From contig JAFRAH010000038.1 in the NCBI GenBank assembly GCA_017405525.1, positions 1 through 64,000 of the forward strand: a DNA stretch of 64,000 bases, in the 5' to 3' direction. Positions 1 through 64,000 of the stretch are shown one piece after another. The stretch is from Synergistaceae bacterium. Lineage in GTDB: Bacteria > Synergistota > Synergistia > Synergistales > Aminobacteriaceae. The notes beneath the pieces were generated by a model. That model was not told where the DNA came from, did not search any database, and saw nothing but the letters and a program-made list of their open reading frames with translations. Numbering within the stretch: the stretch's first letter is position 1; each line of letters begins with the position of its first letter. The translations under genes were made by a program, and so were the position numbers.

Positions 1-56
1 ACTCGCGACCTTCGGCGTGACAGGCCGACACTCTAAACCGACTGAGCTACGACCCC
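1..56 (-). tRNA. tRNA-Asp (GTC), 3' end cut off by window edge
   Basis: Read on the minus strand this begins with a seven-base acceptor arm (GGGGTCG), U8-A9, a D-arm starting GCTC, and a five-base-pair anticodon stem (TCGGC/GCCGA) around the loop CTGTCAC. The anticodon GTC lies at plus positions 21-19, which gives aspartate. The T-arm and acceptor 3' half lie outside the window. It is followed 10 bases away on the same strand by tRNA-Val, so the two are probably one transcript with tRNA-Val first. Confidence 0.93.
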
Positions 57-66
57 GCGTAATCAC

Positions 67-141
67 TGGTGGGCGAAGCAGGGTTCGAACCTACGACCCC
101 CTGCGTGTAAAGCAGGTGTTCTACCGCTGAACTATCCGCCC
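67..141 (-). tRNA. tRNA-Val (TAC), CCA encoded
   Basis: A complete cloverleaf on the minus strand. The acceptor arm GGGCGGA pairs with TTCGCCC using one G-T pair, the T-loop has the usual TTCGAAC core, and the anticodon loop CTTTACA carries TAC at plus positions 109-107. The 3' CCA is encoded (plus TGG at 67-69). It lies 22 bases downstream of the acetyltransferase stop on the same strand and directly upstream of tRNA-Asp. Confidence 0.95.
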
Positions 142-162
142 GGCGAAACAACGAGGGATATT

Positions 163-633
163 TTACGCGTGAAATATTTTCCTGTCAAGCACAAATCTAG
201 AGCCTTCATTGCCCGTTTCCCCGCTCTCGACAAAACCGCACTTCTCAAGCACTCTTATCGACGCGATATTTTCCGGGTCTGCCTCAGCCTCAATGGATGA
301 CACAGACGGATTCATGAATGCCCAGCCTGATACTGCACTGACTGCCTCAGTAGCGTAGCCTCTGCACTGGTATTCTTCTGAGATGCCATAGCCGATTTCA
401 GCAGTGCCGTCCGGGTTAAGCCCCTTGAAGCACAATCCGCCGATACGTGAGCCGTCAAGCAGCTCAATCACCCAGAGTGAAAACCATTCCCACAGGTCAG
501 GATTTTCCCGGCAGCCTTCAAGCATCTCTGTATATGCGGCCTTCAGTTCATCATTAGGCTCTGAGGCTGTGATGTCCTCCATCTGGCTTTGCGTTGCGGG
601 GTATATTCTCAGCCGTTCGGTCGTCAGCGTCAT
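163..633 (-). CDS. GNAT family N-acetyltransferase (RimJ/RimL-like)
   Basis: The 156-residue protein has the single-domain GNAT layout. It starts with the typical TERLRIYPAT strand; the acetyl-CoA pyrophosphate loop is visible as YQCRGYATEA near residue 90, and the C-terminal VLEKCGFVESG is the usual ending of RimJ/RimL-type enzymes that acetylate N-terminal or small-molecule amines. The substrate cannot be told from sequence. Its start overlaps the kdtA stop by 4 bases, so it is probably translated from the kdtA message, although acetylation has no obvious link to LPS assembly. The two tRNA genes follow on the same strand. Confidence 0.88.
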   Translation of the reverse strand: MTLTTERLRIYPATQSQMEDITASEPNDELKAAYTEMLEGCRENPDLWEWFSLWVIELLDGSRIGGLCFKGLNPDGTAEIGYGISEEYQCRGYATEAVSAVSGWAFMNPSVSSIEAEADPENIASIRVLEKCGFVESGETGNEGSRFVLDRKIFHA

Positions 634-1895
634 CGTATGGCGGCCTCAATTTCCGCCCAGGTCTTTTTTGCCGCGCCCCCCAATGTCGCAAAGTAGGCGT
701 TGCAGTTCTTGAGGGCACGCTTCACGTTCGCAGGGTCAAGGCACTCCTCCCACGCACGCGCAAGTTCCGAGTCATTGTGCACACATACGGCGGCACCCAT
801 TGAGTCCATTCGTTCAGTATCGGGGAAGTCTGTCATGCTGGGGCCGTGAATTGCAGGCAGTCCGAAAAGCGCAGGCTCAAACGGATTCTGCCCGCCCTTC
901 TGGACTAAGCTCCCTCCCACGAAAACAGCATCACTTGCGGCATACAGCCCGAACAATACGCCTATACGGTCAACCACGACAATATCAGCCCCTCCCTTCC
1001 GTCCCTCGACCTGTGAGAGCAATTCAGCATGAACGTCATCGTATGGCAGTGCGGCGGCAACAGTCATCAATGCACGTTCAGGATGACGGGGAACAATCGC
1101 CAGCCTTGCGCCGGGGAACTTCCTTCGTACCGTCCTGAAGGCTGAGATCACTGCCTCATCTTCTCCGGGGTGGGTACTTCCTGCCGTGAAGAGCGGGGAT
1201 TTTCCGTTCTTGAGCCAGCTCCAGGCATCGGGGCTTGTGTTCTTCCGGCGGTCAAGGAGAGTGTCAACCTTGCAATCACCTGTTACGGTTATCTTGTTTT
1301 CAGGAACTCCCAAAGCAAGGAACTTCTCTTTGTCATCTTCAAAGCGGACCATTAATTTCGTGAGGCAATCGAGGACACCAGCCCAGAAGTATCTTGTCCG
1401 CTTGAGCCTGTGAAAGCTCTTGTCCGAAAGGCGGCCATTAGCCAAAAATGCCGGGATGTTCCGGGCCCGGAGCTCTGAGAGAATTTCAGGCCACAGCTCG
1501 GTCTCCATAGTGATATAGATTGCGGGCTTTATGGCATCGAGTGAAGAGGCTACGAATTTCCGGGCATCAAACGGGCTGTATATTATCCGGTCGACTGTTC
1601 CGGCCAATAATTTCTGTGCCATCTCACGGCCTGTTGGTGTTACTGTCGAGATTATGCAGGGGTAAGTGCTTCGGCTCTTTATGCGGCGGATCAGGGAGCT
1701 TGCCGATTGTACCTCACCTACTGAAACGGCGTGAACCCACACGGGATTTTCCGGGATGTTCTCGACATGGCCGGTGCGCTCTGAGATGTCGCCCTTGTAC
1801 TTTCTCTTGAGGATACCCAGACCTCCAAGTGAGAAGAATGCTCCGGCAAGTGAACGGTAGAGGCTCATTCCTGCACGGTAAAAGTTTAGCTTCAT
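630..1895 (-). CDS. kdtA: 3-deoxy-D-manno-octulosonic acid (Kdo) transferase
   Basis: The 421-residue protein matches the length of KdtA/WaaA. This inner-membrane enzyme moves Kdo from CMP-Kdo onto lipid IVA in LPS core synthesis. The N-terminal hydrophobic segment (residues about 5-28) fits a membrane anchor. PVWVHAVSVGEVQSA is the family's N-domain signature, VPRHPERA lies mid-protein, and the nucleotide-binding domain carries FVGGSLVQKGGQNPFEPA. It supports an outer membrane with LPS. The acetyltransferase gene overlaps its 3' end by 4 bases. I expect a GT30-family match across the full length; nothing looks truncated. Confidence 0.94.
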   Translation of the reverse strand: MKLNFYRAGMSLYRSLAGAFFSLGGLGILKRKYKGDISERTGHVENIPENPVWVHAVSVGEVQSASSLIRRIKSRSTYPCIISTVTPTGREMAQKLLAGTVDRIIYSPFDARKFVASSLDAIKPAIYITMETELWPEILSELRARNIPAFLANGRLSDKSFHRLKRTRYFWAGVLDCLTKLMVRFEDDKEKFLALGVPENKITVTGDCKVDTLLDRRKNTSPDAWSWLKNGKSPLFTAGSTHPGEDEAVISAFRTVRRKFPGARLAIVPRHPERALMTVAAALPYDDVHAELLSQVEGRKGGADIVVVDRIGVLFGLYAASDAVFVGGSLVQKGGQNPFEPALFGLPAIHGPSMTDFPDTERMDSMGAAVCVHNDSELARAWEECLDPANVKRALKNCNAYFATLGGAAKKTWAEIEAAIR

Positions 1896-2010
1896 GTTCA
1901 GGTCAAACGTTCCTTCCTGTTTGTGTATGTGCTAAATTATAACCATGTCATGAAATTTTCAGGTGTCATTGCAGAAAAACGCTGTGTGATGAAAATTAAG
2001 TAAATTTGAA

Positions 2011-2039
2011 TTGTGAACTATATAAATCTGGTATAAAAT
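2011..2039 (+). promoter_or_regulatory. Sigma-70 type promoter before the HIT gene
   Basis: TTGTGA (2011-2016) and TAAAAT (2034-2039) are separated by 17 bases, 34 bases before the HIT start codon. The divergent kdtA start lies on the other side, and this is the best promoter match in the gap. It probably drives the HIT-rpsU-yqeY run. Confidence 0.5.
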
Positions 2040-2072
2040 TCTCTGTGTCAATACGAGGAGGCAAAAAATTCC

Positions 2073-2411
2073 ATGAGTGATTGTATTTTCTGCAAGATAG
2101 CCAACGGAGAAATACCGTCAAATTTCGTCTACGAAGATGAAAACGTCGCGGCCTTCCGTGATGTGAACCCGCAGGCTCCCGTTCATGTTCTCGTCATCCC
2201 AAAGAAGCACATAGCCTCCTCCGCAGAAGTCCAGGACTCTTCAGTGTGGAGCACCCTCATGAATGCGGCCGTCAAGATTGCCCGTGATATGGGTCTCGAC
2301 AAGGACGGCTACAGGATGGTCATCAACACCGGCGAGCAGGGCGGGCAGTCAGTGCCTCACCTTCACCTTCACCTTCTGGCAGGACGTAATCTCGGCTGGC
2401 CTCCGGGTTAA
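2073..2411 (+). CDS. hinT: HIT family protein (HinT-like purine nucleoside phosphoramidase)
   Basis: The 112-residue protein opens with CIFCKIANGEIPS and ends with the histidine triad HLHLHLLAGR, the two hallmarks of HinT. HinT hydrolyses AMP-linked phosphoramidates such as aminoacyl-adenylate adducts in the cytoplasm. The length is normal for the family. A strong Shine-Dalgarno (GAGGAGG at 2055-2061) precedes the ATG. It lies 46 bases before rpsU, and the pair followed by yqeY is a common arrangement in Synergistota and Firmicutes-like genomes. Confidence 0.95.
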   Translation: MSDCIFCKIANGEIPSNFVYEDENVAAFRDVNPQAPVHVLVIPKKHIASSAEVQDSSVWSTLMNAAVKIARDMGLDKDGYRMVINTGEQGGQSVPHLHLHLLAGRNLGWPPG

Positions 2412-2457
2412 CTGAGTTTCAGGAGTACAGATAACCCTGAAGGGAGGGAATGAACAC

Positions 2458-2655
2458 ATGACTACTGTAGTACGCAAGGACGGCGAACAGATAGAGGACA
2501 CCCTGAAGCGTTTCAGGCGTGAAGTCGCCAAGGTAGGAACTCTCAGAGAAGCAAGAAGGCGTGAACACTACGAGAAGCCCAGCGATGCCAAGAAGATAAA
2601 GCGCGCGGAAGCTGCCCGTAAAAGGAAATCAATGCGCCGCAGGAATCCGGGCTAA
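2458..2655 (+). CDS. rpsU: 30S ribosomal protein S21
   Basis: The 65-residue, strongly basic protein has the S21 pattern: a start in TTVVRKDGE, the motif LKRFRREV, then [13 protein letters not shown] and a Lys/Arg-rich tail ending RRRNPG. S21 binds the 30S platform and assists initiation. A GGAGGG ribosome-binding site sits about 9 bases before the ATG. In this position it commonly precedes yqeY, as it does here. Confidence 0.96.
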
Positions 2656-2728
2656 ACACTTGGACATTTTCGGGGGCTGAAACATGCTCCCGTTTTTGTT
2701 ATGCAGAATTGGAGGAATATTCACCATC

Positions 2729-3178
2729 ATGTTAGTACAGGACATAACCCACGACCTCACACAGGCCATGAAGGCACGCGAAGAACCCAGGCTCTCGACA
2801 CTCAGGATGCTCAAGGCAGAGCTCCAGAAGCTGCAGGCGGACAAGGGCAGGGGAGTAGAGATCACTGATGATGACGTTCACGGAGTAATCAGGCGGCTCA
2901 TCAAGCAGAGGAAGGACGCTGCCGAACAGTACCGTTCAGGCGGGGCAGAAGACAGGGCAGAAGCTGAGCTCTCGGAGGTGAAGATACTCGAACCCTACCT
3001 GCCGAAACAGCTCGGTGATGAACAGCTTGACGCGGTTATAGCCGAGTCGGCAAATGAGATCGGCGCATCAACCCCGAAGGACATGGGCAAGCTCATGAAG
3101 GCGGTAATGCCCAAGCTCAAGGGGCAGGCTGACGGCTCAAGGGTCAAGGACAGAGTGAGCGCGTTCCTGAACAAGTAA
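2729..3178 (+). CDS. yqeY: YqeY family protein (GatB/YqeY domain)
   Basis: From the ATG at 2729 the product is 149 residues, the usual YqeY length. It starts LVQDITHDLTQAMKA and continues with the conserved RLSTLRMLKAELQ, VIRRLIKQRKDAAEQY and ILEPYLPKQL blocks, followed by DMGKLMKAVMPKLKG. The family shares a domain with the GatB amidotransferase subunit; its own function is not settled, though a tRNA-related role is assumed. An in-frame ATG exists at 2684, but it would add 15 hydrophobic residues not typical of the family, and GGAGGAA (2711-2717) precedes the chosen start. Confidence 0.92.
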   Translation: MLVQDITHDLTQAMKAREEPRLSTLRMLKAELQKLQADKGRGVEITDDDVHGVIRRLIKQRKDAAEQYRSGGAEDRAEAELSEVKILEPYLPKQLGDEQLDAVIAESANEIGASTPKDMGKLMKAVMPKLKGQADGSRVKDRVSAFLNK

Positions 3179-3201
3179 CTTATTGGGTAGGGAAGGTATC
3201 A

Positions 3202-3230
3202 AGCCGGGGGTTTTTCGTGAACTCCCGGCT
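3202..3230 (+). terminator. GC-rich hairpin after yqeY, no U-tract
   Basis: AGCCGGG (3202-3208) pairs perfectly with CCCGGCT (3224-3230) around a 15-base loop, 23 bases after the yqeY stop. No run of T follows on either strand, so it may be an inefficient terminator or an mRNA-end stabiliser. Confidence 0.45.
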
Positions 3231-3432
3231 GTTGCATTCTCTGAAGGGTAGTCCGAAAAGATATTGTTTACATTCGCAATATATGTCTGAATTGATTTGA
3301 GCCGGAATTTTACGCCTTTTTTTCTGTTTGTCAAATATTCGCGCTGAAATTTCCATAAAATACCCCTCTCAAAAATTCACTAAGTGTGCTAAAGATAAAG
3401 CCTCACACAAATTTTAGTCGGGAGGAATTTTT

Positions 3433-4269
3433 TTGCGTACCTTGACGCTGAACAACGGCCTCAAAATTCCTGCAATAGGTTTCGGGACATACAAGGCTCA
3501 GCTTGAGGCAATAATTACTGCGCTCGAAGAAGGCTGTGAGTATTTCGACACGGCATCATTTTATGGCAATGAAGGAGACATAGCAGAGGCACTTGAACGT
3601 TCGGGCATCTCGCGTGGAAAAGTATTCATTGCGTCCAAGTTATGGAAGTCCGACATGGGATATGACAGAACACTTGAAGCATTCTCCCGGACGCTCGAAA
3701 ATCTCAGGAGTGATTATGTTGATGTCTACATGATACATTGGCCTCGTCCAAATCTTGAGCTTGAGGAATGGAAAGGGTTATGTCTTGAGACATGGACGGC
3801 AATGGAGGAATTACACTCACAGGGGAAAATCAAGGCTCTTGGACTGAGCAATTTTCTTCCCTACCATGCTGAGAATATCATCAGGAACTGCCGGGTAATG
3901 CCTTCGGTCGCGCAGTTCGAGTTCCATCCGGGACACACTCAGGCGTTCGCGCTGGACTATTACCGGCGGAAGGGTATTCAGGTTCAGGCATGGAGTCCCA
4001 TCGGCCGGGGAAGGGTGATTGATGACGTACTGATACGGGAGCTTGCAGGGAAGTACAACGTTACGCCCGCGCAGGTCTGTATCAGGTTCAGCATTCAGGA
4101 GGGAGTAATGCCACTGCCCAAAGCATCATCACGTGAGCGAATACGTGAGAACTTGGCGTGCCTTGAGTTCGAGATTGAGGACGAGGACATTTCACGCATC
4201 GAGAACATGCCTCCATTGGGCTGGAGTGGCGAGCATCCTGACAGGGAACGGGTCAAGATACAGGCATAA
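3433..4269 (+). CDS. Aldo/keto reductase
   Basis: The 278-residue protein is a single aldo/keto reductase barrel: NAD(P)H-dependent reduction of aldehydes or ketones. The catalytic tetrad can be seen as Asp and Tyr in YFDTASFYGNE, Lys in FIASKLWKS and His in VYMIHWPRP. The cofactor-binding end is PLPKASSRERIREN. The start codon is TTG, supported by GGGAGGAA at 3419-3427 and by RTLTLNNGLKIPAIGFGTY, the normal N-terminus of this family. The physiological substrate is not evident. It stands alone with its own upstream gap and is followed by a separate -10-like site. Confidence 0.93.
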   Translation: MRTLTLNNGLKIPAIGFGTYKAQLEAIITALEEGCEYFDTASFYGNEGDIAEALERSGISRGKVFIASKLWKSDMGYDRTLEAFSRTLENLRSDYVDVYMIHWPRPNLELEEWKGLCLETWTAMEELHSQGKIKALGLSNFLPYHAENIIRNCRVMPSVAQFEFHPGHTQAFALDYYRRKGIQVQAWSPIGRGRVIDDVLIRELAGKYNVTPAQVCIRFSIQEGVMPLPKASSRERIRENLACLEFEIEDEDISRIENMPPLGWSGEHPDRERVKIQA

Positions 4270-4273
4270 CGTG

Positions 4274-4279
4274 TATAAT
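4274..4279 (+). promoter_or_regulatory. -10 hexamer TATAAT before coiled-coil/MrpD-like pair
   Basis: A perfect TATAAT preceded by GTG (GTGTATAAT) lies 45 bases before the start of the small coiled-coil gene. I could not find a convincing -35 box, so this may be an extended -10 type promoter. Confidence 0.4.
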
Positions 4280-4324
4280 TCAGTTATCCCGGAAAAATTT
4301 TACAGGCAAGGAGGAAATTAACCC

Positions 4325-4621
4325 ATGAATGAAGAATTTGTGCGCAAGGACTTGTACGAGTCGGAGAAACGAAGGAGTGAGGAACGTTTAGACTCGGCAG
4401 TCTCACGCTTTGAGGCAAAGGCTGACCGTACCGTTGAACGCCTGGAGCTGAAGATGGATGCTTACATGGCACGTGTTGACGGCACGCTTGCGAAAATGGA
4501 TGGGAGGCTTGACGCTATGGACGCTAAAATCAACAACGTAAGCCGCAACGTAGCGTTAATCATGACTATATTCGGCCTCATAATTTCGGGAATAAGCATA
4601 TACTTTTCCATGCCGCACTAG
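4325..4621 (+). CDS. Small coiled-coil protein with C-terminal membrane anchor
   Basis: I do not recognise a named family. The 98 residues divide into a charged N-terminal stretch (RKDLYESEKRRSEERL), a heptad-like helical region with repeating Met-Asp units (KMDGRLDAMDAKINN, about residues 55-75) and one hydrophobic segment, ALIMTIFGLIISGISIYF, at residues 77-94, ending in the cytoplasm or periplasm with only four more residues. Such tail-anchored coiled coils are widespread and often annotated as hemolysin XhlA-like or hypothetical. GGAGG precedes the ATG. It sits only 11 bases before the MrpD/NuoN-like gene and is probably cotranscribed, so it could be an accessory subunit of that protein; this is a guess from position. 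Confidence 0.7.
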   Translation: MNEEFVRKDLYESEKRRSEERLDSAVSRFEAKADRTVERLELKMDAYMARVDGTLAKMDGRLDAMDAKINNVSRNVALIMTIFGLIISGISIYFSMPH

Positions 4622-4632
4622 GAGACGACATC

Positions 4633-6102
4633 ATGAACGAAAAATTACTGCTCCTCCCTGTACTCATTCCTGCCGTTTCAGCCCTCCTTATAGCCACACT
4701 GAATTTCACGAGCCGTAAACAGCGCAACATCTTCATTGAGGCTTGCGTACTCCTGAACACCCTCGCAATAATCTTACTCGTGATATACCCTCCTGCCGGG
4801 ACGTTGACGCTCTTCAGGTTCTCGGAACGTTCAGCATTCGCACTCAGGCTTGACGGTCTCGGCTCAGTCTTCTCGGTACTGATTGCTGTACTGTGGCCAT
4901 TGACGACACTTTACGCGTTCGAGTACATGAGCCACGAACACAGGGAGACTTCATTCTTCGGGTGGTTCGTCCTGACGTATGGGGTCGTTGCCGGTATTGC
5001 GTTGTCGTCTGACCTTCTCACACTCTACCTGTTCTACGAGGTGATGACCCTGACGACGTTACCGCTGGTGATGCACGAGATGGACGGGCGCGCGAGATAT
5101 GCCGGGCGTAAGTACCTGACGTACTCGGTCGGAGGTGCTGCATGTGCGTTCATTGCTCTGACATACGCAATGTCTCAGGGAGGCGGCGAGACCTTCAGGC
5201 TTGGGGGAACTCTCGGAGTCTGGCCCAATGAGCCGGATAACATGCTGCTTGTGGCGTGGTTCTTGGGGTTCTTGGGCTTTGGGGTTAAGGCGGCTGTCTT
5301 CCCGTTCCATGGATGGCTGCCTAGTGCCTCAGTTGCCCCCACACCTGTAACTGCCCTTCTTCATGCCGTTGCTGTCGTGAAGGCCGGGGTTTTCGCGGTG
5401 ATACGCCTGACGTGGTACGTCTTCGAGCCTGAGACATTGGCCGGGACTTGGACGCAATATGCCGCGTTCACGATGGTATGCATCACCATCATCTACGGTT
5501 CATCAATGGCACTTGCTACACAGCACCTGAAACGACGTTTTGCCTACTCAACCATCAGCCAGCTCTCGTACATATTGCTTGGTGTATTGCTCCTGACTCC
5601 TGAAGGACTGGTCGGGGCATTGACTCACATGGGCGGCCATGCGGTCATGAAGATTAACCTGTTCTTCTGTGCGGGGGCTGTCTTGTGTCAGACTGAGAGG
5701 GAATACTTGTTCGACATGCGCGGGCTTGGTCTGGGAATGCCTAAGACTTCGCTAGCTCTGCTGATTTCGGGGCTTGCTTTGTGCGGTCTTCCACCGTCAG
5801 CGGGCTTCATGGGCAAATGGCAGCTTGGGACTGCGTCGGCGGCTGTCTCAATGGGTCATGCCGGGGTTGCGATGCTTGCGGTGTCGGCAGTGCTGACGGT
5901 GCTTTATGTGTTCTCGATATTCAGCATATTCATCATGCCTGGAAAGAACTTCGACTTCAAGACTGCAAACATGGGCGTGAAGGATCCGGGCTGGGAGATG
6001 CTATTACCACTTGGGATTTTGGCGGCCGGGTCGTTCGTTTACGGGCTGTATTCTGAGCCGCTAATAGGGTACTTCAACAGGATAGCTCAAGGATTGCTGT
6101 AG
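4633..6102 (+). CDS. Proton-translocating subunit, MrpD/NuoN/HyfB-like
   Basis: The 489-residue polytopic protein belongs to the proton-conducting membrane transporter family shared by complex I subunits (NuoL/M/N), hydrogenase 4 and Mrp antiporters. Visible marks are the amphipathic conserved block FPFHGWLPSASVAPTPVTALLHA (residues about 222-244; contains the family Lys/His proton-path positions), the earlier LLTLYLFYEVMTL with its conserved Glu, and about 14 hydrophobic helices. Length matches MrpD or NuoN. No other Mrp, Nuo or Ech subunits lie nearby, so it is an orphan here. Whether it works alone, with the preceding small coiled-coil protein, or with a complex encoded elsewhere cannot be told. 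Confidence 0.85.
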   Translation: MNEKLLLLPVLIPAVSALLIATLNFTSRKQRNIFIEACVLLNTLAIILLVIYPPAGTLTLFRFSERSAFALRLDGLGSVFSVLIAVLWPLTTLYAFEYMSHEHRETSFFGWFVLTYGVVAGIALSSDLLTLYLFYEVMTLTTLPLVMHEMDGRARYAGRKYLTYSVGGAACAFIALTYAMSQGGGETFRLGGTLGVWPNEPDNMLLVAWFLGFLGFGVKAAVFPFHGWLPSASVAPTPVTALLHAVAVVKAGVFAVIRLTWYVFEPETLAGTWTQYAAFTMVCITIIYGSSMALATQHLKRRFAYSTISQLSYILLGVLLLTPEGLVGALTHMGGHAVMKINLFFCAGAVLCQTEREYLFDMRGLGLGMPKTSLALLISGLALCGLPPSAGFMGKWQLGTASAAVSMGHAGVAMLAVSAVLTVLYVFSIFSIFIMPGKNFDFKTANMGVKDPGWEMLLPLGILAAGSFVYGLYSEPLIGYFNRIAQGLL

Positions 6103-6110
6103 ATATGATG

Positions 6111-6149
6111 AAGCCCCTCCTGTAAATTTCCGGGAAGGGCTTGTTTTTT
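6111..6149 (+). terminator. Rho-independent terminator after MrpD-like gene
   Basis: AAGCCCCTCC (6111-6120) folds on GGGAAGGGCTT (6132-6142) and is followed by GTTTTTT. It separates the MrpD-like gene from the convergent GT10 gene, whose stop lies only a few bases further. Confidence 0.75.
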
Positions 6150-6152
6150 ATG

Positions 6153-7331
6153 TCAGTCTATGTGGAGCTTTTCCTTCAGCTTGAGTTTCAGGTCCAGAGG
6201 GAAAATCATACCGATTGTTTGCCGGAGTTTAAGCAGCATCCTCACACTCAAAGGAGGAATGATCCCCTGAAAATTCCGCCTGTAAGATTTTTCCCAGCCG
6301 CCTTCAGATCTCCTTCTTGCCTTGCTTATGTCTTGGGAGAATATATGGCGTGTCCTCCTGATATATTCCTCGGCATCATGGATTGTTCTTGCCCGCTGTT
6401 CCTCAGTCTGCCACGGCTGAGTTACCATATCCAGCCACTGCTCATCGTCATTGTCGATTTCCTTTACACGCTCTATGACTTCCTCAATTGTGTCGTAATC
6501 GTGGCAATTGATGAACGCCTTGGGGTTGATGTAGTCAGTGATGGCCGGATCTCCCCAGTATATCGGGACTGTGTGAGCCTGAAGCGAGCCTATGATTTTC
6601 TCGGACGTGTAGCCTTTGTGGTTTGCGTTCTCGATCGCTATGCTGAACTTGTAGCCTTCTTTGAGCTTGATGCTCAGGTCGTACCAGTTTGCGGCATTTC
6701 GTGTGTGCTGGTTGCCCATGTTGTTCCTGTGGCGGCCCAGAGAGTCAACGCGCTTGTATTGCGACAGGAGAAGAAAGACCTTGTCCCTGAACTTTTCAGT
6801 GTGGGAGTATACGAAGTTGCAGAAGCCGAGTCCATTTCCGAGCATCTTCCGGGCATCTTCAAGAGTAAGGTCATTGCTGAGGGGAGTTTTCCGGCGTACG
6901 TCATATATGTAGTGGAAATTATGTATTATCCTGTCTCCGCATTCAAGGTCAGGGTTCCAAGTATAAGCATAGTCAAATATATTAAGGTCTGGTTCAATGC
7001 ATTCAACTGTTGCGAAAATAAAAATGCTCTTCCTGTTGTATCTGAGGTAGTGCATAAGTTTTCTATGTGTCTCAGGTTTGTATAAGCACTTATCAGTTCC
7101 TATGATATAGTCAGGGTTCTTCTCGTCAATAACAAACCTGTCTGTGAGTTCAGGATCATTCAGTCGCATCATGTAGAGCATCCACTCAAAATCTGTCATG
7201 CCTGCCATGGCTGCCTTGTCTATCTCGTTGTTGTCCCAAAGGAAAACCACCCTGTACTCAGGCCGCAACGTCCCCTCATCCGAAGTTATGTCCACGCCGT
7301 CAAGCTCCTTCCGTGAAAATTCTGCCGCCAT
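6153..7331 (-). CDS. GT10 family glycosyltransferase (alpha-1,3/1,4-fucosyltransferase-like)
   Basis: The 392-residue protein has the GT10 catalytic core: FCNFVYSHTEKFRDK, LSQYKRVDSLGRHRNNM, KFSIAIENANHKGYTSEKI and TVPIYWGDPAITDYIN follow one another in the order seen in bacterial and animal alpha-1,3-fucosyltransferases, which move fucose from GDP-fucose to GlcNAc in Lewis-type glycans. The first 100 residues are a divergent acceptor domain. The C-terminal part has a basic, amphipathic stretch (RQTIGMIFPLDLKLKLKEK) that could bind membrane, as in Helicobacter FutA. No Shine-Dalgarno is obvious before the ATG. It stands alone, back-to-back with tRNA-Arg, and by eye is more AT-rich than its neighbours, which suggests acquisition. 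Confidence 0.88.
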   Translation of the reverse strand: MAAEFSRKELDGVDITSDEGTLRPEYRVVFLWDNNEIDKAAMAGMTDFEWMLYMMRLNDPELTDRFVIDEKNPDYIIGTDKCLYKPETHRKLMHYLRYNRKSIFIFATVECIEPDLNIFDYAYTWNPDLECGDRIIHNFHYIYDVRRKTPLSNDLTLEDARKMLGNGLGFCNFVYSHTEKFRDKVFLLLSQYKRVDSLGRHRNNMGNQHTRNAANWYDLSIKLKEGYKFSIAIENANHKGYTSEKIIGSLQAHTVPIYWGDPAITDYINPKAFINCHDYDTIEEVIERVKEIDNDDEQWLDMVTQPWQTEEQRARTIHDAEEYIRRTRHIFSQDISKARRRSEGGWEKSYRRNFQGIIPPLSVRMLLKLRQTIGMIFPLDLKLKLKEKLHID

Positions 7332-7343
7332 TATACCATGTGC

Positions 7344-7349
7344 TATAAT
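7344..7349 (+). promoter_or_regulatory. -10 hexamer of tRNA-Arg
   Basis: TATAAT ends 10 bases before the tRNA 5' end, the spacing expected for a tRNA promoter. It overlaps the intergenic gap with the divergent GT10 gene. Confidence 0.6.
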
Positions 7350-7358
7350 TCTCTCATT

Positions 7359-7434
7359 GCGCCTGTAGCTCAGCGGATAGAGTGTCGGCCTCCGGAGCCG
7401 AAGGTCAGGAGTTCAAATCTCCTCAGGCGCGCCA
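7359..7434 (+). tRNA. tRNA-Arg (CCG), CCA encoded
   Basis: The acceptor arm GCGCCTG pairs with CAGGCGC, the anticodon stem TCGGC/GCCGA encloses the loop CTCCGGA with anticodon CCG at 7392-7394, and the T-arm has TTCAAAT. CCA is encoded at 7432-7434. The single-copy look of this gene next to a probably acquired GT10 gene is compatible with a tRNA-linked insertion, but no repeated 3' tRNA fragment was seen. Confidence 0.96.
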
Positions 7435-7615
7435 TAACTCACACGACATTCACAGCCTCGTTCTTGCATCCAGGGACGGGGCTTTTGTTGTGCCTCAGAA
7501 CATGACATCTCGAACAGTTACTCCCAGCATGAAGACAGCCTCAAGGGGTGGGGTTCTCGTTATGCTAGAATATCCGCGTAATCCCACAACCACACATACA
7601 GGAGGAATATTCATC

Positions 7616-8602
7616 ATGGCACTCGCAAATGACGGAAATATTTACGTTCCCTACAACAAGCGTTCAGGCAGTGAGTCGGTCGTATACTTCACGCGCGACC
7701 TATCACCTGAAGGACTCAGGAAGATTTACGCCCGTATCAGCCAGGCAATAACCGGCAAAGTCGCCATCAAGCTCCACACAGGAGAACCCAAAGGCCCGAA
7801 CATAATCCCCCGCGAATGGGTCAGGTCCCTCATCACGAACGATATTCCCGGAGCCCACATAGTCGAGACCAACGCATACTATGAGGCTTCACGACACACT
7901 ACAGAGCTCCACCGAAAGACCATCGAGACGAACGGCTGGACATTCGCACCCGTTGATATTCTCGACGAGGATGGAGCTGTGATGTTCCCGGTCAAAGGCG
8001 GCCACTACTTCACAGAAATGTTGGTGGGAAAGAATTTGCTGAACTATGACTCGCTCTTAGTCCTTACTCACTTCAAGGGACATGTTCAGGGAGGCTTCGG
8101 GGGCTCGAACAAGAACATAGGCATCGGCTGTGCAGACGGCAGGGTCGGCAAGGCAATGATACACACGACACCGGGGCAGCCCGACCAGTGGGACATTAAG
8201 ACTGAGGAGTTCATGGAGCGCATGGCCGAGTCCGCAAAGGCTACCGTTGACCATTTCGCCGGGCATATCGCGTTCGTGAATGTCCTTCGGAATATGTCGG
8301 TATCATGCGACTGTGAGGGGATTTACGCCGCACCTGTAGTTACTCCCAACATCGGCATAATCGCATCACTGGACATACTGGCGGCAGACCAGGCAAGCGT
8401 TGACCTCGTCTATGCACTCCCGGAGAGATACCATCATGATCTTGTCGAGCGCATAGAGTCCCGTCATGGCCTCCGTCAGCTCTCATACATGAAGGCTCTC
8501 GGAATGGGCAACGACAAATACATACTCACTGACATAGACAACGGGGACGCAAGGATTACCCCTGAAGACGCGGTGAAGGGAGTACAGCCTTTCAGGGGCT
8601 AG
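7616..8602 (+). CDS. DUF362 domain-containing protein
   Basis: A longer open frame begins inside tRNA-Arg, but the ATG at 7616 has a proper GGAGGAA ribosome-binding site (7601-7607) and starts a normal DUF362 protein of 328 residues. Family marks are VYFTRDLS near the start, KVAIKLHTGE, HIVETNAYY and VLTHFKGHVQGGFGGSNKNIGIGCA. DUF362 proteins are found alone or fused to 4Fe-4S ferredoxin domains and their reaction is unknown; here no ferredoxin-type cysteine cluster follows. The stop TAG is 3 bases before the start of the first ADP-ribosylglycohydrolase, so the three genes 7.6-10.2 kb form one operon ending at a terminator. Confidence 0.88.
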   Translation: MALANDGNIYVPYNKRSGSESVVYFTRDLSPEGLRKIYARISQAITGKVAIKLHTGEPKGPNIIPREWVRSLITNDIPGAHIVETNAYYEASRHTTELHRKTIETNGWTFAPVDILDEDGAVMFPVKGGHYFTEMLVGKNLLNYDSLLVLTHFKGHVQGGFGGSNKNIGIGCADGRVGKAMIHTTPGQPDQWDIKTEEFMERMAESAKATVDHFAGHIAFVNVLRNMSVSCDCEGIYAAPVVTPNIGIIASLDILAADQASVDLVYALPERYHHDLVERIESRHGLRQLSYMKALGMGNDKYILTDIDNGDARITPEDAVKGVQPFRG

Positions 8603-8605
8603 GTG

Positions 8606-9412
8606 ATGCTCGGTGCAGTTGTAGGCGACATAATAGGGAGTGCCTATGAGTTCGGGGGCATAAAGACTACAGATTTCCCGCTGTTCTCGGATGCCTCCCG
8701 CTTCACTGATGACACTGTGATAGTTCTCTCGGTTGCACGGGCACTTATGGGCTGCATGTCTCACTATGGGGACAGAACCACTGACGAGAGTTTCACGGCC
8801 TTCATGAAGTCGTCAATGCGGAAGATTGGGCGTAAGTTCCCTGATGCAGGCTACGGGAGGGGCTTTAACGGCTGGCTTTTCGCTAAGCACCCAAGACCCT
8901 ACGAGAGCTGGGGGAACTTGGCGGCTGTCAGAGCTACACCTATAGCGTGGGCGTTCGATGACCTGGAGAGTGTCGAGAATTTCGCCAAACTCAGCGCAGA
9001 ACTCACTCATACCCACCCCGAAGCAGTCAGGGGCGCGCAATCTATGGCCGGGGCTGTCTTCCTCGCAAGGACTGGACACACTAAGGGGGATATTCGCTCG
9101 TACATCACCGGGAAATATGGCTATGACCTCTCGCGCAGCATTGACGCGATACGCCCGGAATATGCCTACAGCTCAGCTTGTCCCAGGTCAGTCCCGGAGG
9201 CGTTCACGGCGTTCCTTGAGGGACAGAGTTTCGAGGAAGTCATCAGGCTTGCGGTATCACTTGGCGGTGATTCGGACACACTTGCGGCCATGTCCGGGGC
9301 AATCGCTGAACCGTTCTACGGAATCCCGACATTGATACAGGTTGAGGCGTTCGAGAGACTTCACCGTTCTTTGCAGTACATAGCAGAAAAATGGGAGCAA
9401 TGGAGGAATTAG
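8606..9412 (+). CDS. ADP-ribosylglycohydrolase family protein, copy 1
   Basis: The 268-residue protein has the DraG/ARH layout: MLGAVVGDIIGSAYEF at the N-terminus, metal-binding RFTDDTVIVLSVA near residue 32, and the C-terminal SLGGDSDTLAAMSGAIAE, which supplies the second pair of acidic metal ligands. Members remove ADP-ribose from arginine or other acceptors using two Mg2+ ions. A GTG three bases earlier is also possible, but family members start at this Met. The gene begins directly after the DUF362 stop and is followed, one base after its own stop, by a paralogue. Confidence 0.92.
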   Translation: MLGAVVGDIIGSAYEFGGIKTTDFPLFSDASRFTDDTVIVLSVARALMGCMSHYGDRTTDESFTAFMKSSMRKIGRKFPDAGYGRGFNGWLFAKHPRPYESWGNLAAVRATPIAWAFDDLESVENFAKLSAELTHTHPEAVRGAQSMAGAVFLARTGHTKGDIRSYITGKYGYDLSRSIDAIRPEYAYSSACPRSVPEAFTAFLEGQSFEEVIRLAVSLGGDSDTLAAMSGAIAEPFYGIPTLIQVEAFERLHRSLQYIAEKWEQWRN

Positions 9413-9413
9413 C

Positions 9414-10235
9414 ATGTTAGGAGCAATTGTAGGAGACATAGCAGGGAGCCCTTACGAGTTCGACAGGAGAAGGGACGAGGCTCACAGCAAGAAATTTCCC
9501 CTGATACTTGAGGGAGTGTCAAAATTTACGGATGATACCGTTCTGACTTTGGCGGTAGCTGACGCGCTCATGAACTCAATGACTCACAGGGGGGACGGAA
9601 TAACTGAGGCGGTCTTTGAGGAGAACGTGAAGAAGTCGATGCGGACATTCGCCAAGAAATACCCACATGCAGGCTACGGCGCAAGGTTCTCGTACTGGCT
9701 CCTTAAGGGAAATCCTCAGCCCTATAAGAGTTTCGGGAACGGCTCGGCCATGCGTGTATCACCAGTAGCTTGGGCGTTCGACACACTGGAAGAGGTTGAG
9801 CGTTTCGCTGAGGTCAGCGCGGCAGTCTCACACAACCACCCCGAAGGCATCAAGGGAGCTCAGGCGACGGCATCAGCAATCTTCATGGCCAGGACCGGGA
9901 GCAGCAAGGACGACATCAGGCACTACATCACCGAACGCTATGGGTATGACCTGACACGTACGCTTGACGAGATCCGCCCGAAGTACCGCCACGTTGAGAC
10001 CTGCCAAGAGACAGTCCCGGAAGCTATAACGGCGTTCCTTGAGGGCCGGGACTTTGAGGACGTTCTCAGGTGCGCGGTGTCATTGTGCGGCGACAGCGAT
10101 ACCTTGACGGCTATATCATGTTCGATTGCCGAAGGAATGTACGGAATACCAGACTATATTGATGACTTGTTCCTGCCTTGCCTTGATGAGTTCCTGACTA
10201 AGACGTTATTGCAGTGGGAGTTGTGGCGGGCTTGA
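9414..10235 (+). CDS. ADP-ribosylglycohydrolase family protein, copy 2
   Basis: The 273-residue paralogue of the preceding gene: MLGAIVGDIAGSPYEF, KFTDDTVLTLAVA and SLCGDSDTLTAISCSIAE align one to one with copy 1. The acidic metal ligands are kept, but two glycines of the C-terminal motif are changed (GGDSDT to CGDSDT, SGAIAE to SCSIAE), and a nine-residue insertion (RRRDEAHSK) follows the N-terminal motif. This suggests duplication followed by divergence in acceptor choice. It ends 19 bases before a strong terminator. Function beyond ADP-ribose hydrolysis is not evident; no ADP-ribosyltransferase is encoded nearby. Confidence 0.91.
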   Translation: MLGAIVGDIAGSPYEFDRRRDEAHSKKFPLILEGVSKFTDDTVLTLAVADALMNSMTHRGDGITEAVFEENVKKSMRTFAKKYPHAGYGARFSYWLLKGNPQPYKSFGNGSAMRVSPVAWAFDTLEEVERFAEVSAAVSHNHPEGIKGAQATASAIFMARTGSSKDDIRHYITERYGYDLTRTLDEIRPKYRHVETCQETVPEAITAFLEGRDFEDVLRCAVSLCGDSDTLTAISCSIAEGMYGIPDYIDDLFLPCLDEFLTKTLLQWELWRA

Positions 10236-10254
10236 AGTAACGGGTAAAAGTTTA

Positions 10255-10289
10255 GGGAGGCTGTGAATTTTCCGGGGCCTCCCTTTTTT
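10255..10289 (+). terminator. Rho-independent terminator after ARH operon
   Basis: GGGAGGC (10255-10261) pairs perfectly with GCCTCCC (10277-10283), followed by TTTTTT. The convergent K+ channel-like gene ends just beyond it. Confidence 0.85.
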
Positions 10290-10294
10290 GCTGT

Positions 10295-11380
10295 CTATGA
10301 TTTTTGTGCTATGTAGCTGTCCTTCACTATGCAGACTACTTTCATGGGAAGGGTTATCTTCATGTCCTCTGAAGGGTTTACCTGAGATACCCATTCAGAC
10401 GCTGGAACATGCCCGGCGATTCCCGTCGGAGGAGTCAGGACACCAACAGGAAGCCCTCCCTCACCCTTGAGGTACGTGAACATCTCCCGGATTGTCCGCC
10501 CCCTGTACTCATCAGGGACATCGAACGACGCGAAGCTGTGGCCGTCATCTGCCGTAGAGAGTATGTCGCGAATGAATGCGGAGATTCCCTCGTTTTGTGT
10601 GCACATTGACGCGATGCCCGCAATCAGGCTGTCAGAGTAGAGAATATCATCAACGTGTGCATAGCGTGCGTAGCGTTCATTGTCGGGGTTCTTGAGCTCC
10701 ATCACCGTATAGACATCCGGGGCAGTATCCTCTACAGCGAGTGCCGTGAGTATTGAGTGTGAGTCGTCAGTCCCAAAGTCAGGGTCGCCGAGTATTATCG
10801 CGCTGTGAGCTTTCTGTACCCCGCTGCGTATTAGTGTGTCGCGTTCTGAGGGGTTGCCCTGGACGAAAAATGCATCCCCCTCTAAACCTTCCGGCCTCTC
10901 TTTGGCGATTACTGCCGCCTGGTTTCCCGATGAAGTAAGCTCCTTCAGTATGTAGGGTGCTCTCTCGTTCCATCCGCAAATTATTACATGACCCTCAAAC
11001 TTGCACGTGTTTATTCCCATCATCTCCCCTATTATCTGCCTTATGCGGCTGTTTATGATCCTCTGGACGACCTCAGCGAAGACCACTCCGAACATTGCCA
11101 CGCCGAAAATCGACAGAAGGAACACTATAATCCTCCCTCCGAACGTGTGGGGTGAAGTCGCGAACTCTCCCTGACCTATGAGCGTGAAGAGCACTGTCCA
11201 GAGTGCATCAAGGTATGAGCCCGTGAAGCCTCGTTCCTGCCACCACACAAAGAACGCGCTGAACATCAGCATACCCAAGAGCGCAAGGACTATTGCCGCA
11301 AGCCTGTAGTGTATCTTCTGGGCAAGTGATACGCCTCTTCTGGCATTCTTTACGGTCTTGACGAAACTTTGAGCCGACAT
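10295..11380 (-). CDS. Two-TM potassium channel-like protein with TrkA-N (RCK) domain, atypical filter
   Basis: The 361-residue protein has two hydrophobic helices (about residues 27-46 and 83-106) around a pore helix, then a cytoplasmic Rossmann domain (HVIICGWNERAPYILKEL from about residue 131) with TrkA-N features, including VQGNPSERDTLIRSGV. This is the MthK-type ligand-gated K+ channel plan. The selectivity filter is unusual: residues 66-72 read TLIGQGE, where K+ channels have T-T-V-G-Y-G-D. Glycine spacing is kept, but the second Thr, the Tyr and the Asp are replaced. It could conduct another cation or be a sensor. It follows rpoD by 14 bases on the same strand, so it is probably cotranscribed. 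Confidence 0.82.
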   Translation of the reverse strand: MSAQSFVKTVKNARRGVSLAQKIHYRLAAIVLALLGMLMFSAFFVWWQERGFTGSYLDALWTVLFTLIGQGEFATSPHTFGGRIIVFLLSIFGVAMFGVVFAEVVQRIINSRIRQIIGEMMGINTCKFEGHVIICGWNERAPYILKELTSSGNQAAVIAKERPEGLEGDAFFVQGNPSERDTLIRSGVQKAHSAIILGDPDFGTDDSHSILTALAVEDTAPDVYTVMELKNPDNERYARYAHVDDILYSDSLIAGIASMCTQNEGISAFIRDILSTADDGHSFASFDVPDEYRGRTIREMFTYLKGEGGLPVGVLTPPTGIAGHVPASEWVSQVNPSEDMKITLPMKVVCIVKDSYIAQKS

Positions 11381-11394
11381 TCAAGCCTCCCCTG

Positions 11395-12573
11395 TTAGTC
11401 CAGAAAATCCTTGAGCCTCTTGCTTGGCTGCCTCAGTTTCCGCAGTGCCTTGGCCTCAATCTGCCGTATTCTCTCGCGCGTAACGTTGAACTTCTTCCCG
11501 ACTTCCTCAAGCGTGTATGAATGTCCGTCCTCAAGCCCGAACCTGAAGTGAAGCACCTCACGTTCACGGTCTGAAAGTGTGCTCAGCATTTCCTCGATCT
11601 GCTCATGAAGGAGATGACCAGCGGCGGCCTCATCAGGGCTGGGCAGTTCGTGATCCTCGATGAAGTCCCCAAGCTGTGAGTCTTCCTCCTCACCTATCGG
11701 GGTCTCAAGCGATACAGGAAGCTGTGATATTCGGCGTATCTCCTCAACCCTTGACGGCTCAATGCCCATTCTTGCGGCTATCTCCTCATCAGACGGCTCA
11801 CGGCCAAGTTCCTGGACGAGAAGGCGAGAGACCCTCACCATCTTGTTGATGGTCTCGACCATGTGGACGGGGACGCGGATAGTTCTTGCCTGGTCTGCTA
11901 TGGCTCTCGTTATTGCCTGACGTATCCACCATGTGGCATATGTGCTGAACTTGAAGCCCCGGCGGTAATCGAATTTCTCGACGGCACGGATAAGCCCAAG
12001 ATTGCCCTCTTGAATCAAGTCAAGGAAGAGCATACCTCTCCCTATGTATTTTTTGGCGATGCTCACGACAAGCCGGAGGTTAGCATCAATCAGCCTCTTT
12101 TTGGCCTCAACGTCTCCTTCTTCCATTTTCTGGGCAAGTTCAACTTCTTCGGCAGCTGTGAGGAGCGATACCTTTCCGATTTCCCGGAGGTACATTCTCA
12201 CCGGGTCAGTTAGTGGGATGTCGTCGAGTTTCCCGATTTCGCTGTCAACTGTCGGGATAAATTCCTCTCGTGTGTCTGCCTGCTGGGGCATCTTCCCGAT
12301 TGCGGCCTTGTCGACAACGTCAATGCCCATTTCCTGAAGGTTGGTGAATATCCTGTCCAGTGTGTCAGCGTCCCATGTCTCTACGGGTATGTGTCTCTCT
12401 ATGTCGTCATTCGTAACGTAGCCCCTTCCGCTGCCTTCGTCTATGAGGTCAGATACAGCATCAGGGTTTTTTGTGCCAGCATTGCCGCCCTGAGTTCCGT
12501 TTTCCGCGCCGAAAACGTCATCAGACTGTGAAGCCTTTATCTCTTTCTCTTTCTTCTTCTTTGTTATGGCCAA
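11395..12573 (-). CDS. rpoD: Primary RNA polymerase sigma factor
   Basis: The 392-residue protein is a group 1 sigma-70: region 1.2 ([15 protein letters not shown]), region 2 with the core-binding and -10 melting block ([19 protein letters not shown]), region 3 ([12 protein letters not shown]) and region 4.2 with the -35-reading helix ([18 protein letters not shown]). The N-terminus is a short lysine-rich stretch followed by a region 1.1-like segment ([21 protein letters not shown]), and the large non-conserved insert of proteobacterial RpoD is absent, as in Gram-positive-like SigA. It lies in a minus-strand run after cheV and an unknown gene; dnaG is not adjacent. Confidence 0.96.
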
Positions 12574-12586
12574 ATTAACGCCCTCC

Positions 12587-13270
12587 TTAGTTTATGCTCA
12601 CTGCCGTACCCATGAACGGCGGGAATTCCTCGCGGGGAGATCCGCCTGTTATCTCCCTCGTGCCATCAAACTCGAACTCTGACATTATGCGGCTAGTCTC
12701 AATGTCGTAAGTGCTCCCTTCCTCCCAGTCGATAAAGAAACGGTTATACCCGAATTTTTCGGCGTAATACGACTGCCCCGGAGTGCCAAGAAGATTTTTA
12801 GTGCCGTTCATAACGCCGTCAAGAACCTTCAGGTATTCCGTGCAGTCATAGAACGGATCATCATCAGCGATTGCTATAACCCTCGCAGTGCCCTCAAATA
12901 TCCCGTTGTTCCAGATTGAGCAGGCAGTTATCCCGGCATTGAGTCCGCTTTGGGGGCCAATTGCACCCAGTGAGAGGATTACGGCCTTCTCCAGCGGCTC
13001 AGAGTATCCCAAAACCAAGAGAAACCCTAAGTTCAGGACGTTGGCGGAATTTACGGTGAAGAAATTTTCACGGGGAAGGCTTCCGATGCATCCTGTTGAT
13101 GTTGAGGCCATAAAGAAAAATTCGCCGTCCAAGTCAATGCATGAACTGGCTATATTCCTGAGTGTCCTGCTGTGAAACCTGTTCACTGAAACCGGGTGAT
13201 AGTCCTTGCCGAAGGGGAACCATGAGGATATTTCAACATAGAGCTCAGAGTTCCAGAAAGGAAGTATCAC
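12587..13270 (-). CDS. Protein of unknown function between cheV and rpoD
   Basis: I do not recognise this 227-residue protein. It is acidic, rich in aromatic residues and glycine, has no clear signal peptide or membrane helix, and reads as a globular cytoplasmic protein (for example [34 protein letters not shown]). The start at 13270 is 3 bases after the cheV stop and the stop is 13 bases before the rpoD start, so translation is probably coupled to both neighbours. That placement, between a chemotaxis coupling protein and the main sigma factor, is the only hint about its role. Confidence 0.75.
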
Positions 13271-13273
13271 TGC

Positions 13274-14209
13274 CTAGCTTGCCGCCTCTGTAGTTTCGCG
13301 CTCCTGTTTCTCACGGATTACCTTGACGACGCACTCAACGAGCTGGGTTATTTCTGGTTTCGTTACCTGGTAGTTTGCTCCGACGCTGGCAGCCTTGTTC
13401 TTTATGTCGTTGGCCATTATCGACGAGAATACTATTATCGGTATTCCTTTGGTGTCGGGGTTCTCCTTTATGCGCCGTGTGAGGGTCAGTCCGTCAAGTC
13501 TGGGCATCTCAACGTCAGTAATGAGGAGGTCGCAGTGTTCGCTTGCTCCGACGATGGCATCATAGGCGACCTTGCCGTCCGGGCAAATGTGGAGGTCAGT
13601 GAATCCGCTGGCCATGAGTGCATCTTCAACCTGCTTGCGGATTAATGGGCTGTCCTCTGCAACAATGATGTGATAGTCGCCGGGGTGTCCTACGCCTTCC
13701 ATCATTGCGACGGCTTTTCCGGGGTCTCCTGAATGCTGGATGACAAGCTGCGGGCTTATGGTCTGGACGATTGCCTCATAGTCGAGAAGGAGAACGTTCC
13801 TGCTGTCGCGCTTGATGACGTAGAGAATCCAATCGCCGAGATATTTTCCCGTCATGCTTGCGTCGAGGTCTTCGGACTTTATGCGGTATATCCTCTCCAC
13901 TGCGTCAACGACAAAGCCAAGTTTCACCTCGTTGAACTCAGCGATGATGACCTTGCTCTGCTCCATAGGGGTAACTGGAGGGATGCCGAGGAATATTCTG
14001 AGGTCAACCATAGGGAGGACTTCACCGCGCACTGAAGTAATGCCTATGAGTGCTACGGGAGCATCAGGGATTGAACGGACACCCGGCCAGCGTAAGATTT
14101 CGCGTGTTTTGTCAACGTTGATTGCGAAAGACTGATCGCCGAGAACAAAGACGACTAACTGCCATTCATTAGTTCCGGCTTCAGTAGTAACTTTTTTGAC
14201 TTCCTGCAT
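13274..14209 (-). CDS. cheV: Chemotaxis protein CheV (CheW domain plus receiver)
   Basis: The 311-residue protein has an N-terminal CheW domain (residues about 17-155, from EWQLVVFVLGDQSFAINV) and a C-terminal receiver domain with the phosphorylated Asp in LLITDVEMPRLDG and the conserved Lys in YQVTKPE. CheV couples chemoreceptors to the CheA kinase and is tuned by phosphorylation. No cheA, cheY or receptor genes lie in the window, so it belongs to a pathway encoded elsewhere. It heads the minus-strand run cheV, unknown gene, rpoD, K+ channel-like gene. Confidence 0.95.
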   Translation of the reverse strand: MQEVKKVTTEAGTNEWQLVVFVLGDQSFAINVDKTREILRWPGVRSIPDAPVALIGITSVRGEVLPMVDLRIFLGIPPVTPMEQSKVIIAEFNEVKLGFVVDAVERIYRIKSEDLDASMTGKYLGDWILYVIKRDSRNVLLLDYEAIVQTISPQLVIQHSGDPGKAVAMMEGVGHPGDYHIIVAEDSPLIRKQVEDALMASGFTDLHICPDGKVAYDAIVGASEHCDLLITDVEMPRLDGLTLTRRIKENPDTKGIPIIVFSSIMANDIKNKAASVGANYQVTKPEITQLVECVVKVIREKQERETTEAAS

Positions 14210-14289
14210 TTTTTGATTAAGGCCTCCGCTTTATGGGTAAAATAACAAAGCTGACATGTGCTTATATATTATCACATTTAATGCGGGAT

Positions 14290-15381
14290 TTACTGTTCAA
14301 GCCTTTCTTCAAGATATGCCAGATATTTTTTGAGCATGGCCTGTTCTTGTCCCTGCATGAACTCCTCCATGAATGCCCAGTCAGGCAGCCCCTCAGAGTT
14401 CACCGGGAGAAAGAGCTTGCTCACCTTCAAGCGCGGGATTGTCGCACCCCTCCCGTAACTGAACACTGAAAGCGTCTTCCGTAACATTAGCAGGAGGAAC
14501 TTGGCGTTGTGTTCGTTGAGCTCACTGCACCTGAGGATGTTCACGTTGTTGCCTGTGTAGAACTCCCCAGGCTGGTAGAACACCGTCTGAGTGTCTATGC
14601 CGATGGTGATGCAGTTCCCGGCGTTGAGGGTCAAGCCTTCCTGCTCAGGGATAACGTCATTCACTCCGTTGTTGAGGCCGCTCCTCGTTACGTAGGGATG
14701 TTCACCCTCGCCCGGAATGACGCTGACCTTGTCGATGCTGCCTGTTGACGGGGTGATGCTGAAGATGTCGCCAAGGTTGAAGCCCTCCCACTTCCTGCCG
14801 TTGAGGTCGGGAGCCTCGCAGCTGAGCTCCTGAAGACGGGCTCTTGCGTGGTCGATGTACTCGCGGATTAGTGCCTGCTCTTTCTCGCGCATGAAGTCCT
14901 CCATGAATGACCACTCAGGATTGCCGGTGTCGTCAACAGGAAGCATAATCTCCTGCCGCCTCATTCTCTCATCGTTGAACTTGTAGCCGTATGAGTACTT
15001 CACCTTCTGCTTGCGTATCACGGTCTTAACGAAAAGGTATATGTACTTGTTCCCTTCACGTCCCTTCAGGTGAAAGCGTTTAACATCGTCCGAGAACAGG
15101 CAGGTATAGGGATGATAGAAGCACTCCGTTACGCTCCCGTTATAGTTCACTCCCAGAACGTTGCTATCTTCTGAGGCGTTCGTGTCGGCGATGAAGGCAG
15201 TTACCCCGTTGTTGTGGTCTGACGCTCCGATGAACGGGGTATCTCCGGGGGTCATGTCCTCCTTGCGAAGACGTTTACCCGGCAAAATCTCGAACAACTC
15301 CCCAATTATGAACTTTCCCCAGCGTATGCCCTCAAGACTAAGCAATATACTTCCTCCCTCACTGACTAAAAATTTACCCAT
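14290..15381 (-). CDS. Orphan restriction-modification S subunit (BcgI-like, two target-recognition domains)
   Basis: The 363-residue protein consists of two similar halves. Each begins with a W-G-K-F/W-E-G-F plus I-L/I-F motif (residues 21-36 and about 192-207) and ends with a conserved linker helix block (LPVDDTGNPEWSFMEDFM and LPVNSEGLPDWAFMEEFM), the pattern of BcgI/type I specificity subunits with two target-recognition domains. Such proteins only read DNA; methylation and cleavage need M and R partners. None is found next to it, as cheV lies on one side and rnj on the other. It may serve a methylase-nuclease encoded elsewhere or be a relic. The frame is intact. Confidence 0.82.
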   Translation of the reverse strand: MGKFLVSEGGSILLSLEGIRWGKFIIGELFEILPGKRLRKEDMTPGDTPFIGASDHNNGVTAFIADTNASEDSNVLGVNYNGSVTECFYHPYTCLFSDDVKRFHLKGREGNKYIYLFVKTVIRKQKVKYSYGYKFNDERMRRQEIMLPVDDTGNPEWSFMEDFMREKEQALIREYIDHARARLQELSCEAPDLNGRKWEGFNLGDIFSITPSTGSIDKVSVIPGEGEHPYVTRSGLNNGVNDVIPEQEGLTLNAGNCITIGIDTQTVFYQPGEFYTGNNVNILRCSELNEHNAKFLLLMLRKTLSVFSYGRGATIPRLKVSKLFLPVNSEGLPDWAFMEEFMQGQEQAMLKKYLAYLEERLEQ

Positions 15382-15482
15382 CGAACTTATAATATAATAT
15401 TAGTGCATTAAGTCATCCCAGAATTTAATCCCTTCAAAGGGTCAATATACACAAAATTTTTCACACATAAGGAGGTCATTCA

Positions 15483-17228
15483 ATGGCAAGAAACTTACCA
15501 CACAGAAGGCGCAACGGTACTTCAGACTTTGACCGCGAAAAGCTCAGCTTTATCCCACTAGGAGGGCTCGGCGAAATCGGCAAGAACATGTACATCCTCG
15601 AATACGACGACGAAATCATCGTGATAGACTCCGGCCTCAAGTTCCCGGACTCAGAGCTCCCGGGCATCGACTACATAGTCCCGGACATCTCATACTTGGA
15701 GGCCAACAGGGACAAGATACTCGCCATACTCATCACACACGGACATGAAGACCACACAGGAGGACTCCCCTACGTACTGCCGCGACTCAACGTCCCCCTT
15801 TACGGTACACAGTTGACACTCGGACTCATACGCAACAAGCTGCAGGATGACCTTCCGGGTTTCAGGCCAGACATGCACGAGATACGGGCAGGCGACATCA
15901 TCAAGATCGGTTCATTCACGATCAGGTTCATTGCCGTAGCTCACTCGATACCTGACGGCGTGGCTCTGAGCATCGAGACACCTTTAGGCCGCGTTGTCCA
16001 CACAGGAGACTTCAAGCTCGACAGCACCCCGGTAGATGGCCGGGTAACTGACTACGGGGCATTTGCTGAGGAGGGCGACAAGGGAGTAATGCTGCTCTGC
16101 TCCGACAGTACCAACGCCGAACGTAAGGGCTTCACACCAAGCGAGCGCATAATCTCAGGAACACTCGATACACTCTTCAGGACGTACAGGACAAAACGAA
16201 TAATCATCTCGTCATTCGCAAGCAACGTACACAGGATACAGCAGGTTGCGGACGTGGCGGCAAGGTTCAACAGGAAGATAGCGTTTCTTGGCCGGAGCAT
16301 GTTGAGGAACGCAGACCTTGCACGCGATACAGGCTACCTCAAGATAGACAGCAAGATGATCATACAGATAGAGGAAATCTGGAAGTACTCAGATAACCAG
16401 CTCGTAATCATCACGACCGGAAGCCAGGGCGAACCATTCAGCGGGCTCGTAACAATGAGCAGGGGCGAGAACAAGGCCATAGACCTCGGCGAGCATGATG
16501 TAGTGTTCCTTCTTGCGTCAGTAATTCCGGGCAACGAAAAACTCGTGAACAATACGATTAACCGTCTCTTTGCACAGGGCTGTGAAGTAGTCTACGAGAA
16601 GGACAGGCAGATTCACGTTTCCGGCCATGCATCAAGCGAGGAGCTCAAGATTATGCTGAACCTGACCCGCCCGCAGTACTTTGTGCCAGTTCACGGGGAA
16701 TACAAGCACCTTGTGAGACACTCACAGCTTGCCCAAGAGGTGGGGATATTGCCGCGAAACATATTCCTCATGGTCAACGGCGACATTCTCACGTTCACGC
16801 GCAACAATCCCCCAAAGAAACACGGCCATGTTCAGGCAGGGGCGGTAATCGTTGACGGCAATGCTGCAGGGAGCATCAAGAGCGAGGTCCTAAAGGAACG
16901 TCGGGAAATCGCAGAGGATGGAGTTCTTGTTGTGGCTGTGGCTGTTGACGAGAGGGGTAACCTCCTTGCTCCGGCGGCAATAGAGACTCAGGGGGTATTC
17001 ATCTCTGAGGACAGCAGGGACATCTTCAACGAGCTCTATGCAGTGAGTGAACAGGCAGTGGCTGAACTTTCAGGGAGGCGGGCAAATCCTGAAGCACTCA
17101 GGAAAACCATAAAGACACGCGTAAGGGACGTACTGAGGAAAAGAAATTCATCGTTTGCTGTAGTTCTTCCTGTTGTGTCGGTGAAGAGCAGGGACAGTAA
17201 TAACGTATTCGAGAAAGAATTTTTCTAG
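15483..17228 (+). CDS. rnj: Ribonuclease J
   Basis: The 581-residue protein has the metallo-beta-lactamase/beta-CASP fold of RNase J. The zinc motif THGHEDHTGG lies near residue 80, HTGDFKLD follows at about 178, LCSDSTNAERKGFTPSE marks the beta-CASP entry, and HVSGHASSEELK and FVPVHGEYKHL carry later metal-site histidines. RNase J acts as a 5'-3' exo- and endoribonuclease in mRNA decay and rRNA maturation. A short N-terminal basic tail precedes LSFIPLGGLGEIGKNMY. AAGGAGG precedes the ATG. It is followed 18 bases later by uppP. Confidence 0.96.
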   Translation: MARNLPHRRRNGTSDFDREKLSFIPLGGLGEIGKNMYILEYDDEIIVIDSGLKFPDSELPGIDYIVPDISYLEANRDKILAILITHGHEDHTGGLPYVLPRLNVPLYGTQLTLGLIRNKLQDDLPGFRPDMHEIRAGDIIKIGSFTIRFIAVAHSIPDGVALSIETPLGRVVHTGDFKLDSTPVDGRVTDYGAFAEEGDKGVMLLCSDSTNAERKGFTPSERIISGTLDTLFRTYRTKRIIISSFASNVHRIQQVADVAARFNRKIAFLGRSMLRNADLARDTGYLKIDSKMIIQIEEIWKYSDNQLVIITTGSQGEPFSGLVTMSRGENKAIDLGEHDVVFLLASVIPGNEKLVNNTINRLFAQGCEVVYEKDRQIHVSGHASSEELKIMLNLTRPQYFVPVHGEYKHLVRHSQLAQEVGILPRNIFLMVNGDILTFTRNNPPKKHGHVQAGAVIVDGNAAGSIKSEVLKERREIAEDGVLVVAVAVDERGNLLAPAAIETQGVFISEDSRDIFNELYAVSEQAVAELSGRRANPEALRKTIKTRVRDVLRKRNSSFAVVLPVVSVKSRDSNNVFEKEFF

Positions 17229-17246
17229 GGGAGGATTTAGTGAGTT

Positions 17247-18044
17247 ATGTTGCATTCAATCGTTCTAGGTGCTGTTCAGGGGTTATGTGAGTTCCTGCCT
17301 GTGAGCTCTTCGGGACATCTTGCACTGTTCCAGATATTCATGGGCTTCAACGACAACATGCTGACGTTCGATATATTGCTACACTTCGCGACGTTGCTGG
17401 CTGTCTTCCTGTACTTCTGGCGCGACATATGGCAGATAATGCTCGACTGGTTCGGCGGATGGTTCACGAGGAAGAGGCGTTCAGGCTGGGCTTACGGCTG
17501 GGCAATAATCATCGCGTCATTCATCACGGCAATAATCGGCTTGGGTCTCAAGTCAACAGCGGAGAGATTCTCAGAGAGCCTCATACTCGTAGGAGCTGGG
17601 GAAATCTTCACGGGAATAGTTTTAGTGCTCATTCCGTTTTTATCGGCATCACGAGGAAATTCATCCCTCCTGAAGATTGCTATTGCCGTCGGAATTGCTC
17701 AGGGTATCGCGGTATTGCCGGGTGTCTCACGTTCGGGAATGTCAATCGCTATGGGGCTGTTTATGGGCTTGGGGATCACTGAGGCTTTCAGGTTCTCGTT
17801 CCTCATCTCGATACCTGCCGTTCTGGGTGCAACCTTGCTTGAGTGCGTGAAGTTCCTGAAGTCTGGGGAGCCTGCATTCATGCCCGAAGGATACATGGCC
17901 GGGGCAGTCTGTGCGTTCGTTCTTGGTTTTGCGGCACTGGTCTTCATGCGCCGTCTCGTCAACGCTAGGAACTGGGCACTTTTCGGGGTCTACTGCCTCA
18001 TCATCGGGGCTGTGGCTCTTCTCTTCGGGACGGGGATAATATGA
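17247..18044 (+). CDS. uppP: Undecaprenyl-diphosphatase
   Basis: The 265-residue membrane protein is UppP/BacA: the first catalytic motif GLCEFLPVSSSGHL lies near the N-terminus and the second, LPGVSRSGMSIAMGL, near residue 157, among about eight hydrophobic helices. It recycles undecaprenyl pyrophosphate to the monophosphate lipid carrier for peptidoglycan and O-antigen precursors. The maf start overlaps its stop by 4 bases (ATGA). Length and motifs are normal. Confidence 0.96.
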   Translation: MLHSIVLGAVQGLCEFLPVSSSGHLALFQIFMGFNDNMLTFDILLHFATLLAVFLYFWRDIWQIMLDWFGGWFTRKRRSGWAYGWAIIIASFITAIIGLGLKSTAERFSESLILVGAGEIFTGIVLVLIPFLSASRGNSSLLKIAIAVGIAQGIAVLPGVSRSGMSIAMGLFMGLGITEAFRFSFLISIPAVLGATLLECVKFLKSGEPAFMPEGYMAGAVCAFVLGFAALVFMRRLVNARNWALFGVYCLIIGAVALLFGTGII

Positions 18045-18616
18045 GCAGGATAGTGTTAGCGTCAGGAAGTCCGAGACGCAAGGCACTGCTTGAGAGCATC
18101 GGGTTAAAGTTCGAGGTCTTCAGGCCAGATGTTGACGAGGGATATATACCCGGTGAGTCCCCCGAAGGATACTGCACGAGGCTTGCACGCACTAAGGCAC
18201 TTGCGGGCTCAAGGGCATATCCTGATGCTGTGGTCATTGCCGCTGATACCATCGTGGTGATTGACGGGCAGATACTGGGCAAACCTTCAGGACGTGATGA
18301 TGCTGTGAGGATGCTGAAGATGCTTGAGGGTCGCGAGCATGAAGTGATTACCGGGCTTGCAGTGAGTTACGGGGGGAATGTCCACGTTCACGCCGAGCAC
18401 ACTGCGGTGAAGTTCAGGCCGCTGACTGACGGGGAAATACGCGCCTATGTCTCGACCGGTGAATGCGACGATAAGGCCGGGGCGTATGCAGTTCAGGGGA
18501 TGGGCAGCCTCATAGTTGAGAGAGTTCGCGGGGACTACTTCAACGTTGTGGGGCTGCCATTATGTGCGCTGGGGGGAATGCTGGAGGTCGTGGGGGTAAA
18601 TCTTCTTCCGGCGTGA
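18041..18616 (+). CDS. maf: Maf family nucleoside triphosphate pyrophosphatase
   Basis: The 191-residue protein starts with the Maf signature LASGSPRRKALLESIG and has VVIAADTIVVIDGQILGKP with the catalytic Asp, DDAVRMLKMLEGREHEVITG and DKAGAYAVQGMG. Maf proteins hydrolyse non-canonical or methylated nucleotides (dTTP, UTP type) to prevent misincorporation, and some affect septum formation. The start ATG overlaps the uppP stop as ATGA, so the two are translationally coupled. Confidence 0.95.
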   Translation: MSRIVLASGSPRRKALLESIGLKFEVFRPDVDEGYIPGESPEGYCTRLARTKALAGSRAYPDAVVIAADTIVVIDGQILGKPSGRDDAVRMLKMLEGREHEVITGLAVSYGGNVHVHAEHTAVKFRPLTDGEIRAYVSTGECDDKAGAYAVQGMGSLIVERVRGDYFNVVGLPLCALGGMLEVVGVNLLPA

Positions 18617-18626
18617 ATCATGTCGA

Positions 18627-19985
18627 TTATTTCAGCTCCTTTAGCTTCTTGTCCCATCCTGAACGCCATATGTGAAGAGTCATCAAGGACGTACAGACAA
18701 TCCAGCCTATAGGATACCCGATCGCAATGAAGTATACCGAGCTCGTCAGCCTTGAGACAATGAAAAGGTATATCTGCCTGAATACGACAAACGACATCAG
18801 CATAATCACCATAGGACTTCTCGAATCACCAACTCCCCTTAGTGCTCCGGCCTGTATCTGGTCAGTGGCATTCACTGGGTCAAAGAGGCTGTTTAGTCGG
18901 ATGAAGAGGACGGCATAACCCAGAACCGCCGCGTCCTGGTTGAAGAGCCCGGCAATATATGGCGCGAAAATATACAGGCACGTTATGATGCACGCCGATA
19001 TGCTCCACGAGATACACAACCCCTGAAGAAGTCCCTTCCGTATTCTTTCGGGCTTGCGTGCTCCTGCGTTCTGTCCCACGAAGGTAGTTACTGCCATTGC
19101 CATGCTCTGCGTCGGAAGTATCACGAAGGCATCAACACGGGCATATATCCCCCAACCTGCCGTGCTTGCCGCCCCGTATGCGTTGATATAGGCCTGAACA
19201 AAGACATTCGAGAATGACGTTATAGCCATCTGAAGACCTGCAGGAAAACCAATCGCTATAATCCTCCTGAGTATGCCGGTGTCTATTCTCATCTCGTGCC
19301 ATCTCAGGCTATGGACTTCACTACTTCTGAAGAGCAGCCAGAATATTATTATCCCTGAAACTAACTGAGCTATTATCGTGGCATAAGCTACCCCAGCAAC
19401 ACCAAGCCCGAAATTTATCACGAACAGCAAATCAAGAAATATGTTGAGTATCGAGGCAAGTATCAGAAAATATAGCGGCCTCTTTGAGTCGCCGACTGCA
19501 CGGAGAATTGCACTGCCCATGTTGTAGAGCATCGTCCCGCCAAGACCAAGCGAAAATATCTGAAGGTAAACTACCGCTTCCCTGAAGACACTTTCAGGAG
19601 TGTTCATCATACGAAGGAGCTTAGGTGTCGAGAAGTAGCCTATTGCCGAGATTATTACGGCCATGATTACGGCAGAGACTACTGCGGTGTGAGTGGACTT
19701 CCTGAGATTGGGGATGTCCTTTGCCCCAAAGTATTGGGAGATTACGACGCTTGCACCCATAGTGAGGCCAATGAAGAGACCGATTAACGTTATGACTATC
19801 GGGATTGTCGAGGTTACTGCACCGAGTGCATCAGCCCCTACGAAATTTCCGACCACTATGCTGTCTACTGTGTTATAGAGCTGCTGAAATATATTGCCAA
19901 CGAACAGAGGGAACGCAAAACTTATCAGGTGCTTCCAGATTGTCCCGTCTGTCATGTCTTTAACGGTTGAGATTTTTTCAGGCAA
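18627..19985 (-). CDS. MATE family efflux transporter
   Basis: The 452-residue polytopic protein has the MATE plan of two six-helix halves: the N-half contains FPLFVGNIFQQLYNTVDSIVVGNFVGADALGAV, the C-half begins IAIGFPAGLQMAITSFSNVFVQAYINAYG, typical of NorM/DinF-like exporters driven by Na+ or H+ that expel cationic toxic compounds. The start used here is a TTG at 19985 with no Shine-Dalgarno; ATG at 19955 is the alternative and also lacks one. An inverted-repeat element ends only 10 bases upstream of the TTG, so its insertion may have replaced the native leader. It faces the rnj-uppP-maf operon tail to tail. Confidence 0.9.
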   Translation of the reverse strand: MPEKISTVKDMTDGTIWKHLISFAFPLFVGNIFQQLYNTVDSIVVGNFVGADALGAVTSTIPIVITLIGLFIGLTMGASVVISQYFGAKDIPNLRKSTHTAVVSAVIMAVIISAIGYFSTPKLLRMMNTPESVFREAVVYLQIFSLGLGGTMLYNMGSAILRAVGDSKRPLYFLILASILNIFLDLLFVINFGLGVAGVAYATIIAQLVSGIIIFWLLFRSSEVHSLRWHEMRIDTGILRRIIAIGFPAGLQMAITSFSNVFVQAYINAYGAASTAGWGIYARVDAFVILPTQSMAMAVTTFVGQNAGARKPERIRKGLLQGLCISWSISACIITCLYIFAPYIAGLFNQDAAVLGYAVLFIRLNSLFDPVNATDQIQAGALRGVGDSRSPMVIMLMSFVVFRQIYLFIVSRLTSSVYFIAIGYPIGWIVCTSLMTLHIWRSGWDKKLKELK

Positions 19986-19994
19986 GATATTTTA

Positions 19995-20171
19995 CCGTTA
20001 CAGAAGACTTATGCACTGATAAGGTTGAATATTTTACGGGCAGAACCACAGAATAGCTTGGTTATTGCTTTTTTTCTCTGTCCAACCGACTATACCCAGT
20101 TCTCAATGAGACACCAATTAGTACGGATTATATCACTTGTCAGTCAGGGATTTTTTAGTTCTCCTGTAACG
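19995..20171 (-). mobile_element. Inverted-repeat element, short copy (MITE-like)
   Basis: The element is bounded by CCGTTACAGAAGACT (19995-20009) and its near-inverse AGTTCTCCTGTAACG (20157-20171). Reversed, it aligns with the longer element at 50889-51203: both share the end sequences, a GTGATATAATCC block followed by AATTGGTGTC, a CAGAGAAA block, and a stretch beginning GGTTCTGCC (minus strand from 20047) that runs for about 35 bases with few changes. It encodes no protein. In both copies the element lies in the same orientation relative to the gene immediately downstream, here the MATE gene. No target-site duplication was found. Confidence 0.75.
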
Positions 20172-20299
20172 ATGTACCTCCTTCCTTGTTTATAAAGATG
20201 TTGAAAATTTATAGCTATTTATAACTTTTGCTTAACTGTTACCCTGCCCCCTTTGCTGTAAGTGATTTTATGCTATGAATTAAGGAGGGTCAAACGTCT
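20172..20299. other. Non-coding remainder between element and rarA
   Basis: AT-rich sequence with no convincing gene, promoter or terminator. The only notable string is AAGGAGGG at 20281-20288 on the plus strand, a good ribosome-binding site with no start codon or open frame after it, which may be the leftover of a lost gene. Confidence 0.4.
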
Positions 20300-21589
20300 T
20301 TATTTCCTGTGATTCTCCTTCCAGTTCTTTATACCTTCAAGCCTCTTCTTGTAGTGTTCCTCGCTCCCGTGATTTGTCGGGTGGTAATATTCACGTCCCT
20401 TCATGCTCTCAGGAAGGCAGTCCATAGCCGTCAATGCCCCGTCAAAATCATGAGCATACTTATAGCCTTTCCCGTAGCCCAGCTCGCGCATAAGCCCCGT
20501 CTCGGCGTTCCGAAGGTGTAGCGGCACAGGCTCGGCCATGCTCTCCAGTGCGTCATGACGTGCTGAGTTATAGGCGGCATCGAGTGAGTTGCTCTTTGGG
20601 GCAATGGACATGTGAACGACAGCCTGCGTCAGGTTCACGGAACATTCAGGCATTCCCAAGAAGTGGCAGGCATGGTACGCCGCAACAGCCATCGAGAGAG
20701 CTCCCGGTTCGGCGAGCCCAACGTCCTCACTCGCAAAACGTACAACCCTCCGCGCAATGTATAGTGGGTCTTCACCGGCCTCAAGCATACGAGCAAGCCA
20801 GTAGACCGCCGCATCAGGGTCTGAGTTCCGCATAGACTTGTGGAGCGCGGAAATGAGGTTGTAGTGTTCCTCGCCGTTCTTGTCGTAAAGGAGGGATTTC
20901 CTGGAAGTGCACTGCTCCAGAATTTCTGGGGTTATGATGCCGCCGTCCGAGTTTATCGCCGCCATCTCAAGGAGGGACAATGCAGACCTTGCGTCGCCGT
21001 TCGAGAAGTTAGCCATTGCCCGGAGAATGTCATCACTTGCCTGAACTCCCAAGATAACCAAGCCCCGCCGTAAGAGCTTCATGATGTCGCCAACACTAAG
21101 AGCCTTGAGCACGAAGACCTTGCACCGCGACAATAAGGCCCCGTTAATCTCAAACGAGGGATTTTCTGTTGTAGCTCCTATGAGGATTATGCTCCCCCTC
21201 TCAACAAACGGAAGGAATGCATCTTGTTGCGCCTTGTTGAACCTGTGGATCTCGTCAACGAAAAGTATCGTTCTTGTCCCAAAATTTCGGTTGGCCTCAG
21301 CCTGTTTCATGACCTCCCGGATTTCCTTGATACCTCCCGTAACTGCCGAGAACGTAACGAACTCTGCCTTTGTCTTCCGGGCAATTATCCCGGCCAGCGT
21401 TGTCTTTCCCACGCCCGGAGGCCCCCAAAAAATCATAGAGGGTATTCTGTCGCTGTCGATTATGCGGCGCAATATCTTTCCGGGAGCGGTTAAGTGTTCC
21501 TGCCCGGCGAAGTCCTCAAGTGTCAGCGGCCTCATTCTTGCGGCGAGTGGCTCGTTAGTTGATGAGGCAAAAAGCGATTCAGCCATCAC
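20300..21589 (-). CDS. rarA: Replication-associated recombination protein RarA (MgsA)
   Basis: The 429-residue AAA+ ATPase is full length. It has RMRPLTLEDFAGQEHL, Walker A GPPGVGKTTLA (residues about 56-66), Walker B ILFVDEIHRFNKAQQDAFLP, sensor 1 GATTENPSFE and the C-terminal MgsA domain with DGGIITPEILEQ and YKYAHDFDGA. RarA works at stalled replication forks together with SSB and RecA. It overlaps the upstream hydrolase gene by 4 bases and so is coupled to it, although the two activities have no known link. Confidence 0.95.
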   Translation of the reverse strand: MMAESLFASSTNEPLAARMRPLTLEDFAGQEHLTAPGKILRRIIDSDRIPSMIFWGPPGVGKTTLAGIIARKTKAEFVTFSAVTGGIKEIREVMKQAEANRNFGTRTILFVDEIHRFNKAQQDAFLPFVERGSIILIGATTENPSFEINGALLSRCKVFVLKALSVGDIMKLLRRGLVILGVQASDDILRAMANFSNGDARSALSLLEMAAINSDGGIITPEILEQCTSRKSLLYDKNGEEHYNLISALHKSMRNSDPDAAVYWLARMLEAGEDPLYIARRVVRFASEDVGLAEPGALSMAVAAYHACHFLGMPECSVNLTQAVVHMSIAPKSNSLDAAYNSARHDALESMAEPVPLHLRNAETGLMRELGYGKGYKYAHDFDGALTAMDCLPESMKGREYYHPTNHGSEEHYKKRLEGIKNWKENHRK

Positions 21590-22443
21590 CTGCCGCCAAA
21601 GAACTCAAGGATTAATCCTGCAATTTCCTCACAGCACGACTCAAGCGCAAAGTGCCCGCTGTCGACAAGGTGAACTTCTGCGCTGGGTACGTCCCTCCTG
21701 AATGCCTCAGCACCTGCAGGAATGAATGACGGGTCATTTTTCCCCCACACCGCCAGCAGCTTGGGCTGATGCTCCCTCAAGTACTCCTGAAATTTCGGGT
21801 ATAACTTCACGTTGTTCTGGTAGTCGTAAATCAGGTCAGATTGTATCTCGTCATAGCCCGGCCTCATCGTGTAGTGAATGTCCAGCGTATAACCGTCAGG
21901 CGAGACACTCCCCGGCAATGTCCCGAAGGTGTACTGCCCCATAATCGTCTCTGGGGAAAAAGCACTCTTGTAGTTTTCCCGGAGTTCAGGCGTTGGGTGC
22001 CTCCAGTATTCCGCGCGGGCCTCCCATTTTTTGCCGAGACCTTCAGCGTATACGTTCCCGTTCTGGCTGATGATGCCCAAGATTCTTTCAGGGTGCTTCA
22101 TGGCTATCCTGAAACCTACAGGTGCGCCGTAGTCGAAAACGTACATGATGAACCTGTCCAGTCCAACAGCCGAGATGAAACCGTCAATGACTTCCGCGAT
22201 GTTGTCGAACGTGTAGGTGAACTCGTCCCGTGATGGCATGTCTGACTGCCCGAAGCCGGGAAAGTCCGGGGCTATGAGGTGGAACTTGTCCTGCAATATG
22301 GGCATCAAGTCCCTGAACATGTGGCTTGCTGAAGGGAAACCGTGAAGAAGGAGCATTGCCGGGCTTGAAGGGCTGCCTGCCTCACGGTAAAAGATGTTCA
22401 GGCCGGATACTGTTATTCTGTTATACTTCATGAAATTCATCAT
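21586..22443 (-). CDS. Alpha/beta hydrolase with Asp nucleophile (haloalkane dehalogenase/epoxide hydrolase-like)
   Basis: The 285-residue single-domain protein has the oxyanion motif LLLHGFPSASHMF, DFPGFGQSD, and a nucleophile elbow FDYGAPVG in which Asp takes the place of Ser, as in haloalkane dehalogenases and epoxide hydrolases. The acid and His of the triad are likely in WGKNDPSF and SGHFALE near the C-terminus. The substrate is unknown. The cytoplasmic gene is upstream of rarA and overlaps it by 4 bases. Confidence 0.88.
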   Translation of the reverse strand: MMNFMKYNRITVSGLNIFYREAGSPSSPAMLLLHGFPSASHMFRDLMPILQDKFHLIAPDFPGFGQSDMPSRDEFTYTFDNIAEVIDGFISAVGLDRFIMYVFDYGAPVGFRIAMKHPERILGIISQNGNVYAEGLGKKWEARAEYWRHPTPELRENYKSAFSPETIMGQYTFGTLPGSVSPDGYTLDIHYTMRPGYDEIQSDLIYDYQNNVKLYPKFQEYLREHQPKLLAVWGKNDPSFIPAGAEAFRRDVPSAEVHLVDSGHFALESCCEEIAGLILEFFGGR

Positions 22444-22481
22444 CTCCTTTTGACATTATAGCTTTGAGGAGGCACTAAGGA

Positions 22482-22796
22482 ATGTGGTTTTCGAGGAAGG
22501 TAACAATCTTCAAGAAGAAGGACGGCGTTACATGGCAGAAAATAAAGGATGCCCTCAAGTCTGCCGGTCTTAAGGGAGTACGTTCGGGACATTACCCGGT
22601 GGACAGCCTCAATGCCTGCGGTTGCGGTGCGAAGGTTGACCCCAGAAATTTCGGGGCGGGTGGCTGGATTGACCGCGACGTGTATTTCGTGGACGTTAAG
22701 CCCGAAGACCTCGAACGCGCAAAAAGCATCTTGTCCGAGAATGGCCTTGATGCCTCAGTTGATGATGACGTTATCGGAAAACTAGGGAGGGTATGA
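22482..22796 (+). CDS. Small unknown protein with a Cys-Gly-Cys motif
   Basis: I do not recognise a named family. The 104 residues begin with a basic strand (MWFSRKVTIFKKKDG), carry a single cysteine pair in LNACGCGAKVDP (about residue 46) and end with an acidic segment (VDVKPEDLERAKSILSENGL) resembling the ferredoxin-like fold of small ligand-binding domains. GAGGAGG precedes the ATG. The stop overlaps the start of the CGGC-domain gene (ATGA), so the two cysteine-bearing proteins are made together, which suggests a shared metal- or thiol-related task. Confidence 0.75.
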   Translation: MWFSRKVTIFKKKDGVTWQKIKDALKSAGLKGVRSGHYPVDSLNACGCGAKVDPRNFGAGGWIDRDVYFVDVKPEDLERAKSILSENGLDASVDDDVIGKLGRV

Positions 22797-23215
22797 AGAT
22801 GATTGATGACGCGCCTGAACTCGTGGTGATAATACAGTGTGAGGATGTCGTGAAGAGATGCTCCGGGTTTCTCTGCATGAATGACTTTTACGAGAGAGCC
22901 GTGAAGTTCACGGGCTATCCTGAAGGGACGCGCTACATGTCCATGACCTGCGGAGGCTGCTGCGGGAACATTACCGTGAAGCTCGAAAACTTGGCGATGA
23001 GACTCCGCAAGGCAGGCATCAGCAAGGATGACGTAGCGTTTCACTTTGCATCATGTATCTGTTCGGAGAATGCCCACAGGTTACCTTGCCCGTTCATGAA
23101 CAGGATGAAGGCCTTACTACAGCACAAGGGGTTCGGCAATATCGTTCTTGGGACTCACATATCAAAGAAAGCTGAGGCCAAACGTCAGGCAGGGATATAC
23201 AGGAAGTGGGAATAG
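22793..23215 (+). CDS. CGGC domain-containing protein
   Basis: The 140-residue protein matches the CGGC-domain family, named for the motif seen here as TCGGCCGNI (about residue 60). Further cysteines lie in RCSGFLCMNDF, FASCICSENAH and LPCPFMNRMK, spaced as if to bind a metal ion. The family is found mainly in anaerobes and its function is unknown. It is translationally coupled to the preceding Cys-Gly-Cys protein by a 4-base overlap. The gene ends just before a -10-like TACAAT (23224-23229) that may serve the next locus. Confidence 0.82.
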   Translation: MKMIDDAPELVVIIQCEDVVKRCSGFLCMNDFYERAVKFTGYPEGTRYMSMTCGGCCGNITVKLENLAMRLRKAGISKDDVAFHFASCICSENAHRLPCPFMNRMKALLQHKGFGNIVLGTHISKKAEAKRQAGIYRKWE

Positions 23216-23255
23216 CCATATGGTACAATGAGGCAAATACTATGCATGGAGGTGA

Positions 23256-24117
23256 ATGCAGTTGCTGATAGTAACTATTGGCGGGGGCTTGGGCAACCAG
23301 ATGTACATGTATGCACTGTACAGGACACTTCTTGAGCGTGGCAGGGATGTGATATGGATCTGTCTCACTATGGCCGCCCACACCGTAATCCAAATGTAGC
23401 CGTCAGGAAATATGAACTCAGTAACGTATTCAACATAACCGAGAGAATATGCGGGAATTTCATAGGGAATGCTGCCAGTTTCATCGCGAGGGCATCACGC
23501 AAGCTGAAAATCAAACTTCCCTATGTATATTACGACAAGCAAACGCACTTCCAGCCCGAAATTCTTGACGCTAAGAACGGTGTAATTCTGGGGTACTGGG
23601 GCAGCTTCAAGTACTCGGCGGAAATTGAGGGAATACTCCGCAAAGAGTTTACGTTCAAGAAGCCTTTAACCGGGAAATCAGCGGCTGTAATCGACCAGAT
23701 AAGGAACAGCAATTCCGTTAGCATATCCTTCAGGCGTGATGACTACCTCAAGCTCGGCTGGCTTCTCCCGGAAGAATATTACTCCAGAGCAATACGCTAC
23801 ATCTAGGAACGCGTGCCCAATGCAAAGTTTTTCTGTACTTCAGACGATATTGACTGGTGCAAAGCTGCTTACGGGGGGGGGGGCTTGATATTACATTCAT
23901 TGACTGGTCTAATGGTGATGATCAGTACTTTGATATGCAGGTTATCTCGGAATGCAAGCACAACATACTAGCTAACTCCACCTTCTGCCTTTGGGGAGCA
24001 TGGCTAAACCAGAACCCCAACCCGATAATACTCCGTCCGGAAAGATTTAAACCTCAGTTACCTCGTGAAATAAAACAAGACTTTTGGCCCGCCGAATGGG
24101 TCAGCATACCCCTGTGA
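23256..24117 (+). pseudogene. GT11 family glycosyltransferase (alpha-1,2-fucosyltransferase-like), broken
   Basis: Three reading frames together give one complete GT11 protein of about 285 residues. The first (from ATG 23256) encodes LLIVTIGGGLGNQMYMYAL, the GDP-fucose-binding start. Near 23345-23356 the frame shifts by one base and continues MDLSHYGRPHRNP. At 23804-23806 a TAG interrupts SRAIRYI before ERVPNAKFFCTSDDIDWCK. At the 11-G run (23873-23883) the frame shifts again into LDITFIDWSNGDD and ANSTFCLWGAWLN, the conserved C-terminal motifs. With 10 Gs that last junction would be in frame. Three lesions mean that no full protein is made; a slippery tract alone cannot restore it. A Shine-Dalgarno GGAGGT precedes the start. 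Confidence 0.85.
23873..23883 (+). repeat. Poly-G tract, 11 bases, inside the GT11 reading frame
   Basis: Eleven consecutive G residues lie between the codons for Tyr and Leu in the GT11 gene. One fewer (10) or two more (13) would join the upstream and downstream frames. Long homopolymers of this kind slip during replication. Confidence 0.9.
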
Positions 24118-24127
24118 GGTGCCGGGG

Positions 24128-25054
24128 ATGACAGACATGAAGACAGTCATAGTCAGCGGCGCAACAGGCTTCATCGGTTCATACCTCGTCCGCGAACTCC
24201 TCAAGAACGGCTCAACAGTCTACGGAATAGGCACGGACATAGCTAGGCTTGAGGGAATGAACTTCGGCGAAAACTTTATCCCGGTAACAGCAGACTTCAG
24301 GGTCTATGACTCTCTTGACCGCCAGATAAAGGCCAGAGATGTTGATGCGTTCTTCCACATGGCATGGTGCGGAGGAGCTGTAGCTGCACTCAAGGACTAT
24401 CAGCTCCAGTTCACCAACGCAAAGGCTTCATGTGATGCGGCCATGTCAGCAGCCAGAATCGGATGCAGGAAGTTCATATTCGCCGGGACAATCAACGAGC
24501 TTGAGATAGCCCAGTTCCTCAGAAACGAGAAGACAATACCGCGAAACACAAATATATACGCCTCAATGGAGGTCTCTGCAGATATTACTTCACGAACTAT
24601 CTCGTACAATAACCACATGGATTATTGCAGTGCCTTCATACCCCTTCCCTATGGTGTAGGCTACCCTGCACTCAACCTCATTAACACGGTCATAAAGAAC
24701 TGCATGGAGAACAAGCCTTCCCGCCTAATCGAGGGCAATAACCAGTACGACATAGTCCACGTAAGCGACATAGCCAGAGCCCTCTACCTCATAGGCAGCA
24801 AGGGCAGGAACATGCAGAGCTACTACATAGGCCACAGGAAATTACGGACATTCCGGGAGATAGTCTGCAACATCAGGGACGTGGTGAACAAGGATGCGGA
24901 GCTCAGGTTTGGGGAGTACGAGGACAGCCTGAACATGGACTACTCATATACTGACCTTGATGCGCTCTACAGGGATACGGGGTTCGAGTGCACGGCGGAT
25001 TTCGAGCAGACAATCAGGGAGCAGGCAGAATACTTGAAGGCTATAAACGCGTGA
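24128..25054 (+). CDS. NAD-dependent epimerase/dehydratase-like protein (extended SDR)
   Basis: The protein of 308 residues (from ATG 24128) has the extended SDR plan: nucleotide-binding VSGATGFIGSYLV at the N-terminus, VDAFFHMAW, a family-like LPLPYGVGYP substrate loop and DIVHVSDIARALYLIG. Such enzymes modify nucleotide sugars. The usual catalytic Y-x-x-x-K reads YASME (about residue 146), with Glu where Lys is expected, so activity is doubtful unless the alignment is off. ATG at 24137 or GTG at 24119 are alternative starts; GAGGT 8 bases upstream favours 24128. It directly follows the broken GT11 gene by 10 bases and may have belonged to the same glycan pathway. Confidence 0.83.
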   Translation: MTDMKTVIVSGATGFIGSYLVRELLKNGSTVYGIGTDIARLEGMNFGENFIPVTADFRVYDSLDRQIKARDVDAFFHMAWCGGAVAALKDYQLQFTNAKASCDAAMSAARIGCRKFIFAGTINELEIAQFLRNEKTIPRNTNIYASMEVSADITSRTISYNNHMDYCSAFIPLPYGVGYPALNLINTVIKNCMENKPSRLIEGNNQYDIVHVSDIARALYLIGSKGRNMQSYYIGHRKLRTFREIVCNIRDVVNKDAELRFGEYEDSLNMDYSYTDLDALYRDTGFECTADFEQTIREQAEYLKAINA

Positions 25055-25066
25055 AAATTTTGTGTT

Positions 25067-25104
25067 GCAAATTAGGGAAAAAGTTTTACAATTTGCCCGA
25101 TTTT
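25067..25104 (+). terminator. Weak hairpin after SDR gene
   Basis: GCAAATT (25067-25073) pairs with AATTTGC (25090-25096), followed by CCGATTTT. The stem is AT-rich and the T-run short, so termination is probably partial. Confidence 0.35.
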
Positions 25105-25192
25105 CCGCATTAAGCCGGTAAGACCAATAGGCAAATAGCATTCCTCTCGTTCTGGCGGACACTGTCGGGTATAGTCGGAAAAGGCATCACCT

Positions 25193-25198
25193 ATAATC
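25193..25198 (+). promoter_or_regulatory. -10 hexamer before nhaC
   Basis: TATAAT lies 20 bases before the nhaC start codon, leaving room only for a short leader. No good -35 match is visible at 16-18 bases upstream. Confidence 0.4.
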
Positions 25199-25217
25199 TT
25201 TCGGGAGGAATGTTTCA

Positions 25218-26804
25218 TTGTGCAAGCGGCCAAGTCTTTTACTGTCGATTTATGTACTCCTTGCTAGCGCGTTAATCGTTACGTTCGGCGTTGTCGATGT
25301 CGAGCTCGAGTCAGGCTCTCACTTCGGCTTAGGTCTTCCGGCTCAAGTTCCCCTTCTTTTCGCGGCAATCTTCGCGGCAATTGTCGGTGCTCTCTATCTC
25401 AGGCGTTCATGGTCTGAGCTCGAAAAGGGAATGACCGGCGCAATCCAGGTATCAATTCAGGCAATCGTTATCCTCGTGCTTGTGGGCTGTCTCGTCGGCT
25501 CATGGATCCAGAGCGGCGTTGTCGCCACGATGATATATTACGGCCTCGAAGTCATGACACCGAGATACTTCTACCTTGCCAGCCTCATAATCTCCGTAGT
25601 CGTTGCGATCGCTACGGGCTGCTGCTGGACCACAAGCTCAACCGTCGGCGTTGCCCTGATCGGAATAAGTGCAGGGTTAGGGCTTCCTTTACCCATTACG
25701 GCAGGGTTCGTGATCTCCGGGGCATATTTCGGCGACAAGATCTCCCCTCTCTCAGACACCACCAACCTTGCACCCGCTGTAGCAGGCAGTGAGCTTTTCG
25801 ACCACGTTAAGGCCATGATGTGGTCAACGATACCCACGCTCATAATCACGGCAATAATCGCGTTCATGATGGGCGATTCGGCTCAAGGTTCGGACGGCGG
25901 AAGGATAGCACTCATTCAGTCGATGATGCGCGCTGAGTTCAACATCTCACTTTTCGCGTTCATCCCCCCGATGGTGATTATCGTCATGGCGTTCTTGAAG
26001 ATGCCCGCAATCCCCGGAATAGTCGCAGGAATTACCGCAAGCCTCGTTCTCTCACTTCTACGCGGCTCAACGGCTCATGAGGCAATGGAGGTACTCTTCT
26101 CCGGCTATGTCCCTGAACACTTGGGGGCGTTTGCTGAGGCGGCAACCCCGGAGGCAGTGGCGAGCGTTACGGGTGCGTTCACCCAGGCATTCACGGCAGG
26201 AAGTCCGGCAATGGGCGTAACACCTGACGTTTTCGCGAAGGTCGGCGGACTCCTAACCCAGCTCTTCACGCGCGGAGGAATGACCTCAATGCTTGAGACC
26301 ATATGCCTGATTGTCGTTGCGCTTTCACTCGGCGGCATCATGGAGGTCTGCGGCTTCCTTGACGTGATACTTGATGCACTCATGCGACACGTTAAGAGCG
26401 TTACGGGGCTCATTGGCTCGGTGCTGGCTTCTGCGTTCATGGCTAACGTCTTCCTGTCTGAGCAGTACCTATCCATCATAGTGCCGGGCAGGATGTTCAA
26501 GCGTGCTTTTGACGAGAGGACATGGCCGAATGGGAAGAAACTTGCTCCCGTAATGTTGTCGCGTTCACTTGAGGATTCAGGGACAATGACGAGCGTATTA
26601 GTCCCATGGAACACTTGCGGCGTTTATGTCAGCTCAGTACTCGGAGTTGCGACACTCGACTACCTGCCCTACTGCTTCATGAACTGGCTTAACCCAATCG
26701 TAGCACTGGCTATGACTGCCTTCGGTCTCGGCATAATCTGGAAGAACGAGGAGGCTTCAAGCTCAGAGCAGGTGTTTATCCCTGATGCTGCAGTAGTAGA
26801 ATAG
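25218..26804 (+). CDS. nhaC: Na+/H+ antiporter, NhaC family
   Basis: The 528-residue polytopic protein matches NhaC: conserved segments ATGCCWTTSSTVGVALIG, GAYFGDKISPLSDTTNLAPA (the family's signature near residue 175) and LEDSGTMTSVLVPWNTCGVY. It exchanges Na+ for protons at the inner membrane and fits a sodium-using anaerobe. The start is TTG at 25218, placed 9 bases after GGGAGG; no in-frame ATG exists nearby. It has its own -10 and a strong terminator, so it is a single-gene unit. Confidence 0.94.
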   Translation: MCKRPSLLLSIYVLLASALIVTFGVVDVELESGSHFGLGLPAQVPLLFAAIFAAIVGALYLRRSWSELEKGMTGAIQVSIQAIVILVLVGCLVGSWIQSGVVATMIYYGLEVMTPRYFYLASLIISVVVAIATGCCWTTSSTVGVALIGISAGLGLPLPITAGFVISGAYFGDKISPLSDTTNLAPAVAGSELFDHVKAMMWSTIPTLIITAIIAFMMGDSAQGSDGGRIALIQSMMRAEFNISLFAFIPPMVIIVMAFLKMPAIPGIVAGITASLVLSLLRGSTAHEAMEVLFSGYVPEHLGAFAEAATPEAVASVTGAFTQAFTAGSPAMGVTPDVFAKVGGLLTQLFTRGGMTSMLETICLIVVALSLGGIMEVCGFLDVILDALMRHVKSVTGLIGSVLASAFMANVFLSEQYLSIIVPGRMFKRAFDERTWPNGKKLAPVMLSRSLEDSGTMTSVLVPWNTCGVYVSSVLGVATLDYLPYCFMNWLNPIVALAMTAFGLGIIWKNEEASSSEQVFIPDAAVVE

Positions 26805-26827
26805 AATACGAATGAAGAAAGGTTTTG

Positions 26828-26859
26828 CCCCTGTCAATTAACGGCAGGGGTTTTTTTTT
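26828..26859 (+). terminator. Rho-independent terminator after nhaC
   Basis: CCCCTG (26828-26833) pairs with CAGGGG (26845-26850) and is followed by nine T. The convergent acetyltransferase gene ends just beyond it. Confidence 0.88.
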
Positions 26860-26867
26860 GTGGCTCA

Positions 26868-27620
26868 CTAGAATATATCTGCCTCAGTCGAATATACAGG
26901 AATGGGGAACAAGTCATCAAATCCGAAAGCCTCATAGAATGGCACTCCCGAAGGCGTGGCCTGTAGCGTTATAGTCCTTCCCTCTGAGAGCCTGCAAATC
27001 TCACTCATCATTGCGCGGGCTATACCCTTCCGCCTCATCTCAGGGACAACGCAGACATAGTACACCCCCATTAGTCCGGGCTCGTGCGTAACCATGAACG
27101 TCCCGGCATCAACGCCCCCCGAACGTGCAATGCAGAGCGAGAAGGCTTCACTGTCATTCATGAACGCCTCAACGAGTGAGCAATACTCAGGAGCAGGGAC
27201 ATCACCGCCGTACTCGAAACCAAGCCATGCAGTCCTAGCCCAGAGCCGGGCATCTTCACGCGTCTTCACCTGGAAAATCTCCACGTCATGGCCTGAAGTG
27301 CTCAGGGTGATTCGTGAGGGGTCAAGGGTCATCGCTTCGAGGCTCCCGGCATAGAGCAGCCCCGAACGTTCAAGGAGCTCCTGCCCGCCGTCATAGACTG
27401 GCCACATGAAAGACATTCCACGTTCACGGAAGAACTTTGCGGCCATCTCCACAGTGTCAGGGTCATTGATGGGTTCGGGGTAATATATCCAGTTCTCGAA
27501 CTCATTGCCCGTTGAGACGCAAAAGCCCCCTGAAGTTCCCAGTGGAAGGCTCTCACTCACTGGAAGGTCTCTCAGGTGCTCAAGAAAGAATCTCAGGTCC
27601 TCCCAGACAATATTTGACAT
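26868..27620 (-). CDS. GNAT family N-acetyltransferase
   Basis: The 250-residue protein has a C-terminal GNAT domain: GLMGVYYVCVVPEMRRKGIARAMM carries the acetyl-CoA-binding R-R-K-G-I-A loop (residues about 190-200), followed by LQATPSGVPFYEAFGF, the usual C-terminal element. The first 100 residues form a variable N-terminal domain that is common in bacterial two-lobed GNATs. The substrate is unknown. Its start is 2 bases from the stop of the zinc-hook protein gene, so it is the last gene of the slt-tilS-hook operon. Confidence 0.85.
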   Translation of the reverse strand: MSNIVWEDLRFFLEHLRDLPVSESLPLGTSGGFCVSTGNEFENWIYYPEPINDPDTVEMAAKFFRERGMSFMWPVYDGGQELLERSGLLYAGSLEAMTLDPSRITLSTSGHDVEIFQVKTREDARLWARTAWLGFEYGGDVPAPEYCSLVEAFMNDSEAFSLCIARSGGVDAGTFMVTHEPGLMGVYYVCVVPEMRRKGIARAMMSEICRLSEGRTITLQATPSGVPFYEAFGFDDLFPIPVYSTEADIF

Positions 27621-27622
27621 CG

Positions 27623-30094
27623 CTAAAATCCCCCCTCAAAACCGCAAGTAAGCATCAAGTCCCTTATTGCCGGGATGAGCTCGCCGTTAATCTTCTCCAT
27701 GTATGCCGCATCATCAGGTGATTCATCGTGAGGTTCGTCGAGTACTTTCTTCAGTTCCGAGATTTTCGCGTTGATCTCATCGTTCGACATGCTCAGACCG
27801 TCAGCCTGGAGCTCAAGGATTTTTGCCCGCGTGTTCTCACTTTCAGCCTTAAGGTCAAGGTCTGTCTGTGTGAGTTCACGGAGCTTGTTCTGGAGGTCCC
27901 GCCTCTCGTCAGCAGTAAGCAGTGCCGCCGCGTAATCGTCCTCGTTCCTGAAACCCAACGCCAATAATCGCTTGTTGAAGTTTATCTCGTGCCTCTGGAG
28001 TTCTTCACGTCCTGTTGCTGTTTCTGTCTCAAGGGTGTGTATCGCCGTCATTATCCTGTCGAGTGCCTGAGCTTTCTCGTTCTTGCTCTCACGTCGTTCA
28101 TTGAGCTGTGCCCTGAGCTCCTCTATGTCCTTGCTCATTCTGGCGGTCTCATCATCTGGCTTCTTTGACGCGAAAAGTATAATCCTCTGCTGCTGTATGC
28201 TGTCCCTCTCAGCCTCAAAAGCCTTGACCCTCCCGGCCAACTCATCACGCTTAACTCTCAGAGCCTCCCTGTTCTTCTTGAGGGCGGTTGTTTTTGTGCT
28301 GACTACTGAAAGCTCACGTTCAAGCTCATCACGCTGGCGGGCTTTCTCCTGCCACTCATTCATTCGGCGTTCAAGTGCTTCAATGACCTCTGAAGGGTTC
28401 CTGTCGGGCAGTGTCTTGTAGCCGTATGGTGTAACCTGTGAGATCAGTTCACGCTTCAGACTGGTTACTATTTCGGCTTGTGTCTTTGTCTCAGTGTCTA
28501 GCTGTTCCTCTTCGGCTTTGGCGTTCTGGAAGGCAAACAGCGCATCCTGATGGTACTTCGTGGCTTCCCCGCGTGTCTCACGTATCTTTTCGAGCTCATC
28601 TGCGGCGGCCTTCATGTCGCGTTCGGCGGCTTCGGCAGTGTCGGCGGCGTTACGTGCAAGCTGGAGGGCATCGCGTGTCCTCTGTCTCTCACGGTCAAGC
28701 TCCTCGAACGGCGAAATTCCCGCCCCCATCTTCAGCCCCAGTAGTGAGACCTTCGAGGTGATTTCAGCGGTCAGGGCGTTAATCTTCTGCCTGAGTTCCG
28801 ACTCATCACGTCCCACTGCAGAGATCTCTTCGCTGAGTTTCCCGGCTCTAGTCTGCCGTGATGTGAGCTCGTCCCTCAGTGCGTCAAGCTCCTTCTGTGT
28901 CTCCTGCAACTGCCTGTGTACTTCCTCCGGGTCAGGGACAACAGCACCCGACGTGTAGGGGTGAGTCATTGACCCGCACAACGGGCAGGCTACACCGTCT
29001 TGTAGCAGCTCACGTACAGCGTCGAGGTCCTCAATCCTCCGCAGAAGGGCGGCGCGTTTCTCCAGTCTTGCGGCTTCCTGCTGGAGCTCCAGAATCCTCC
29101 CTGACTGCTCAACGTCCCGGATATTCAGGCTTCGTGTCTCCTGCTGTATTCTCAGTCGTATATCCTGAAAGTTTTTCAGCCTCTCTTCAAGTGCCCGGAC
29201 TTCCTGAAACTTCTTGTAGAGCTCGTCAAGTTCAGCCAGTTTCTTGGTGCTCTTGTCGCAGATCTCCCGCCACTCAGCTATGGACTTCCCCTTCAGAGTG
29301 CCCTCAAAGAATGCCCGCGAACGTACATATTTCTTCTCGATTACGGCGTAACGGTGATTAGCGTCCGAGAAAAGAGCTGCCCTGTCATTGAGCACCCCTT
29401 GAGCCTGAAGTTTTCGCTGTATTGCCTTTGACCACGACATCTTCAGGGCAGTGTGCTTCTCGTCTGCCTGTTCGTACATGGCAAAACATTTCTGTATTCC
29501 CGCAAGACCCGCCTGCAATTTCTCGTCTATTGAGTGCTGCTGAAGAAATTTCCGTACCTCCCTCAATGCCAGTTCAACGCGCTCAAGTGATGACTGCCCC
29601 GCCTCAACCTGCAACGAACACTCCTTGAGTTCACGTTCTGAGTCCTCGTACTCGTTCCGTGCCTGTATCACTGCGTCCTGCCTGTCGGTGATCTGCCGGT
29701 CAAGCTCCTTCACCCGCTGTGTCAGGGTCTGGAGCTTGGTCTGTTCCGCGAGTTTGTCCCGGTATTCTGCCTCAATGAGCGTCAGGGCTTCTTCGGCGTT
29801 CTGGAGGGCTGTGCGTGCTTCGGCCATGTCATCACGGAGGGAGTCCTGCCTTATCCTGCTTTTTGCGCGCTGTTCACGGAGATCCTTTATTGCCTCGTAT
29901 TCCTCGCCGAGTTCAAGGGCTTTACCTCCGCGTTCGAGCCTCTGACGTGAAGGCACAAACAACGCAGACCTCCTCTCCCAGTCTGCACGTTTCGCGTCAA
30001 TGTCCTTCAACATTTCCTGCTGGTGAAGTTCATCGGCCTTGTGCTTGAGTATCCTCCGCAAGTTTTCGCATTGTTCTAGAATTTCCTGCATCAT
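27623..30094 (-). CDS. SbcC/Rad50-like coiled-coil zinc-hook protein lacking ATPase heads
   Basis: The 823-residue protein is almost wholly coiled coil (heptad-rich from about residue 55 to 365 and 390 to 790), folded at a zinc hook CPLCGSMTHP whose cysteines are residues 370 and 373, exactly as in SbcC/Rad50. The N-terminal Walker A lobe and the C-terminal signature and Walker B lobe of SbcC are missing: it starts where SbcC's first coil starts and ends in a short cap. No sbcD nuclease gene is next to it. The frame is open throughout, so it looks like a maintained headless relative rather than fresh debris. It overlaps tilS by 4 bases. Dimer tethering through the hook is inferred only. Confidence 0.8.
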   Translation of the reverse strand: MMQEILEQCENLRRILKHKADELHQQEMLKDIDAKRADWERRSALFVPSRQRLERGGKALELGEEYEAIKDLREQRAKSRIRQDSLRDDMAEARTALQNAEEALTLIEAEYRDKLAEQTKLQTLTQRVKELDRQITDRQDAVIQARNEYEDSERELKECSLQVEAGQSSLERVELALREVRKFLQQHSIDEKLQAGLAGIQKCFAMYEQADEKHTALKMSWSKAIQRKLQAQGVLNDRAALFSDANHRYAVIEKKYVRSRAFFEGTLKGKSIAEWREICDKSTKKLAELDELYKKFQEVRALEERLKNFQDIRLRIQQETRSLNIRDVEQSGRILELQQEAARLEKRAALLRRIEDLDAVRELLQDGVACPLCGSMTHPYTSGAVVPDPEEVHRQLQETQKELDALRDELTSRQTRAGKLSEEISAVGRDESELRQKINALTAEITSKVSLLGLKMGAGISPFEELDRERQRTRDALQLARNAADTAEAAERDMKAAADELEKIRETRGEATKYHQDALFAFQNAKAEEEQLDTETKTQAEIVTSLKRELISQVTPYGYKTLPDRNPSEVIEALERRMNEWQEKARQRDELERELSVVSTKTTALKKNREALRVKRDELAGRVKAFEAERDSIQQQRIILFASKKPDDETARMSKDIEELRAQLNERRESKNEKAQALDRIMTAIHTLETETATGREELQRHEINFNKRLLALGFRNEDDYAAALLTADERRDLQNKLRELTQTDLDLKAESENTRAKILELQADGLSMSNDEINAKISELKKVLDEPHDESPDDAAYMEKINGELIPAIRDLMLTCGFEGGF

Positions 30095-31122
30095 TGTCTG
30101 TTCATCCCCTCCTCAAAGAAAACTTTTCCCTTTCTTCCTGAGACGGTCATATCACCGCACCACTGGAACGTGAAATTCTCAGGCTTCAGTATCAACCACG
30201 CAAGCTCATCACAGCGTCTTCGTGATAGCGTCCTGAGATTGAGCCTCCTTCCTGCCTCGCGGATAATCAGGGAGATGTCATCATGGCCGTGTGCTTTGAG
30301 CCTCCTTCGGTCAAGCGTCATTGAGTTAGTGCCCTCAGCCTCAAGGCATGACTTCAGGAGTTCGCGGCTGTATTCGTCCTCACGTCCGCGCAGTGCCCTC
30401 ATGTCCTCGCCGAAACGTGCAAGGTGCTCTACTGATGACGCGTTGATGTTCCCCTCAAGTATGGGTATCAGTCTCAGGCGTATGAAGTTCCGTGTGTATT
30501 CGTCGCTGTTGTTGGAGCTGTCCTCGCGCCATGACAGCCCCCTTGACCTGAGAACGTCCCGGAGGAATTCCCGCCTCATTCCCAGCAAAGGACGGTAGAA
30601 CGTAACACCGTCATGTTCTGTGTGTTCGGTCATTCCCACGCTCCCACGAAGACCAGTACCACGCAGGATGTTGAAGAGCACCGTTTCGGCTAGGTCGTCG
30701 CGGTTGTGCCCAAGCATGACTGAGTTGATGCAGAGCTCGCGGGCTGTTGAGCTGAGAGCCTGAAGCCTTATGCGACGTGCTGAGGTCTCCAGTGATTCGC
30801 CCTTCATGCGCTGTGATGGGACACTGACACGCACAGCCCTGAAGTTCACGCCGAGATTTCCCGCGAACATGGCCGTGAACCTCTCATCCTCGTCTGACTC
30901 ACTGCCCCTGATGCCGTGGTTGATGTGTATTGCGGTGATTGCCCCGTGATAGAACCGCCGGAACAGCCACAGGAGCGATAACGAGTCGCCACCTCCTGAC
31001 GTTGCGACTGATACCGGCCTTCCGTTCTCAGGTAGCCATCCCTGTCTTGTCCCTGTCTCACGAAAATATTTTCCCAGAACATAATCTGACAGCTCATAGG
31101 AGACGCGTCTATCTTCCATCAT
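30091..31122 (-). CDS. tilS: tRNA(Ile)-lysidine synthase
   Basis: The protein of about 343 residues has the PP-loop ATPase motif VATSGGGDSLSLLWL, HINHGIRG, LGHNRDDLAETVLFNILRGTG and a later YRPLLGMRREFLRDVL, as in TilS, which converts C34 of the AUA-reading tRNA-Ile to lysidine. The start is one of two adjacent ATG codons (31122 or 31119) that lie inside the slt stop region, giving coupled translation. A longer frame from 31173 would run well into slt and is unlikely. TilS is essential, so this gene should be functional; the C-terminal domain is short. Confidence 0.9.
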   Translation of the reverse strand: MMEDRRVSYELSDYVLGKYFRETGTRQGWLPENGRPVSVATSGGGDSLSLLWLFRRFYHGAITAIHINHGIRGSESDEDERFTAMFAGNLGVNFRAVRVSVPSQRMKGESLETSARRIRLQALSSTARELCINSVMLGHNRDDLAETVLFNILRGTGLRGSVGMTEHTEHDGVTFYRPLLGMRREFLRDVLRSRGLSWREDSSNNSDEYTRNFIRLRLIPILEGNINASSVEHLARFGEDMRALRGREDEYSRELLKSCLEAEGTNSMTLDRRRLKAHGHDDISLIIREAGRRLNLRTLSRRRCDELAWLILKPENFTFQWCGDMTVSGRKGKVFFEEGMNRQ

Positions 31123-33070
31123 ACAAGAGCCTGTAGACCTCAAGATTTGCGCTGACTCTCTGCACGTATCCATTGGTCTCGTCGAATTTCACAGCCTCAA
31201 TCCAGTGAGCAAGATCCGGGTTGCCACCAACAGCCTTAAGCCATTTCCGGGCATTCCCTGAGCCTGCATTGTACGCGGCCATGACGTACTCTTTCCGGGC
31301 GAAGTTCCTTCCGAGCCAGCCGAGATGTGAAGTTCCTAGCCTGATGTTGTCGTTGGCATTGTAGAGGTTGTAGTTCGGGAGGCCTGCACGCTTTGCTTCT
31401 TCCTTTGCTGTTGCGGGCATGAGCTGCATCAATCCTGCCGCACCTACCCAGCTCCTTGCGTTGACCTGGAACGCGCTCTCCTGACGCATTATTGCCCACA
31501 CAAAATTGCTCTCAACACCGTACTGTTTCGCCGCCGCGTCAACACTTGCCTTGTAGGGTCTTGGGTATAACGCCTCCAAGTCCTGACGGTACATAGTAGT
31601 GTTCGAGGTCATGAGGGTCTCAAGACGCTTGGCCTCATTGTAGCTCTCCTCAAGACCAAGCCAGCGCGACAAGTGCAATGCCCGGTAAAGCTCCCTGGTG
31701 CTTGCCTTTGGGCGTGAGTATCTCAGGTAGGCATGATAGACGAATCCCCACTGTTCTAGCTCAGACTGCTTCAGCGTCAGGTTAGGGTTAGTGCCGTTGA
31801 TGATGTTGAGCTTCTGCCCGGTAAGGAACGCATAAATAGTGAGGGGGTATTTCCGCTTCAGGAGAGCAAGTGTGTTAGCGGCCTGCTGGTTCTGCCCCGC
31901 CAATGCCTGAGCATGTGAGAGCCAGTAGAGTATTCTTGCACGCTTGTACTGGTTCACTCCGGGAGCATCGCACTGACGGAAGAGCTTCACTGCCTCCGCG
32001 TAATTCCTCGCGTCAAGGTTCCGCCAAGCACGAGCCCACATAACATTGAAGGCGTAATTAGTCCCAGGAAATGACTTCAGGATTTGTGCTTCAAGTGCAT
32101 CACGCCGTGAAGTGTTGGACTTCCCTGTGAGGTTCACAAGTGCCTGGAGTGCCCTTGCCTGAACGTTGCCCCGTCTCTCACGTGCAATCCTGTCGAGCAC
32201 CCTCACACATGCGTCATTCATCCCCTTGTCCTTCGCGAGGTTGGCGATTCGCGTAACTGCACCTGACGCGTAACTGTTGCCGCTGACTGCGAGGCTTCCC
32301 CAGAGGTTGAGGGCTTCGTTGTTATTCTTGAGCCGGGAATTTGCCCATGCCCGGTAATATTGTGCCTTCCTTCCTGTTGCTCCCGTGAGAATGTCGAGAG
32401 CCTTCCTGTTTTCCCCTATGGTGTGGTAGTGAACTCCGAGTGCAACGCGTATGTTGTTGCTGGGTTTGCTCACACGTGCAAGAACTGCACCTGCCTCCTT
32501 GCTGCCTGCCTGAAGTTCTAGGAGCTGCAGAGCGTGGTCGTTGATGTTCCTGTTGCCTTGTTGCTGGACTAGTCGGGTTAAGGTGTATATCTTGCGCTCA
32601 TCTGTTCCTGCGTTAGCGAGCATCCGGGTTAATGCGTTGAGGGCAGCTCCTGCATTCTTCTGTGAGTTGTTGATTCGGTACTGGGCAAGTGCAACATAAT
32701 ATTTCAGGTCTGCCGGAGCATTCTTGTAGAGATTCTCGGCGAGGGTTAAGGCTCGTTGTGATTGCCCGGTGTTCTCGTAGCCAAGCAACAGGGTCATCTC
32801 TGCATAGGGTCTCACTGAGGCAGGGAAGTTCTTTGCCTGTGTCTCTAGAATCCTCACTACCTCTGTCCATTTCTCCTGGAACCTGTATGCGTTGGCCATG
32901 AGGGAATAATCACGGGCGGTTTTCTTCCTGATGGAGGTGAACTGTAATTCCATTTCCGGCCATGCCCTGCGCCAGAAGAGATCCTGAAGGCTCGTTGCCT
33001 CTGAAAAATTTGGAGTGAAGGATACAGCAAGCACCAATAAAATTATGAGCGAACGAATTACTTTCCGCAT
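31109..33070 (-). CDS. slt: Soluble lytic murein transglycosylase (Slt70-like)
   Basis: The 653-residue protein has a signal peptide (RSLIILLVLAVSFTPNFSEA), a long alpha-superhelical region of TPR-like repeats (residues about 60-480) and a C-terminal lysozyme-like SLT domain with the catalytic Glu in IMRQESAFQVNARS, then GAAGLMQLMPATA and YVMAAYNAGSGNARKWL. It cleaves peptidoglycan to 1,6-anhydro-muropeptides in the periplasm. It is the first gene of a minus-strand run (slt, tilS, hook protein, acetyltransferase). The length equals E. coli Slt70. Confidence 0.94.
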   Translation of the reverse strand: MRKVIRSLIILLVLAVSFTPNFSEATSLQDLFWRRAWPEMELQFTSIRKKTARDYSLMANAYRFQEKWTEVVRILETQAKNFPASVRPYAEMTLLLGYENTGQSQRALTLAENLYKNAPADLKYYVALAQYRINNSQKNAGAALNALTRMLANAGTDERKIYTLTRLVQQQGNRNINDHALQLLELQAGSKEAGAVLARVSKPSNNIRVALGVHYHTIGENRKALDILTGATGRKAQYYRAWANSRLKNNNEALNLWGSLAVSGNSYASGAVTRIANLAKDKGMNDACVRVLDRIARERRGNVQARALQALVNLTGKSNTSRRDALEAQILKSFPGTNYAFNVMWARAWRNLDARNYAEAVKLFRQCDAPGVNQYKRARILYWLSHAQALAGQNQQAANTLALLKRKYPLTIYAFLTGQKLNIINGTNPNLTLKQSELEQWGFVYHAYLRYSRPKASTRELYRALHLSRWLGLEESYNEAKRLETLMTSNTTMYRQDLEALYPRPYKASVDAAAKQYGVESNFVWAIMRQESAFQVNARSWVGAAGLMQLMPATAKEEAKRAGLPNYNLYNANDNIRLGTSHLGWLGRNFARKEYVMAAYNAGSGNARKWLKAVGGNPDLAHWIEAVKFDETNGYVQRVSANLEVYRLLYDGR

Positions 33071-33170
33071 TTACGTTTTCTTCTCCTTGACAGTCATAAT
33101 GAAATTTTCTGAGTATTATATAATAACCCGAAAACCCGATGACTTTACGCAAAAGGAGACCTGATAAAAC

Positions 33171-34448
33171 ATGAATGCGTTTGAGACTTTGAGGGAGCGC
33201 GGCTATTTCGAGTGGTGCACCAATGAGGAAAGGCTCTCACAGGTCATGAATGAAGAGATGGTTACTGCCTACGTTGGATTTGACCCGACAGCAGACAGCC
33301 TACACGTTGGGCATCTGATTCCCTTGATGGCTCTGGGGTGGCTTCAGAGGCTCGGACACAGACCCATAGCACTCGCCGGAGGAGGAACGGGGTTAATCGG
33401 CGACCCTTCAGGCAAAAGCAAAGAACGTAACCTGATAACCCTTGAGGCAGTCATGCACAACATAGAGGGAGTGAAGAAGCAGCTGGCCAAGTTCCTGGAT
33501 TTCGACTGCGGGGAAAACTCGGCATTGCTCCTCAACAATTACGACTGGCTGAGCAAGTTCACGTTCCTTGAAGTTCTCCATGACGTGGGAAAATATTTCT
33601 CCATCAACAACCTCATAGCCCGCGAATATATCCGTTCACGCCTCGAAGACCCCGAAAAAGGAATCTCCTACACTGAGTTCTCGTACGTCCTACTTCAGGC
33701 AATGGACTTCAAGTATCTCAACGAGCACTACAACTGCCGCCTCCAGATGGGAGGGAATGACCAGCAGGGAAATCTTCTTGCGGGTTCTGACTACATACGA
33801 CGGACCAACGGAGCCGAGGTGTTCGGACTGACACAGCCCCTCCTCCTCACGTCATCAGGCACTAAGTTCGGGAAGACTGAGGCCGGAGCAGTCTGGCTTG
33901 ACCCGGAGAAGACCAGCCCCTACAAGTTCTATCAGTTCTGGTTCAACACCGACGACCGCGACGTGGAAAAGCTCCTCAAGCTCTACACGTTCATACCCAT
34001 CAACGAGATAGCCTCCATAATGACCGAACACAACGCCGCACCTGAGAGACGCATTGCACAGAAGAGGCTTGCCCTTGAGGTTACTGCGACAGTTCACGGG
34101 GAAGAGACAGCCCGGAGCGTCATCAATGCTAGCGAGATACTCTTCAACCCGAAGATAGACTTTTCGGGAGTGAGTGAGGAGACCTGTAACATGCTCAGGC
34201 AGGAAGTACCCTACAGGACTCTTGAGGGAGTAAGTTTCCCGGCGGGGGTTGTGGGCATTCTCACGTCATCAGGAGCGTGTGAGTCCAACGGCGAGGCAAA
34301 GAGGGCAATACGTCAGGGCGGTGTCTCAATTAACGGCGTGAAGGTTACGGATGAGAAGGCTGAAGTTGACGCGTCTACCCTCATCTGTGGGAAATATATA
34401 TTTGTCCGTGTTGGCCGGAAGAAGTTCAGCATGGCCGGGCTTGAGTGA
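33171..34448 (+). CDS. tyrS: Tyrosyl-tRNA synthetase
   Basis: The 425-residue class I synthetase has the HIGH-type motif ADSLHVGHLIPL at about residue 43, the tyrosine pocket sequence YDWLSKFTFLEVL, MGGNDQQGNLLAG, the KMSKS equivalent KFGKTEAGAVWLD, and a C-terminal S4 RNA-binding domain (AIRQGGVSINGVKV). It charges tRNA-Tyr. No T-box leader fits in the 100-base gap upstream. It starts the long plus-strand run to recX. Confidence 0.97.
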   Translation: MNAFETLRERGYFEWCTNEERLSQVMNEEMVTAYVGFDPTADSLHVGHLIPLMALGWLQRLGHRPIALAGGGTGLIGDPSGKSKERNLITLEAVMHNIEGVKKQLAKFLDFDCGENSALLLNNYDWLSKFTFLEVLHDVGKYFSINNLIAREYIRSRLEDPEKGISYTEFSYVLLQAMDFKYLNEHYNCRLQMGGNDQQGNLLAGSDYIRRTNGAEVFGLTQPLLLTSSGTKFGKTEAGAVWLDPEKTSPYKFYQFWFNTDDRDVEKLLKLYTFIPINEIASIMTEHNAAPERRIAQKRLALEVTATVHGEETARSVINASEILFNPKIDFSGVSEETCNMLRQEVPYRTLEGVSFPAGVVGILTSSGACESNGEAKRAIRQGGVSINGVKVTDEKAEVDASTLICGKYIFVRVGRKKFSMAGLE

Positions 34449-34449
34449 G

Positions 34450-35220
34450 ATGCATACGTGTACATGGTATATTTCGGGCTCAGTCAGTGATGTACTTGCT
34501 CAGGTCATAAAGGACATGGCCGCCGCGTTAAGGACTCATTCACGGAACATTGACCTTGATGTGATACACGCTAAGGATTATGCCTACAAGCCGTTACATG
34601 AGCGAGTGAGGAATATCTTTGCGAGGCGTGAGGTCTGGCACTTGTTCGGGAAAGCTCCCATATGGTGGCGGATTGTCAGGATGCATTCACGGACGGTTCA
34701 CACACTGCTCGAAAAAAGCAACTGGGCAGGCTGGCCTTCACGTTTCTTCACTGAGGGTGCGAAGACAGGCGAGGCAGTAATATTCCCGGTGTTTGACCCC
34801 CTGAGCTCATACAGTGAGGAAGGAAGCAGGGCAGTATTCGTCCGTGATGGCCGTAAAGTCCCCGAAGGTGATTACGAGGTCGCTGACATCACAGAGAGGC
34901 TCTTGCGTCCCGAAGCACTAAGCGGAATATACATCGCCAACGACACCGGCCCCCGCGAGGCAATGAGGGCAGGAATACTCACAATGAGGGGAGTAGCCAT
35001 AGCGTCCCGGAAGTCTGGATACCTTGACGAGATACTTGGCCCTGACGGCTACTTCATGCTGCGGGATGATGAGGACTTGCCCAGAGTGATACGTCAGGGG
35101 TTGGGCGACAAGGGGCGGCACTTGGCCATGTCAGCAAGGCACTTCCTGAAGTCGAGGCGTTCACATGAGCGTTGTACGGACTCGATAATTGCACTCTACA
35201 GGAAAGTCATAGCACAATGA
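34450..35220 (+). CDS. Glycosyltransferase-like protein (GT-B C-terminal features)
   Basis: The 256-residue protein starts at an ATG one base after the tyrS stop. Its C-terminal third resembles GT-B glycosyltransferases (IANDTGPREAMRAGI, then VAIASRKSGYLDEILGPDGYFMLRDDEDL), the region that holds the nucleotide-sugar Glu motif. The N-terminal part (TCTWYISGSVSDVLAQVIKDMAAAL) fits a Rossmann half but is short, so the enzyme is smaller than usual. It overlaps the next gene, an LpxL-type acyltransferase, by 4 bases, which argues for a role in lipid A or core assembly. I cannot name the acceptor. Confidence 0.65.
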   Translation: MHTCTWYISGSVSDVLAQVIKDMAAALRTHSRNIDLDVIHAKDYAYKPLHERVRNIFARREVWHLFGKAPIWWRIVRMHSRTVHTLLEKSNWAGWPSRFFTEGAKTGEAVIFPVFDPLSSYSEEGSRAVFVRDGRKVPEGDYEVADITERLLRPEALSGIYIANDTGPREAMRAGILTMRGVAIASRKSGYLDEILGPDGYFMLRDDEDLPRVIRQGLGDKGRHLAMSARHFLKSRRSHERCTDSIIALYRKVIAQ

Positions 35221-36083
35221 GCAAGGCAGCAGTAAGGGCACTAAAGGTATTCGAGAGTCTTGCAGGCACTGGACTACGTGGCAAGGTTACGGCAGGGTTC
35301 TTCTCCGGCCTCCTGAAGATGATTCACCCCCGCGCAAAAGTCATTGACGACAACCTGAAGCTGGCATACCCCGAAAGCTCCGAACAATGGCGCAAGGAAA
35401 TTCGCCGCAAGGTCTACGAGAATATCGCCTGGACAGTAACGGAACTCCTAGCACTCCAGCGAGACCCCTCACAGGTCTTCAAGTGGGTGAAGAACGTCCA
35501 CAATATGGATTTTGCCGAGAGCCTCCTAACCTCACGGAAGGGAGTAATCTTCTTGTCTGGTCATTTCGGGAACTGGGAGTTACTGTCGGGATGGTACGCC
35601 CAATATTCACGCAGTAAGAGGCATTGTCTCCACATAGTAACGCAGGAACTTCACGACCCGGACATGTCAGCCTACGTTGAGGAGATCAGGAAGCGTTCAG
35701 GAATTGAGCTTATCCCCAAGAACGTATCAGTGCAGAAATACGCCCGAATGCTGAAGAACGGAATGCACTTAGCCCTCCTCAACGACATAGCCGGAACGGG
35801 CAAAATGATGGTGCCGTTCATGGGTCATGACGCTACTAATATGCCGGGGCCTGCAGTGATGTCGATGCTCTCAGGAGTGCCTATAGTCCCGGTGTGCATA
35901 TACAGGAACGCCCCGTTTGAGCATGAGATAGAGTTTTTCCCGCCCGTTGAGGTTCCGGGTAAAGACCTGAGCCATGACGAGAGGATGAGGCAGATAATTC
36001 TTGAGTGCAACAAGGCTATAGAGAAATTCATACGGAAGAGGCCGGATTTATGGTTCTGGCTTCACAAGAGATGGAGGCCATGA
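35217..36083 (+). CDS. Lipid A biosynthesis acyltransferase (LpxL/HtrB-like)
   Basis: The 288-residue protein has the lysophospholipid/lipid A acyltransferase signature: GVIFLSGHFGNWELLSGW with the catalytic H-x-x-x-x-x-E arrangement, later LLNDIAGTGKMMVPFMG and IVPVCIYRNAPFEHEI. It transfers a secondary fatty acyl chain to Kdo2-lipid IVA at the inner membrane. Start ATG at 35217 overlaps the preceding stop as ATGA; the longer in-frame start at 35172 is inside the previous gene. Together with kdtA it supports a lipid A-bearing outer membrane. Confidence 0.92.
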   Translation: MSKAAVRALKVFESLAGTGLRGKVTAGFFSGLLKMIHPRAKVIDDNLKLAYPESSEQWRKEIRRKVYENIAWTVTELLALQRDPSQVFKWVKNVHNMDFAESLLTSRKGVIFLSGHFGNWELLSGWYAQYSRSKRHCLHIVTQELHDPDMSAYVEEIRKRSGIELIPKNVSVQKYARMLKNGMHLALLNDIAGTGKMMVPFMGHDATNMPGPAVMSMLSGVPIVPVCIYRNAPFEHEIEFFPPVEVPGKDLSHDERMRQIILECNKAIEKFIRKRPDLWFWLHKRWRP

Positions 36084-36089
36084 GAAAAA

Positions 36090-36458
36090 ATGTTACTGAG
36101 CAGGGATTTTACGTTTGACGCGGCGCATAACCTAATAAACTATCACGGCAAATGTGAGCGTCTTCATGGACATACCTACAAGTTGAGGGTAGTACTTGAG
36201 GGAAGACCTGACGATGAGGGTATGATCATGGACTTCGAGGAGCTCAAGGCCATAGTGAACGAGCGGGTAATCTCGAAACTAGATCACTCATACATCAACG
36301 ACATAATCACACAACCAAGTGCAGAGAATATAGCCCTGTGGGTATGGGGTGAACTTGACGGGGCATTGAGGAGGGAGAATTGCGGGCTCTATGAAGTCCA
36401 TGTGTGGGAGACAGCGAACAGCCGCGTGATACTCAGGGCTTCAGACTTCAGGGAGTGA
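36090..36458 (+). CDS. queD: 6-carboxy-tetrahydropterin synthase
   Basis: The 122-residue protein has the QueD zinc site: FDAAHNLINYHGKCERLHGHTYKL supplies the three His and the catalytic Cys, and KLDHSYIND and YEVHVWET supply the later His and Glu. It makes 6-carboxytetrahydropterin, the second step from GTP to preQ0 and queuosine. It lies directly upstream of folE2, the preceding step, so both genes form a mini-pathway. queC and queE are not in the window. Confidence 0.96.
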   Translation: MLLSRDFTFDAAHNLINYHGKCERLHGHTYKLRVVLEGRPDDEGMIMDFEELKAIVNERVISKLDHSYINDIITQPSAENIALWVWGELDGALRRENCGLYEVHVWETANSRVILRASDFRE

Positions 36459-36463
36459 TACAA

Positions 36464-37246
36464 GTGAAGGACGTACAGAAGGAATATGACCCCCGAAACA
36501 TCCAGATTGACCGCGTAGGTGTCAGGAACGTAAGCTGCCCAATAACTGCCCTCTACCATGACGGAGGAACCCAGAGCACCATAGCCCGCCTGTCAATGAG
36601 TGTCATGCTGCCCAGAGAGTACAGGGGCACCCACATGAGCCGCTTCATCGAGACACTGGAGGAGTACAGGGGCAGGGTATCCCCCCACAACCTGGAGGCA
36701 TTCACACGGAGGTTATGCGAGAAACTCAACGCCTCAGAAAGCAGCCTTATTGTCGAGTTCCCCTACTACTTCCGAAAGAAAGCCCCGGTGTCAGGAATTG
36801 AGAGCTTCAGCAAGTGTGATGTCAACCTTGAGGCAGATTACAGCGAGGCTCAAGGCTTCGACATGATCATAGGCTTGTCCCTGAACGTCCAGACATTATG
36901 CCCGTGCTCAAAGGAAATCTCAGATTATGGTGCTCACAACCAGAGGGCTCTTGTCTCACTGAAAGTCAGGTGCAAAGGTCTCGTCTGGTTTGAGGAGCTG
37001 ATAGAGATGATTGAGAGCTCTGCATCATCGCCGCTGTATACCCTCCTCAAGCGTGAGGACGAGAAATACATCACTGAACGTGCCTACGAGAACCCCAGAT
37101 TTGTCGAGGACGTTACGCGTGAACTTGCCGTGAAACTCGACAATGACGACCGCATAACATGGTACAGTGTGAACGTTGAGAGCATGGAGAGCATTCACGA
37201 CCACAATGCCTTTGCTGAGCTTGAACGGGACAAAATGACTTCATGA
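36464..37246 (+). CDS. folE2: GTP cyclohydrolase, type IB
   Basis: The 260-residue protein is FolE2: GVRNVSCPITALYHDGG near the N-terminus, NVQTLCPCSKEISDYGAHNQRA with the catalytic Cys and metal ligands at about residue 148, and SHAQ-type end IHDHNAFAEL. It converts GTP to dihydroneopterin triphosphate, using a metal other than obligate zinc, to feed QueD. The start is GTG at 36464 with AGGGAG at 36450-36455; an upstream in-frame ATG lies inside queD. It overlaps the next gene by 4 bases. Confidence 0.95.
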   Translation: MKDVQKEYDPRNIQIDRVGVRNVSCPITALYHDGGTQSTIARLSMSVMLPREYRGTHMSRFIETLEEYRGRVSPHNLEAFTRRLCEKLNASESSLIVEFPYYFRKKAPVSGIESFSKCDVNLEADYSEAQGFDMIIGLSLNVQTLCPCSKEISDYGAHNQRALVSLKVRCKGLVWFEELIEMIESSASSPLYTLLKREDEKYITERAYENPRFVEDVTRELAVKLDNDDRITWYSVNVESMESIHDHNAFAELERDKMTS

Positions 37247-38172
37247 GCAGGCGCAAACGAAGAGGGCTGCCTTTCAGGATACTGAATTACTCCGTTCTTG
37301 TGTTCATTTTCGTGATGGGCTACAGAGTTTATGCCGCATGGTACGAGGACTACAAGCTCTCTCATCCCCACGTCATCGAGGCAGTAACTACGAACTACAG
37401 CGAGGAACAGCCCCTTGAAGGCATACTTCTATGGGACGAACACCTAATATATGCTCCCCAAGACGGAATACTCACCTACCCATCACCGCGCCCCCGGATT
37501 GTCTCAAAGGGCGAGATACTTGCAGCAATTGACGGTACAGCAATACGAGCACCATACCCCGCGTATTTCTTTCCCGGACTTGACGGCCAAGAAGGAAACT
37601 GGGTTTACCCCAAACTATGGCCTGACTTTTCACCCTTCCCAGAATTTCAGGACGCATCACTAATCGAGAATGGTACACTCCTCCGAAGAGGCGACCCAAT
37701 CGGTAAGCTAGTACCTCAGCCCCAAACTCTCAGGTGCATAGCCTACCTCGACTACAGCCCGTCGCTTGACCGTGCTTTGAGGAACAAGAGCGACCCCACA
37801 ATCAGGATACGCACAGAGTACGAGGGCAAAGAACGTAAGGCTGAAGTAGTGGCGGTGAAGTCATCGAGCCAGAAGCTCAAGGTCTATCTGAGGCTGCCAT
37901 TCTTTCCGCCGGGTCTGCTGCGCTCAAGGTCATTCACTGCGAGCGTCGTTACTGACGTTCAGAGGGGAATAATGGTGCCTGACACTGCGGTAATCACTAA
38001 GGACGGGAAAAATCAGGTGTTCATTCTTCAGGGGAACAGCCCGGTATCACATGAGGTTGAAGGTTTCCCTGCTGACGAAAAAAATTTCTTCATCGAAAAA
38101 GGAGTGAGGCACGGCGACAAACTCATACTTGACGCTGGAATGATAAAAGACGAAAACGGAAGGATATGGTGA
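37243..38172 (+). CDS. HlyD-like membrane-anchored protein of the sepF/divIVA cluster
   Basis: The 309-residue protein has a cytoplasmic basic start, one N-terminal membrane helix (ILNYSVLVFIFVMGYRVYA, residues 13-31) and an extracytoplasmic part with two lipoyl-like segments (QPLEGILLWDEHLIYAPQDG and RGDPIGKLVP) and a beta-domain ending VPDTAVITKDGKNQVFIL, the HlyD/membrane-fusion layout. The helical hairpin of true efflux adaptors is missing and no transporter is encoded nearby. HlyD-like genes precede yggS-sepF-divIVA in many Firmicutes and Synergistota, so a cell-envelope or division role is more likely than export. The start overlaps the folE2 stop. Confidence 0.72.
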   Translation: MSRRKRRGLPFRILNYSVLVFIFVMGYRVYAAWYEDYKLSHPHVIEAVTTNYSEEQPLEGILLWDEHLIYAPQDGILTYPSPRPRIVSKGEILAAIDGTAIRAPYPAYFFPGLDGQEGNWVYPKLWPDFSPFPEFQDASLIENGTLLRRGDPIGKLVPQPQTLRCIAYLDYSPSLDRALRNKSDPTIRIRTEYEGKERKAEVVAVKSSSQKLKVYLRLPFFPPGLLRSRSFTASVVTDVQRGIMVPDTAVITKDGKNQVFILQGNSPVSHEVEGFPADEKNFFIEKGVRHGDKLILDAGMIKDENGRIW

Positions 38173-38175
38173 AAC

Positions 38176-38853
38176 TTGAACGCTGAGGAAATACTTGAGC
38201 GCATCGAGAACGCAAAGGCTAAGGCAGGAAGGACAGACAGGATATATTTTGCGGCAGTGAGCAAGACCCGGACAGTCGAGGAAATGAAGGAGGCTGAGTC
38301 GATACAGTGGGTTGACTTTTTCGGGGAGAACAGAGTACAGGAGGCAGAGGCAAAACGCAAAGCATTCGGTGAATCGCGAATCCCTTGGCGGCTGATAGGA
38401 CACCTTCAGGCCAACAAGGCACGTAAAGCCGCAGAACTCTTCGACCACATCGACAGCCTCGACAGCCCGGACTTAGCCCAGCGGCTCAACAGGATAGCCG
38501 GTGAACTCGGCAAGGTCATTCCCGTATTGATTGAGGTCAACACTTCAGGCGAGGCCAGCAAGTCAGGAGTCGACCCGGAAAATTTCCTGCCACTTCTTGA
38601 CGCTGTGAGAGGGCTCGGAAATCTCAGGCTTGACGGTCTCATGACGGTGGGGCCAATCACTGAGGACGAACGGGAAATCAGGCGGTCATTCGCACAGCTC
38701 AGGGGGCTTGCGGAAAATGCCAGAGAAAGAACGGGGCTATCACTTCCTGTTCTCTCTATGGGAATGAGCGGGGATTTTGAGCTTGCCATTCTTGAAGGCA
38801 GTACGCTAATCAGAATAGGAACGCTTTTATTCGGCCCTAGAAATTACGCATAA
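38176..38853 (+). CDS. yggS: YggS family pyridoxal phosphate homeostasis protein
   Basis: The 225-residue protein has the alanine-racemase-like barrel of YggS/YlmE: the PLP lysine in YFAAVSKTRTVEEM, WVDFFGENRVQEAEAK, WRLIGHLQANKARKA, VLIEVNTSGEASKSG and SMGMSGDFELAI. It buffers PLP and balances amino- and keto-acids. It starts with TTG, 3 bases after the HlyD-like stop. Its place just upstream of sepF is conserved in many lineages. Confidence 0.95.
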   Translation: MNAEEILERIENAKAKAGRTDRIYFAAVSKTRTVEEMKEAESIQWVDFFGENRVQEAEAKRKAFGESRIPWRLIGHLQANKARKAAELFDHIDSLDSPDLAQRLNRIAGELGKVIPVLIEVNTSGEASKSGVDPENFLPLLDAVRGLGNLRLDGLMTVGPITEDEREIRRSFAQLRGLAENARERTGLSLPVLSMGMSGDFELAILEGSTLIRIGTLLFGPRNYA

Positions 38854-38855
38854 TG

Positions 38856-38861
38856 TATAAT
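38856..38861 (+). promoter_or_regulatory. -10 hexamer before sepF
   Basis: TATAAT preceded by ATG lies 57 bases before the sepF start, just after the yggS stop. No clear -35 box is seen; a second T-rich TATATTT follows. It could give sepF-divIVA an extra promoter inside the run. Confidence 0.35.
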
Positions 38862-38918
38862 TTTCGTGGTATATTTACCGTATTCATAACTACATAAATT
38901 TACGGGAGGCGTTTAACC

Positions 38919-39335
38919 TTGAACATCATGAAGTTCTTCGGATTTGACACCGACGATGACGATTACGATGAAGATGACGGCTACACTGAAGAGAAGCGCA
39001 GGAAACAGCCATCACGCAGGGAACCCCCATCACGTTCAAGCACATCAGGAAATTCCAACGCTGCAGGAAAATTGATACTCTTCAACGGAGTAGCCTCGGA
39101 CAATGACAAGAGAAGACTGCGCGAGGCATTCAACAACGGAGCGATGATACTAATCGACCTTCACGAGATGAACCAGCGCGAATTTGAGGAGGCAGGAAAA
39201 GACTTCATCACGTTCATGGGAGGGGTAGCCTTTGCCCGCAACGGTGAGATGAAGTTCATTGAGCCTTCGCAGTATCTTGTTACGCCGCGTTCTGAAATGT
39301 TCGAGGTATGGCCGGAGGAGGAGGTTCACGAATGA
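38919..39335 (+). CDS. sepF: Cell division protein SepF
   Basis: The 138-residue protein has the SepF plan: an N-terminal amphipathic start (MKFFGF) for membrane binding, an acidic linker (DTDDDDYDEDDGYTEEKRR) and the SepF domain from about residue 48 with LILFNGVASDNDKRRLREAF and DLHEMNQREFEEAGKDFITFMGGVAFA. It anchors and bundles FtsZ at midcell. TTG at 38919 has GGGAGG at the right distance; ATG at 38928 is the alternative. It overlaps divIVA by 4 bases. Confidence 0.94.
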   Translation: MNIMKFFGFDTDDDDYDEDDGYTEEKRRKQPSRREPPSRSSTSGNSNAAGKLILFNGVASDNDKRRLREAFNNGAMILIDLHEMNQREFEEAGKDFITFMGGVAFARNGEMKFIEPSQYLVTPRSEMFEVWPEEEVHE

Positions 39336-40162
39336 GCGAGCTGCTTACTGCAAAGGACGTTGAGGTCAAAGTCTTCAAGAAGGTCCGTTTTGGGGGCTAT
39401 GCTGTTCTTGAGGTAGAGGATTTCCTGAACCAGGTAGCCGATGACCTTGAAGCCTATGTTACGCAGATTGACGAGAAGGACAACAGGATACAAGAGCTTG
39501 AAGCGTTCGTGAAGAAGCAGGAGTCCATGACCGACGCAATCAAGGATGCCCTCATTCAGGCACGTAAAGCCGCCAAGGACATGGAGGATCAGGCCAGGAC
39601 TCAGACCGAGAAGATACTAGCTGACGCACAGGAGGAAGCCCGGAAGCTCATAGCTGAGTCAGGGGGGAAAGTCCAGGAACGTATTGACGAGGCAGAACGT
39701 ACCGCCCAGGAACGCATCAACGAGGCAGAACGCAAAGCCAGCGAGATAGTTGCACGTGCGAGGGTTTCAGCTGATGAGATAGTCCAGACCTCACAGGACA
39801 AACGGACAAAGGCAGAGCAGTCATTGAGCAGTATCGAGCATGAACTAGAATCCAGACGGCGCGAGGCTGAGAGCATGGCCGAGAAAATCATAGCCTCAGC
39901 ACGCGAGGAAGCCCAAAAAATTCTTGGTGATGCCGAAAAGGAAGCTGACAGTTACAGTGAGCAGTTGAGATTCCTGAGCCTTCGGAAACAGCAGTTCCTC
40001 AAGGATACAGTATCGCTCCTCCTCGACTTCGGGAAGATCATTGACCGCGCACAGGAAGACACTGACGCTGAGATTGAGAGCCTCCCTCAAATTAGCCGCG
40101 AGACACACGAACAGCCCGAAAATCCCCCGGCATTCATGGAGGGCAGCAACGAAACGGCTTAG
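39332..40162 (+). CDS. divIVA: DivIVA family protein
   Basis: The 276-residue protein starts with the membrane-curvature-sensing N-terminus LLTAKDVEVKVFKKVRFGGYAVLEVEDFLNQV and continues as coiled coil to about residue 245, with an internal near-repeat EERIDEAERTAQE/ERINEAERKASE. The length exceeds B. subtilis DivIVA (164) because of the longer coil. It marks poles and septa and recruits partners; here it follows sepF directly, with ATGA overlap. The tail (PENPPAFMEG) is acidic and disordered. Confidence 0.93.
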   Translation: MSELLTAKDVEVKVFKKVRFGGYAVLEVEDFLNQVADDLEAYVTQIDEKDNRIQELEAFVKKQESMTDAIKDALIQARKAAKDMEDQARTQTEKILADAQEEARKLIAESGGKVQERIDEAERTAQERINEAERKASEIVARARVSADEIVQTSQDKRTKAEQSLSSIEHELESRRREAESMAEKIIASAREEAQKILGDAEKEADSYSEQLRFLSLRKQQFLKDTVSLLLDFGKIIDRAQEDTDAEIESLPQISRETHEQPENPPAFMEGSNETA

Positions 40163-40163
40163 C

Positions 40164-42206
40164 GTGCGACTGAGTTCCCCCGTTACAGTACTTTCCGGGG
40201 TTGGCGGGAAAAGAGCCCAAGCACTGGCTAAACTTGGTATCTTCACACTTGAGGATCTCTTCTACCTGATGCCGAGACGCTACGAGGACAGGAGGTTTCC
40301 CCGTCCTTTGTGTGAGCTCCAAGCTGGAAATGCTGAATGTGCCGTTGCGTTCGTGTCTGAGATTTCGGGATTCAACGGAAAGACTGAGGCAGTAATCACT
40401 GACAGTACAGGGAGCGCGCGCGTAACATGGTTCACCGACAAGATAGCGGGCTTCGTCCGTGAGGGGATGAGGCTTGCTCTCTATGGCCCGGTGAACAGCT
40501 ACTACATTGAGCCGCAGTTCGTTCACCCTGAGTTCGAGATACTCTACAGGAGCACTCAGAGGCCGTCAATTATTGGTCGGATATTCCCGATTTATCCGGC
40601 AAATTCTGAGCTCAATCAGCGGGCAGTGAAGAAGCTCATTGATACGGCCATGAATGACTATGCTGAACATTGCCTGAAGGAATTTCTCCCGGCTAGGGTA
40701 CTTCAGAATTACGGGATGATGAGCATTCTTGAGGCAGTGAGGCAGATACACAACCCCTTTGACGAGAAGACGTTTATACGTGCAAGGAACAGGCTGGCAT
40801 TTGATGAGCTCTTCCTCCTGCAGGCCGGTATAATCCTGCGGAGACGGAATGCCTCCGGGAAGTTCCATGCCCGCGAACTCAAACCGGGGGAAAAATTCGC
40901 ATCATTCACGGAAAACCTACCCTTCAAGATGACGGACTCACAGAAGGCGGCGGTCTATGAGATACTCGATGACACAGGCAGCAACTACCCAATGAACAGG
41001 CTCCTGCAGGGTGATGTAGGCTCAGGGAAGACCTTAGTGGCAGTTTGCGCGATGATTGCGGCGTGTGATTCAGGCTGTCAGTCGGCATTCATGGCACCCA
41101 CCGAGATACTGGCTCAGCAGCACTACATGAAGCTGGCCCGTTCACTTGAGCCTTTGGGCCTGAACGTCGCACTCCTCACAGGGAGCCTCAAGACCTCAGA
41201 ACGCCGGGAAATTCTCGCAGGACTTGAGGACGGGAGCATCAACATAGCTGTAGGCACTCATGCACTTTTTGCGGATGGTGTGAAGTTTCATGACCTGGCT
41301 CTTGTGATTGTGGACGAACAGCACAGGTTCGGGGTACTTCAGCGCAACGAACTGGCCTCAAAGGGACAAGCTCCCCACATTCTGGCCATGACAGCAACGC
41401 CAATTCCCCGGACGCTCATCATGTCGGTCTACGGGGATCTTGAGGTCTCGACGCTGAACGAATTACCCCCCGGACGAAAGCCCATAAAGACAATCGCACT
41501 GCCGCATTCCGAACGAAAGACGCTCTACGGGATGATACGCAAGCAGGTCAAAGAGGGAAGGCAGGTTTACTGGGTCTGCCCGGTGATTGATGAGGGAGAA
41601 CGCGGACTTAGTGCCGTAACCTCGACATATGAGCACCTTCACGAGGCCATGCCTGAGCTGAGAATAGCGATACTTCACGGGAGGCTTGACCCCTCAAGGA
41701 AGGCCGGAGTAATGCTTGGGTTCGTTGCCGGGAATATTGACGTACTAGTTGCGACTGTGGTTATTGAGGTTGGCGTTGACGTTCCGAACGCCAGCATGAT
41801 GGTGCTTCAGGATGCCGGGCAGTTCGGACTCTCACAGCTCCACCAGCTCAGGGGACGGGTCGGGCGCGGTGAGGCTGAGAGTGTTTGTGTCCTTCTGGAG
41901 AATGAGGAGCTTACCCCGGAGGGACGGGAGAGAATTTCAGCGATGGTTGAGTGTTCTGACGGCTTCGAGCTCGCAGAACGAGACCTGATACAGCGCGGGC
42001 CTGGTGAGATTTGCGGGACACGTCAGCACGGCGTAACTGACTTCAGGGTTGCGGACTTGGTGAGGGACGAGAAGATACTTGAACTTGCGCGCGATGAGGC
42101 CAGAAAATTGCTTGACGATGACCCGGAACTTAAGGGTGAACCATTGCTGAGGCACGAGATATTCAGGAGGCTCGGAAAAGTCTTAGAGCTTGCGGCGACA
42201 TCATGA
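40164..42206 (+). CDS. recG: ATP-dependent DNA helicase RecG
   Basis: The 680-residue protein is complete: N-terminal wedge domain (GVGGKRAQALAKLGIFTLEDLFYLMPRRYED), Walker A GDVGSGKTLVA at about residue 285, DEQH box in VIVDEQHRFGVLQR, TATPIPRTL, and the C-terminal helicase half with LHQLRGRVGRGE and RGPGEICGTRQHG. It remodels stalled forks and Holliday junctions. The start is GTG at 40164, one base after the divIVA stop; the frame extends upstream but only inside divIVA. recX overlaps its end. Confidence 0.95.
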   Translation: MRLSSPVTVLSGVGGKRAQALAKLGIFTLEDLFYLMPRRYEDRRFPRPLCELQAGNAECAVAFVSEISGFNGKTEAVITDSTGSARVTWFTDKIAGFVREGMRLALYGPVNSYYIEPQFVHPEFEILYRSTQRPSIIGRIFPIYPANSELNQRAVKKLIDTAMNDYAEHCLKEFLPARVLQNYGMMSILEAVRQIHNPFDEKTFIRARNRLAFDELFLLQAGIILRRRNASGKFHARELKPGEKFASFTENLPFKMTDSQKAAVYEILDDTGSNYPMNRLLQGDVGSGKTLVAVCAMIAACDSGCQSAFMAPTEILAQQHYMKLARSLEPLGLNVALLTGSLKTSERREILAGLEDGSINIAVGTHALFADGVKFHDLALVIVDEQHRFGVLQRNELASKGQAPHILAMTATPIPRTLIMSVYGDLEVSTLNELPPGRKPIKTIALPHSERKTLYGMIRKQVKEGRQVYWVCPVIDEGERGLSAVTSTYEHLHEAMPELRIAILHGRLDPSRKAGVMLGFVAGNIDVLVATVVIEVGVDVPNASMMVLQDAGQFGLSQLHQLRGRVGRGEAESVCVLLENEELTPEGRERISAMVECSDGFELAERDLIQRGPGEICGTRQHGVTDFRVADLVRDEKILELARDEARKLLDDDPELKGEPLLRHEIFRRLGKVLELAATS

Positions 42207-42628
42207 ACGAATACGAGACATTGAGGGAAAAATTTTTCACTTTCCTCATGAGGCGGCCATGCACCTACAAACAGGCCAGTGAATATTTATCCCGCCAGAA
42301 AATCCCCGTGAACTATATAGACGCTATGATGAATGAGGCTCAAGATACCGGGCTGATTGATGACTTTGCTTTTTCGAGGCTTTTCGTTGACGGCCATCTT
42401 TCTTGGGGCAACCTCAAAATTTCCCATGAGCTCGGAATCAGGGGGGTATCACGCGGGGATATTGAGGCGGCTCTTGAGGAGGCTGAAGATGAGTCATTGA
42501 GGGCACAGGAAATTTCGGAGGGCTTGAGGAGCTCAGGAGTTGAGGAACGGAAGATTGCTGCCCGGCTTCTTTCGCGGGGGTTCTCGAAAAGGTCAGTGAA
42601 GGAGGCGGTTAAAGGCAAGGAATTTTGA
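42203..42628 (+). CDS. recX: Regulatory protein RecX
   Basis: The 141-residue protein has the RecX three-helix repeats: FLMRRPCTYKQASEYLSRQKIP, DTGLIDDFAFSRLFVDGHL, WGNLKISHELGIRGVSRGDIEAAL and KIAARLLSRGFSKRSVKEAV. RecX modulates RecA filaments. It overlaps recG by 4 bases and closes the long operon that began with tyrS. recA is not in the window. Confidence 0.9.
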   Translation: MNEYETLREKFFTFLMRRPCTYKQASEYLSRQKIPVNYIDAMMNEAQDTGLIDDFAFSRLFVDGHLSWGNLKISHELGIRGVSRGDIEAALEEAEDESLRAQEISEGLRSSGVEERKIAARLLSRGFSKRSVKEAVKGKEF

Positions 42629-42892
42629 CGGCTTGGGTTTGGTGTGCTATCATTCCTAAAATTTACAGGAGAACAGGCGGTAAAGTTCAGCGATGATTCT
42701 CACAAGTCCACAAAGATATTTAGTGTCCCCCCCCCCAGTCAGGTAATTTACGCGCTCAAATAACCCTTCACAACCAGCAAGACAATCACCCTCCATAATA
42801 CCACAAAATTATTCACGTTCATTTTTCGGCACCTTCAAGTTACGGGGTGCATGGCTGAATTTTTTTGTCCAGTATTAGGGAGGAACAATACA
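42629..42892 (+). other. Intergenic leader region of LRR gene
   Basis: The 264 bases hold no gene. Features seen are the C10 tract (42727-42736), weak -35/-10-like hexamers on either side of it (TTTAGT at 42719-42724 and TAATTT at 42744-42749, 19 bases apart) and GGGAGGAAC at 42878-42886 for the LRR gene. No terminator hairpin was found for recX. Confidence 0.5.
42727..42736 (+). repeat. Poly-C tract, 10 bases, upstream of LRR gene
   Basis: Ten consecutive C residues lie 156 bases before the LRR start codon, between weak promoter-like hexamers. Loss of two C would give a 17-base spacer. Confidence 0.9.
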
Positions 42893-44698
42893 ATGAAGAA
42901 ATACTCTGTACTTATTGCGCTCGCTATGATGCTTTCGGGAGCCTTGTGTGCTCATGCTGACGTTGGGATTAACCCGGACAACTTCCCTGATGAGGTCTTC
43001 GGGCCTTACCTCTTCACCTTCGACACTGACGGGGACGGCTCACTTAGTGATGCTGAGATTGCGGCGATCACTGATCTGGATATTCAGAGCAGGGGCATAA
43101 AGTCATTGGAGGGCATCAGGTACTTGACCAGCCTGAAGACGCTCGATTGCTCGTACAATATCATAACCAGCCTTGACGTTCACGGACTGACACAGCTTGA
43201 GAGTTTACGTTGTGGCGGGAATAACATTCAGAGCCTCAAAGCCTACGACTGCACAGCCCTGACGGCGATTGTCATTGACGGCAACCCATTGGGCTCAACT
43301 GACCTTCACGGTTGCACCGCGCTTACTGGCCTTAGCTGGCGGGAGAAGGGGATAACCGGGACGATTGACCTTCACGGATGCACTGCCCTCGTGAGCTTGA
43401 GCTGCCGGGAGAACACTATAACCAGCCTCGATGTTCATGGCTGTACGGCACTGACGGAGATTTGGTGCAGGAGCAACCAGCTTGTCGAACTCAACATTAC
43501 GGGGTGCAGTGCCCTTGTGGCTCTGAGTTGCCAGACCAGTTCGTCATCAGGGACTGACCACACTAACCACATAACCACGCTCGACCTTTCAGGGAAAAGC
43601 AGCCTTCGGGAGCTTTGGTGTGGACGCAACGGGATTACTGCCCTTGACCTCGCGGACTGCGTGGCCCTCGTGAGCTTGGACTGTTGCCGTAATCAGCTTG
43701 CCTCTCTGAACGTAGCTAGCTGTACTTCGCTTGAACACTTGGTCTGTGGGAGCAACGACATAAAGAGCCTGGACGTTACGCACAATACTGCGCTGACTCA
43801 CCTTGATGCTTGGGACTGCGGCCTCTCTGTAATTGACGTGTCGAAGAATATAAACCTTGAGTATTTGGAGCTTGGAGGGGAAACTGCGCACGTAAACACT
43901 CATAACCGCCTAACTACAATTGACGTGAGCAAAAACACAAAGCTGAAGTATTTTGCTGTAGACTGTAACCTTCTGACCGAGCTTGACGTTAGCAACCTCC
44001 CATTGCTGGAACAGCTCATGTTTCAGTACAACAACATCACAAGCATTGACCTCACCCACAACCCTGCACTGAGGGAGCTTTACTGCCATAGTAGCCACAT
44101 GACCAAGCTAGACCTGAGTACGAACACAGCACTAACTCTTCTCCGTTGTTACAGCAACGACATAGCAACCCTAGACCTCAGCCACAACCCCCTAATCTCC
44201 GACGTGGGGACATCAGGACTTAGTACAGAGCTCGCCAAACTGACGGTAATATATTCCCCTGGGACAATGCCATACCATACCGACATGAGGGACTACACCG
44301 GCAATGACTACACCGCCATAACCAGCGTCAAGGGCTACACATCAACAGGCTACGAGATACAGACATCGTTTGCGTCGGATGGCACGGCAAGTTTCCTGGC
44401 TCTCCCGGTCAAGGTCATCTACACCTACAGCACCGGCTATACTGGCTCGGCAGACATTGACGCAAGCCTTAAGGTTTCACTCATTCCTGACCCGGAAAAC
44501 TTCTTCTCGCCCCTCGTCTCAAGGGAAGTAGTAACGTCATCCATCGTTTCACGTGAGACCGTTACCGTTGTGTCGCGGGAGGTTGTTGTGTCCCATGAGG
44601 TCGAGTATGTCTCTACAGGAAGCAGTGGAGGTTGCAACAACGTATTCACGCCGATAATCATTGCAGTTTTTGCGGCATTCATATTCAGCAAGCGTTAA
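42893..44698 (+). CDS. Secreted leucine-rich repeat protein with Synergist-CTERM-like tail
   Basis: From the ATG at 42893 (GGGAGGAAC upstream) the product is 601 residues. It has a signal peptide (YSVLIALAMMLSGALCAHA), a calcium-loop-like FDTDGDGSLSDAEI, then about 17 leucine-rich repeats of 21-23 residues with the pattern L-x-C-x-x-N-x-I-T-x-L-D-V-x-x-C-T-A-L, a beta-domain (residues about 440-540), a low-complexity Val-Ser-Arg-Glu segment and the C-terminal sorting tail STGSSGGCNNVFTPIIIAVF followed by AAFIFSKR. Gly-Gly-Cys-Asn plus hydrophobic plus basic is the Synergist-CTERM arrangement, so the protein is probably anchored or processed at the surface. It likely binds host or microbial partners. 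Confidence 0.88.
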   Translation: MKKYSVLIALAMMLSGALCAHADVGINPDNFPDEVFGPYLFTFDTDGDGSLSDAEIAAITDLDIQSRGIKSLEGIRYLTSLKTLDCSYNIITSLDVHGLTQLESLRCGGNNIQSLKAYDCTALTAIVIDGNPLGSTDLHGCTALTGLSWREKGITGTIDLHGCTALVSLSCRENTITSLDVHGCTALTEIWCRSNQLVELNITGCSALVALSCQTSSSSGTDHTNHITTLDLSGKSSLRELWCGRNGITALDLADCVALVSLDCCRNQLASLNVASCTSLEHLVCGSNDIKSLDVTHNTALTHLDAWDCGLSVIDVSKNINLEYLELGGETAHVNTHNRLTTIDVSKNTKLKYFAVDCNLLTELDVSNLPLLEQLMFQYNNITSIDLTHNPALRELYCHSSHMTKLDLSTNTALTLLRCYSNDIATLDLSHNPLISDVGTSGLSTELAKLTVIYSPGTMPYHTDMRDYTGNDYTAITSVKGYTSTGYEIQTSFASDGTASFLALPVKVIYTYSTGYTGSADIDASLKVSLIPDPENFFSPLVSREVVTSSIVSRETVTVVSREVVVSHEVEYVSTGSSGGCNNVFTPIIIAVFAAFIFSKR

Positions 44699-44708
44699 GG
44701 CACAATAA

Positions 44709-44744
44709 ATCCCCCAGTCAGTTCATGGCCGGGGGATATTTTTT
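44709..44744. terminator. Bidirectional terminator between LRR and NMO genes
   Basis: ATCCCCC (44709-44715) pairs with GGGGGAT (44731-44737), followed on the plus strand by ATTTTTT. The convergent NMO gene stops just beyond. Confidence 0.8.
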
Positions 44745-44751
44745 CGTTCAC

Positions 44752-45858
44752 TTACTCGAAAAGCTCAGTGATTATGTCCTTCACATGCTCGATCTTGTGA
44801 GCTTTCACGACGTTGCTGCCACAGAAGAACAGCCCGGTCTCCCAGTTCCCTACCTGAGCGTCAACCAGTGCGGCGGCAATGCAGAATGTCTCCTTCGTCT
44901 TCCTGTAGCGGCAGTGAGTGAGGCAGTTCGCGAAACACGGCTTGCTCTCAACTTCACCCTCAAGGTACTTCGCCACAAACGGATTCTTTATCGCCCTTCC
45001 CGGCAATCCTGCGGGGCTGTGTATCAGGACGACATCATCAGGCCCGGCATCAATGTATGCCTGCTTGAACCTGTCAGACGCATCACCCTCGAACGTGCAG
45101 GCGAAACGTGTACCCATCTGAACGCCTGAAGCACCCAGCGCAAAGACCCGGTCAATGTCCCCCCTGTCCCAGATTCCTCCGGCGGCAATCACGGGTATAT
45201 CGCTCTTCATCTCGTCATGAACATAGCGCACGACATCAGGAATGGCATTCTCCAGCCTCAGCGCGGGATCGTAGACCTGCTCAATCGTCATTGCTCCGAG
45301 ATGCCCCCCTGCAGTTGCCGGCTCCTCGACAACGAACGCATCAGGCTGACGGTGATATTTCTTCTCCCAGTGGCGGGTGATTAGGCTTGCGGCTTTCGCT
45401 GATGACACTATGGGCACTAGCGCAACGTCAGGAAAATCCTTCGTGTAGTCCGGGAGCCTCAAGGGTAAACCTGCACCTGAGATGATGATATGTGCTCCTC
45501 CTTCGGCTGATGATCTAACCTGCCTGTCATAGTCAGTGAGTGCTACCATGCAGTTCACCGCTATTATTCCTTCGGGCCCGGCTATGCTCTTGGCCTTGGC
45601 GATGGCTTCCTTGATGACTATCTCATTGGCCTCAAAGTAGTTATGCTTCTCTATCTGGAACAGCGGGGAATTATGCGCAATCCCTACGCTGGCTATTGTT
45701 CCTATTGCTCCACACTTGGCGACATGACCGGCTAAATTCGGCCCGGATATATCGACCCCCATACCCCCCTGAATTAACGGATAACGGGGCTGGTACTTCC
45801 CTATTCGCAAGACAGGCAACGCTTCATTCAACTTTAGAGCACCTTCCTTAAATGGCAT
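44752..45858 (-). CDS. Nitronate monooxygenase / FMN-dependent oxidoreductase
   Basis: The 368-residue protein has the 2-nitropropane dioxygenase barrel: YPLIQGGMGVDISGPNLAGHVA, GIIAVNCMVAL, HIIISGAGLPLRLPD, VVEEPATAGGHLG with the catalytic His, and VIAAGGIWDRGDIDRVFALGASGVQMGTRFACT for FMN phosphate binding. A cysteine-rich C-terminal segment (CFANCLTHCRYRKTKETFC) is typical of the anaerobe branch, whose real reaction may be an enoyl reductase- or disulfide-type step rather than nitronate oxidation. It has no operon partner. Confidence 0.9.
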   Translation of the reverse strand: MPFKEGALKLNEALPVLRIGKYQPRYPLIQGGMGVDISGPNLAGHVAKCGAIGTIASVGIAHNSPLFQIEKHNYFEANEIVIKEAIAKAKSIAGPEGIIAVNCMVALTDYDRQVRSSAEGGAHIIISGAGLPLRLPDYTKDFPDVALVPIVSSAKAASLITRHWEKKYHRQPDAFVVEEPATAGGHLGAMTIEQVYDPALRLENAIPDVVRYVHDEMKSDIPVIAAGGIWDRGDIDRVFALGASGVQMGTRFACTFEGDASDRFKQAYIDAGPDDVVLIHSPAGLPGRAIKNPFVAKYLEGEVESKPCFANCLTHCRYRKTKETFCIAAALVDAQVGNWETGLFFCGSNVVKAHKIEHVKDIITELFE

Positions 45859-45915
45859 AGTTTTTTGTGAAGTATATCATGTGAAACCTGAAACACTCTA
45901 AGTTATTGAGCCTGT

Positions 45916-47304
45916 TTATACGCCCGGCAATGTTATAGTGAAACATGTACCTTCACCCTTCACGCTCTGAGCCGAAATTTTCCCACCATGAGCATCAACA
46001 GCCGCCTTCACGATGGCAAGACCTACACCACTCCCGCCCGTAACTCTTGCTCTGGACTCGTCAGCCCTGTAGAAACGCTCGAAGATGTTGGGCAGGTCTT
46101 CCGCTGAAATTCCGATGCCCGTATCTCTCACCTCAATTACTGCATCATCACCACGCCGGAATAGTCTCACGTTCACCTTCCCGCCCCTGTCAGTGTAGCG
46201 CAGGGCGTTCGACAAGAGATTATCGATGACGTGCCTGAACTTGTCGGGGTCAACCTCACATGAAGCCTCCTCAAGATCCGACGTTAGGGCAATACCTGAC
46301 TTCGCGAACATAGGGGTAAAGCTCTCAACCACAAGCGCAAGAAACTTCTTCATGTCCGTAACTTCAGGGTGTATCTCCAGAGCCTCCCCCTCAAGACGTG
46401 AAAGTGCCTCGACGTTCCCGATTAGGTCTCCGAGTCTCTTCAGGCCGTCAAGACAGAGTGAGAGCCTCTCAGGTGTTGGCTCAAGTATCCCGTCAGCAAT
46501 GGCCTCGATCTGCGTGCGTGTTACTGTGAGGGGTGTCCTCAGTTCGTGGGCAACGTCAACCATCAGGCGGCGGCGTAACTTCTCCTGTCCCGCCAATGAA
46601 CGCCCCAAGTCCTCAACCCCACGTGTCAGTGCGTCAAGCTCACGTATTCCCACAGGCCGGGCCTCCTCGTGAACGTCATAATCACCGCGTGAGATTCTCT
46701 TTGTGCGTTCAATGGCCTGTATGACCGGGCGGCTGAGTCTTCCTGCCACGAAATACCCAAGCCCGCAGGCAATGACTATCATGATGAATGCTCCCCTCAA
46801 GTTGTATTCTCTGAGGTAGTCGATGAATGAAGCCTCGTAGCGTCCTGAAGGTATCTTCCGCTCAATCTCAAGGCGGCCAATACTCACAGTGCGGCCAAGT
46901 GTTAGGGTTATGTGTTCGGTCTCGGTGTCAGAGTCATTATTGCTGTTGTCGTTCTGCTGTGTTCCGTGCCCACGTCTCGGCATCATTTGGGGCGGCTTGA
47001 GCGTGAATATCTCCCTCCCTTCAGCGTCAATCAGGGCGATAGTCATTCCTCCCCATTGCGGGGCAGGGTGGAGAATATCCATGACCCTCCTGCGTTTCCA
47101 GATGCCTCCTTCTTCGGCGTATAGCTTGGCCAGTGAGTCGCCCAAGTTGTTGATGTCTTCCTGCCGCCGCTGTATCTGGTATCTCCTGAAGGCATTAACG
47201 CTCATCATCACGCTCAAAGTAGGGACGACAATACCACCCAAGACAGCAAGGAGCACGTAGAGCACGAGGAAATGCGAACGGAGGGATCTATTTCTCATCG
47301 TCAA
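45916..47304 (-). CDS. Sensor histidine kinase (CpxA/BaeS-like layout)
   Basis: The 462-residue protein has a first membrane helix (FLVLYVLLAVLGGIVVPTLSVMMSV), a periplasmic domain of about 130 residues with a low-complexity Asn/Asp loop (QQNDNSNNDSDTETEH), a second helix (GAFIMIVIACGLGYFVAG), HAMP, a dimerisation helix with the phosphorylated His in DVAHELRTPLTV, and an ATPase domain with DNLLSNALRYT, DTGIGISAEDLPNIFERFY and GGSGVGLAIV. It probably senses envelope conditions. It overlaps the response regulator gene by 17 bases and is cotranscribed with it. Confidence 0.93.
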   Translation of the reverse strand: MTMRNRSLRSHFLVLYVLLAVLGGIVVPTLSVMMSVNAFRRYQIQRRQEDINNLGDSLAKLYAEEGGIWKRRRVMDILHPAPQWGGMTIALIDAEGREIFTLKPPQMMPRRGHGTQQNDNSNNDSDTETEHITLTLGRTVSIGRLEIERKIPSGRYEASFIDYLREYNLRGAFIMIVIACGLGYFVAGRLSRPVIQAIERTKRISRGDYDVHEEARPVGIRELDALTRGVEDLGRSLAGQEKLRRRLMVDVAHELRTPLTVTRTQIEAIADGILEPTPERLSLCLDGLKRLGDLIGNVEALSRLEGEALEIHPEVTDMKKFLALVVESFTPMFAKSGIALTSDLEEASCEVDPDKFRHVIDNLLSNALRYTDRGGKVNVRLFRRGDDAVIEVRDTGIGISAEDLPNIFERFYRADESRARVTGGSGVGLAIVKAAVDAHGGKISAQSVKGEGTCFTITLPGV

Positions 47305-47971
47305 ACCTGTAGCCGAAGCCGTAAATGGTTTTTATCCATCCGTTTTCGTGGCCGGGCTCGGCTAATTTTTTGCGCAGGTTCTTGATGTAGGTATCAATCG
47401 TACGGTCAAAGCCATCGTAATCATCTCCCAATGCTGAACGAATAATCTCTTCCCTCGACCATGTACGTATTGGCCTTGAGGCAAGCGTCGAGAATATGAG
47501 GAATTCGCTTTTTGTTACTGGTACGGGCTTACCGTCCTTGCGAATTTCGACACGCTCCGGGTCAATCTCTATTCTCCCGTCAGCACACAAACCTGATGCT
47601 ACGTTGTCCCTTGTTGCGGCAGGTCTGAGCTGTGCGCGTATTCTTGCCATGAGGACGCGGGGACTGAAGGGTTTTGCGACGTAGTCATTTGCGCCGGTGT
47701 CGAGGCCATAAACCACATCGGACTCGCCTGATTTTGCCGTGAGCATGATTATGGGGACGCTGGATTTTTCGCGTATCCTCCTGCAGACCTCCTCCCCTGA
47801 AAGTTTCGGGAGCATCAAATCCAGAATGACGAGGGAAATATCTTCATGCTCGAAAATCTCAAGTGCCTTCATTCCGTCGGGGGCAATAACTGTGTCATAG
47901 CCGTCCCTTTTTGCGTAGGCACTTACAACCTCGGCGATTGATGCCTCATCTTCAACGATCAAAATCTTCAT
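47288..47971 (-). CDS. OmpR/PhoB family response regulator
   Basis: The 227-residue protein has a receiver domain with acidic pocket (KILIVEDEAS), phosphorylated Asp in LVILDLMLPKLSGEE and Lys in YVAKPFSP, followed by a winged-helix DNA-binding domain (LASRPIRTWSREEIIRSALG, TIDTYIKNLRKKL). Partner of the kinase that follows it. It is divergent from three small exported low-complexity protein genes; the shared 101-base gap contains direct repeats that could be its binding site. Confidence 0.94.
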   Translation of the reverse strand: MKILIVEDEASIAEVVSAYAKRDGYDTVIAPDGMKALEIFEHEDISLVILDLMLPKLSGEEVCRRIREKSSVPIIMLTAKSGESDVVYGLDTGANDYVAKPFSPRVLMARIRAQLRPAATRDNVASGLCADGRIEIDPERVEIRKDGKPVPVTKSEFLIFSTLASRPIRTWSREEIIRSALGDDYDGFDRTIDTYIKNLRKKLAEPGHENGWIKTIYGFGYRFDDEK

Positions 47972-48010
47972 GGGTAAATCACTTCTCCTTCACGGAAATT
48001 TTACATTGAT

Positions 48011-48032
48011 TTCACGCTGAGTTCATATTCAG
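48011..48032 (+). promoter_or_regulatory. Direct repeat, possible response-regulator site
   Basis: TTCACGCTGAG (48011-48021) and TTCATATTCAG (48022-48032) are tandem 11-base units sharing TTCA at the start and AG at the end. Eleven-base spacing is what OmpR-family dimers use. They lie 40-60 bases before the first secreted-protein gene, with TATTCT (48038-48043) as a possible -10. Binding is inferred. Confidence 0.35.
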
Positions 48033-48072
48033 GGGGTATTCTATCAGCGTTGAAACAAGGAGGTAAAGACAA

Positions 48073-48501
48073 ATGAAGACGACAAAGAAAATCACAGCGG
48101 CACTCATGGCAATAACAGCAGGAAGCGTTTTCTTGGGAGCAATGCCCGCAAAGGCAGGAGGTATAGAGCTCGACAGGGTAGATATAACGTTCAGACGGGA
48201 CAATGACAGCTCATATAGCGATTACGGAGGGTACTACGGAAGGCAGGAAAGGGACATGCCGCCGCCTCCCCCTCCCGGAAGAGATCACGGAGGCCCTAGA
48301 GGACACAGGCCGCCCCCTCCAGACAGAGGCCCCGGAGGACACTGGGACAGACCACCTCACGGAGGACCCAGAGCAGGAGGACCCGGACCAGGTGGCCCCA
48401 GACCAGAAGGCCCTAGACCCGGAGGCCCCGGCCCAAGAGAGCCACAAAGACCCGGACCAGGTGGACCCGGACCAAGAGGACCAAGAGGCCCACGCCCGTA
48501 A
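48073..48501 (+). CDS. Exported Gly/Pro/Arg-rich low-complexity protein
   Basis: I do not recognise a family. The 142-residue protein has a clear Sec signal peptide (MKTTKKITAALMAITAGSVF then cleavage near AMPAKAG). About 30 ordinary residues (IELDRVDITFRRDNDSSYSD) follow, then a tail made almost only of Gly, Pro and Arg, with GGPRPEGPRPGGPGP-type units. Such a tail is disordered and basic and could bind LPS, nucleic acid or peptidoglycan. AAGGAGG precedes the ATG. It is the first of three consecutive genes divergent from the two-component system. Frame is supported by the signal peptide. Confidence 0.75.
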   Translation: MKTTKKITAALMAITAGSVFLGAMPAKAGGIELDRVDITFRRDNDSSYSDYGGYYGRQERDMPPPPPPGRDHGGPRGHRPPPPDRGPGGHWDRPPHGGPRAGGPGPGGPRPEGPRPGGPGPREPQRPGPGGPGPRGPRGPRP

Positions 48502-48524
48502 AACAGGAAGGAGAGTTACACAGA

Positions 48525-48863
48525 ATGAGGAAGGCATTAACGGCAGGTATAGTTCTGGCAGGAGTACTCAGCGTTTCAGGGATGGCACTCGCTGAAGGCA
48601 ACATCAAGGCAGCAATCCCCGAAGCAAGGAACACAGCGGCAAAGGCACAAGTACAGAAGCCCCGTCCTCCCGAACCCCCCGAAGGTTTTGACGGGAAGCG
48701 TCCCCCGATGATGAGCCGGGACATGAACGGACAACGTCCCCCCATGCCGCCCGACGGGAAACGCCCACCAAGAATGAGCGGAGACAAGAGGCCGCCTATG
48801 CCCCCGCGTTCAGGAGACAGGAGACCGCCAGAATTTGACGGACAGCCTAGAAGAAGCAACTAA
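48525..48863 (+). CDS. Exported Arg-Pro-Pro-Met repeat protein
   Basis: No known family. The 112-residue protein has a Sec signal peptide (RKALTAGIVLAGVLSVSGMALA) and a mature part with repeated R-P-P-M/R/E units (GKRPPMM, GQRPPMP, GKRPPRM, DKRPPMP, DRRPPEF), each about 11 residues apart. It resembles neither SpyP nor known chaperones in fold, but its composition matches the neighbouring genes. GGAGAG precedes the ATG, 23 bases after the previous stop. Confidence 0.72.
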   Translation: MRKALTAGIVLAGVLSVSGMALAEGNIKAAIPEARNTAAKAQVQKPRPPEPPEGFDGKRPPMMSRDMNGQRPPMPPDGKRPPRMSGDKRPPMPPRSGDRRPPEFDGQPRRSN

Positions 48864-48886
48864 CACAAAAAGGAGTAAACATAAAC

Positions 48887-49423
48887 ATGAAGAAGACAAT
48901 AGCAATCATCAGCGTAGTATGTGTAGTATTAGCGGCAGGGACAGCACTCGCCCAGTCAAGAGCCTTCAGACCCCAGCAGATGCCCCTGAACGTCCAGGAG
49001 TTCAGAGGCCCGCACGGAATGTTCCCGGCATCAGGAGATTTTCGCCCGGACTTCAGGCGTGAGGCACCCGGCGCAAGAGACTTCAGGCCCGGCCATGATG
49101 AGGGACGTATGCCCTGCAGGCGTGAGGAGTTCGGACGTAGAGGCCCGGCATTCACACCAGACATGCCCAAGGAGATACGGGAAAAGGCCGCAGAGCTCGC
49201 AAAGTTACGTGTTGACCTTGAGGAGGCAATGACCAGCAAGCCCGTGAACAAGGAGAAGGCACTTGAGGCATTCGCAGAGATCCAGAAGGTTAGGCAGGAA
49301 ATAGAGGCATGGAGATTCAAGCAGAAGCTCGAACGTATCGAGGCATTCCAGAAACAGCGGGAGCTCAATCGCAACGTTCCCCCAGCACCGCCCGCACCAA
49401 AGCCCGAAGCTCCCATAGAGTAG
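48887..49423 (+). CDS. Exported Spy/CpxP-like protein with Arg/Pro-rich N-terminal part
   Basis: The 178-residue protein has a Sec signal peptide (TIAIISVVCVVLAAGTALAQ), an Arg/Phe/Pro-rich region to residue about 85, and a helical region of about 80 residues (PDMPKEIREKAAELAKLRVDLE, EIQKVRQEIEAWRFKQKLE) shaped like Spy/CpxP/ZraP periplasmic chaperones with their paired helices; the exact L-T-x-x-Q motif is not obvious. It is third in the set divergent from the two-component system, the usual place for such sensor-linked chaperones. A terminator follows. Confidence 0.75.
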   Translation: MKKTIAIISVVCVVLAAGTALAQSRAFRPQQMPLNVQEFRGPHGMFPASGDFRPDFRREAPGARDFRPGHDEGRMPCRREEFGRRGPAFTPDMPKEIREKAAELAKLRVDLEEAMTSKPVNKEKALEAFAEIQKVRQEIEAWRFKQKLERIEAFQKQRELNRNVPPAPPAPKPEAPIE

Positions 49424-49436
49424 GCACATAACCCCT

Positions 49437-49468
49437 CCCCCGGTTGACGACATGGCCGGGGGTTTTTT
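49437..49468. terminator. Terminator after the exported-protein operon
   Basis: CCCCCGG (49437-49443) pairs perfectly with CCGGGGG (49456-49462), followed by TTTTTT. The convergent protease gene ends a few bases further. Confidence 0.88.
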
Positions 49469-49475
49469 GTTGGCG

Positions 49476-50777
49476 TTAACGTGAGACGGTGAAGGTCTTG
49501 ATGCACGCGTTGGCTTGAATTTCCGCGCCGTCTGTCCAAGTTCTTCCGTCCTGAGAGAACCAGCTTTCCCGCCCATGAACTTCCGCATTCTCCGAGTAAT
49601 CTTTCACTTTCGCCTCAACAGGCATATATCCCCCCGTCAATTTCAGGACAACCGAGAAATATTCTCCCTTCTTCATGCTGACAGTCTCAGGAAGATTCAC
49701 GGTGTGGTAGCCTGCGTATTCCTGCGTCCCCTTCAGCGTGGCAATGAGTTTCCCGGTTGATGGGTTTGATGGGTAGTTCATGCCGTGAGAGTAAACGTAG
49801 AGCTCATAGCCTGAATTGTTCGCGACTGTGTAGAATGCCGCCTCCTTTAGGTGCTCCCTGTCGCCTCCAATCCTGAACGTGTTAGCCCCCCATGAGTAGC
49901 TCAGAGCCCGGCAATATCCCAAGTCATCATAGCCGTAATGCCTCAGCCTTGGGTTGTTCCGTTCGGCAATGAAGGCCGTACCTCCTACCGTGAACTGCTC
50001 GTAGGACATCCAGAAATAACCGCCGTTTGTCCCTCGTGTTGTGCCCCATGAATTTTTGACGAGCCACGCACCGTTACGTGATGGTTTAGGGGTGGTGAAG
50101 TTGTCGCGGGAAAAATCATCGTCCCACCCTGCAAGAAGGACAACGTGATTTGTGTTCTTGCCGTGTGAATTGTCGTAGTAGGTGTAGTACTTGCCCTTAG
50201 TGTGGTAACTGTTGAGGTCGCTGTACATGCTCACGACTATAGCCCCGTGTGTCATGATGAGCTTCTTGCGGTTGTTGTCGTCGAGTGCCTGAGTGCCTGA
50301 GAGGAAGTAGGCATCCCTGAGCCTCATTGAACGCCTGAAACTTTCGGGGGATTTTTTCGCCAGTGCCTTCTTCTGCGAGTCAGTGAGTGTCGTGGAGTAT
50401 GGCAGGTTCTTTTCGTCCGTTGGGCCTGAGAGCCTCGACATCAGAGCTACGGGCATGAACGCATTACCTTCAAGGCTGAGAGTTCCTGACTTTATGCGCG
50501 AGGTGAAGTTCCGGGAGTTCTCCGGGTCTCTGTAGCAGTAGAACGCTATCTGCATGTCCGAGAGGTCGGGGATTTTGCCGCCGGTATTGAGGCCTTGAGT
50601 GAGGTAGCTGCTCTCCATTGCTCCCACTGCCGCGAATGCCCAGCAAGGTCCGGGGATTCCCTGGTTCTTGACGCTGGTGATCCGTCCGTAGTCCCGGAGG
50701 TCATAGCGTGATGGAAGAGCATAGCACTCACTCGCTGAGAGCAACATAAATGTGATGACTGCGATAAATTTTCTCAT
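49476..50777 (-). CDS. Exported C1 (papain) family cysteine protease
   Basis: The 433-residue protein has a signal peptide (FIAVITFMLLSASECYA), then the papain-type domain starting PSRYDLRDYGRITSVKNQG. The catalytic Cys is in IPGPCWAFAAVGAMESSY, His in NHVVLLAGWDD and Asn in WLVKNSWGTTRG. The C-terminal third (residues about 290-430) is a beta-rich lectin-like domain seen in gut-bacterial relatives. It is probably a periplasmic or surface protease. No prodomain of the eukaryotic type is present. It is a single gene. Confidence 0.92.
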   Translation of the reverse strand: MRKFIAVITFMLLSASECYALPSRYDLRDYGRITSVKNQGIPGPCWAFAAVGAMESSYLTQGLNTGGKIPDLSDMQIAFYCYRDPENSRNFTSRIKSGTLSLEGNAFMPVALMSRLSGPTDEKNLPYSTTLTDSQKKALAKKSPESFRRSMRLRDAYFLSGTQALDDNNRKKLIMTHGAIVVSMYSDLNSYHTKGKYYTYYDNSHGKNTNHVVLLAGWDDDFSRDNFTTPKPSRNGAWLVKNSWGTTRGTNGGYFWMSYEQFTVGGTAFIAERNNPRLRHYGYDDLGYCRALSYSWGANTFRIGGDREHLKEAAFYTVANNSGYELYVYSHGMNYPSNPSTGKLIATLKGTQEYAGYHTVNLPETVSMKKGEYFSVVLKLTGGYMPVEAKVKDYSENAEVHGRESWFSQDGRTWTDGAEIQANACIKTFTVSR

Positions 50778-50888
50778 GTATAATCAGCTCCGTAATTCCA
50801 GAATGATTTATTCTACACTGAAGGAAAGGCTCACTAACAGAGAGCAACAAGTTGTAACAATCTTAACTATTTTGTGAAAGGAGGTGTG

Positions 50889-51203
50889 CCGTTACAGAAG
50901 AACTTAACTTCCAGGCTGACGTGGAGTGATATAATCCCAGCAAATTGGTGTCAGTATCGTGAACTGGATATTTGCGGGTTGGGCAGAGAAAGGGGTTCTG
51001 CCTGTAAAGTATTCAGCCTTATCGATGCGTAGAGAAATTATGTACCGATACGTTAGTCGGGAAAAGCTACGCGCACTACGTAGCAAAGCCTCTGGAGCGT
51101 TACACCAAACGTGAGTAGCAGCAACATCGCCAAAGCGGACGCGTTGAACGAGGAATGAAGCAGGAAAGTTAGCTGATAACTTCTCATGAGTCTTCTGTAA
51201 CGG
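50889..51203 (+). mobile_element. Inverted-repeat element, long copy, with TnpB-end-like segment
   Basis: The element is bounded by CCGTTACAGAAGAACT (50889-50904) and its inverse AGTCTTCTGTAACGG (51189-51203). It aligns with the reversed 19995-20171 element over the left 140 bases and the right end, and has about 155 extra bases (51031-51188). In these lie a hairpin GCTACG/CGTAGC (51066-51084), then GAACGAGGAATGAAGCAGGA (51146-51165), a string typical of the 3' end of IS200/IS605-family tnpB genes and guide-RNA regions, and an inverted repeat AAGTTA/TAACTT (51165-51182). No transposase frame is left. Confidence 0.7.
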
Positions 51204-51649
51204 TTTTTACCCTGTCATACAACTTTTACGGCTGGCAGAACTCAACCAACATTCATGCACTCAACGACACCTACCCCGGCATCACTACCCCCTGTGATCT
51301 CTATGACGCGCTCCTTCACGTCTGGTGCGAGTATTCCTGCACCCCACGCTTAAGGCACGAATGGACTTCCGACAACCCAACGTTAGGGCAGTGCGCTATA
51401 ACCTCGTTCCTTGCGCAGGACATATTCGGCGGCCATGTCTTCGGAATCCACACTGACAGCGGAGCGATACACTGCTACAACGTCGTGAATGATTATGCGT
51501 TTGACCTGACTAGTGAGCAGTTCGGCGGCGAGGCTCTGAGGTATTCGGGCAACCCTGAGCAGTCGAGGGAGGTTCACTTTTTGCGGACGGAGAAGAAGGA
51601 ACGCTACGAGTATCTATGCGATGAGCTGAGGAAGTACTGCCTTCGTTGA
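51204..51649 (+). pseudogene. YunG-like gene remnant lacking a start codon
   Basis: One reading frame is open from 51173 to the TGA at 51647-51649 and encodes a recognisable YunG-type protein: LYDALLHVWCEYSCTPRLRH, DNPTLGQCAITSFLAQDIFG with the conserved Cys, HCYNVVNDYAFDLTSEQF and a final REVHFLRTEKKERYEYLCDE. The frame contains no ATG, GTG or TTG before the conserved part, and the inverted-repeat element ends just before it. The 5' end was therefore probably lost or cut off by the element. A rare ATT or ATC start cannot be excluded. It ends 1 base before the ABC ATPase GTG. Confidence 0.72.
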
Positions 51650-51650
51650 A

Positions 51651-52412
51651 GTGTATACCCTCAAGGATTTATGCACAGGCTACGGGAATGCTGAGACACT
51701 CAAGGGCTTGACGCTCGACATTCCCGGAGGAATGACCTCACTCATTGGCCCGAACGGTTCAGGGAAGACCACACTCTTGCGTGTTCTTGCGGGGCTCAAA
51801 GGCTACACGGGACATGCCCGGCTTCTCGGCCATGAAGTCAGGAATATACCCCGGCGGAAATTTGCCCGGACTGTCAGCGTTGTGATGAGTGCAAAGGATT
51901 TCAAGTCGTCATACCCCTTCAGCGTAAGGGAGATCATAGCGATGGGAAGGCTGCCCTACAGGGGGTTGTTCTCACGTTTGAGCCATGAGGACGAGGACAT
52001 GATAGAGCGTTCGGCAGAGATGACGGGGATAACTCACCTCATGGGACGGGACATTATGACTCTCTCGGACGGTGAAAGGCAGATGACGTTCATTGCCTGC
52101 GCACTTGTCCAGGGTACGGGGATAATGTTACTTGACGAGCCCACAAGCTCACTTGACCCCGACAGAGCCGCAAGAGTCTTCGCACTCCTGAGAGCCCTTG
52201 CAGATGACGGGAGGACTATTATTGCTGCAGTCCATGACATTAACGCCTCCCTTGCGTATTCTGACTGCTACATTGCCTTGCGTGAGGGAAGACTCGTATC
52301 ACATGGCTGGAAAGTTAGTGCTGAGGTCTTGAGGGAGTTATACGGAACAAGATTTATCCCGTACCATAATCAGGAAAGGAATGGTGTAATGTGGCGCGCA
52401 TTGCCGGAATAA
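51651..52412 (+). CDS. ABC transporter ATP-binding protein (FecE/BtuD type)
   Basis: The 253-residue ATPase has Walker A IGPNGSGKTTLLRVLAG, the signature DIMTLSDGERQMTFIACALVQ, Walker B IMLLDEPTSSLDP and H-loop IAAVHDINASLAYSD, with the sub-family look of iron-siderophore or cobalamin importers (type II). GTG at 51651 begins 1 base after the YunG-like stop. The following gene encodes a matching binding protein, but no FecCD-type permease gene is adjacent on either side, so the system is incomplete here and must use a permease from elsewhere. Confidence 0.9.
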   Translation: MYTLKDLCTGYGNAETLKGLTLDIPGGMTSLIGPNGSGKTTLLRVLAGLKGYTGHARLLGHEVRNIPRRKFARTVSVVMSAKDFKSSYPFSVREIIAMGRLPYRGLFSRLSHEDEDMIERSAEMTGITHLMGRDIMTLSDGERQMTFIACALVQGTGIMLLDEPTSSLDPDRAARVFALLRALADDGRTIIAAVHDINASLAYSDCYIALREGRLVSHGWKVSAEVLRELYGTRFIPYHNQERNGVMWRALPE

Positions 52413-53227
52413 TTTTAGCGTTGATGATGACGATATGCCCAGTTAGTGCTGAGACACTGCGGGTGGTTTCGCTTTACCCCGGACATTCGGACAATATATT
52501 TGCGATGGGCGGGAGTGATATTCTCGTGGCACTCTCAGAGAATGATGATGATGACCTTCTGCCTGAATTGCCGCGAGTGTCTTTGCGTTCGGGGGCTGAG
52601 AGAATTTTAGCGTTGAGGCCCGACGTTGTGGTTACGCGTGGTTTTGCCGAGCGCATAAATCCGGGAATGTATGATGTTCTGAGGCGTTCAGGAGTCCGTG
52701 TAGTCAGCATTGACCCGCCAACATGGGACGACTTCCCTGAATACCTCAAGACGTTAGCCCAGTCCCTGAACCTCAACCCTGAAGCTGCACTCTCACGGCT
52801 GGACTCGATACGTGAGGAAATTACCCGCGAGGCCATGAGCTCAACACACCCTAACGTGTTCCTTGAGGCGACTTCCCGCGAGCTCCACACCTGCGCACCT
52901 GACTCATGGGCTGCGAGGCTGATAGAGGCTGCAGGGGGAGCGAACATTGCCGGGGATGCAGTGCCTTTACGTTCGGGGAGTGCCATAGCCTCGTGGGGAG
53001 CTGAACGCGTCCTGAAGAATGCCGGGAATATTGACGTGTACATCATACAGACGGGGGCAATGAACAGCGCAACTCTCCTGGAATTTCAGGGCAGGGAATG
53101 GTCAGGTGCACTACATGGCGTGAAGGTCATTGAGATTCCCGAACGCTACATGAGCCGTCCATCACTTCTTGGGCTTGAACGCGGTGGCAGTGAGCTAGTC
53201 CGGGTATTCAGGGAGGTGAGACGTTAA
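52391..53227 (+). CDS. Periplasmic metal-chelate/corrinoid binding protein (BtuF/FhuD-like)
   Basis: The 278-residue protein has a signal peptide (RIAGIILALMMTICPVSAE) and a helical-backbone binding domain: LRVVSLYPGHSDNIFAMGG, ILALRPDVVVTRGF, VVSIDPPTWDDFPEYL and the C-lobe AARLIEAAGGANIAGD. The fold serves ferric-siderophore, haem or cobalamin ABC importers. The GTG start overlaps the ATPase gene by 22 bases. It ends 1 base before the HypE-like gene. The ligand cannot be told. Confidence 0.88.
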   Translation: MARIAGIILALMMTICPVSAETLRVVSLYPGHSDNIFAMGGSDILVALSENDDDDLLPELPRVSLRSGAERILALRPDVVVTRGFAERINPGMYDVLRRSGVRVVSIDPPTWDDFPEYLKTLAQSLNLNPEAALSRLDSIREEITREAMSSTHPNVFLEATSRELHTCAPDSWAARLIEAAGGANIAGDAVPLRSGSAIASWGAERVLKNAGNIDVYIIQTGAMNSATLLEFQGREWSGALHGVKVIEIPERYMSRPSLLGLERGGSELVRVFREVRR

Positions 53228-53228
53228 G

Positions 53229-54179
53229 ATGCCGGGAAAACTTCAGCCTGACGTACTGCGCTCCAACGTCCTGGACTTCACGGGTGCATTGCGTGATGAC
53301 TTGCTTGTTGGCGGTGGTATCGGTGAGGACGCCGCACTAATCCGCGTGCCTGACGGAATACTTGTTGCTGCCTCTGACCCTGTTACCGGCGCGGATAAGA
53401 ACGCAGGAAGCCTCCTCGTCCACATTAATGCCAACGATGTAGCCTGCAAGGGAGCAGATCCTTCATGGCTCATAGTTACGCTGATTGTCCCTGACAGTAT
53501 GGGAGCGTCATACATTGCCGGGGTAATGCGGGAGATTCACGAGACCTGCGAACGTATGAACATAGCCATAGCCGGAGGACATACGGAGCTCACTGACAGG
53601 TACGAACAGCCAGTGATTTCCGGGACTATGCTGGGGATTACGAGGCACGAGCTCAGCACGAGGAAGATACGCGAGGGGGACATAATACTTGCTACGGGAC
53701 ATTCAGGGCTTGAGGGTATGAGCATAATCGCCAACGACAGGCCGGATCTCTTCACCGGGATATTCACGCCTGAAGAGATGGGCACGATACGTTCATGGGG
53801 CGGTGATTTGTCGGTTGTTGAGCCCGCAAGAATCCTCCGTGATTTTGCACGCTACATGCATGACCCAACGGAAGGCGGTATCAATGGTGCACTGTACGAG
53901 ATGCAGGAAGGGAGCACCTTCGGGATTGAGCTTTACCGTGAGAGCATACCAGTATCACCGCTGACACTGAGGGCTGCTGACTCACTAGGCTTTGATCCGT
54001 TCAACCTCATATCATCGGGAATGTTAATCGCCGTAATCCCGCCGGATAAAGTCCGGGACGCTCAAGCCATTCTTGAGGCTCATGGGATAACTTCCGGGGT
54101 AATAGGCAGGTTCATTGACGGGGAGAAGTTGACACTGAGCACTCACGAAGAACTGTGGGGGATATTGTCGCGTGTATAA
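53229..54179 (+). CDS. AIR synthase-related protein (HypE/ThiL-like)
   Basis: The 316-residue protein has the PurM-like ATP-binding fold: [74 protein letters not shown] and [13 protein letters not shown], close to HypE and to a family of uncharacterised AIR-synthase relatives. HypE makes the cyanide ligand of NiFe-hydrogenase but has a C-terminal Cys, which is absent here (the end is [14 protein letters not shown]). So a different ATP-dependent step is likely. It lies 1 base after the binding protein, suggesting a link with the imported cofactor. Confidence 0.82.
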
Positions 54180-54180
54180 T
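54175..54180 (+). promoter_or_regulatory. -10 hexamer before aspS
   Basis: TATAAT preceded by GTG lies 49 bases before the aspS start, inside the last codons of the HypE-like gene. It has no convincing -35. Confidence 0.4.
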
Positions 54181-54229
54181 ATGCAGGATTGACACAGCAA
54201 TATTCACGAAGGAGAAGTGTAAAAACTTT

Positions 54230-56029
54230 ATGGCAAGGATATTCAACAAGGACTGGCAGAGGACGAAACTATGCGGCCAGTTCACTGAGGAAGACGCGGG
54301 GCATGAGGTCAGGGCTAACGGCTGGGTTCGTGCACGTCGTGATTTGGGCGGAATAATCTTCATTGAGGTGTGGGACTGGTCAGGGCCGATTCAGGTGGTC
54401 TTCAACCCGGAGGCAGGAGAGATTCACGAGCAGGCCGGGCGTTTGAGGAATGAGTATTGCGTTGCTGTACAGGGAAAGATGCGTATTCGTCCCGAAGGAA
54501 CAGAGAACCCTGAGCTCAAGACGGGTAACATTGAGATTGTGGCAAGTGATTTCCTCGTGATGTCGAGAGCCAAGCCATTGCCCTTTGAGGTTGGGGATGA
54601 GACAGAGAACGTTGACGAGAACATACGCCTGAAATACCGATACCTTGACATGCGCCGCGAGAAGATGCAGTACAACATGAGGACTCGTGCGAAGATCAAC
54701 TCATTCACGAGGCGTTACCTTGAGGAGCGCGATTTTGTGGAGCTTGAGACACCGATGCTCACGAAGGCAACTCCAGAAGGTGCACGTGATTATCTTGTTC
54801 CCTCACGAGTGAATCAGGGATGCTTCTATGCACTGCCACAGTCCCCCCAGCTCTTCAAGCAGATACTCATGATTTCGGGTTTCGACCGCTACTACCAGAT
54901 AGCCCGGTGCTTCAGGGATGAGGATTTGCGCGCTGACCGTCAGCCTGAGTTCACGCAGGTGGATATTGAGATGAGCTACATAGTTGAGGACGACATAATG
55001 ACGCTCATTGAGGGCTACATGAAGGGACTGTTCCGGGAGATTAGGGGTGTTGACATTCCCACACCGTTTATGCGCATGTCTTACTGGGACGCAATGGACA
55101 AGTACGGGAGCGACAAGCCTGACCTCCGGGTAAAGCTCGAACTCTGCGACTTGGCTGATGCATTCAGGGATTCGGGGTTTGAGCCGTTCAGGAAGATACT
55201 TGAGTCCGGCGGAGTAGTGAGGGGCTTGCGTTTACCGGGTGGTGCGTCAATGTCCCGCAAAGAGATCATGGACTTGGAGGCGCGCGCGATAAAGCTCGGA
55301 ACATCAGGGCTCGCGAACTTCCTCTACAAGGAGGGTGGGCTCAAGGGGCCGCTGGTGAAATTCCTGAAGCCTGAAGAAGTCGACAAGGTCAGGGAACTCG
55401 GCAAGATGGAGCCTGATGATGCGTTGTTCATAGTAGCCCACAACTCCCGCGCAAAAGCCTGCGAGATTCTCGGAACGTTACGCCTTGAACTGGGCAAGAA
55501 ACGTCCTGAACTGTTCGATGACTCGCCGGATAACTGGAAGTTCCTGTGGGTAACGAAATTCCCGCTGTTCGAGTGGAGTCAGGAGGAGAAACGCTGGGAG
55601 GCCATGCACCACCCGTTCACGTCGCCTGCGCTGGACAATGATACTGCGTTCGACGAGGACCCCGAACACGCATTAGCCCGTGCGTATGACTGCGTGCTTA
55701 ACGGCAACGAGGTAGGCGGCGGCTCAATCAGGATACATGACCCGGACATACAGGCGCGGCTGTTCAAGTGCTTGGGAATTACTCCCGAAGAGGCAAAGCG
55801 TAGGTTCGGGTTCTTCCTTGAGGCACTCTCATACGGGACTCCTCCTCATGGCGGACTTGCTCTCGGTGTTGACAGGCTGGTGATGCTGCTCTGCGGGGGG
55901 AACTCGATACGTGATGTTATGGCGTTCCCGAAGACCCAGAAGGCTCAGTGCTTGATGTCGGGTGCTCCTGACTCTGTGGAGCAGGAACGGCTTGACGAGC
56001 TGGCAATAAGCGTAGTGAAGGACGAATAA
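54230..56029 (+). CDS. aspS: Aspartyl-tRNA synthetase
   Basis: The 599-residue class II synthetase has an OB-fold anticodon-binding domain ([23 protein letters not shown]), motif 1 ([27 protein letters not shown]), motif 2 ([29 protein letters not shown]), the bacterial insertion domain (GAD) and motif 3 ([13 protein letters not shown]). The chosen ATG follows GGAG by 15 bases, longer than usual; the upstream in-frame start at 54155 would lie inside the preceding gene. The bacterial type may be discriminating or not; no gatCAB is in the window. Confidence 0.96.
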
Positions 56030-56039
56030 CGATACTAAC

Positions 56040-56075
56040 TCCCCTCTGTGATTGAAGGCAGGGGGGATTTTCTTT
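56040..56075 (+). terminator. Rho-independent terminator after aspS
   Basis: TCCCCTCTG (56040-56048) pairs with CAGGGGGGA (56059-56067), followed by TTTTCTTT. The same stem sequence recurs at 59846-59872 and, slightly altered, at 61807-61832. Confidence 0.85.
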
Positions 56076-56079
56076 GTGG

Positions 56080-56085
56080 TATAAT
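56080..56085 (+). promoter_or_regulatory. -10 hexamer of glycan cassette
   Basis: TATAAT preceded by GTGG lies just after the aspS terminator and 170 bases before the GT2 start. A start near 56092 would give a leader that contains the short open frame and the heptad repeats. No strong -35 is visible, as it would overlap the terminator. Confidence 0.45.
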
Positions 56086-56119
56086 CTGCAAAATCCAAGT
56101 AATAAGGAGGTTGACAGGG

Positions 56120-56191
56120 TTGAAATTGCGTGCGTATAACGTTCGCAGTTCGCAGTTCGCAGTTCGCAGTTCGCAGTTCGCAGTAGCTTAG
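56120..56191 (+). CDS. Leader open frame spanning heptad repeats (23 residues)
   Basis: AAGGAGG (56104-56110) is placed 9 bases before a TTG at 56120, which opens a 23-codon frame running through the six 7-base repeats (coding VRSSQFA per three units) to TAG at 56189. Because 7 is not a multiple of 3, adding one repeat (or losing two) would move translation into a frame that stays open until TGA at 56251, overlapping the GT2 ATG as ATGA. It could be a true leader peptide or coincidence; there is no homology to judge by. Confidence 0.4.
   Translation: MKLRAYNVRSSQFAVRSSQFAVA
56141..56182 (+). repeat. Tandem 7-bp repeat, six perfect units (GTTCGCA)
   Basis: Six identical copies of GTTCGCA stand head to tail, followed by the partial unit GT. 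They lie in the leader between the aspS terminator and the glycan cassette. Confidence 0.97.
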
Positions 56192-56249
56192 TCTGTCCAT
56201 TTTTCCCATCACAATTGACCCGTAACGAAACCTTCAGGAGTAATTTATC

Positions 56250-57017
56250 ATGAAGGCTGTGTTTAGCAGTGTCTCAATATTGATTCCTGCAATGGATGAG
56301 ACATATTCGCTTTCACAGACGGTTGACGTTATCGCCGGGACCTGTAGTCCTGAAGACATAGCCGAAATCATAATAATCATCTCGCCAGAAAAGACTTCCC
56401 CTGAAACAGTCAGGACAGCTCAGGAACTTATCACGAAATATTCAGGCCTCATCAAAATATACATTCACGGGCAGACCTTGCCATTTGCAGGGGGGGCGGT
56501 GCGCAACGGGATAAAGCTCGCGCAGGGCTCTCATCTTGTAATGATGTCAGCAGACCTTGAGACAGACCCGGAACTGATTCACGAGTTCATAGCACAGTCA
56601 AAGAAGTACCCTGACAGGATAATCACTGCCTCACGCTGGAAGAAGGGCGGGAGCTTCAAAGGCTACAGCAGGATCAAGCTGCTCTGCAATTACGTGTTCG
56701 AGAAGGCCATAGCATGGTTCTATTTCTCCGGGCTAAGTGATATGACGTTCGGATACAGGCTATTTCCGACTGAGCTCATGAAGTCCATCAAGTGGGAGGA
56801 ACTTAAGCATCCGTTCTTCCTTGAGACGGCACTAAAGCCCCTGAGATTAGGCGTGAAGTTCGTTGAGATTCCGGCGAAATGGGAGGCCCGTACTGAGGGG
56901 GTATCGCAGAACGGGTTTTTCGCGAACTTCATGTATTTCGGGACGGCTTGGCGTAACAGGTTCTTGAGGCCTGAAGATATTTTGCTGAACTATGGAGGGG
57001 AAAACAATGAACGCTAA
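56250..57017 (+). CDS. GT2 family glycosyltransferase (polyprenyl-phosphate sugar synthase-like)
   Basis: The 255-residue protein has the GT-A fold of dolichol-phosphate mannose synthase-type enzymes: VSILIPAMDETYSL, GGAVRNGIKLAQGSHLVMMSADLETDPE with the metal-binding acidic residues, ITASRWKKGG and LSDMTFGYRLFP. It probably makes a lipid-phosphate-linked sugar in the cytoplasm, though it lacks C-terminal membrane helices. CAGGAG precedes the ATG. It is first of three overlapping genes that behave as one operon behind the heptad repeat. Confidence 0.88.
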   Translation: MKAVFSSVSILIPAMDETYSLSQTVDVIAGTCSPEDIAEIIIIISPEKTSPETVRTAQELITKYSGLIKIYIHGQTLPFAGGAVRNGIKLAQGSHLVMMSADLETDPELIHEFIAQSKKYPDRIITASRWKKGGSFKGYSRIKLLCNYVFEKAIAWFYFSGLSDMTFGYRLFPTELMKSIKWEELKHPFFLETALKPLRLGVKFVEIPAKWEARTEGVSQNGFFANFMYFGTAWRNRFLRPEDILLNYGGENNER

Positions 57018-58509
57018 ACTTACTATGACGCAGAAACTTGCCTATATCCTGAGCCTTCTGGCAGTACTTGGGCTGTTTGCGGTAACGGGTTTCCAGTCAT
57101 GGGGGTACGACGACGAGATATATAGTTTCAGGCTTGTGGAGAACTCAAACTCAATCTCAGAAGTCATAGCCAAAGCAAACAGTACAGACATTCACCCCGC
57201 AGGAATGTACATAATAAACTATGTGCTGCTAAAGATATTAGGGAACTGGCACCTCGTTAAAGCGGCAAGTGCACTCTTTGCGGCTTCGTTTATATGGTTT
57301 TTCTGGTACGTCATGACCCGGGACATGAAGAGCTTGTTTGCCCTGATATTCTCGTATATAGCTGTATGCCTCAATCCTACTTTGCTCTTATGGTGTACAA
57401 GCGTAAGGTGGTATACCTACTTTACTCCGCTGGTGTGCGTGATAGCGGTTTTACTTTACAAGGCTGAAGACACAAGACTAAACAGCACTTTATTCTGGGG
57501 AATATATTTTCTGACATGTGTGATCATGTTTCACCTCAACTACATATCAGCAATCATTATTCCAGTTTCGTTTATCTGCATGTTGTACAGGAGAAGAAAC
57601 AGCCTTCAACGTGAATGGAAATGCATTACTCTTTACGCTCTTTTCTCTGTATGTCTTGTCGCATATCAGGCATATGTACTGCTTACGGTACATTACGCAA
57701 ATTCCCACAAGGGATTCTTACCTCCTTTCAGGCTTAGTATTGGGGCGGGGCAAAATTTTCTTTGCGGGCAGGCAGTCGTACCAGTTTCTGCATACGGGAT
57801 TATTCTGATAGCAGCAAACATCATCCTGTTCATTGTCTTCTTGAAGAACATCCTTAAAACATGCAGGAATTGTGATAATAATTTCCTTATACTCTCATAT
57901 GTAGCCATGATGCTTATATTTCCGGGCAATTCCACATCATCAGGCGCAAGGAATTTTTCTGTTCTTTCACCTGAAATGGGTATATTCCTCTCGAATGTTT
58001 TTCAGGAGATAAGGCACAAAAGCATAAAGATATTTATCCTCCTTGCTTATGCCATAGGGACAGCGGGTGGGATATATAACGTACTGACACATACAGATAC
58101 ATCAAAGGCTACGTACAATATGCCGTATAAAGAGATCATTGATTACGCCGAAACACTTGACCCTGAAAGGCAGGCCATGTTCATAACAGATTTTTCCGAC
58201 TTGGATTACCATGTAAAAAAGAAATATAACAATGTAACTTATGTAGGACGCGGTGCTTCCAAAAACTGGGACAAGCCGCTCAGCAGTTGGAGGGGCAGGA
58301 TAATCGCCGTCAGGACTCATCAGGTTGCAGACAATTATGACAAGTATCTTCAGTATCTTTCACGTGTCGTAAACGGGGAGGCCGGTACTCTGATAAGCAG
58401 GCATGAGATCGGCAAAGACGGATTTGCCTGGTTCAAGCGGATAATCAACAAAGATTACCCTGATTATTATGCGCAGGTCTACTTCATAGACAACGGAGGC
58501 ACTGAATGA
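57007..58509 (+). CDS. Polytopic GT-C-like glycosyltransferase
   Basis: The 500-residue protein has about 11-12 membrane helices and a first loop with the acidic motif FQSWGYDDEIYSFRLVE followed by NSTDIHPAGMYIINYVLL, the pattern of lipid-phosphosugar-dependent GT-C enzymes such as ArnT or protein mannosyltransferases. The C-terminal 120 residues form a soluble domain (ITDFSDLDYHVKKKYNNVTYVG). ATG at 57007 has GGAGGGG just before it; ATG 56992 is in frame but lacks one. It overlaps GT2 by 11 bases and the next gene by 4. By eye it is more AT-rich than its neighbours, hinting at acquisition. Likely acceptor: a surface glycan or lipid. Confidence 0.78.
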   Translation: MNAKLTMTQKLAYILSLLAVLGLFAVTGFQSWGYDDEIYSFRLVENSNSISEVIAKANSTDIHPAGMYIINYVLLKILGNWHLVKAASALFAASFIWFFWYVMTRDMKSLFALIFSYIAVCLNPTLLLWCTSVRWYTYFTPLVCVIAVLLYKAEDTRLNSTLFWGIYFLTCVIMFHLNYISAIIIPVSFICMLYRRRNSLQREWKCITLYALFSVCLVAYQAYVLLTVHYANSHKGFLPPFRLSIGAGQNFLCGQAVVPVSAYGIILIAANIILFIVFLKNILKTCRNCDNNFLILSYVAMMLIFPGNSTSSGARNFSVLSPEMGIFLSNVFQEIRHKSIKIFILLAYAIGTAGGIYNVLTHTDTSKATYNMPYKEIIDYAETLDPERQAMFITDFSDLDYHVKKKYNNVTYVGRGASKNWDKPLSSWRGRIIAVRTHQVADNYDKYLQYLSRVVNGEAGTLISRHEIGKDGFAWFKRIINKDYPDYYAQVYFIDNGGTE

Positions 58510-59705
58510 GATTCCTTATACTCGGAGCAGGCCCGGCAGGCCTAACGTTCGCTAACTGCCTCAAGCGCAAGGGCATTCATGACTTCCTGCTGCTCGAAGC
58601 CGAACACGACCCCGGAGGACTCTGCCGCTCAATTCATGTTGACGGCTCGGCACTCGACATCGGCGGCGGGCATATCCTCGACGTTCGGAGGCCGGAAGTC
58701 GTGAGATTCCTGTTCGGGTTCATGCCGCGGGAGGAGTGGAACTACTTTGTTCGCGACACGACAATACACGTCAGCGGAAAATTCATATCCCACCCGTTCG
58801 AGGCCAACCTATGGCAGTTCGACACGTCAAGGCAGGTCGAATACCTTTCCTCAATCGCTAGGGCAGGATGCGTTACGGGACAGCCTGAGCCCGAAAAGTT
58901 CACCGACTGGATCACCTGGAAGCTCGGTGATAAGATCGCCAATGACTACATGATACCCTACAACACCAAGATGTTCGGTCATGAACTGCCCAATCTCGGA
59001 ACTTACTGGCTCAACAAGCTCCCTGATGTCAGCTTTGAGGACACCCTCAGATCATGCCTTGACCATCAGGCTTACGCGAAACAGCCCGGTCATGCCGAGT
59101 TCTATTACCCCGTTGAGCATGGCTATGGCGAAATGTGGCGGAGAATGGCAGATGCTCTTGACGGCAGGATACTCTACGGGCAGCATGTTGACGCAATCGA
59201 CTTTGACTCCCACACCGTAAGGACGGCAGAAGGCGGCGAATACCACGGAAGCATCATCATCAACACGATACCTTGGCGGGAGTTCAGGGAACTTCACGGG
59301 ATGCCCGAAACCCTTAAGGACTCAATACCACGCCTCAAGCATACAAGCGTTCAGGTGAAATACATTCCCCATGACATGGACACAAAGGCACACTGGATAT
59401 ATTACCCGGATTTGAGCCTCAGCTATCACAGGATATTTCTGCGTCATAACGTACTTCTTGGGAGCAAAGGAGTATGGACAGAGACCAACGCAGACAGGAT
59501 AGAGCCACCTGACGGGAATTTCTCCTACATGAACAAGTATGCTTATCCCCTCAACACGATAGGGAAGCCTGAAATCATGAGCTCACTTCTTGGGTGGTGC
59601 AGGGGAAAGGACGTTCACGGCTTGGGACGCTGGGGGGAACATGAACACTACAACTCTGATTTGACCGTAGAGCTGGCCATGAAGCTGGCTGATACACTGG
59701 CATAA
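58506..59705 (+). CDS. FAD-dependent oxidoreductase related to UDP-galactopyranose mutase
   Basis: The 399-residue protein opens with a dinucleotide-binding GAGPAGLTFANCL, then EHDPGGLCRSIHVDG and a GGGH segment (ALDIGGGHILDV), and ends with GLGRWGEHEHYNSD, which resembles the FAD-binding C-terminal motif of UDP-galactopyranose mutase and related amine-oxidase-fold proteins. It may convert a sugar-nucleotide or oxidise a precursor for the two transferases upstream. ATGA overlap with the GT-C-like gene; a terminator pair follows. A true mutase would need Arg and Tyr residues that I could not place. Confidence 0.8.
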   Translation: MRFLILGAGPAGLTFANCLKRKGIHDFLLLEAEHDPGGLCRSIHVDGSALDIGGGHILDVRRPEVVRFLFGFMPREEWNYFVRDTTIHVSGKFISHPFEANLWQFDTSRQVEYLSSIARAGCVTGQPEPEKFTDWITWKLGDKIANDYMIPYNTKMFGHELPNLGTYWLNKLPDVSFEDTLRSCLDHQAYAKQPGHAEFYYPVEHGYGEMWRRMADALDGRILYGQHVDAIDFDSHTVRTAEGGEYHGSIIINTIPWREFRELHGMPETLKDSIPRLKHTSVQVKYIPHDMDTKAHWIYYPDLSLSYHRIFLRHNVLLGSKGVWTETNADRIEPPDGNFSYMNKYAYPLNTIGKPEIMSSLLGWCRGKDVHGLGRWGEHEHYNSDLTVELAMKLADTLA

Positions 59706-59712
59706 AACAAGA

Positions 59713-59739
59713 CCTCCCGCAATGGCACGTAACGGGAGG
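59713..59739. terminator. Hairpin after UGM-like gene
   Basis: CCTCCCG (59713-59719) pairs with CGGGAGG (59733-59739). On the minus strand it is followed by a T-rich string (TCTTGTTTT), so it could also end the small minus-strand frame. Confidence 0.6.
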
Positions 59740-59760
59740 CCTCGTTCATTCATGCCCTCA

Positions 59761-59835
59761 CTACGCGAGTTTAGCCCCGAACTCCTTGCAATCGTTCACT
59801 GCGTCATTATCAGGCTCAAGGTGTGCTTTCAACAT
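59761..59835 (-). CDS. Possible small protein of 24 residues, minus strand
   Basis: On the minus strand an ATG at 59835 with GGGGAGG 8 bases before it opens 24 codons (MLKAHLEPDNDAVNDCKEFG, then AKLA) ending in TAG. The frame fills the gap between two hairpins, with the lower hairpin acting as terminator on this strand. Against it: its ribosome-binding site lies inside the stem at 59846-59872. No homology is known to me. Confidence 0.35.
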   Translation of the reverse strand: MLKAHLEPDNDAVNDCKEFGAKLA

Positions 59836-59845
59836 GGCAACAACC

Positions 59846-59881
59846 TCCCCTCTGTGAAAATTTCAGGGGGGAATTTTTTTT
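59846..59881 (+). terminator. Rho-independent terminator before flavoprotein gene
   Basis: TCCCCTCTG (59846-59854) pairs with CAGGGGGGA (59864-59872), followed by A and eight T. Nearly identical to the aspS terminator. Confidence 0.85.
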
Positions 59882-59896
59882 GCTCTTCTTCCGTAT

Positions 59897-59925
59897 TTGA
59901 CGGGCTGGGTTATGTTTTATACAAT
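59897..59925 (+). promoter_or_regulatory. Sigma-70 promoter of secreted flavoprotein
   Basis: TTGACG (59897-59902) and TACAAT (59920-59925) lie 17 bases apart, 36 bases before the ATG. It is the best promoter in the window. Confidence 0.7.
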
Positions 59926-59961
59926 CTCCATATTCCAACACAAGAAAAGAGGCATTATCAC

Positions 59962-61791
59962 ATGAAGAAAATCTTACTGTCCATTTTGGCCTGTCTCATA
60001 GTCCTGACGCTCCCAATGTCAGCAATGTCCGAGACCTATGACGTTACAGGCACCGGCAAGAACGGTGATGTTCACGTCTCAGTTACGATTGAGGCCGGGA
60101 AGATCACTGCTGTAACACTCGGCGAACACCAGGAAACCCCCGGCATCTATGAGCCTGCCGCCGCTAAAATCCCCGAAGCCATAATCACCAACCAGTCAGT
60201 GAATGTTGATGCTGTCTCAGGAGCTACCCTCACTTCTGACGCAATCAAGGAAGCTGTCGTGAAGGCTCTTGCACTTGCTGGCCTCAACCCTGACGACTAC
60301 AGGAAGGCAGTCGCAAAAGCTGGTGATGGCGTTGTCCTTGAGGATTCGGCGAAGGTCGTAGTTGTTGGCGGAGGAGCTGCGGGAATGATGGCGGCAATAA
60401 AGCTCGCACGTAACGGCGTTGATGTCCTCGTCATCGAGAAGGGGGCAACTATCGGCGTGGCCAACGGCTGGAATTGCGGCGGACCTATGGCCTCGAACAC
60501 GAGCGTCCAGAGAGCTGAGGGAGTAACTATCACTGATGAGATGCTCTTCAACGACCTCACCGAAGATGCATATCTGACCAGCGACAGCAGGCTGTTACGG
60601 CGGGTTATCGCACGTACTGGCGAGGCTGTGGAGCTCCAGATCAGCACGGGGCTCGTCATGTTCCTGCGTCCCGACAACTACGGGGCAGGCTACCGTTCAC
60701 GTCATGGCTACAAGACCGCTAAGGCTGACCGTCCCGCATTCATCCGTGATGCGTACCTCAAGGCTGGCGGGCGGCTAATGTGCGAGACTGCAGGCGAGTC
60801 CCTCATCATGGACGGCGGTAATGTCGTCGGCATTAAGGCTCGTAAGTCAGACGGAAGCATCATCAACATCAAGGCTGAAGCTGTACTTCTTGCGACGGGC
60901 GGCTACTTGGGCAACAACAAGATAATTCGCGAACATTGGGGCGAAATTGACGTGAACCCATTGGGCAATACACTTTCGACAGGCGACGGCTTGAGGATGG
61001 CTCAGGAGGCCGGAGCTATGACTGAAGAAAGCAGCTTTGCGATGATCTCCAACGAGTTCGGAGGCTCGAACAAGAAAGGCGGCGGCTGGCAGCGTTCAAA
61101 CGGTGCAATGACTATCGGAATCTATGGCGGCCTTCTTGTTGACTCAAACGGTGAAAGATTCTTCAACGAGTACTACATGGCCAATCAGCCCCTTTCTGTC
61201 GGAGGGGAGGCGGTACTTCGTGCAGGGAAGTTCTATGCCGTAGTGGATCAGGAATTTGTTGACGCTGTAAAAACTGTAGGGCTTTTCGAGTACTTGGGCA
61301 ACCCTGAAAGCTGGTATGTCGGGACAATGACGGCTAAGGGTGTCATCCTCAAGACACTTCAGGAAGATTTGGACAAGGCAATATCTCAGGGCTGGGCGGT
61401 CAAGGCTGACACAATCGAGGAATGCGCGGCCTTCTTCAGTATGCCGGGGCTTGCCGAAACCGTGAAGAGGTACAACGCTTACTGTGAGGCCGGGAAAGAT
61501 GAGGAATACTTCAAGAATCCCATCTTCCTTAAGCCAGTAACTAGGGCACCGTTCTACGTGGTCGAGTATGAGCCTTCAGCATGGGGAACTCTCGGAGGTG
61601 TCAGGACTGACTCATCATTGAGGGTTTTGCGCTCGGACTTGAAGCCGGTGAAGGGGCTCTATGCCGCAGGGGTTGATGCCGGATCGCTCTACTGTCAGCC
61701 GTATTATCAGGTTGAGGGAACTGCGGTAGGGTTGGCTTTCGGGTCAGGGATATATGCCGCTGATGTTATCATGTCCGACTTGGGACTTTAG
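59962..61791 (+). CDS. Exported FMN-binding, FAD-dependent reductase (urocanate/fumarate reductase-like)
   Basis: From the ATG at 59962 the protein is 609 residues; longer in-frame starts lie before its own promoter. It has a Sec signal peptide (ILLSILACLIVLTLPMSAMS), an FMN-binding domain (residues about 25-95) with the covalent attachment motif DAVSGATLTSDAI, and a FAD-binding domain from about residue 115 (VVVVGGGAAGMMAAIKLARNG) ending WGTLGGVRTDSSLRVL. Periplasmic fumarate or urocanate reductases of anaerobes and Shewanella have this plan; the acceptor cannot be named. FMN attachment would need ApbE. Single gene between two terminators. Confidence 0.9.
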   Translation: MKKILLSILACLIVLTLPMSAMSETYDVTGTGKNGDVHVSVTIEAGKITAVTLGEHQETPGIYEPAAAKIPEAIITNQSVNVDAVSGATLTSDAIKEAVVKALALAGLNPDDYRKAVAKAGDGVVLEDSAKVVVVGGGAAGMMAAIKLARNGVDVLVIEKGATIGVANGWNCGGPMASNTSVQRAEGVTITDEMLFNDLTEDAYLTSDSRLLRRVIARTGEAVELQISTGLVMFLRPDNYGAGYRSRHGYKTAKADRPAFIRDAYLKAGGRLMCETAGESLIMDGGNVVGIKARKSDGSIINIKAEAVLLATGGYLGNNKIIREHWGEIDVNPLGNTLSTGDGLRMAQEAGAMTEESSFAMISNEFGGSNKKGGGWQRSNGAMTIGIYGGLLVDSNGERFFNEYYMANQPLSVGGEAVLRAGKFYAVVDQEFVDAVKTVGLFEYLGNPESWYVGTMTAKGVILKTLQEDLDKAISQGWAVKADTIEECAAFFSMPGLAETVKRYNAYCEAGKDEEYFKNPIFLKPVTRAPFYVVEYEPSAWGTLGGVRTDSSLRVLRSDLKPVKGLYAAGVDAGSLYCQPYYQVEGTAVGLAFGSGIYAADVIMSDLGL

Positions 61792-61806
61792 GGCTTGGCT
61801 TTAACG

Positions 61807-61840
61807 TCTCCCTTGCTTTTGGGCAGGGGGGATTTTTTTT
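61807..61840 (+). terminator. Rho-independent terminator after flavoprotein gene
   Basis: TCTCCCTTGC (61807-61816) pairs with GCAGGGGGGA (61823-61832) using three G-T pairs, followed by eight T. Confidence 0.85.
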
Positions 61841-61846
61841 GTACTG

Positions 61847-61875
61847 AGACAGGCTGTTTGTTACTGGGATATAAT
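61847..61875 (+). promoter_or_regulatory. Promoter of dnaN
   Basis: GAGACA (61847-61852) and TATAAT (61870-61875) lie 17 bases apart, 44 bases before the dnaN ATG. The -35 matches consensus in four of six positions. Confidence 0.5.
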
Positions 61876-61918
61876 TAACGTTCACTAAAAATTTATCGCA
61901 AAGGAAAATCACGAGACC

Positions 61919-63160
61919 ATGAAACTAGAACTAGAACGCCAGGAATTCCTCAAGGCATGGCAGACCGCCGTGAAGTTCGCGAACACAAAGACCACTAAAG
62001 AATCCGTAAGCGGCGTAATGATACATGCCTCAGATGACGCGGTGATACTGGAGGCTACAGACCTCAAGACCTCGATACGCTGCAAGGCCAAAGGGGTGAA
62101 CGTCATAGAGCCCGGTTCTGCCGTAGTTCCTGCCTCAGTGTTCGGCGAGATGCTCAAGAAGCTATCATCTGATGACCTCGTCCTTGAAGTCAGCTCATCG
62201 AGGGGGTTGCTCAATGCCGGGAGCAACAAGATGCGTTTCCCGGTTATAGCTGCTGATGAGTTCCCGAAGATTCCCGAAAGTTCAGGCGCGGAAAATATCT
62301 GTGAAGTCCCGGCAATGATACTCGGAAAAATTATCGCTGAAGGAAGTGCGGCGGCATCACAGCCCCAAGACTTCCCGAAGTATCTCGGAACTTGCCTGAT
62401 ACGTACGTCCGAAGGCTCTATCATGGCCGTATCTACTGACGGAAAAAGGCTCTCACTCTCAAAATCCCCGTGTGAGGCATTGAAGGATGAAGACATATTA
62501 CTTCCAGCCCCTGCACTTAAGGAACTAGGCAAGACCCTGTCATCAAACTATGGCGAGAATGACACAGTGAAAATTCTTGCTGACGGCTCTACTGCATGGT
62601 TCGGGCTTGATGATGTCGAGTTCTCGATACGTCGGGTTGAGGCATCATTCCCGAAGTTTGAGCGTATCCTCAACGATGACGTGAAGACCTCATTGCGTGC
62701 AAGCGTGGGAGATCTCATCTCATCACTTGAACGTGTCGACATAATCGCAAAGTCCAACCCCGGCCACATTATGGCAATGTCGCTCAATCCTTCAGGCGAG
62801 ATAAACATTACAGCCCGTGCCCCTGAGCTCGGAACAACAAGCGAGACGCTGCAGGCCAGCATTGAGGGCGAGAACATGCAGCTAGGCTTCAACGTGAGCT
62901 ACTTCATGGACGGCTTGAAGGCACTCGGTGCAGGTGAGGCATCAATCGAGTTCAGCGACGTTGAGGGACAGGCAAGAATGAAACGCACTGAAGGCGACGA
63001 CTTCCTCTATATGCTCATGCCCGCAAGGCTCAGCCAGATGGACGCAATGACTGACGAGGAGAATGCAGACTTCAACGCTGGACCCCAGGACATCCCGGAA
63101 ACTGAACCCCAAGAACCACAGGAAGACAGCGGCAATACAGAGACAGATGCGCCGTTCTAG
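61919..63160 (+). CDS. dnaN: DNA polymerase III beta sliding clamp
   Basis: The 413-residue protein has three clamp domains: MKLELERQEFLKAWQTAVKF at the start, VSTDGKRLSLSKSP in the second and the end motif YMLMPARL. Usual clamps stop right after this; here 42 more residues follow, very acidic and Pro/Gln-rich (DIPETEPQEPQEDSGNTET). The extension is probably disordered and outside the ring. It lies 2 bases before recF. dnaA is not in the window, so the dnaA-dnaN-recF order at the origin is not seen. Confidence 0.95.
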   Translation: MKLELERQEFLKAWQTAVKFANTKTTKESVSGVMIHASDDAVILEATDLKTSIRCKAKGVNVIEPGSAVVPASVFGEMLKKLSSDDLVLEVSSSRGLLNAGSNKMRFPVIAADEFPKIPESSGAENICEVPAMILGKIIAEGSAAASQPQDFPKYLGTCLIRTSEGSIMAVSTDGKRLSLSKSPCEALKDEDILLPAPALKELGKTLSSNYGENDTVKILADGSTAWFGLDDVEFSIRRVEASFPKFERILNDDVKTSLRASVGDLISSLERVDIIAKSNPGHIMAMSLNPSGEINITARAPELGTTSETLQASIEGENMQLGFNVSYFMDGLKALGAGEASIEFSDVEGQARMKRTEGDDFLYMLMPARLSQMDAMTDEENADFNAGPQDIPETEPQEPQEDSGNTETDAPF

Positions 63161-63162
63161 CC

Positions 63163-64000
63163 TTGAGGTTTGACTTCATCGCCATAAAGGACTTCAGGAA
63201 CTTCACCGGCTCGGAGCTCAAAATAAACTGGACTCCGGGCATCAATCTTATTCTTGGCAGGAACGGCTCAGGAAAAACCAACCTCCTCGAATCCTTGAGC
63301 ATACTCACAGGCTGGGGGGCATTCACGAAAACTTCAGGGGTAATCTCATGGTCGAGCCAAAATCACAGGTCTTCACTTTCCGGCCATGTCTCAGGTGAAG
63401 AGACTCACGAGGTCAGCGCGGAAATATCATCAAGAATCTCACTTAGGCTTGACGGAAAATCAGTATCCTTCACTGACTTGAGGCTGTCCATCCCATCGGT
63501 GATATTCCTCACGGGCAACCTGAACCTCATTGACGGCCCGCCATCATTCAGGAGGCTCTTCATCGACAGGCTATGCGCTCTTTTCGTCCCGCCGTATGCC
63601 CGGAGGCTCGCTGACTTCAAGTATGTCATGCGGACACGTTCGGCACTCCTGAGACAGGGAAAATCCCCCGCAAGGACTGACACCCCTTATTGCGGCTTGG
63701 GAGGCTGGATCATGGACACAAGAAGGCAGGTTCTCAGGGAGCTTGAGACCGTCATAACGCCCGGAAAATTCAGCATGGCATTCACCCCGGCACTTGGTGT
63801 TCCGGGAGCTGAGTACTTGAGGGAGGCTCTCGAACGCAACAGGAGCAGGGAACTCTACGCACAACACCCACTTGACGGCCCGAACTATGACGAGGTGGCA
63901 ATCACTATAGACGCAAACGGACGGCCAGCATCTGAGGCTCTCAGCAGGGGGCAGAAACGGAGGCTCATCCTCTCACTCATCATAACGGCAGGAAGGCTCA
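63163..64000 (+). CDS. recF: DNA replication and repair protein RecF (5' part, cut at window edge)
   Basis: Translation starts at a TTG at 63163 and stays open to the window end (279 codons). Walker A appears as LILGRNGSGKTNLLESL at about residue 24, with IPSVIFLTGNLNLIDGPPSFRRLFIDRL mid-protein and the ABC-type signature LSRGQKRRLILSLIITAGRL near the end seen here. RecF loads RecA at ssDNA gaps with RecO and RecR. About 80 C-terminal residues with Walker B lie beyond the window. It directly follows dnaN, a conserved pairing. Confidence 0.93.
   Translation, partial: MRFDFIAIKDFRNFTGSELKINWTPGINLILGRNGSGKTNLLESLSILTGWGAFTKTSGVISWSSQNHRSSLSGHVSGEETHEVSAEISSRISLRLDGKSVSFTDLRLSIPSVIFLTGNLNLIDGPPSFRRLFIDRLCALFVPPYARRLADFKYVMRTRSALLRQGKSPARTDTPYCGLGGWIMDTRRQVLRELETVITPGKFSMAFTPALGVPGAEYLREALERNRSRELYAQHPLDGPNYDEVAITIDANGRPASEALSRGQKRRLILSLIITAGRL

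Follow-up and report, generated by a model that had tools for sequence, protein, structure and literature searches.

A heptanucleotide array in a short leader frame as a candidate phase-variation module before glycan cassettes in a Synergistaceae genus

The window (the whole stretch of DNA that was analysed, 64,000 nucleotides) carries a perfect heptanucleotide array inside a short leader reading frame, located between a tRNA synthetase gene and a glycan cassette. We take the upstream gene to be aspS from recognition of its sequence, and the membrane protein encoded second in the cassette is presumably glycosyltransferase-like, as judged by inspection. The features of the locus are as follows.

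54155-56029, forward strand: aspS, aspartyl-tRNA synthetase, the upstream gene (from the ORF list, where the frame probably opens before the true start)
56040-56067, forward strand: hairpin resembling an intrinsic terminator, ending the aspS transcript (terminator scan)
56077-56085, forward strand: P1, extended -10 promoter-like sequence TGGTATAAT (read directly), the predicted transcript of which would carry the leader start
56104-56110, forward strand: leader Shine-Dalgarno AAGGAGG (read directly; motif common to the sibling copies)
56111-56140, forward strand: P2, sigma70-like TTGACA-N18-TATAAC inside the leader (TTGACA 56111-56116, TATAAC 56135-56140)
56120-56191, forward strand: leader ORF in its OFF phase, TTG start at 56120, 23 codons, TAG at 56189-56191 (read directly, frames computed)
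56141-56184, forward strand: heptanucleotide array (GTTCGCA)6 plus GT, six full units at 56141-56182 (Tandem Repeats Finder)
56183-56198, forward strand: conserved tail GTAGCTTAGTCTGTCC, where TAG 56184-56186 and TAG 56189-56191 stop two frames and the third is open
56236-56240, forward strand: Shine-Dalgarno AGGAG of the GT2 gene itself (read directly)
56250-56253, forward strand: ATGA, the GT2 start codon over the ON-phase leader stop TGA 56251-56253 (frame computation)
56250-57017, forward strand: GT2-family glycosyltransferase, cassette gene 1 (Pfam PF00535, E 4e-11)
56992-58509, forward strand: polytopic membrane protein, cassette gene 2 (ORF list; no Pfam match)
58506-59705, forward strand: FAD/NAD-binding oxidoreductase of the amino-oxidase fold, cassette gene 3 (Pfam PF01593 and PF13450)

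Tandem Repeats Finder describes the array as (GTTCGCA)6.3 with 100% matches and a score of 88. Only a diverged 66-bp repeat, at 43300, scores higher in the window, and of its perfect arrays the one made of six GTTCGCA units alone exceeds 3.3 copies. A pattern of 14 bases of the unit, searched with up to 3 mismatches, returned the array copies and only one other site, at 3 mismatches; across the whole 2.17-Mb genome a 21-mer of the array is confined to this place, and its reversed control gave 0 matches. Two other tandem repeats of the window, the diverged 66-bp unit (1.9 copies, 43300-43423) and a 15-bp unit (4.6 copies, 48361-48429), are found without heptamer or leader.

Seven bases are two codons plus one base, so that any gain or loss of a unit changes the frame of the leader. 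With six units, as assembled, the copy in the window is in the OFF phase; one unit more or two fewer (seven or four) put it into the ON frame, which is open to the TGA at 56251-56253 overlapping the ATG of GT2 at 56250, and two units more (eight) lead to an immediate TAG. A preliminary description of this DNA had already placed six perfect 7-bp units in a 23-codon TTG leader and had stated that seven or four units would open the frame to the ATGA of GT2; Tandem Repeats Finder, direct reading and frame computation all agree with it, its coordinates being right to the base. P1, P2, the hairpin behind aspS and the recurrence of the module in the genus had escaped it. With a unit length not divisible by three, at a site where expression could change, the array bears a mark of SSR contingency loci.

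The arrangement is not peculiar to the window. In Synergistaceae genomes of the same genus the module recurs 50-60 times with a constant order of parts: AAGGAGG, a start codon, TTGACA-N17/18-TATAAT, the heptamer array, and stops in two frames. A pattern made of the leader only matched 48 times in 43 genomes of the genus, versus 1 match for the reversed control, and its only match elsewhere in the order and phylum was a stray one; the stricter pattern of leader plus array had 0 matches in the other genera of the phylum, and none was found in the viral contigs searched. Arrays found independently of the leader tell the same: as read from the flanks in related genomes, all those with the left flank present have GGAGG, a start codon and a TTGACA-N17/18-TATAAT-like pair before them, and behind most of them comes GTAGCTTAGTCTGTCC or a variant of it. 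It should be noted that some module loci are related and so not fully independent, and that copy numbers come from draft metagenome assemblies with one genome per species. Several assemblies break inside arrays (genome G017 at contig C43, G033 at C91 and C138, G010 at C7 and C11), and the true lengths of such arrays may be longer than assembled. The source genome itself has three copies of the module.

Window, forward strand: copy 1, (GTTCGCA)6 before GT2
Contig C9, position 137864: copy 2, two units, recA upstream and a GT4-type gene downstream
Contig C7, position 77510: copy 3, (GCTCACA)5 before a methyltransferase-like gene

Comparison of the copies bears on whether the leader is read by ribosomes. 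In 49 of 55 the triplet that lies 14 nt beyond the first base of GGAGG is NTG (19 TTG, 15 ATG and 15 GTG); over all 55 the second base is T in 51 and the third is G in 52, while the first is mixed. The frame set by this triplet is open up to the array in 49 of 49 cases, the other two frames in only 18 and 7. Taken together, a free first base, fixed T and G and openness specific to one frame constitute the signature of a start codon, and frame-dependent translation of the leader is thereby strongly supported at the level of sequence. The repeats lie in a leader ORF with an upstream GGAGG and a start codon of its own (49 of 49 NTG frames), as in the pil1 type of switch considered below.

The downstream end of the layout is equally ordered. 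In translational coupling by stop/start overlap (ATGA) the stop codon of an upstream frame overlaps the start codon of the downstream one. Such overlap has served as a coupling criterion (PMC3711429), and in our set the stop of the leader frame falls on or next to the downstream start codon, in a single phase only, at 38 of the 50 loci with a downstream gene (-4 to +13 nt). Shuffling the tails with the gene start kept gives an expectation of 17.7 (P ~5e-13); starts were picked by Shine-Dalgarno and ATG preference, ignoring the leader. When each of 19 protein families is represented by one locus, the median is 13 versus 5.7 expected, with a median P of 2e-5 and a worst one of 5e-4. ATGA is the commonest stop/start geometry among the loci. 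A control with other genes (closure in 45/136, or 17/89 excluding a long upstream ORF) is weak because it contains many real operon overlaps, and tail shuffles were used instead. Inspection by eye, which stays outside the P value, suggests that five of the 12 misses (L188, L192, L196, L257, L258) are miscalled starts and three (L191, L252, L202) direct in-frame fusions of leader and gene. At these three loci the leader frame can enter a membrane protein directly, which may represent either a forerunner of the switch or something derived from it.

To come into the coupled frame, 10, 14 and 12 of the assembled loci would have to gain 0, 1 and 2 units, respectively (10 ON, 14 and 12 OFF), an even spread that is expected if arrays wander freely among phases. 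Twelve different heptamer units occur among the loci, and the period is 7 in every case. All 12 lack a stop codon; as this has a probability of about 10% by chance, we do not take it as evidence of selection.

Copy number also varies between related genomes, as contingency loci do. A comparison of this kind had been proposed at the outset, and the count indeed differs: the orthologous aspS-GT2 locus has 6 units in the window (OFF) and 7 in the genome of another species, G032 (ON), where the same aspS protein end, SVVKDE, precedes the array and the proteins are 74% identical. Other homologous loci differ both in number and in unit (GTTCGCA x8 in L211, a GCAGTCA-type unit in L268). In genomes G010 and G033 an array stands before an epimerase gene ahead of GT2, at contig ends.

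Behind the modules we find GT2 and GT4 glycosyltransferases, radical-SAM proteins, methyltransferases, cytidylyltransferases, TupA-like ATP-grasp proteins, DUF1919, sugar-nucleotide genes and polytopic membrane proteins without a Pfam match; with few exceptions these types belong to the usual repertoire of surface polysaccharide synthesis. Directly 3' of recA the module stands before glycan genes that differ between species (GT4, GT4, cytidylyltransferase and methyltransferase in L270, L190, L210 and L211), and the site looks like a docking point for glycan cassettes.

These elements could work together in the following way. A transcript from upstream, started at P1 or arriving by read-through, would carry the short leader ORF, and ribosomes translating it would read through the 7-bp array. 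Slippage, by gain or loss of units, would move the leader on by one frame at a time. Two of the phases would end translation shortly behind the array, some 60 nt before the glycan gene begins; in the third the ribosome would reach the stop overlapping the start codon of that gene (ATGA), where termination coupled to initiation of GT2 and the cassette would raise translation of the latter. The module, its frames and their arithmetic, its recurrence, the frame-bound conservation of the start codon and the differing copy numbers between species are read from sequence, whereas we infer that units slip within populations, that the leader is translated (with strong comparative backing) and that coupling is what alters expression. 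We regard it as quite probable that the window holds one copy of a genus-wide phase-variation module acting through leader frame and stop/start coupling, and these gut bacteria probably flip their surface sugars on and off at random. The core idea of the preliminary description, that repeat number decides between an early leader stop and a run to the start of GT2, draws support from the recurrence at dozens of loci, the excess over the shuffle null and the 6 versus 7 units at the orthologous locus. GT2 and most downstream genes have a Shine-Dalgarno of their own, with a predicted accessibility no lower than that of control genes (means 0.28 and 0.31, p 0.27). Coupling therefore cannot be argued from structure, and RNA structure hiding the Shine-Dalgarno of the gene was rejected on the same accessibility.

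The frame switch might instead be real and act on transcription, if the untranslated stretch of the OFF phase let Rho or an attenuator terminate the transcript and ribosomes of the ON phase protected it. The evidence for leader translation would fit equally well, and the same leader anatomy acts in this way at pil1 of S. gallolyticus. However, no intrinsic terminator was found in the tails of the module loci tested or between array and GT2 in the window, which argues against an attenuation mechanism of the pil1 type, and attenuation by an intrinsic terminator was rejected. Moreover, the untranslated stretch of about 40-90 nt is short for Rho, and the pil1 model does not predict a long frame ending exactly at the start codon, with ATGA as the commonest geometry. 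We consider this reading unlikely, though it survives better than the other alternatives.

The main difficulty lies with P2. This near-consensus promoter sits between the leader start codon and the array, which it adjoins, and a P2-like promoter is conserved in the window and all siblings (L178-L214, L251-L270); P2-like hexamers with 17-18 nt spacing are also present in module copies that were found by the array alone. The automated promoter scan did not list P2, as its -10 hexamer ends in C. Because of its position, a P2 transcript would begin in the repeats without the leader start codon, and such leaderless transcripts could dampen the switch; in the leader-switch model the conservation of P2 is left unexplained. 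As for P1, about half of 55 module copies show a clear TGnTATAAT sequence at a distance of 25-28 nt ahead of GGAGG, and a clear P1 is absent from about one fifth up to about half of them. One might suppose that the heptamer number tunes P2 or its transcript start independently of frame, as heptamers act at the promoters of hmw1A/hmw2A, and the TTGACA-N17/18-TATAAT pair directly before the array, also where no promoter was searched for, would suit this. Pure promoter tuning fails, however, to account for the conservation of the frame: the 49 of 49 open NTG frames, the stops in two frames and a third frame ending at the gene start would all be left unexplained, and at three loci leader and gene are directly fused. 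We consider this explanation very unlikely.

Still more improbable is a neutral dispersed repeat family inserted in intergenic space: TAACTGA arrays are abundant in Beggiatoaceae and the same GTTCGCA arrays are widespread outside Synergistaceae, in Gemmatimonadaceae, Acidobacteria, Chloroflexi and others (loci L063-L177), but there the leader accompanies 0 of 85 arrays versus 17 of 18 in Synergistaceae, where the modules do not vary in orientation, gene class or frame design, and the unit sequence differs from array to array at a fixed period. One Gemmatimonadaceae genome (JAICOJ) has dozens of GTTCGCA arrays. A chance origin of the array was rejected in view of the recurrence of the module and the reversed-pattern controls.

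Returning to the frame switch with stop/start coupling, we incline, with less assurance than for the module itself, to a broader picture of a modular switch found in a single Synergistaceae genus only, in which a slippage-prone decoy leader ORF is joined to a stop/start overlap before each of many distinct glycan cassettes. Period (7 bp) and frame layout would be preserved by selection as the sequence of the repeats turns over, and each cell would have a combinatorial surface-sugar state. If true, the module would be a portable random switch: any gene starting with ATGA behind it would become phase-variable with its protein unchanged. Repeat number modulo 3 would give a simple read-out: long-read metagenomes could reveal the surface state of uncultured gut bacteria and allow a direct test of selection for particular states by host or phage. 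In the literature searched we found no account of SSR phase variation in Synergistota.

Among known systems, heptamers before a surface gene are found at hmw1A/hmw2A of Haemophilus influenzae, where they modulate transcription from the promoter region (PMC2651432) and no leader frame is involved. The intergenic TAACTGA heptamers of Beggiatoaceae and others (PMC4679880) are likewise dispersed arrays near gene starts; their unit, however, contains stop codons and lies at the RBS, with no glycan bias and no conserved leader. In neuO of E. coli K1, slippage of the heptamer AAGACTC switches a glycan-modifying gene by frame (PMC13001214), which our module resembles in heptanucleotide slippage, glycan gene and use of the reading frame. 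The neuO repeats, however, are inside the coding sequence of the gene, whereas the array of the window belongs to a separate leader with an ON frame that ends at 56253 unfused to GT2; only L191, L252 and L202 look like fusions. Where ordinary coupling has a functional gene upstream, the module has a decoy frame prone to slippage.

The nearest precedent is the pil1 leader of S. gallolyticus, where, as at pil3, repeats in a leader peptide drive phase variation (Danne et al. 2014, PMC3894217). Both systems have repeats not divisible by 3 in a leader ORF with its own RBS before a surface operon, and at pil1 gain or loss of repeats makes the leader short (low expression) or long (high). The pil1 repeat is the pentamer GCAGA, and the long leader opens a premature terminator (PMC3894217); here we see many heptamer sequences, no terminator and a long frame ending on the start codon. 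The preliminary description had supposed phase variation by heptanucleotide repeats through a leader peptide to be new. This claim has to be narrowed, as SSR phase variation by leader peptide is known from pil1, by attenuation (PMC3894217), and heptamer switching from neuO (PMC13001214) and hmw1A/hmw2A (PMC2651432). What stands is the combination: none of pil1, neuO and hmw1A/hmw2A joins a decoy leader to a stop/start overlap, and none is a module reused on this scale, with two pilus loci in S. gallolyticus versus dozens of loci here.
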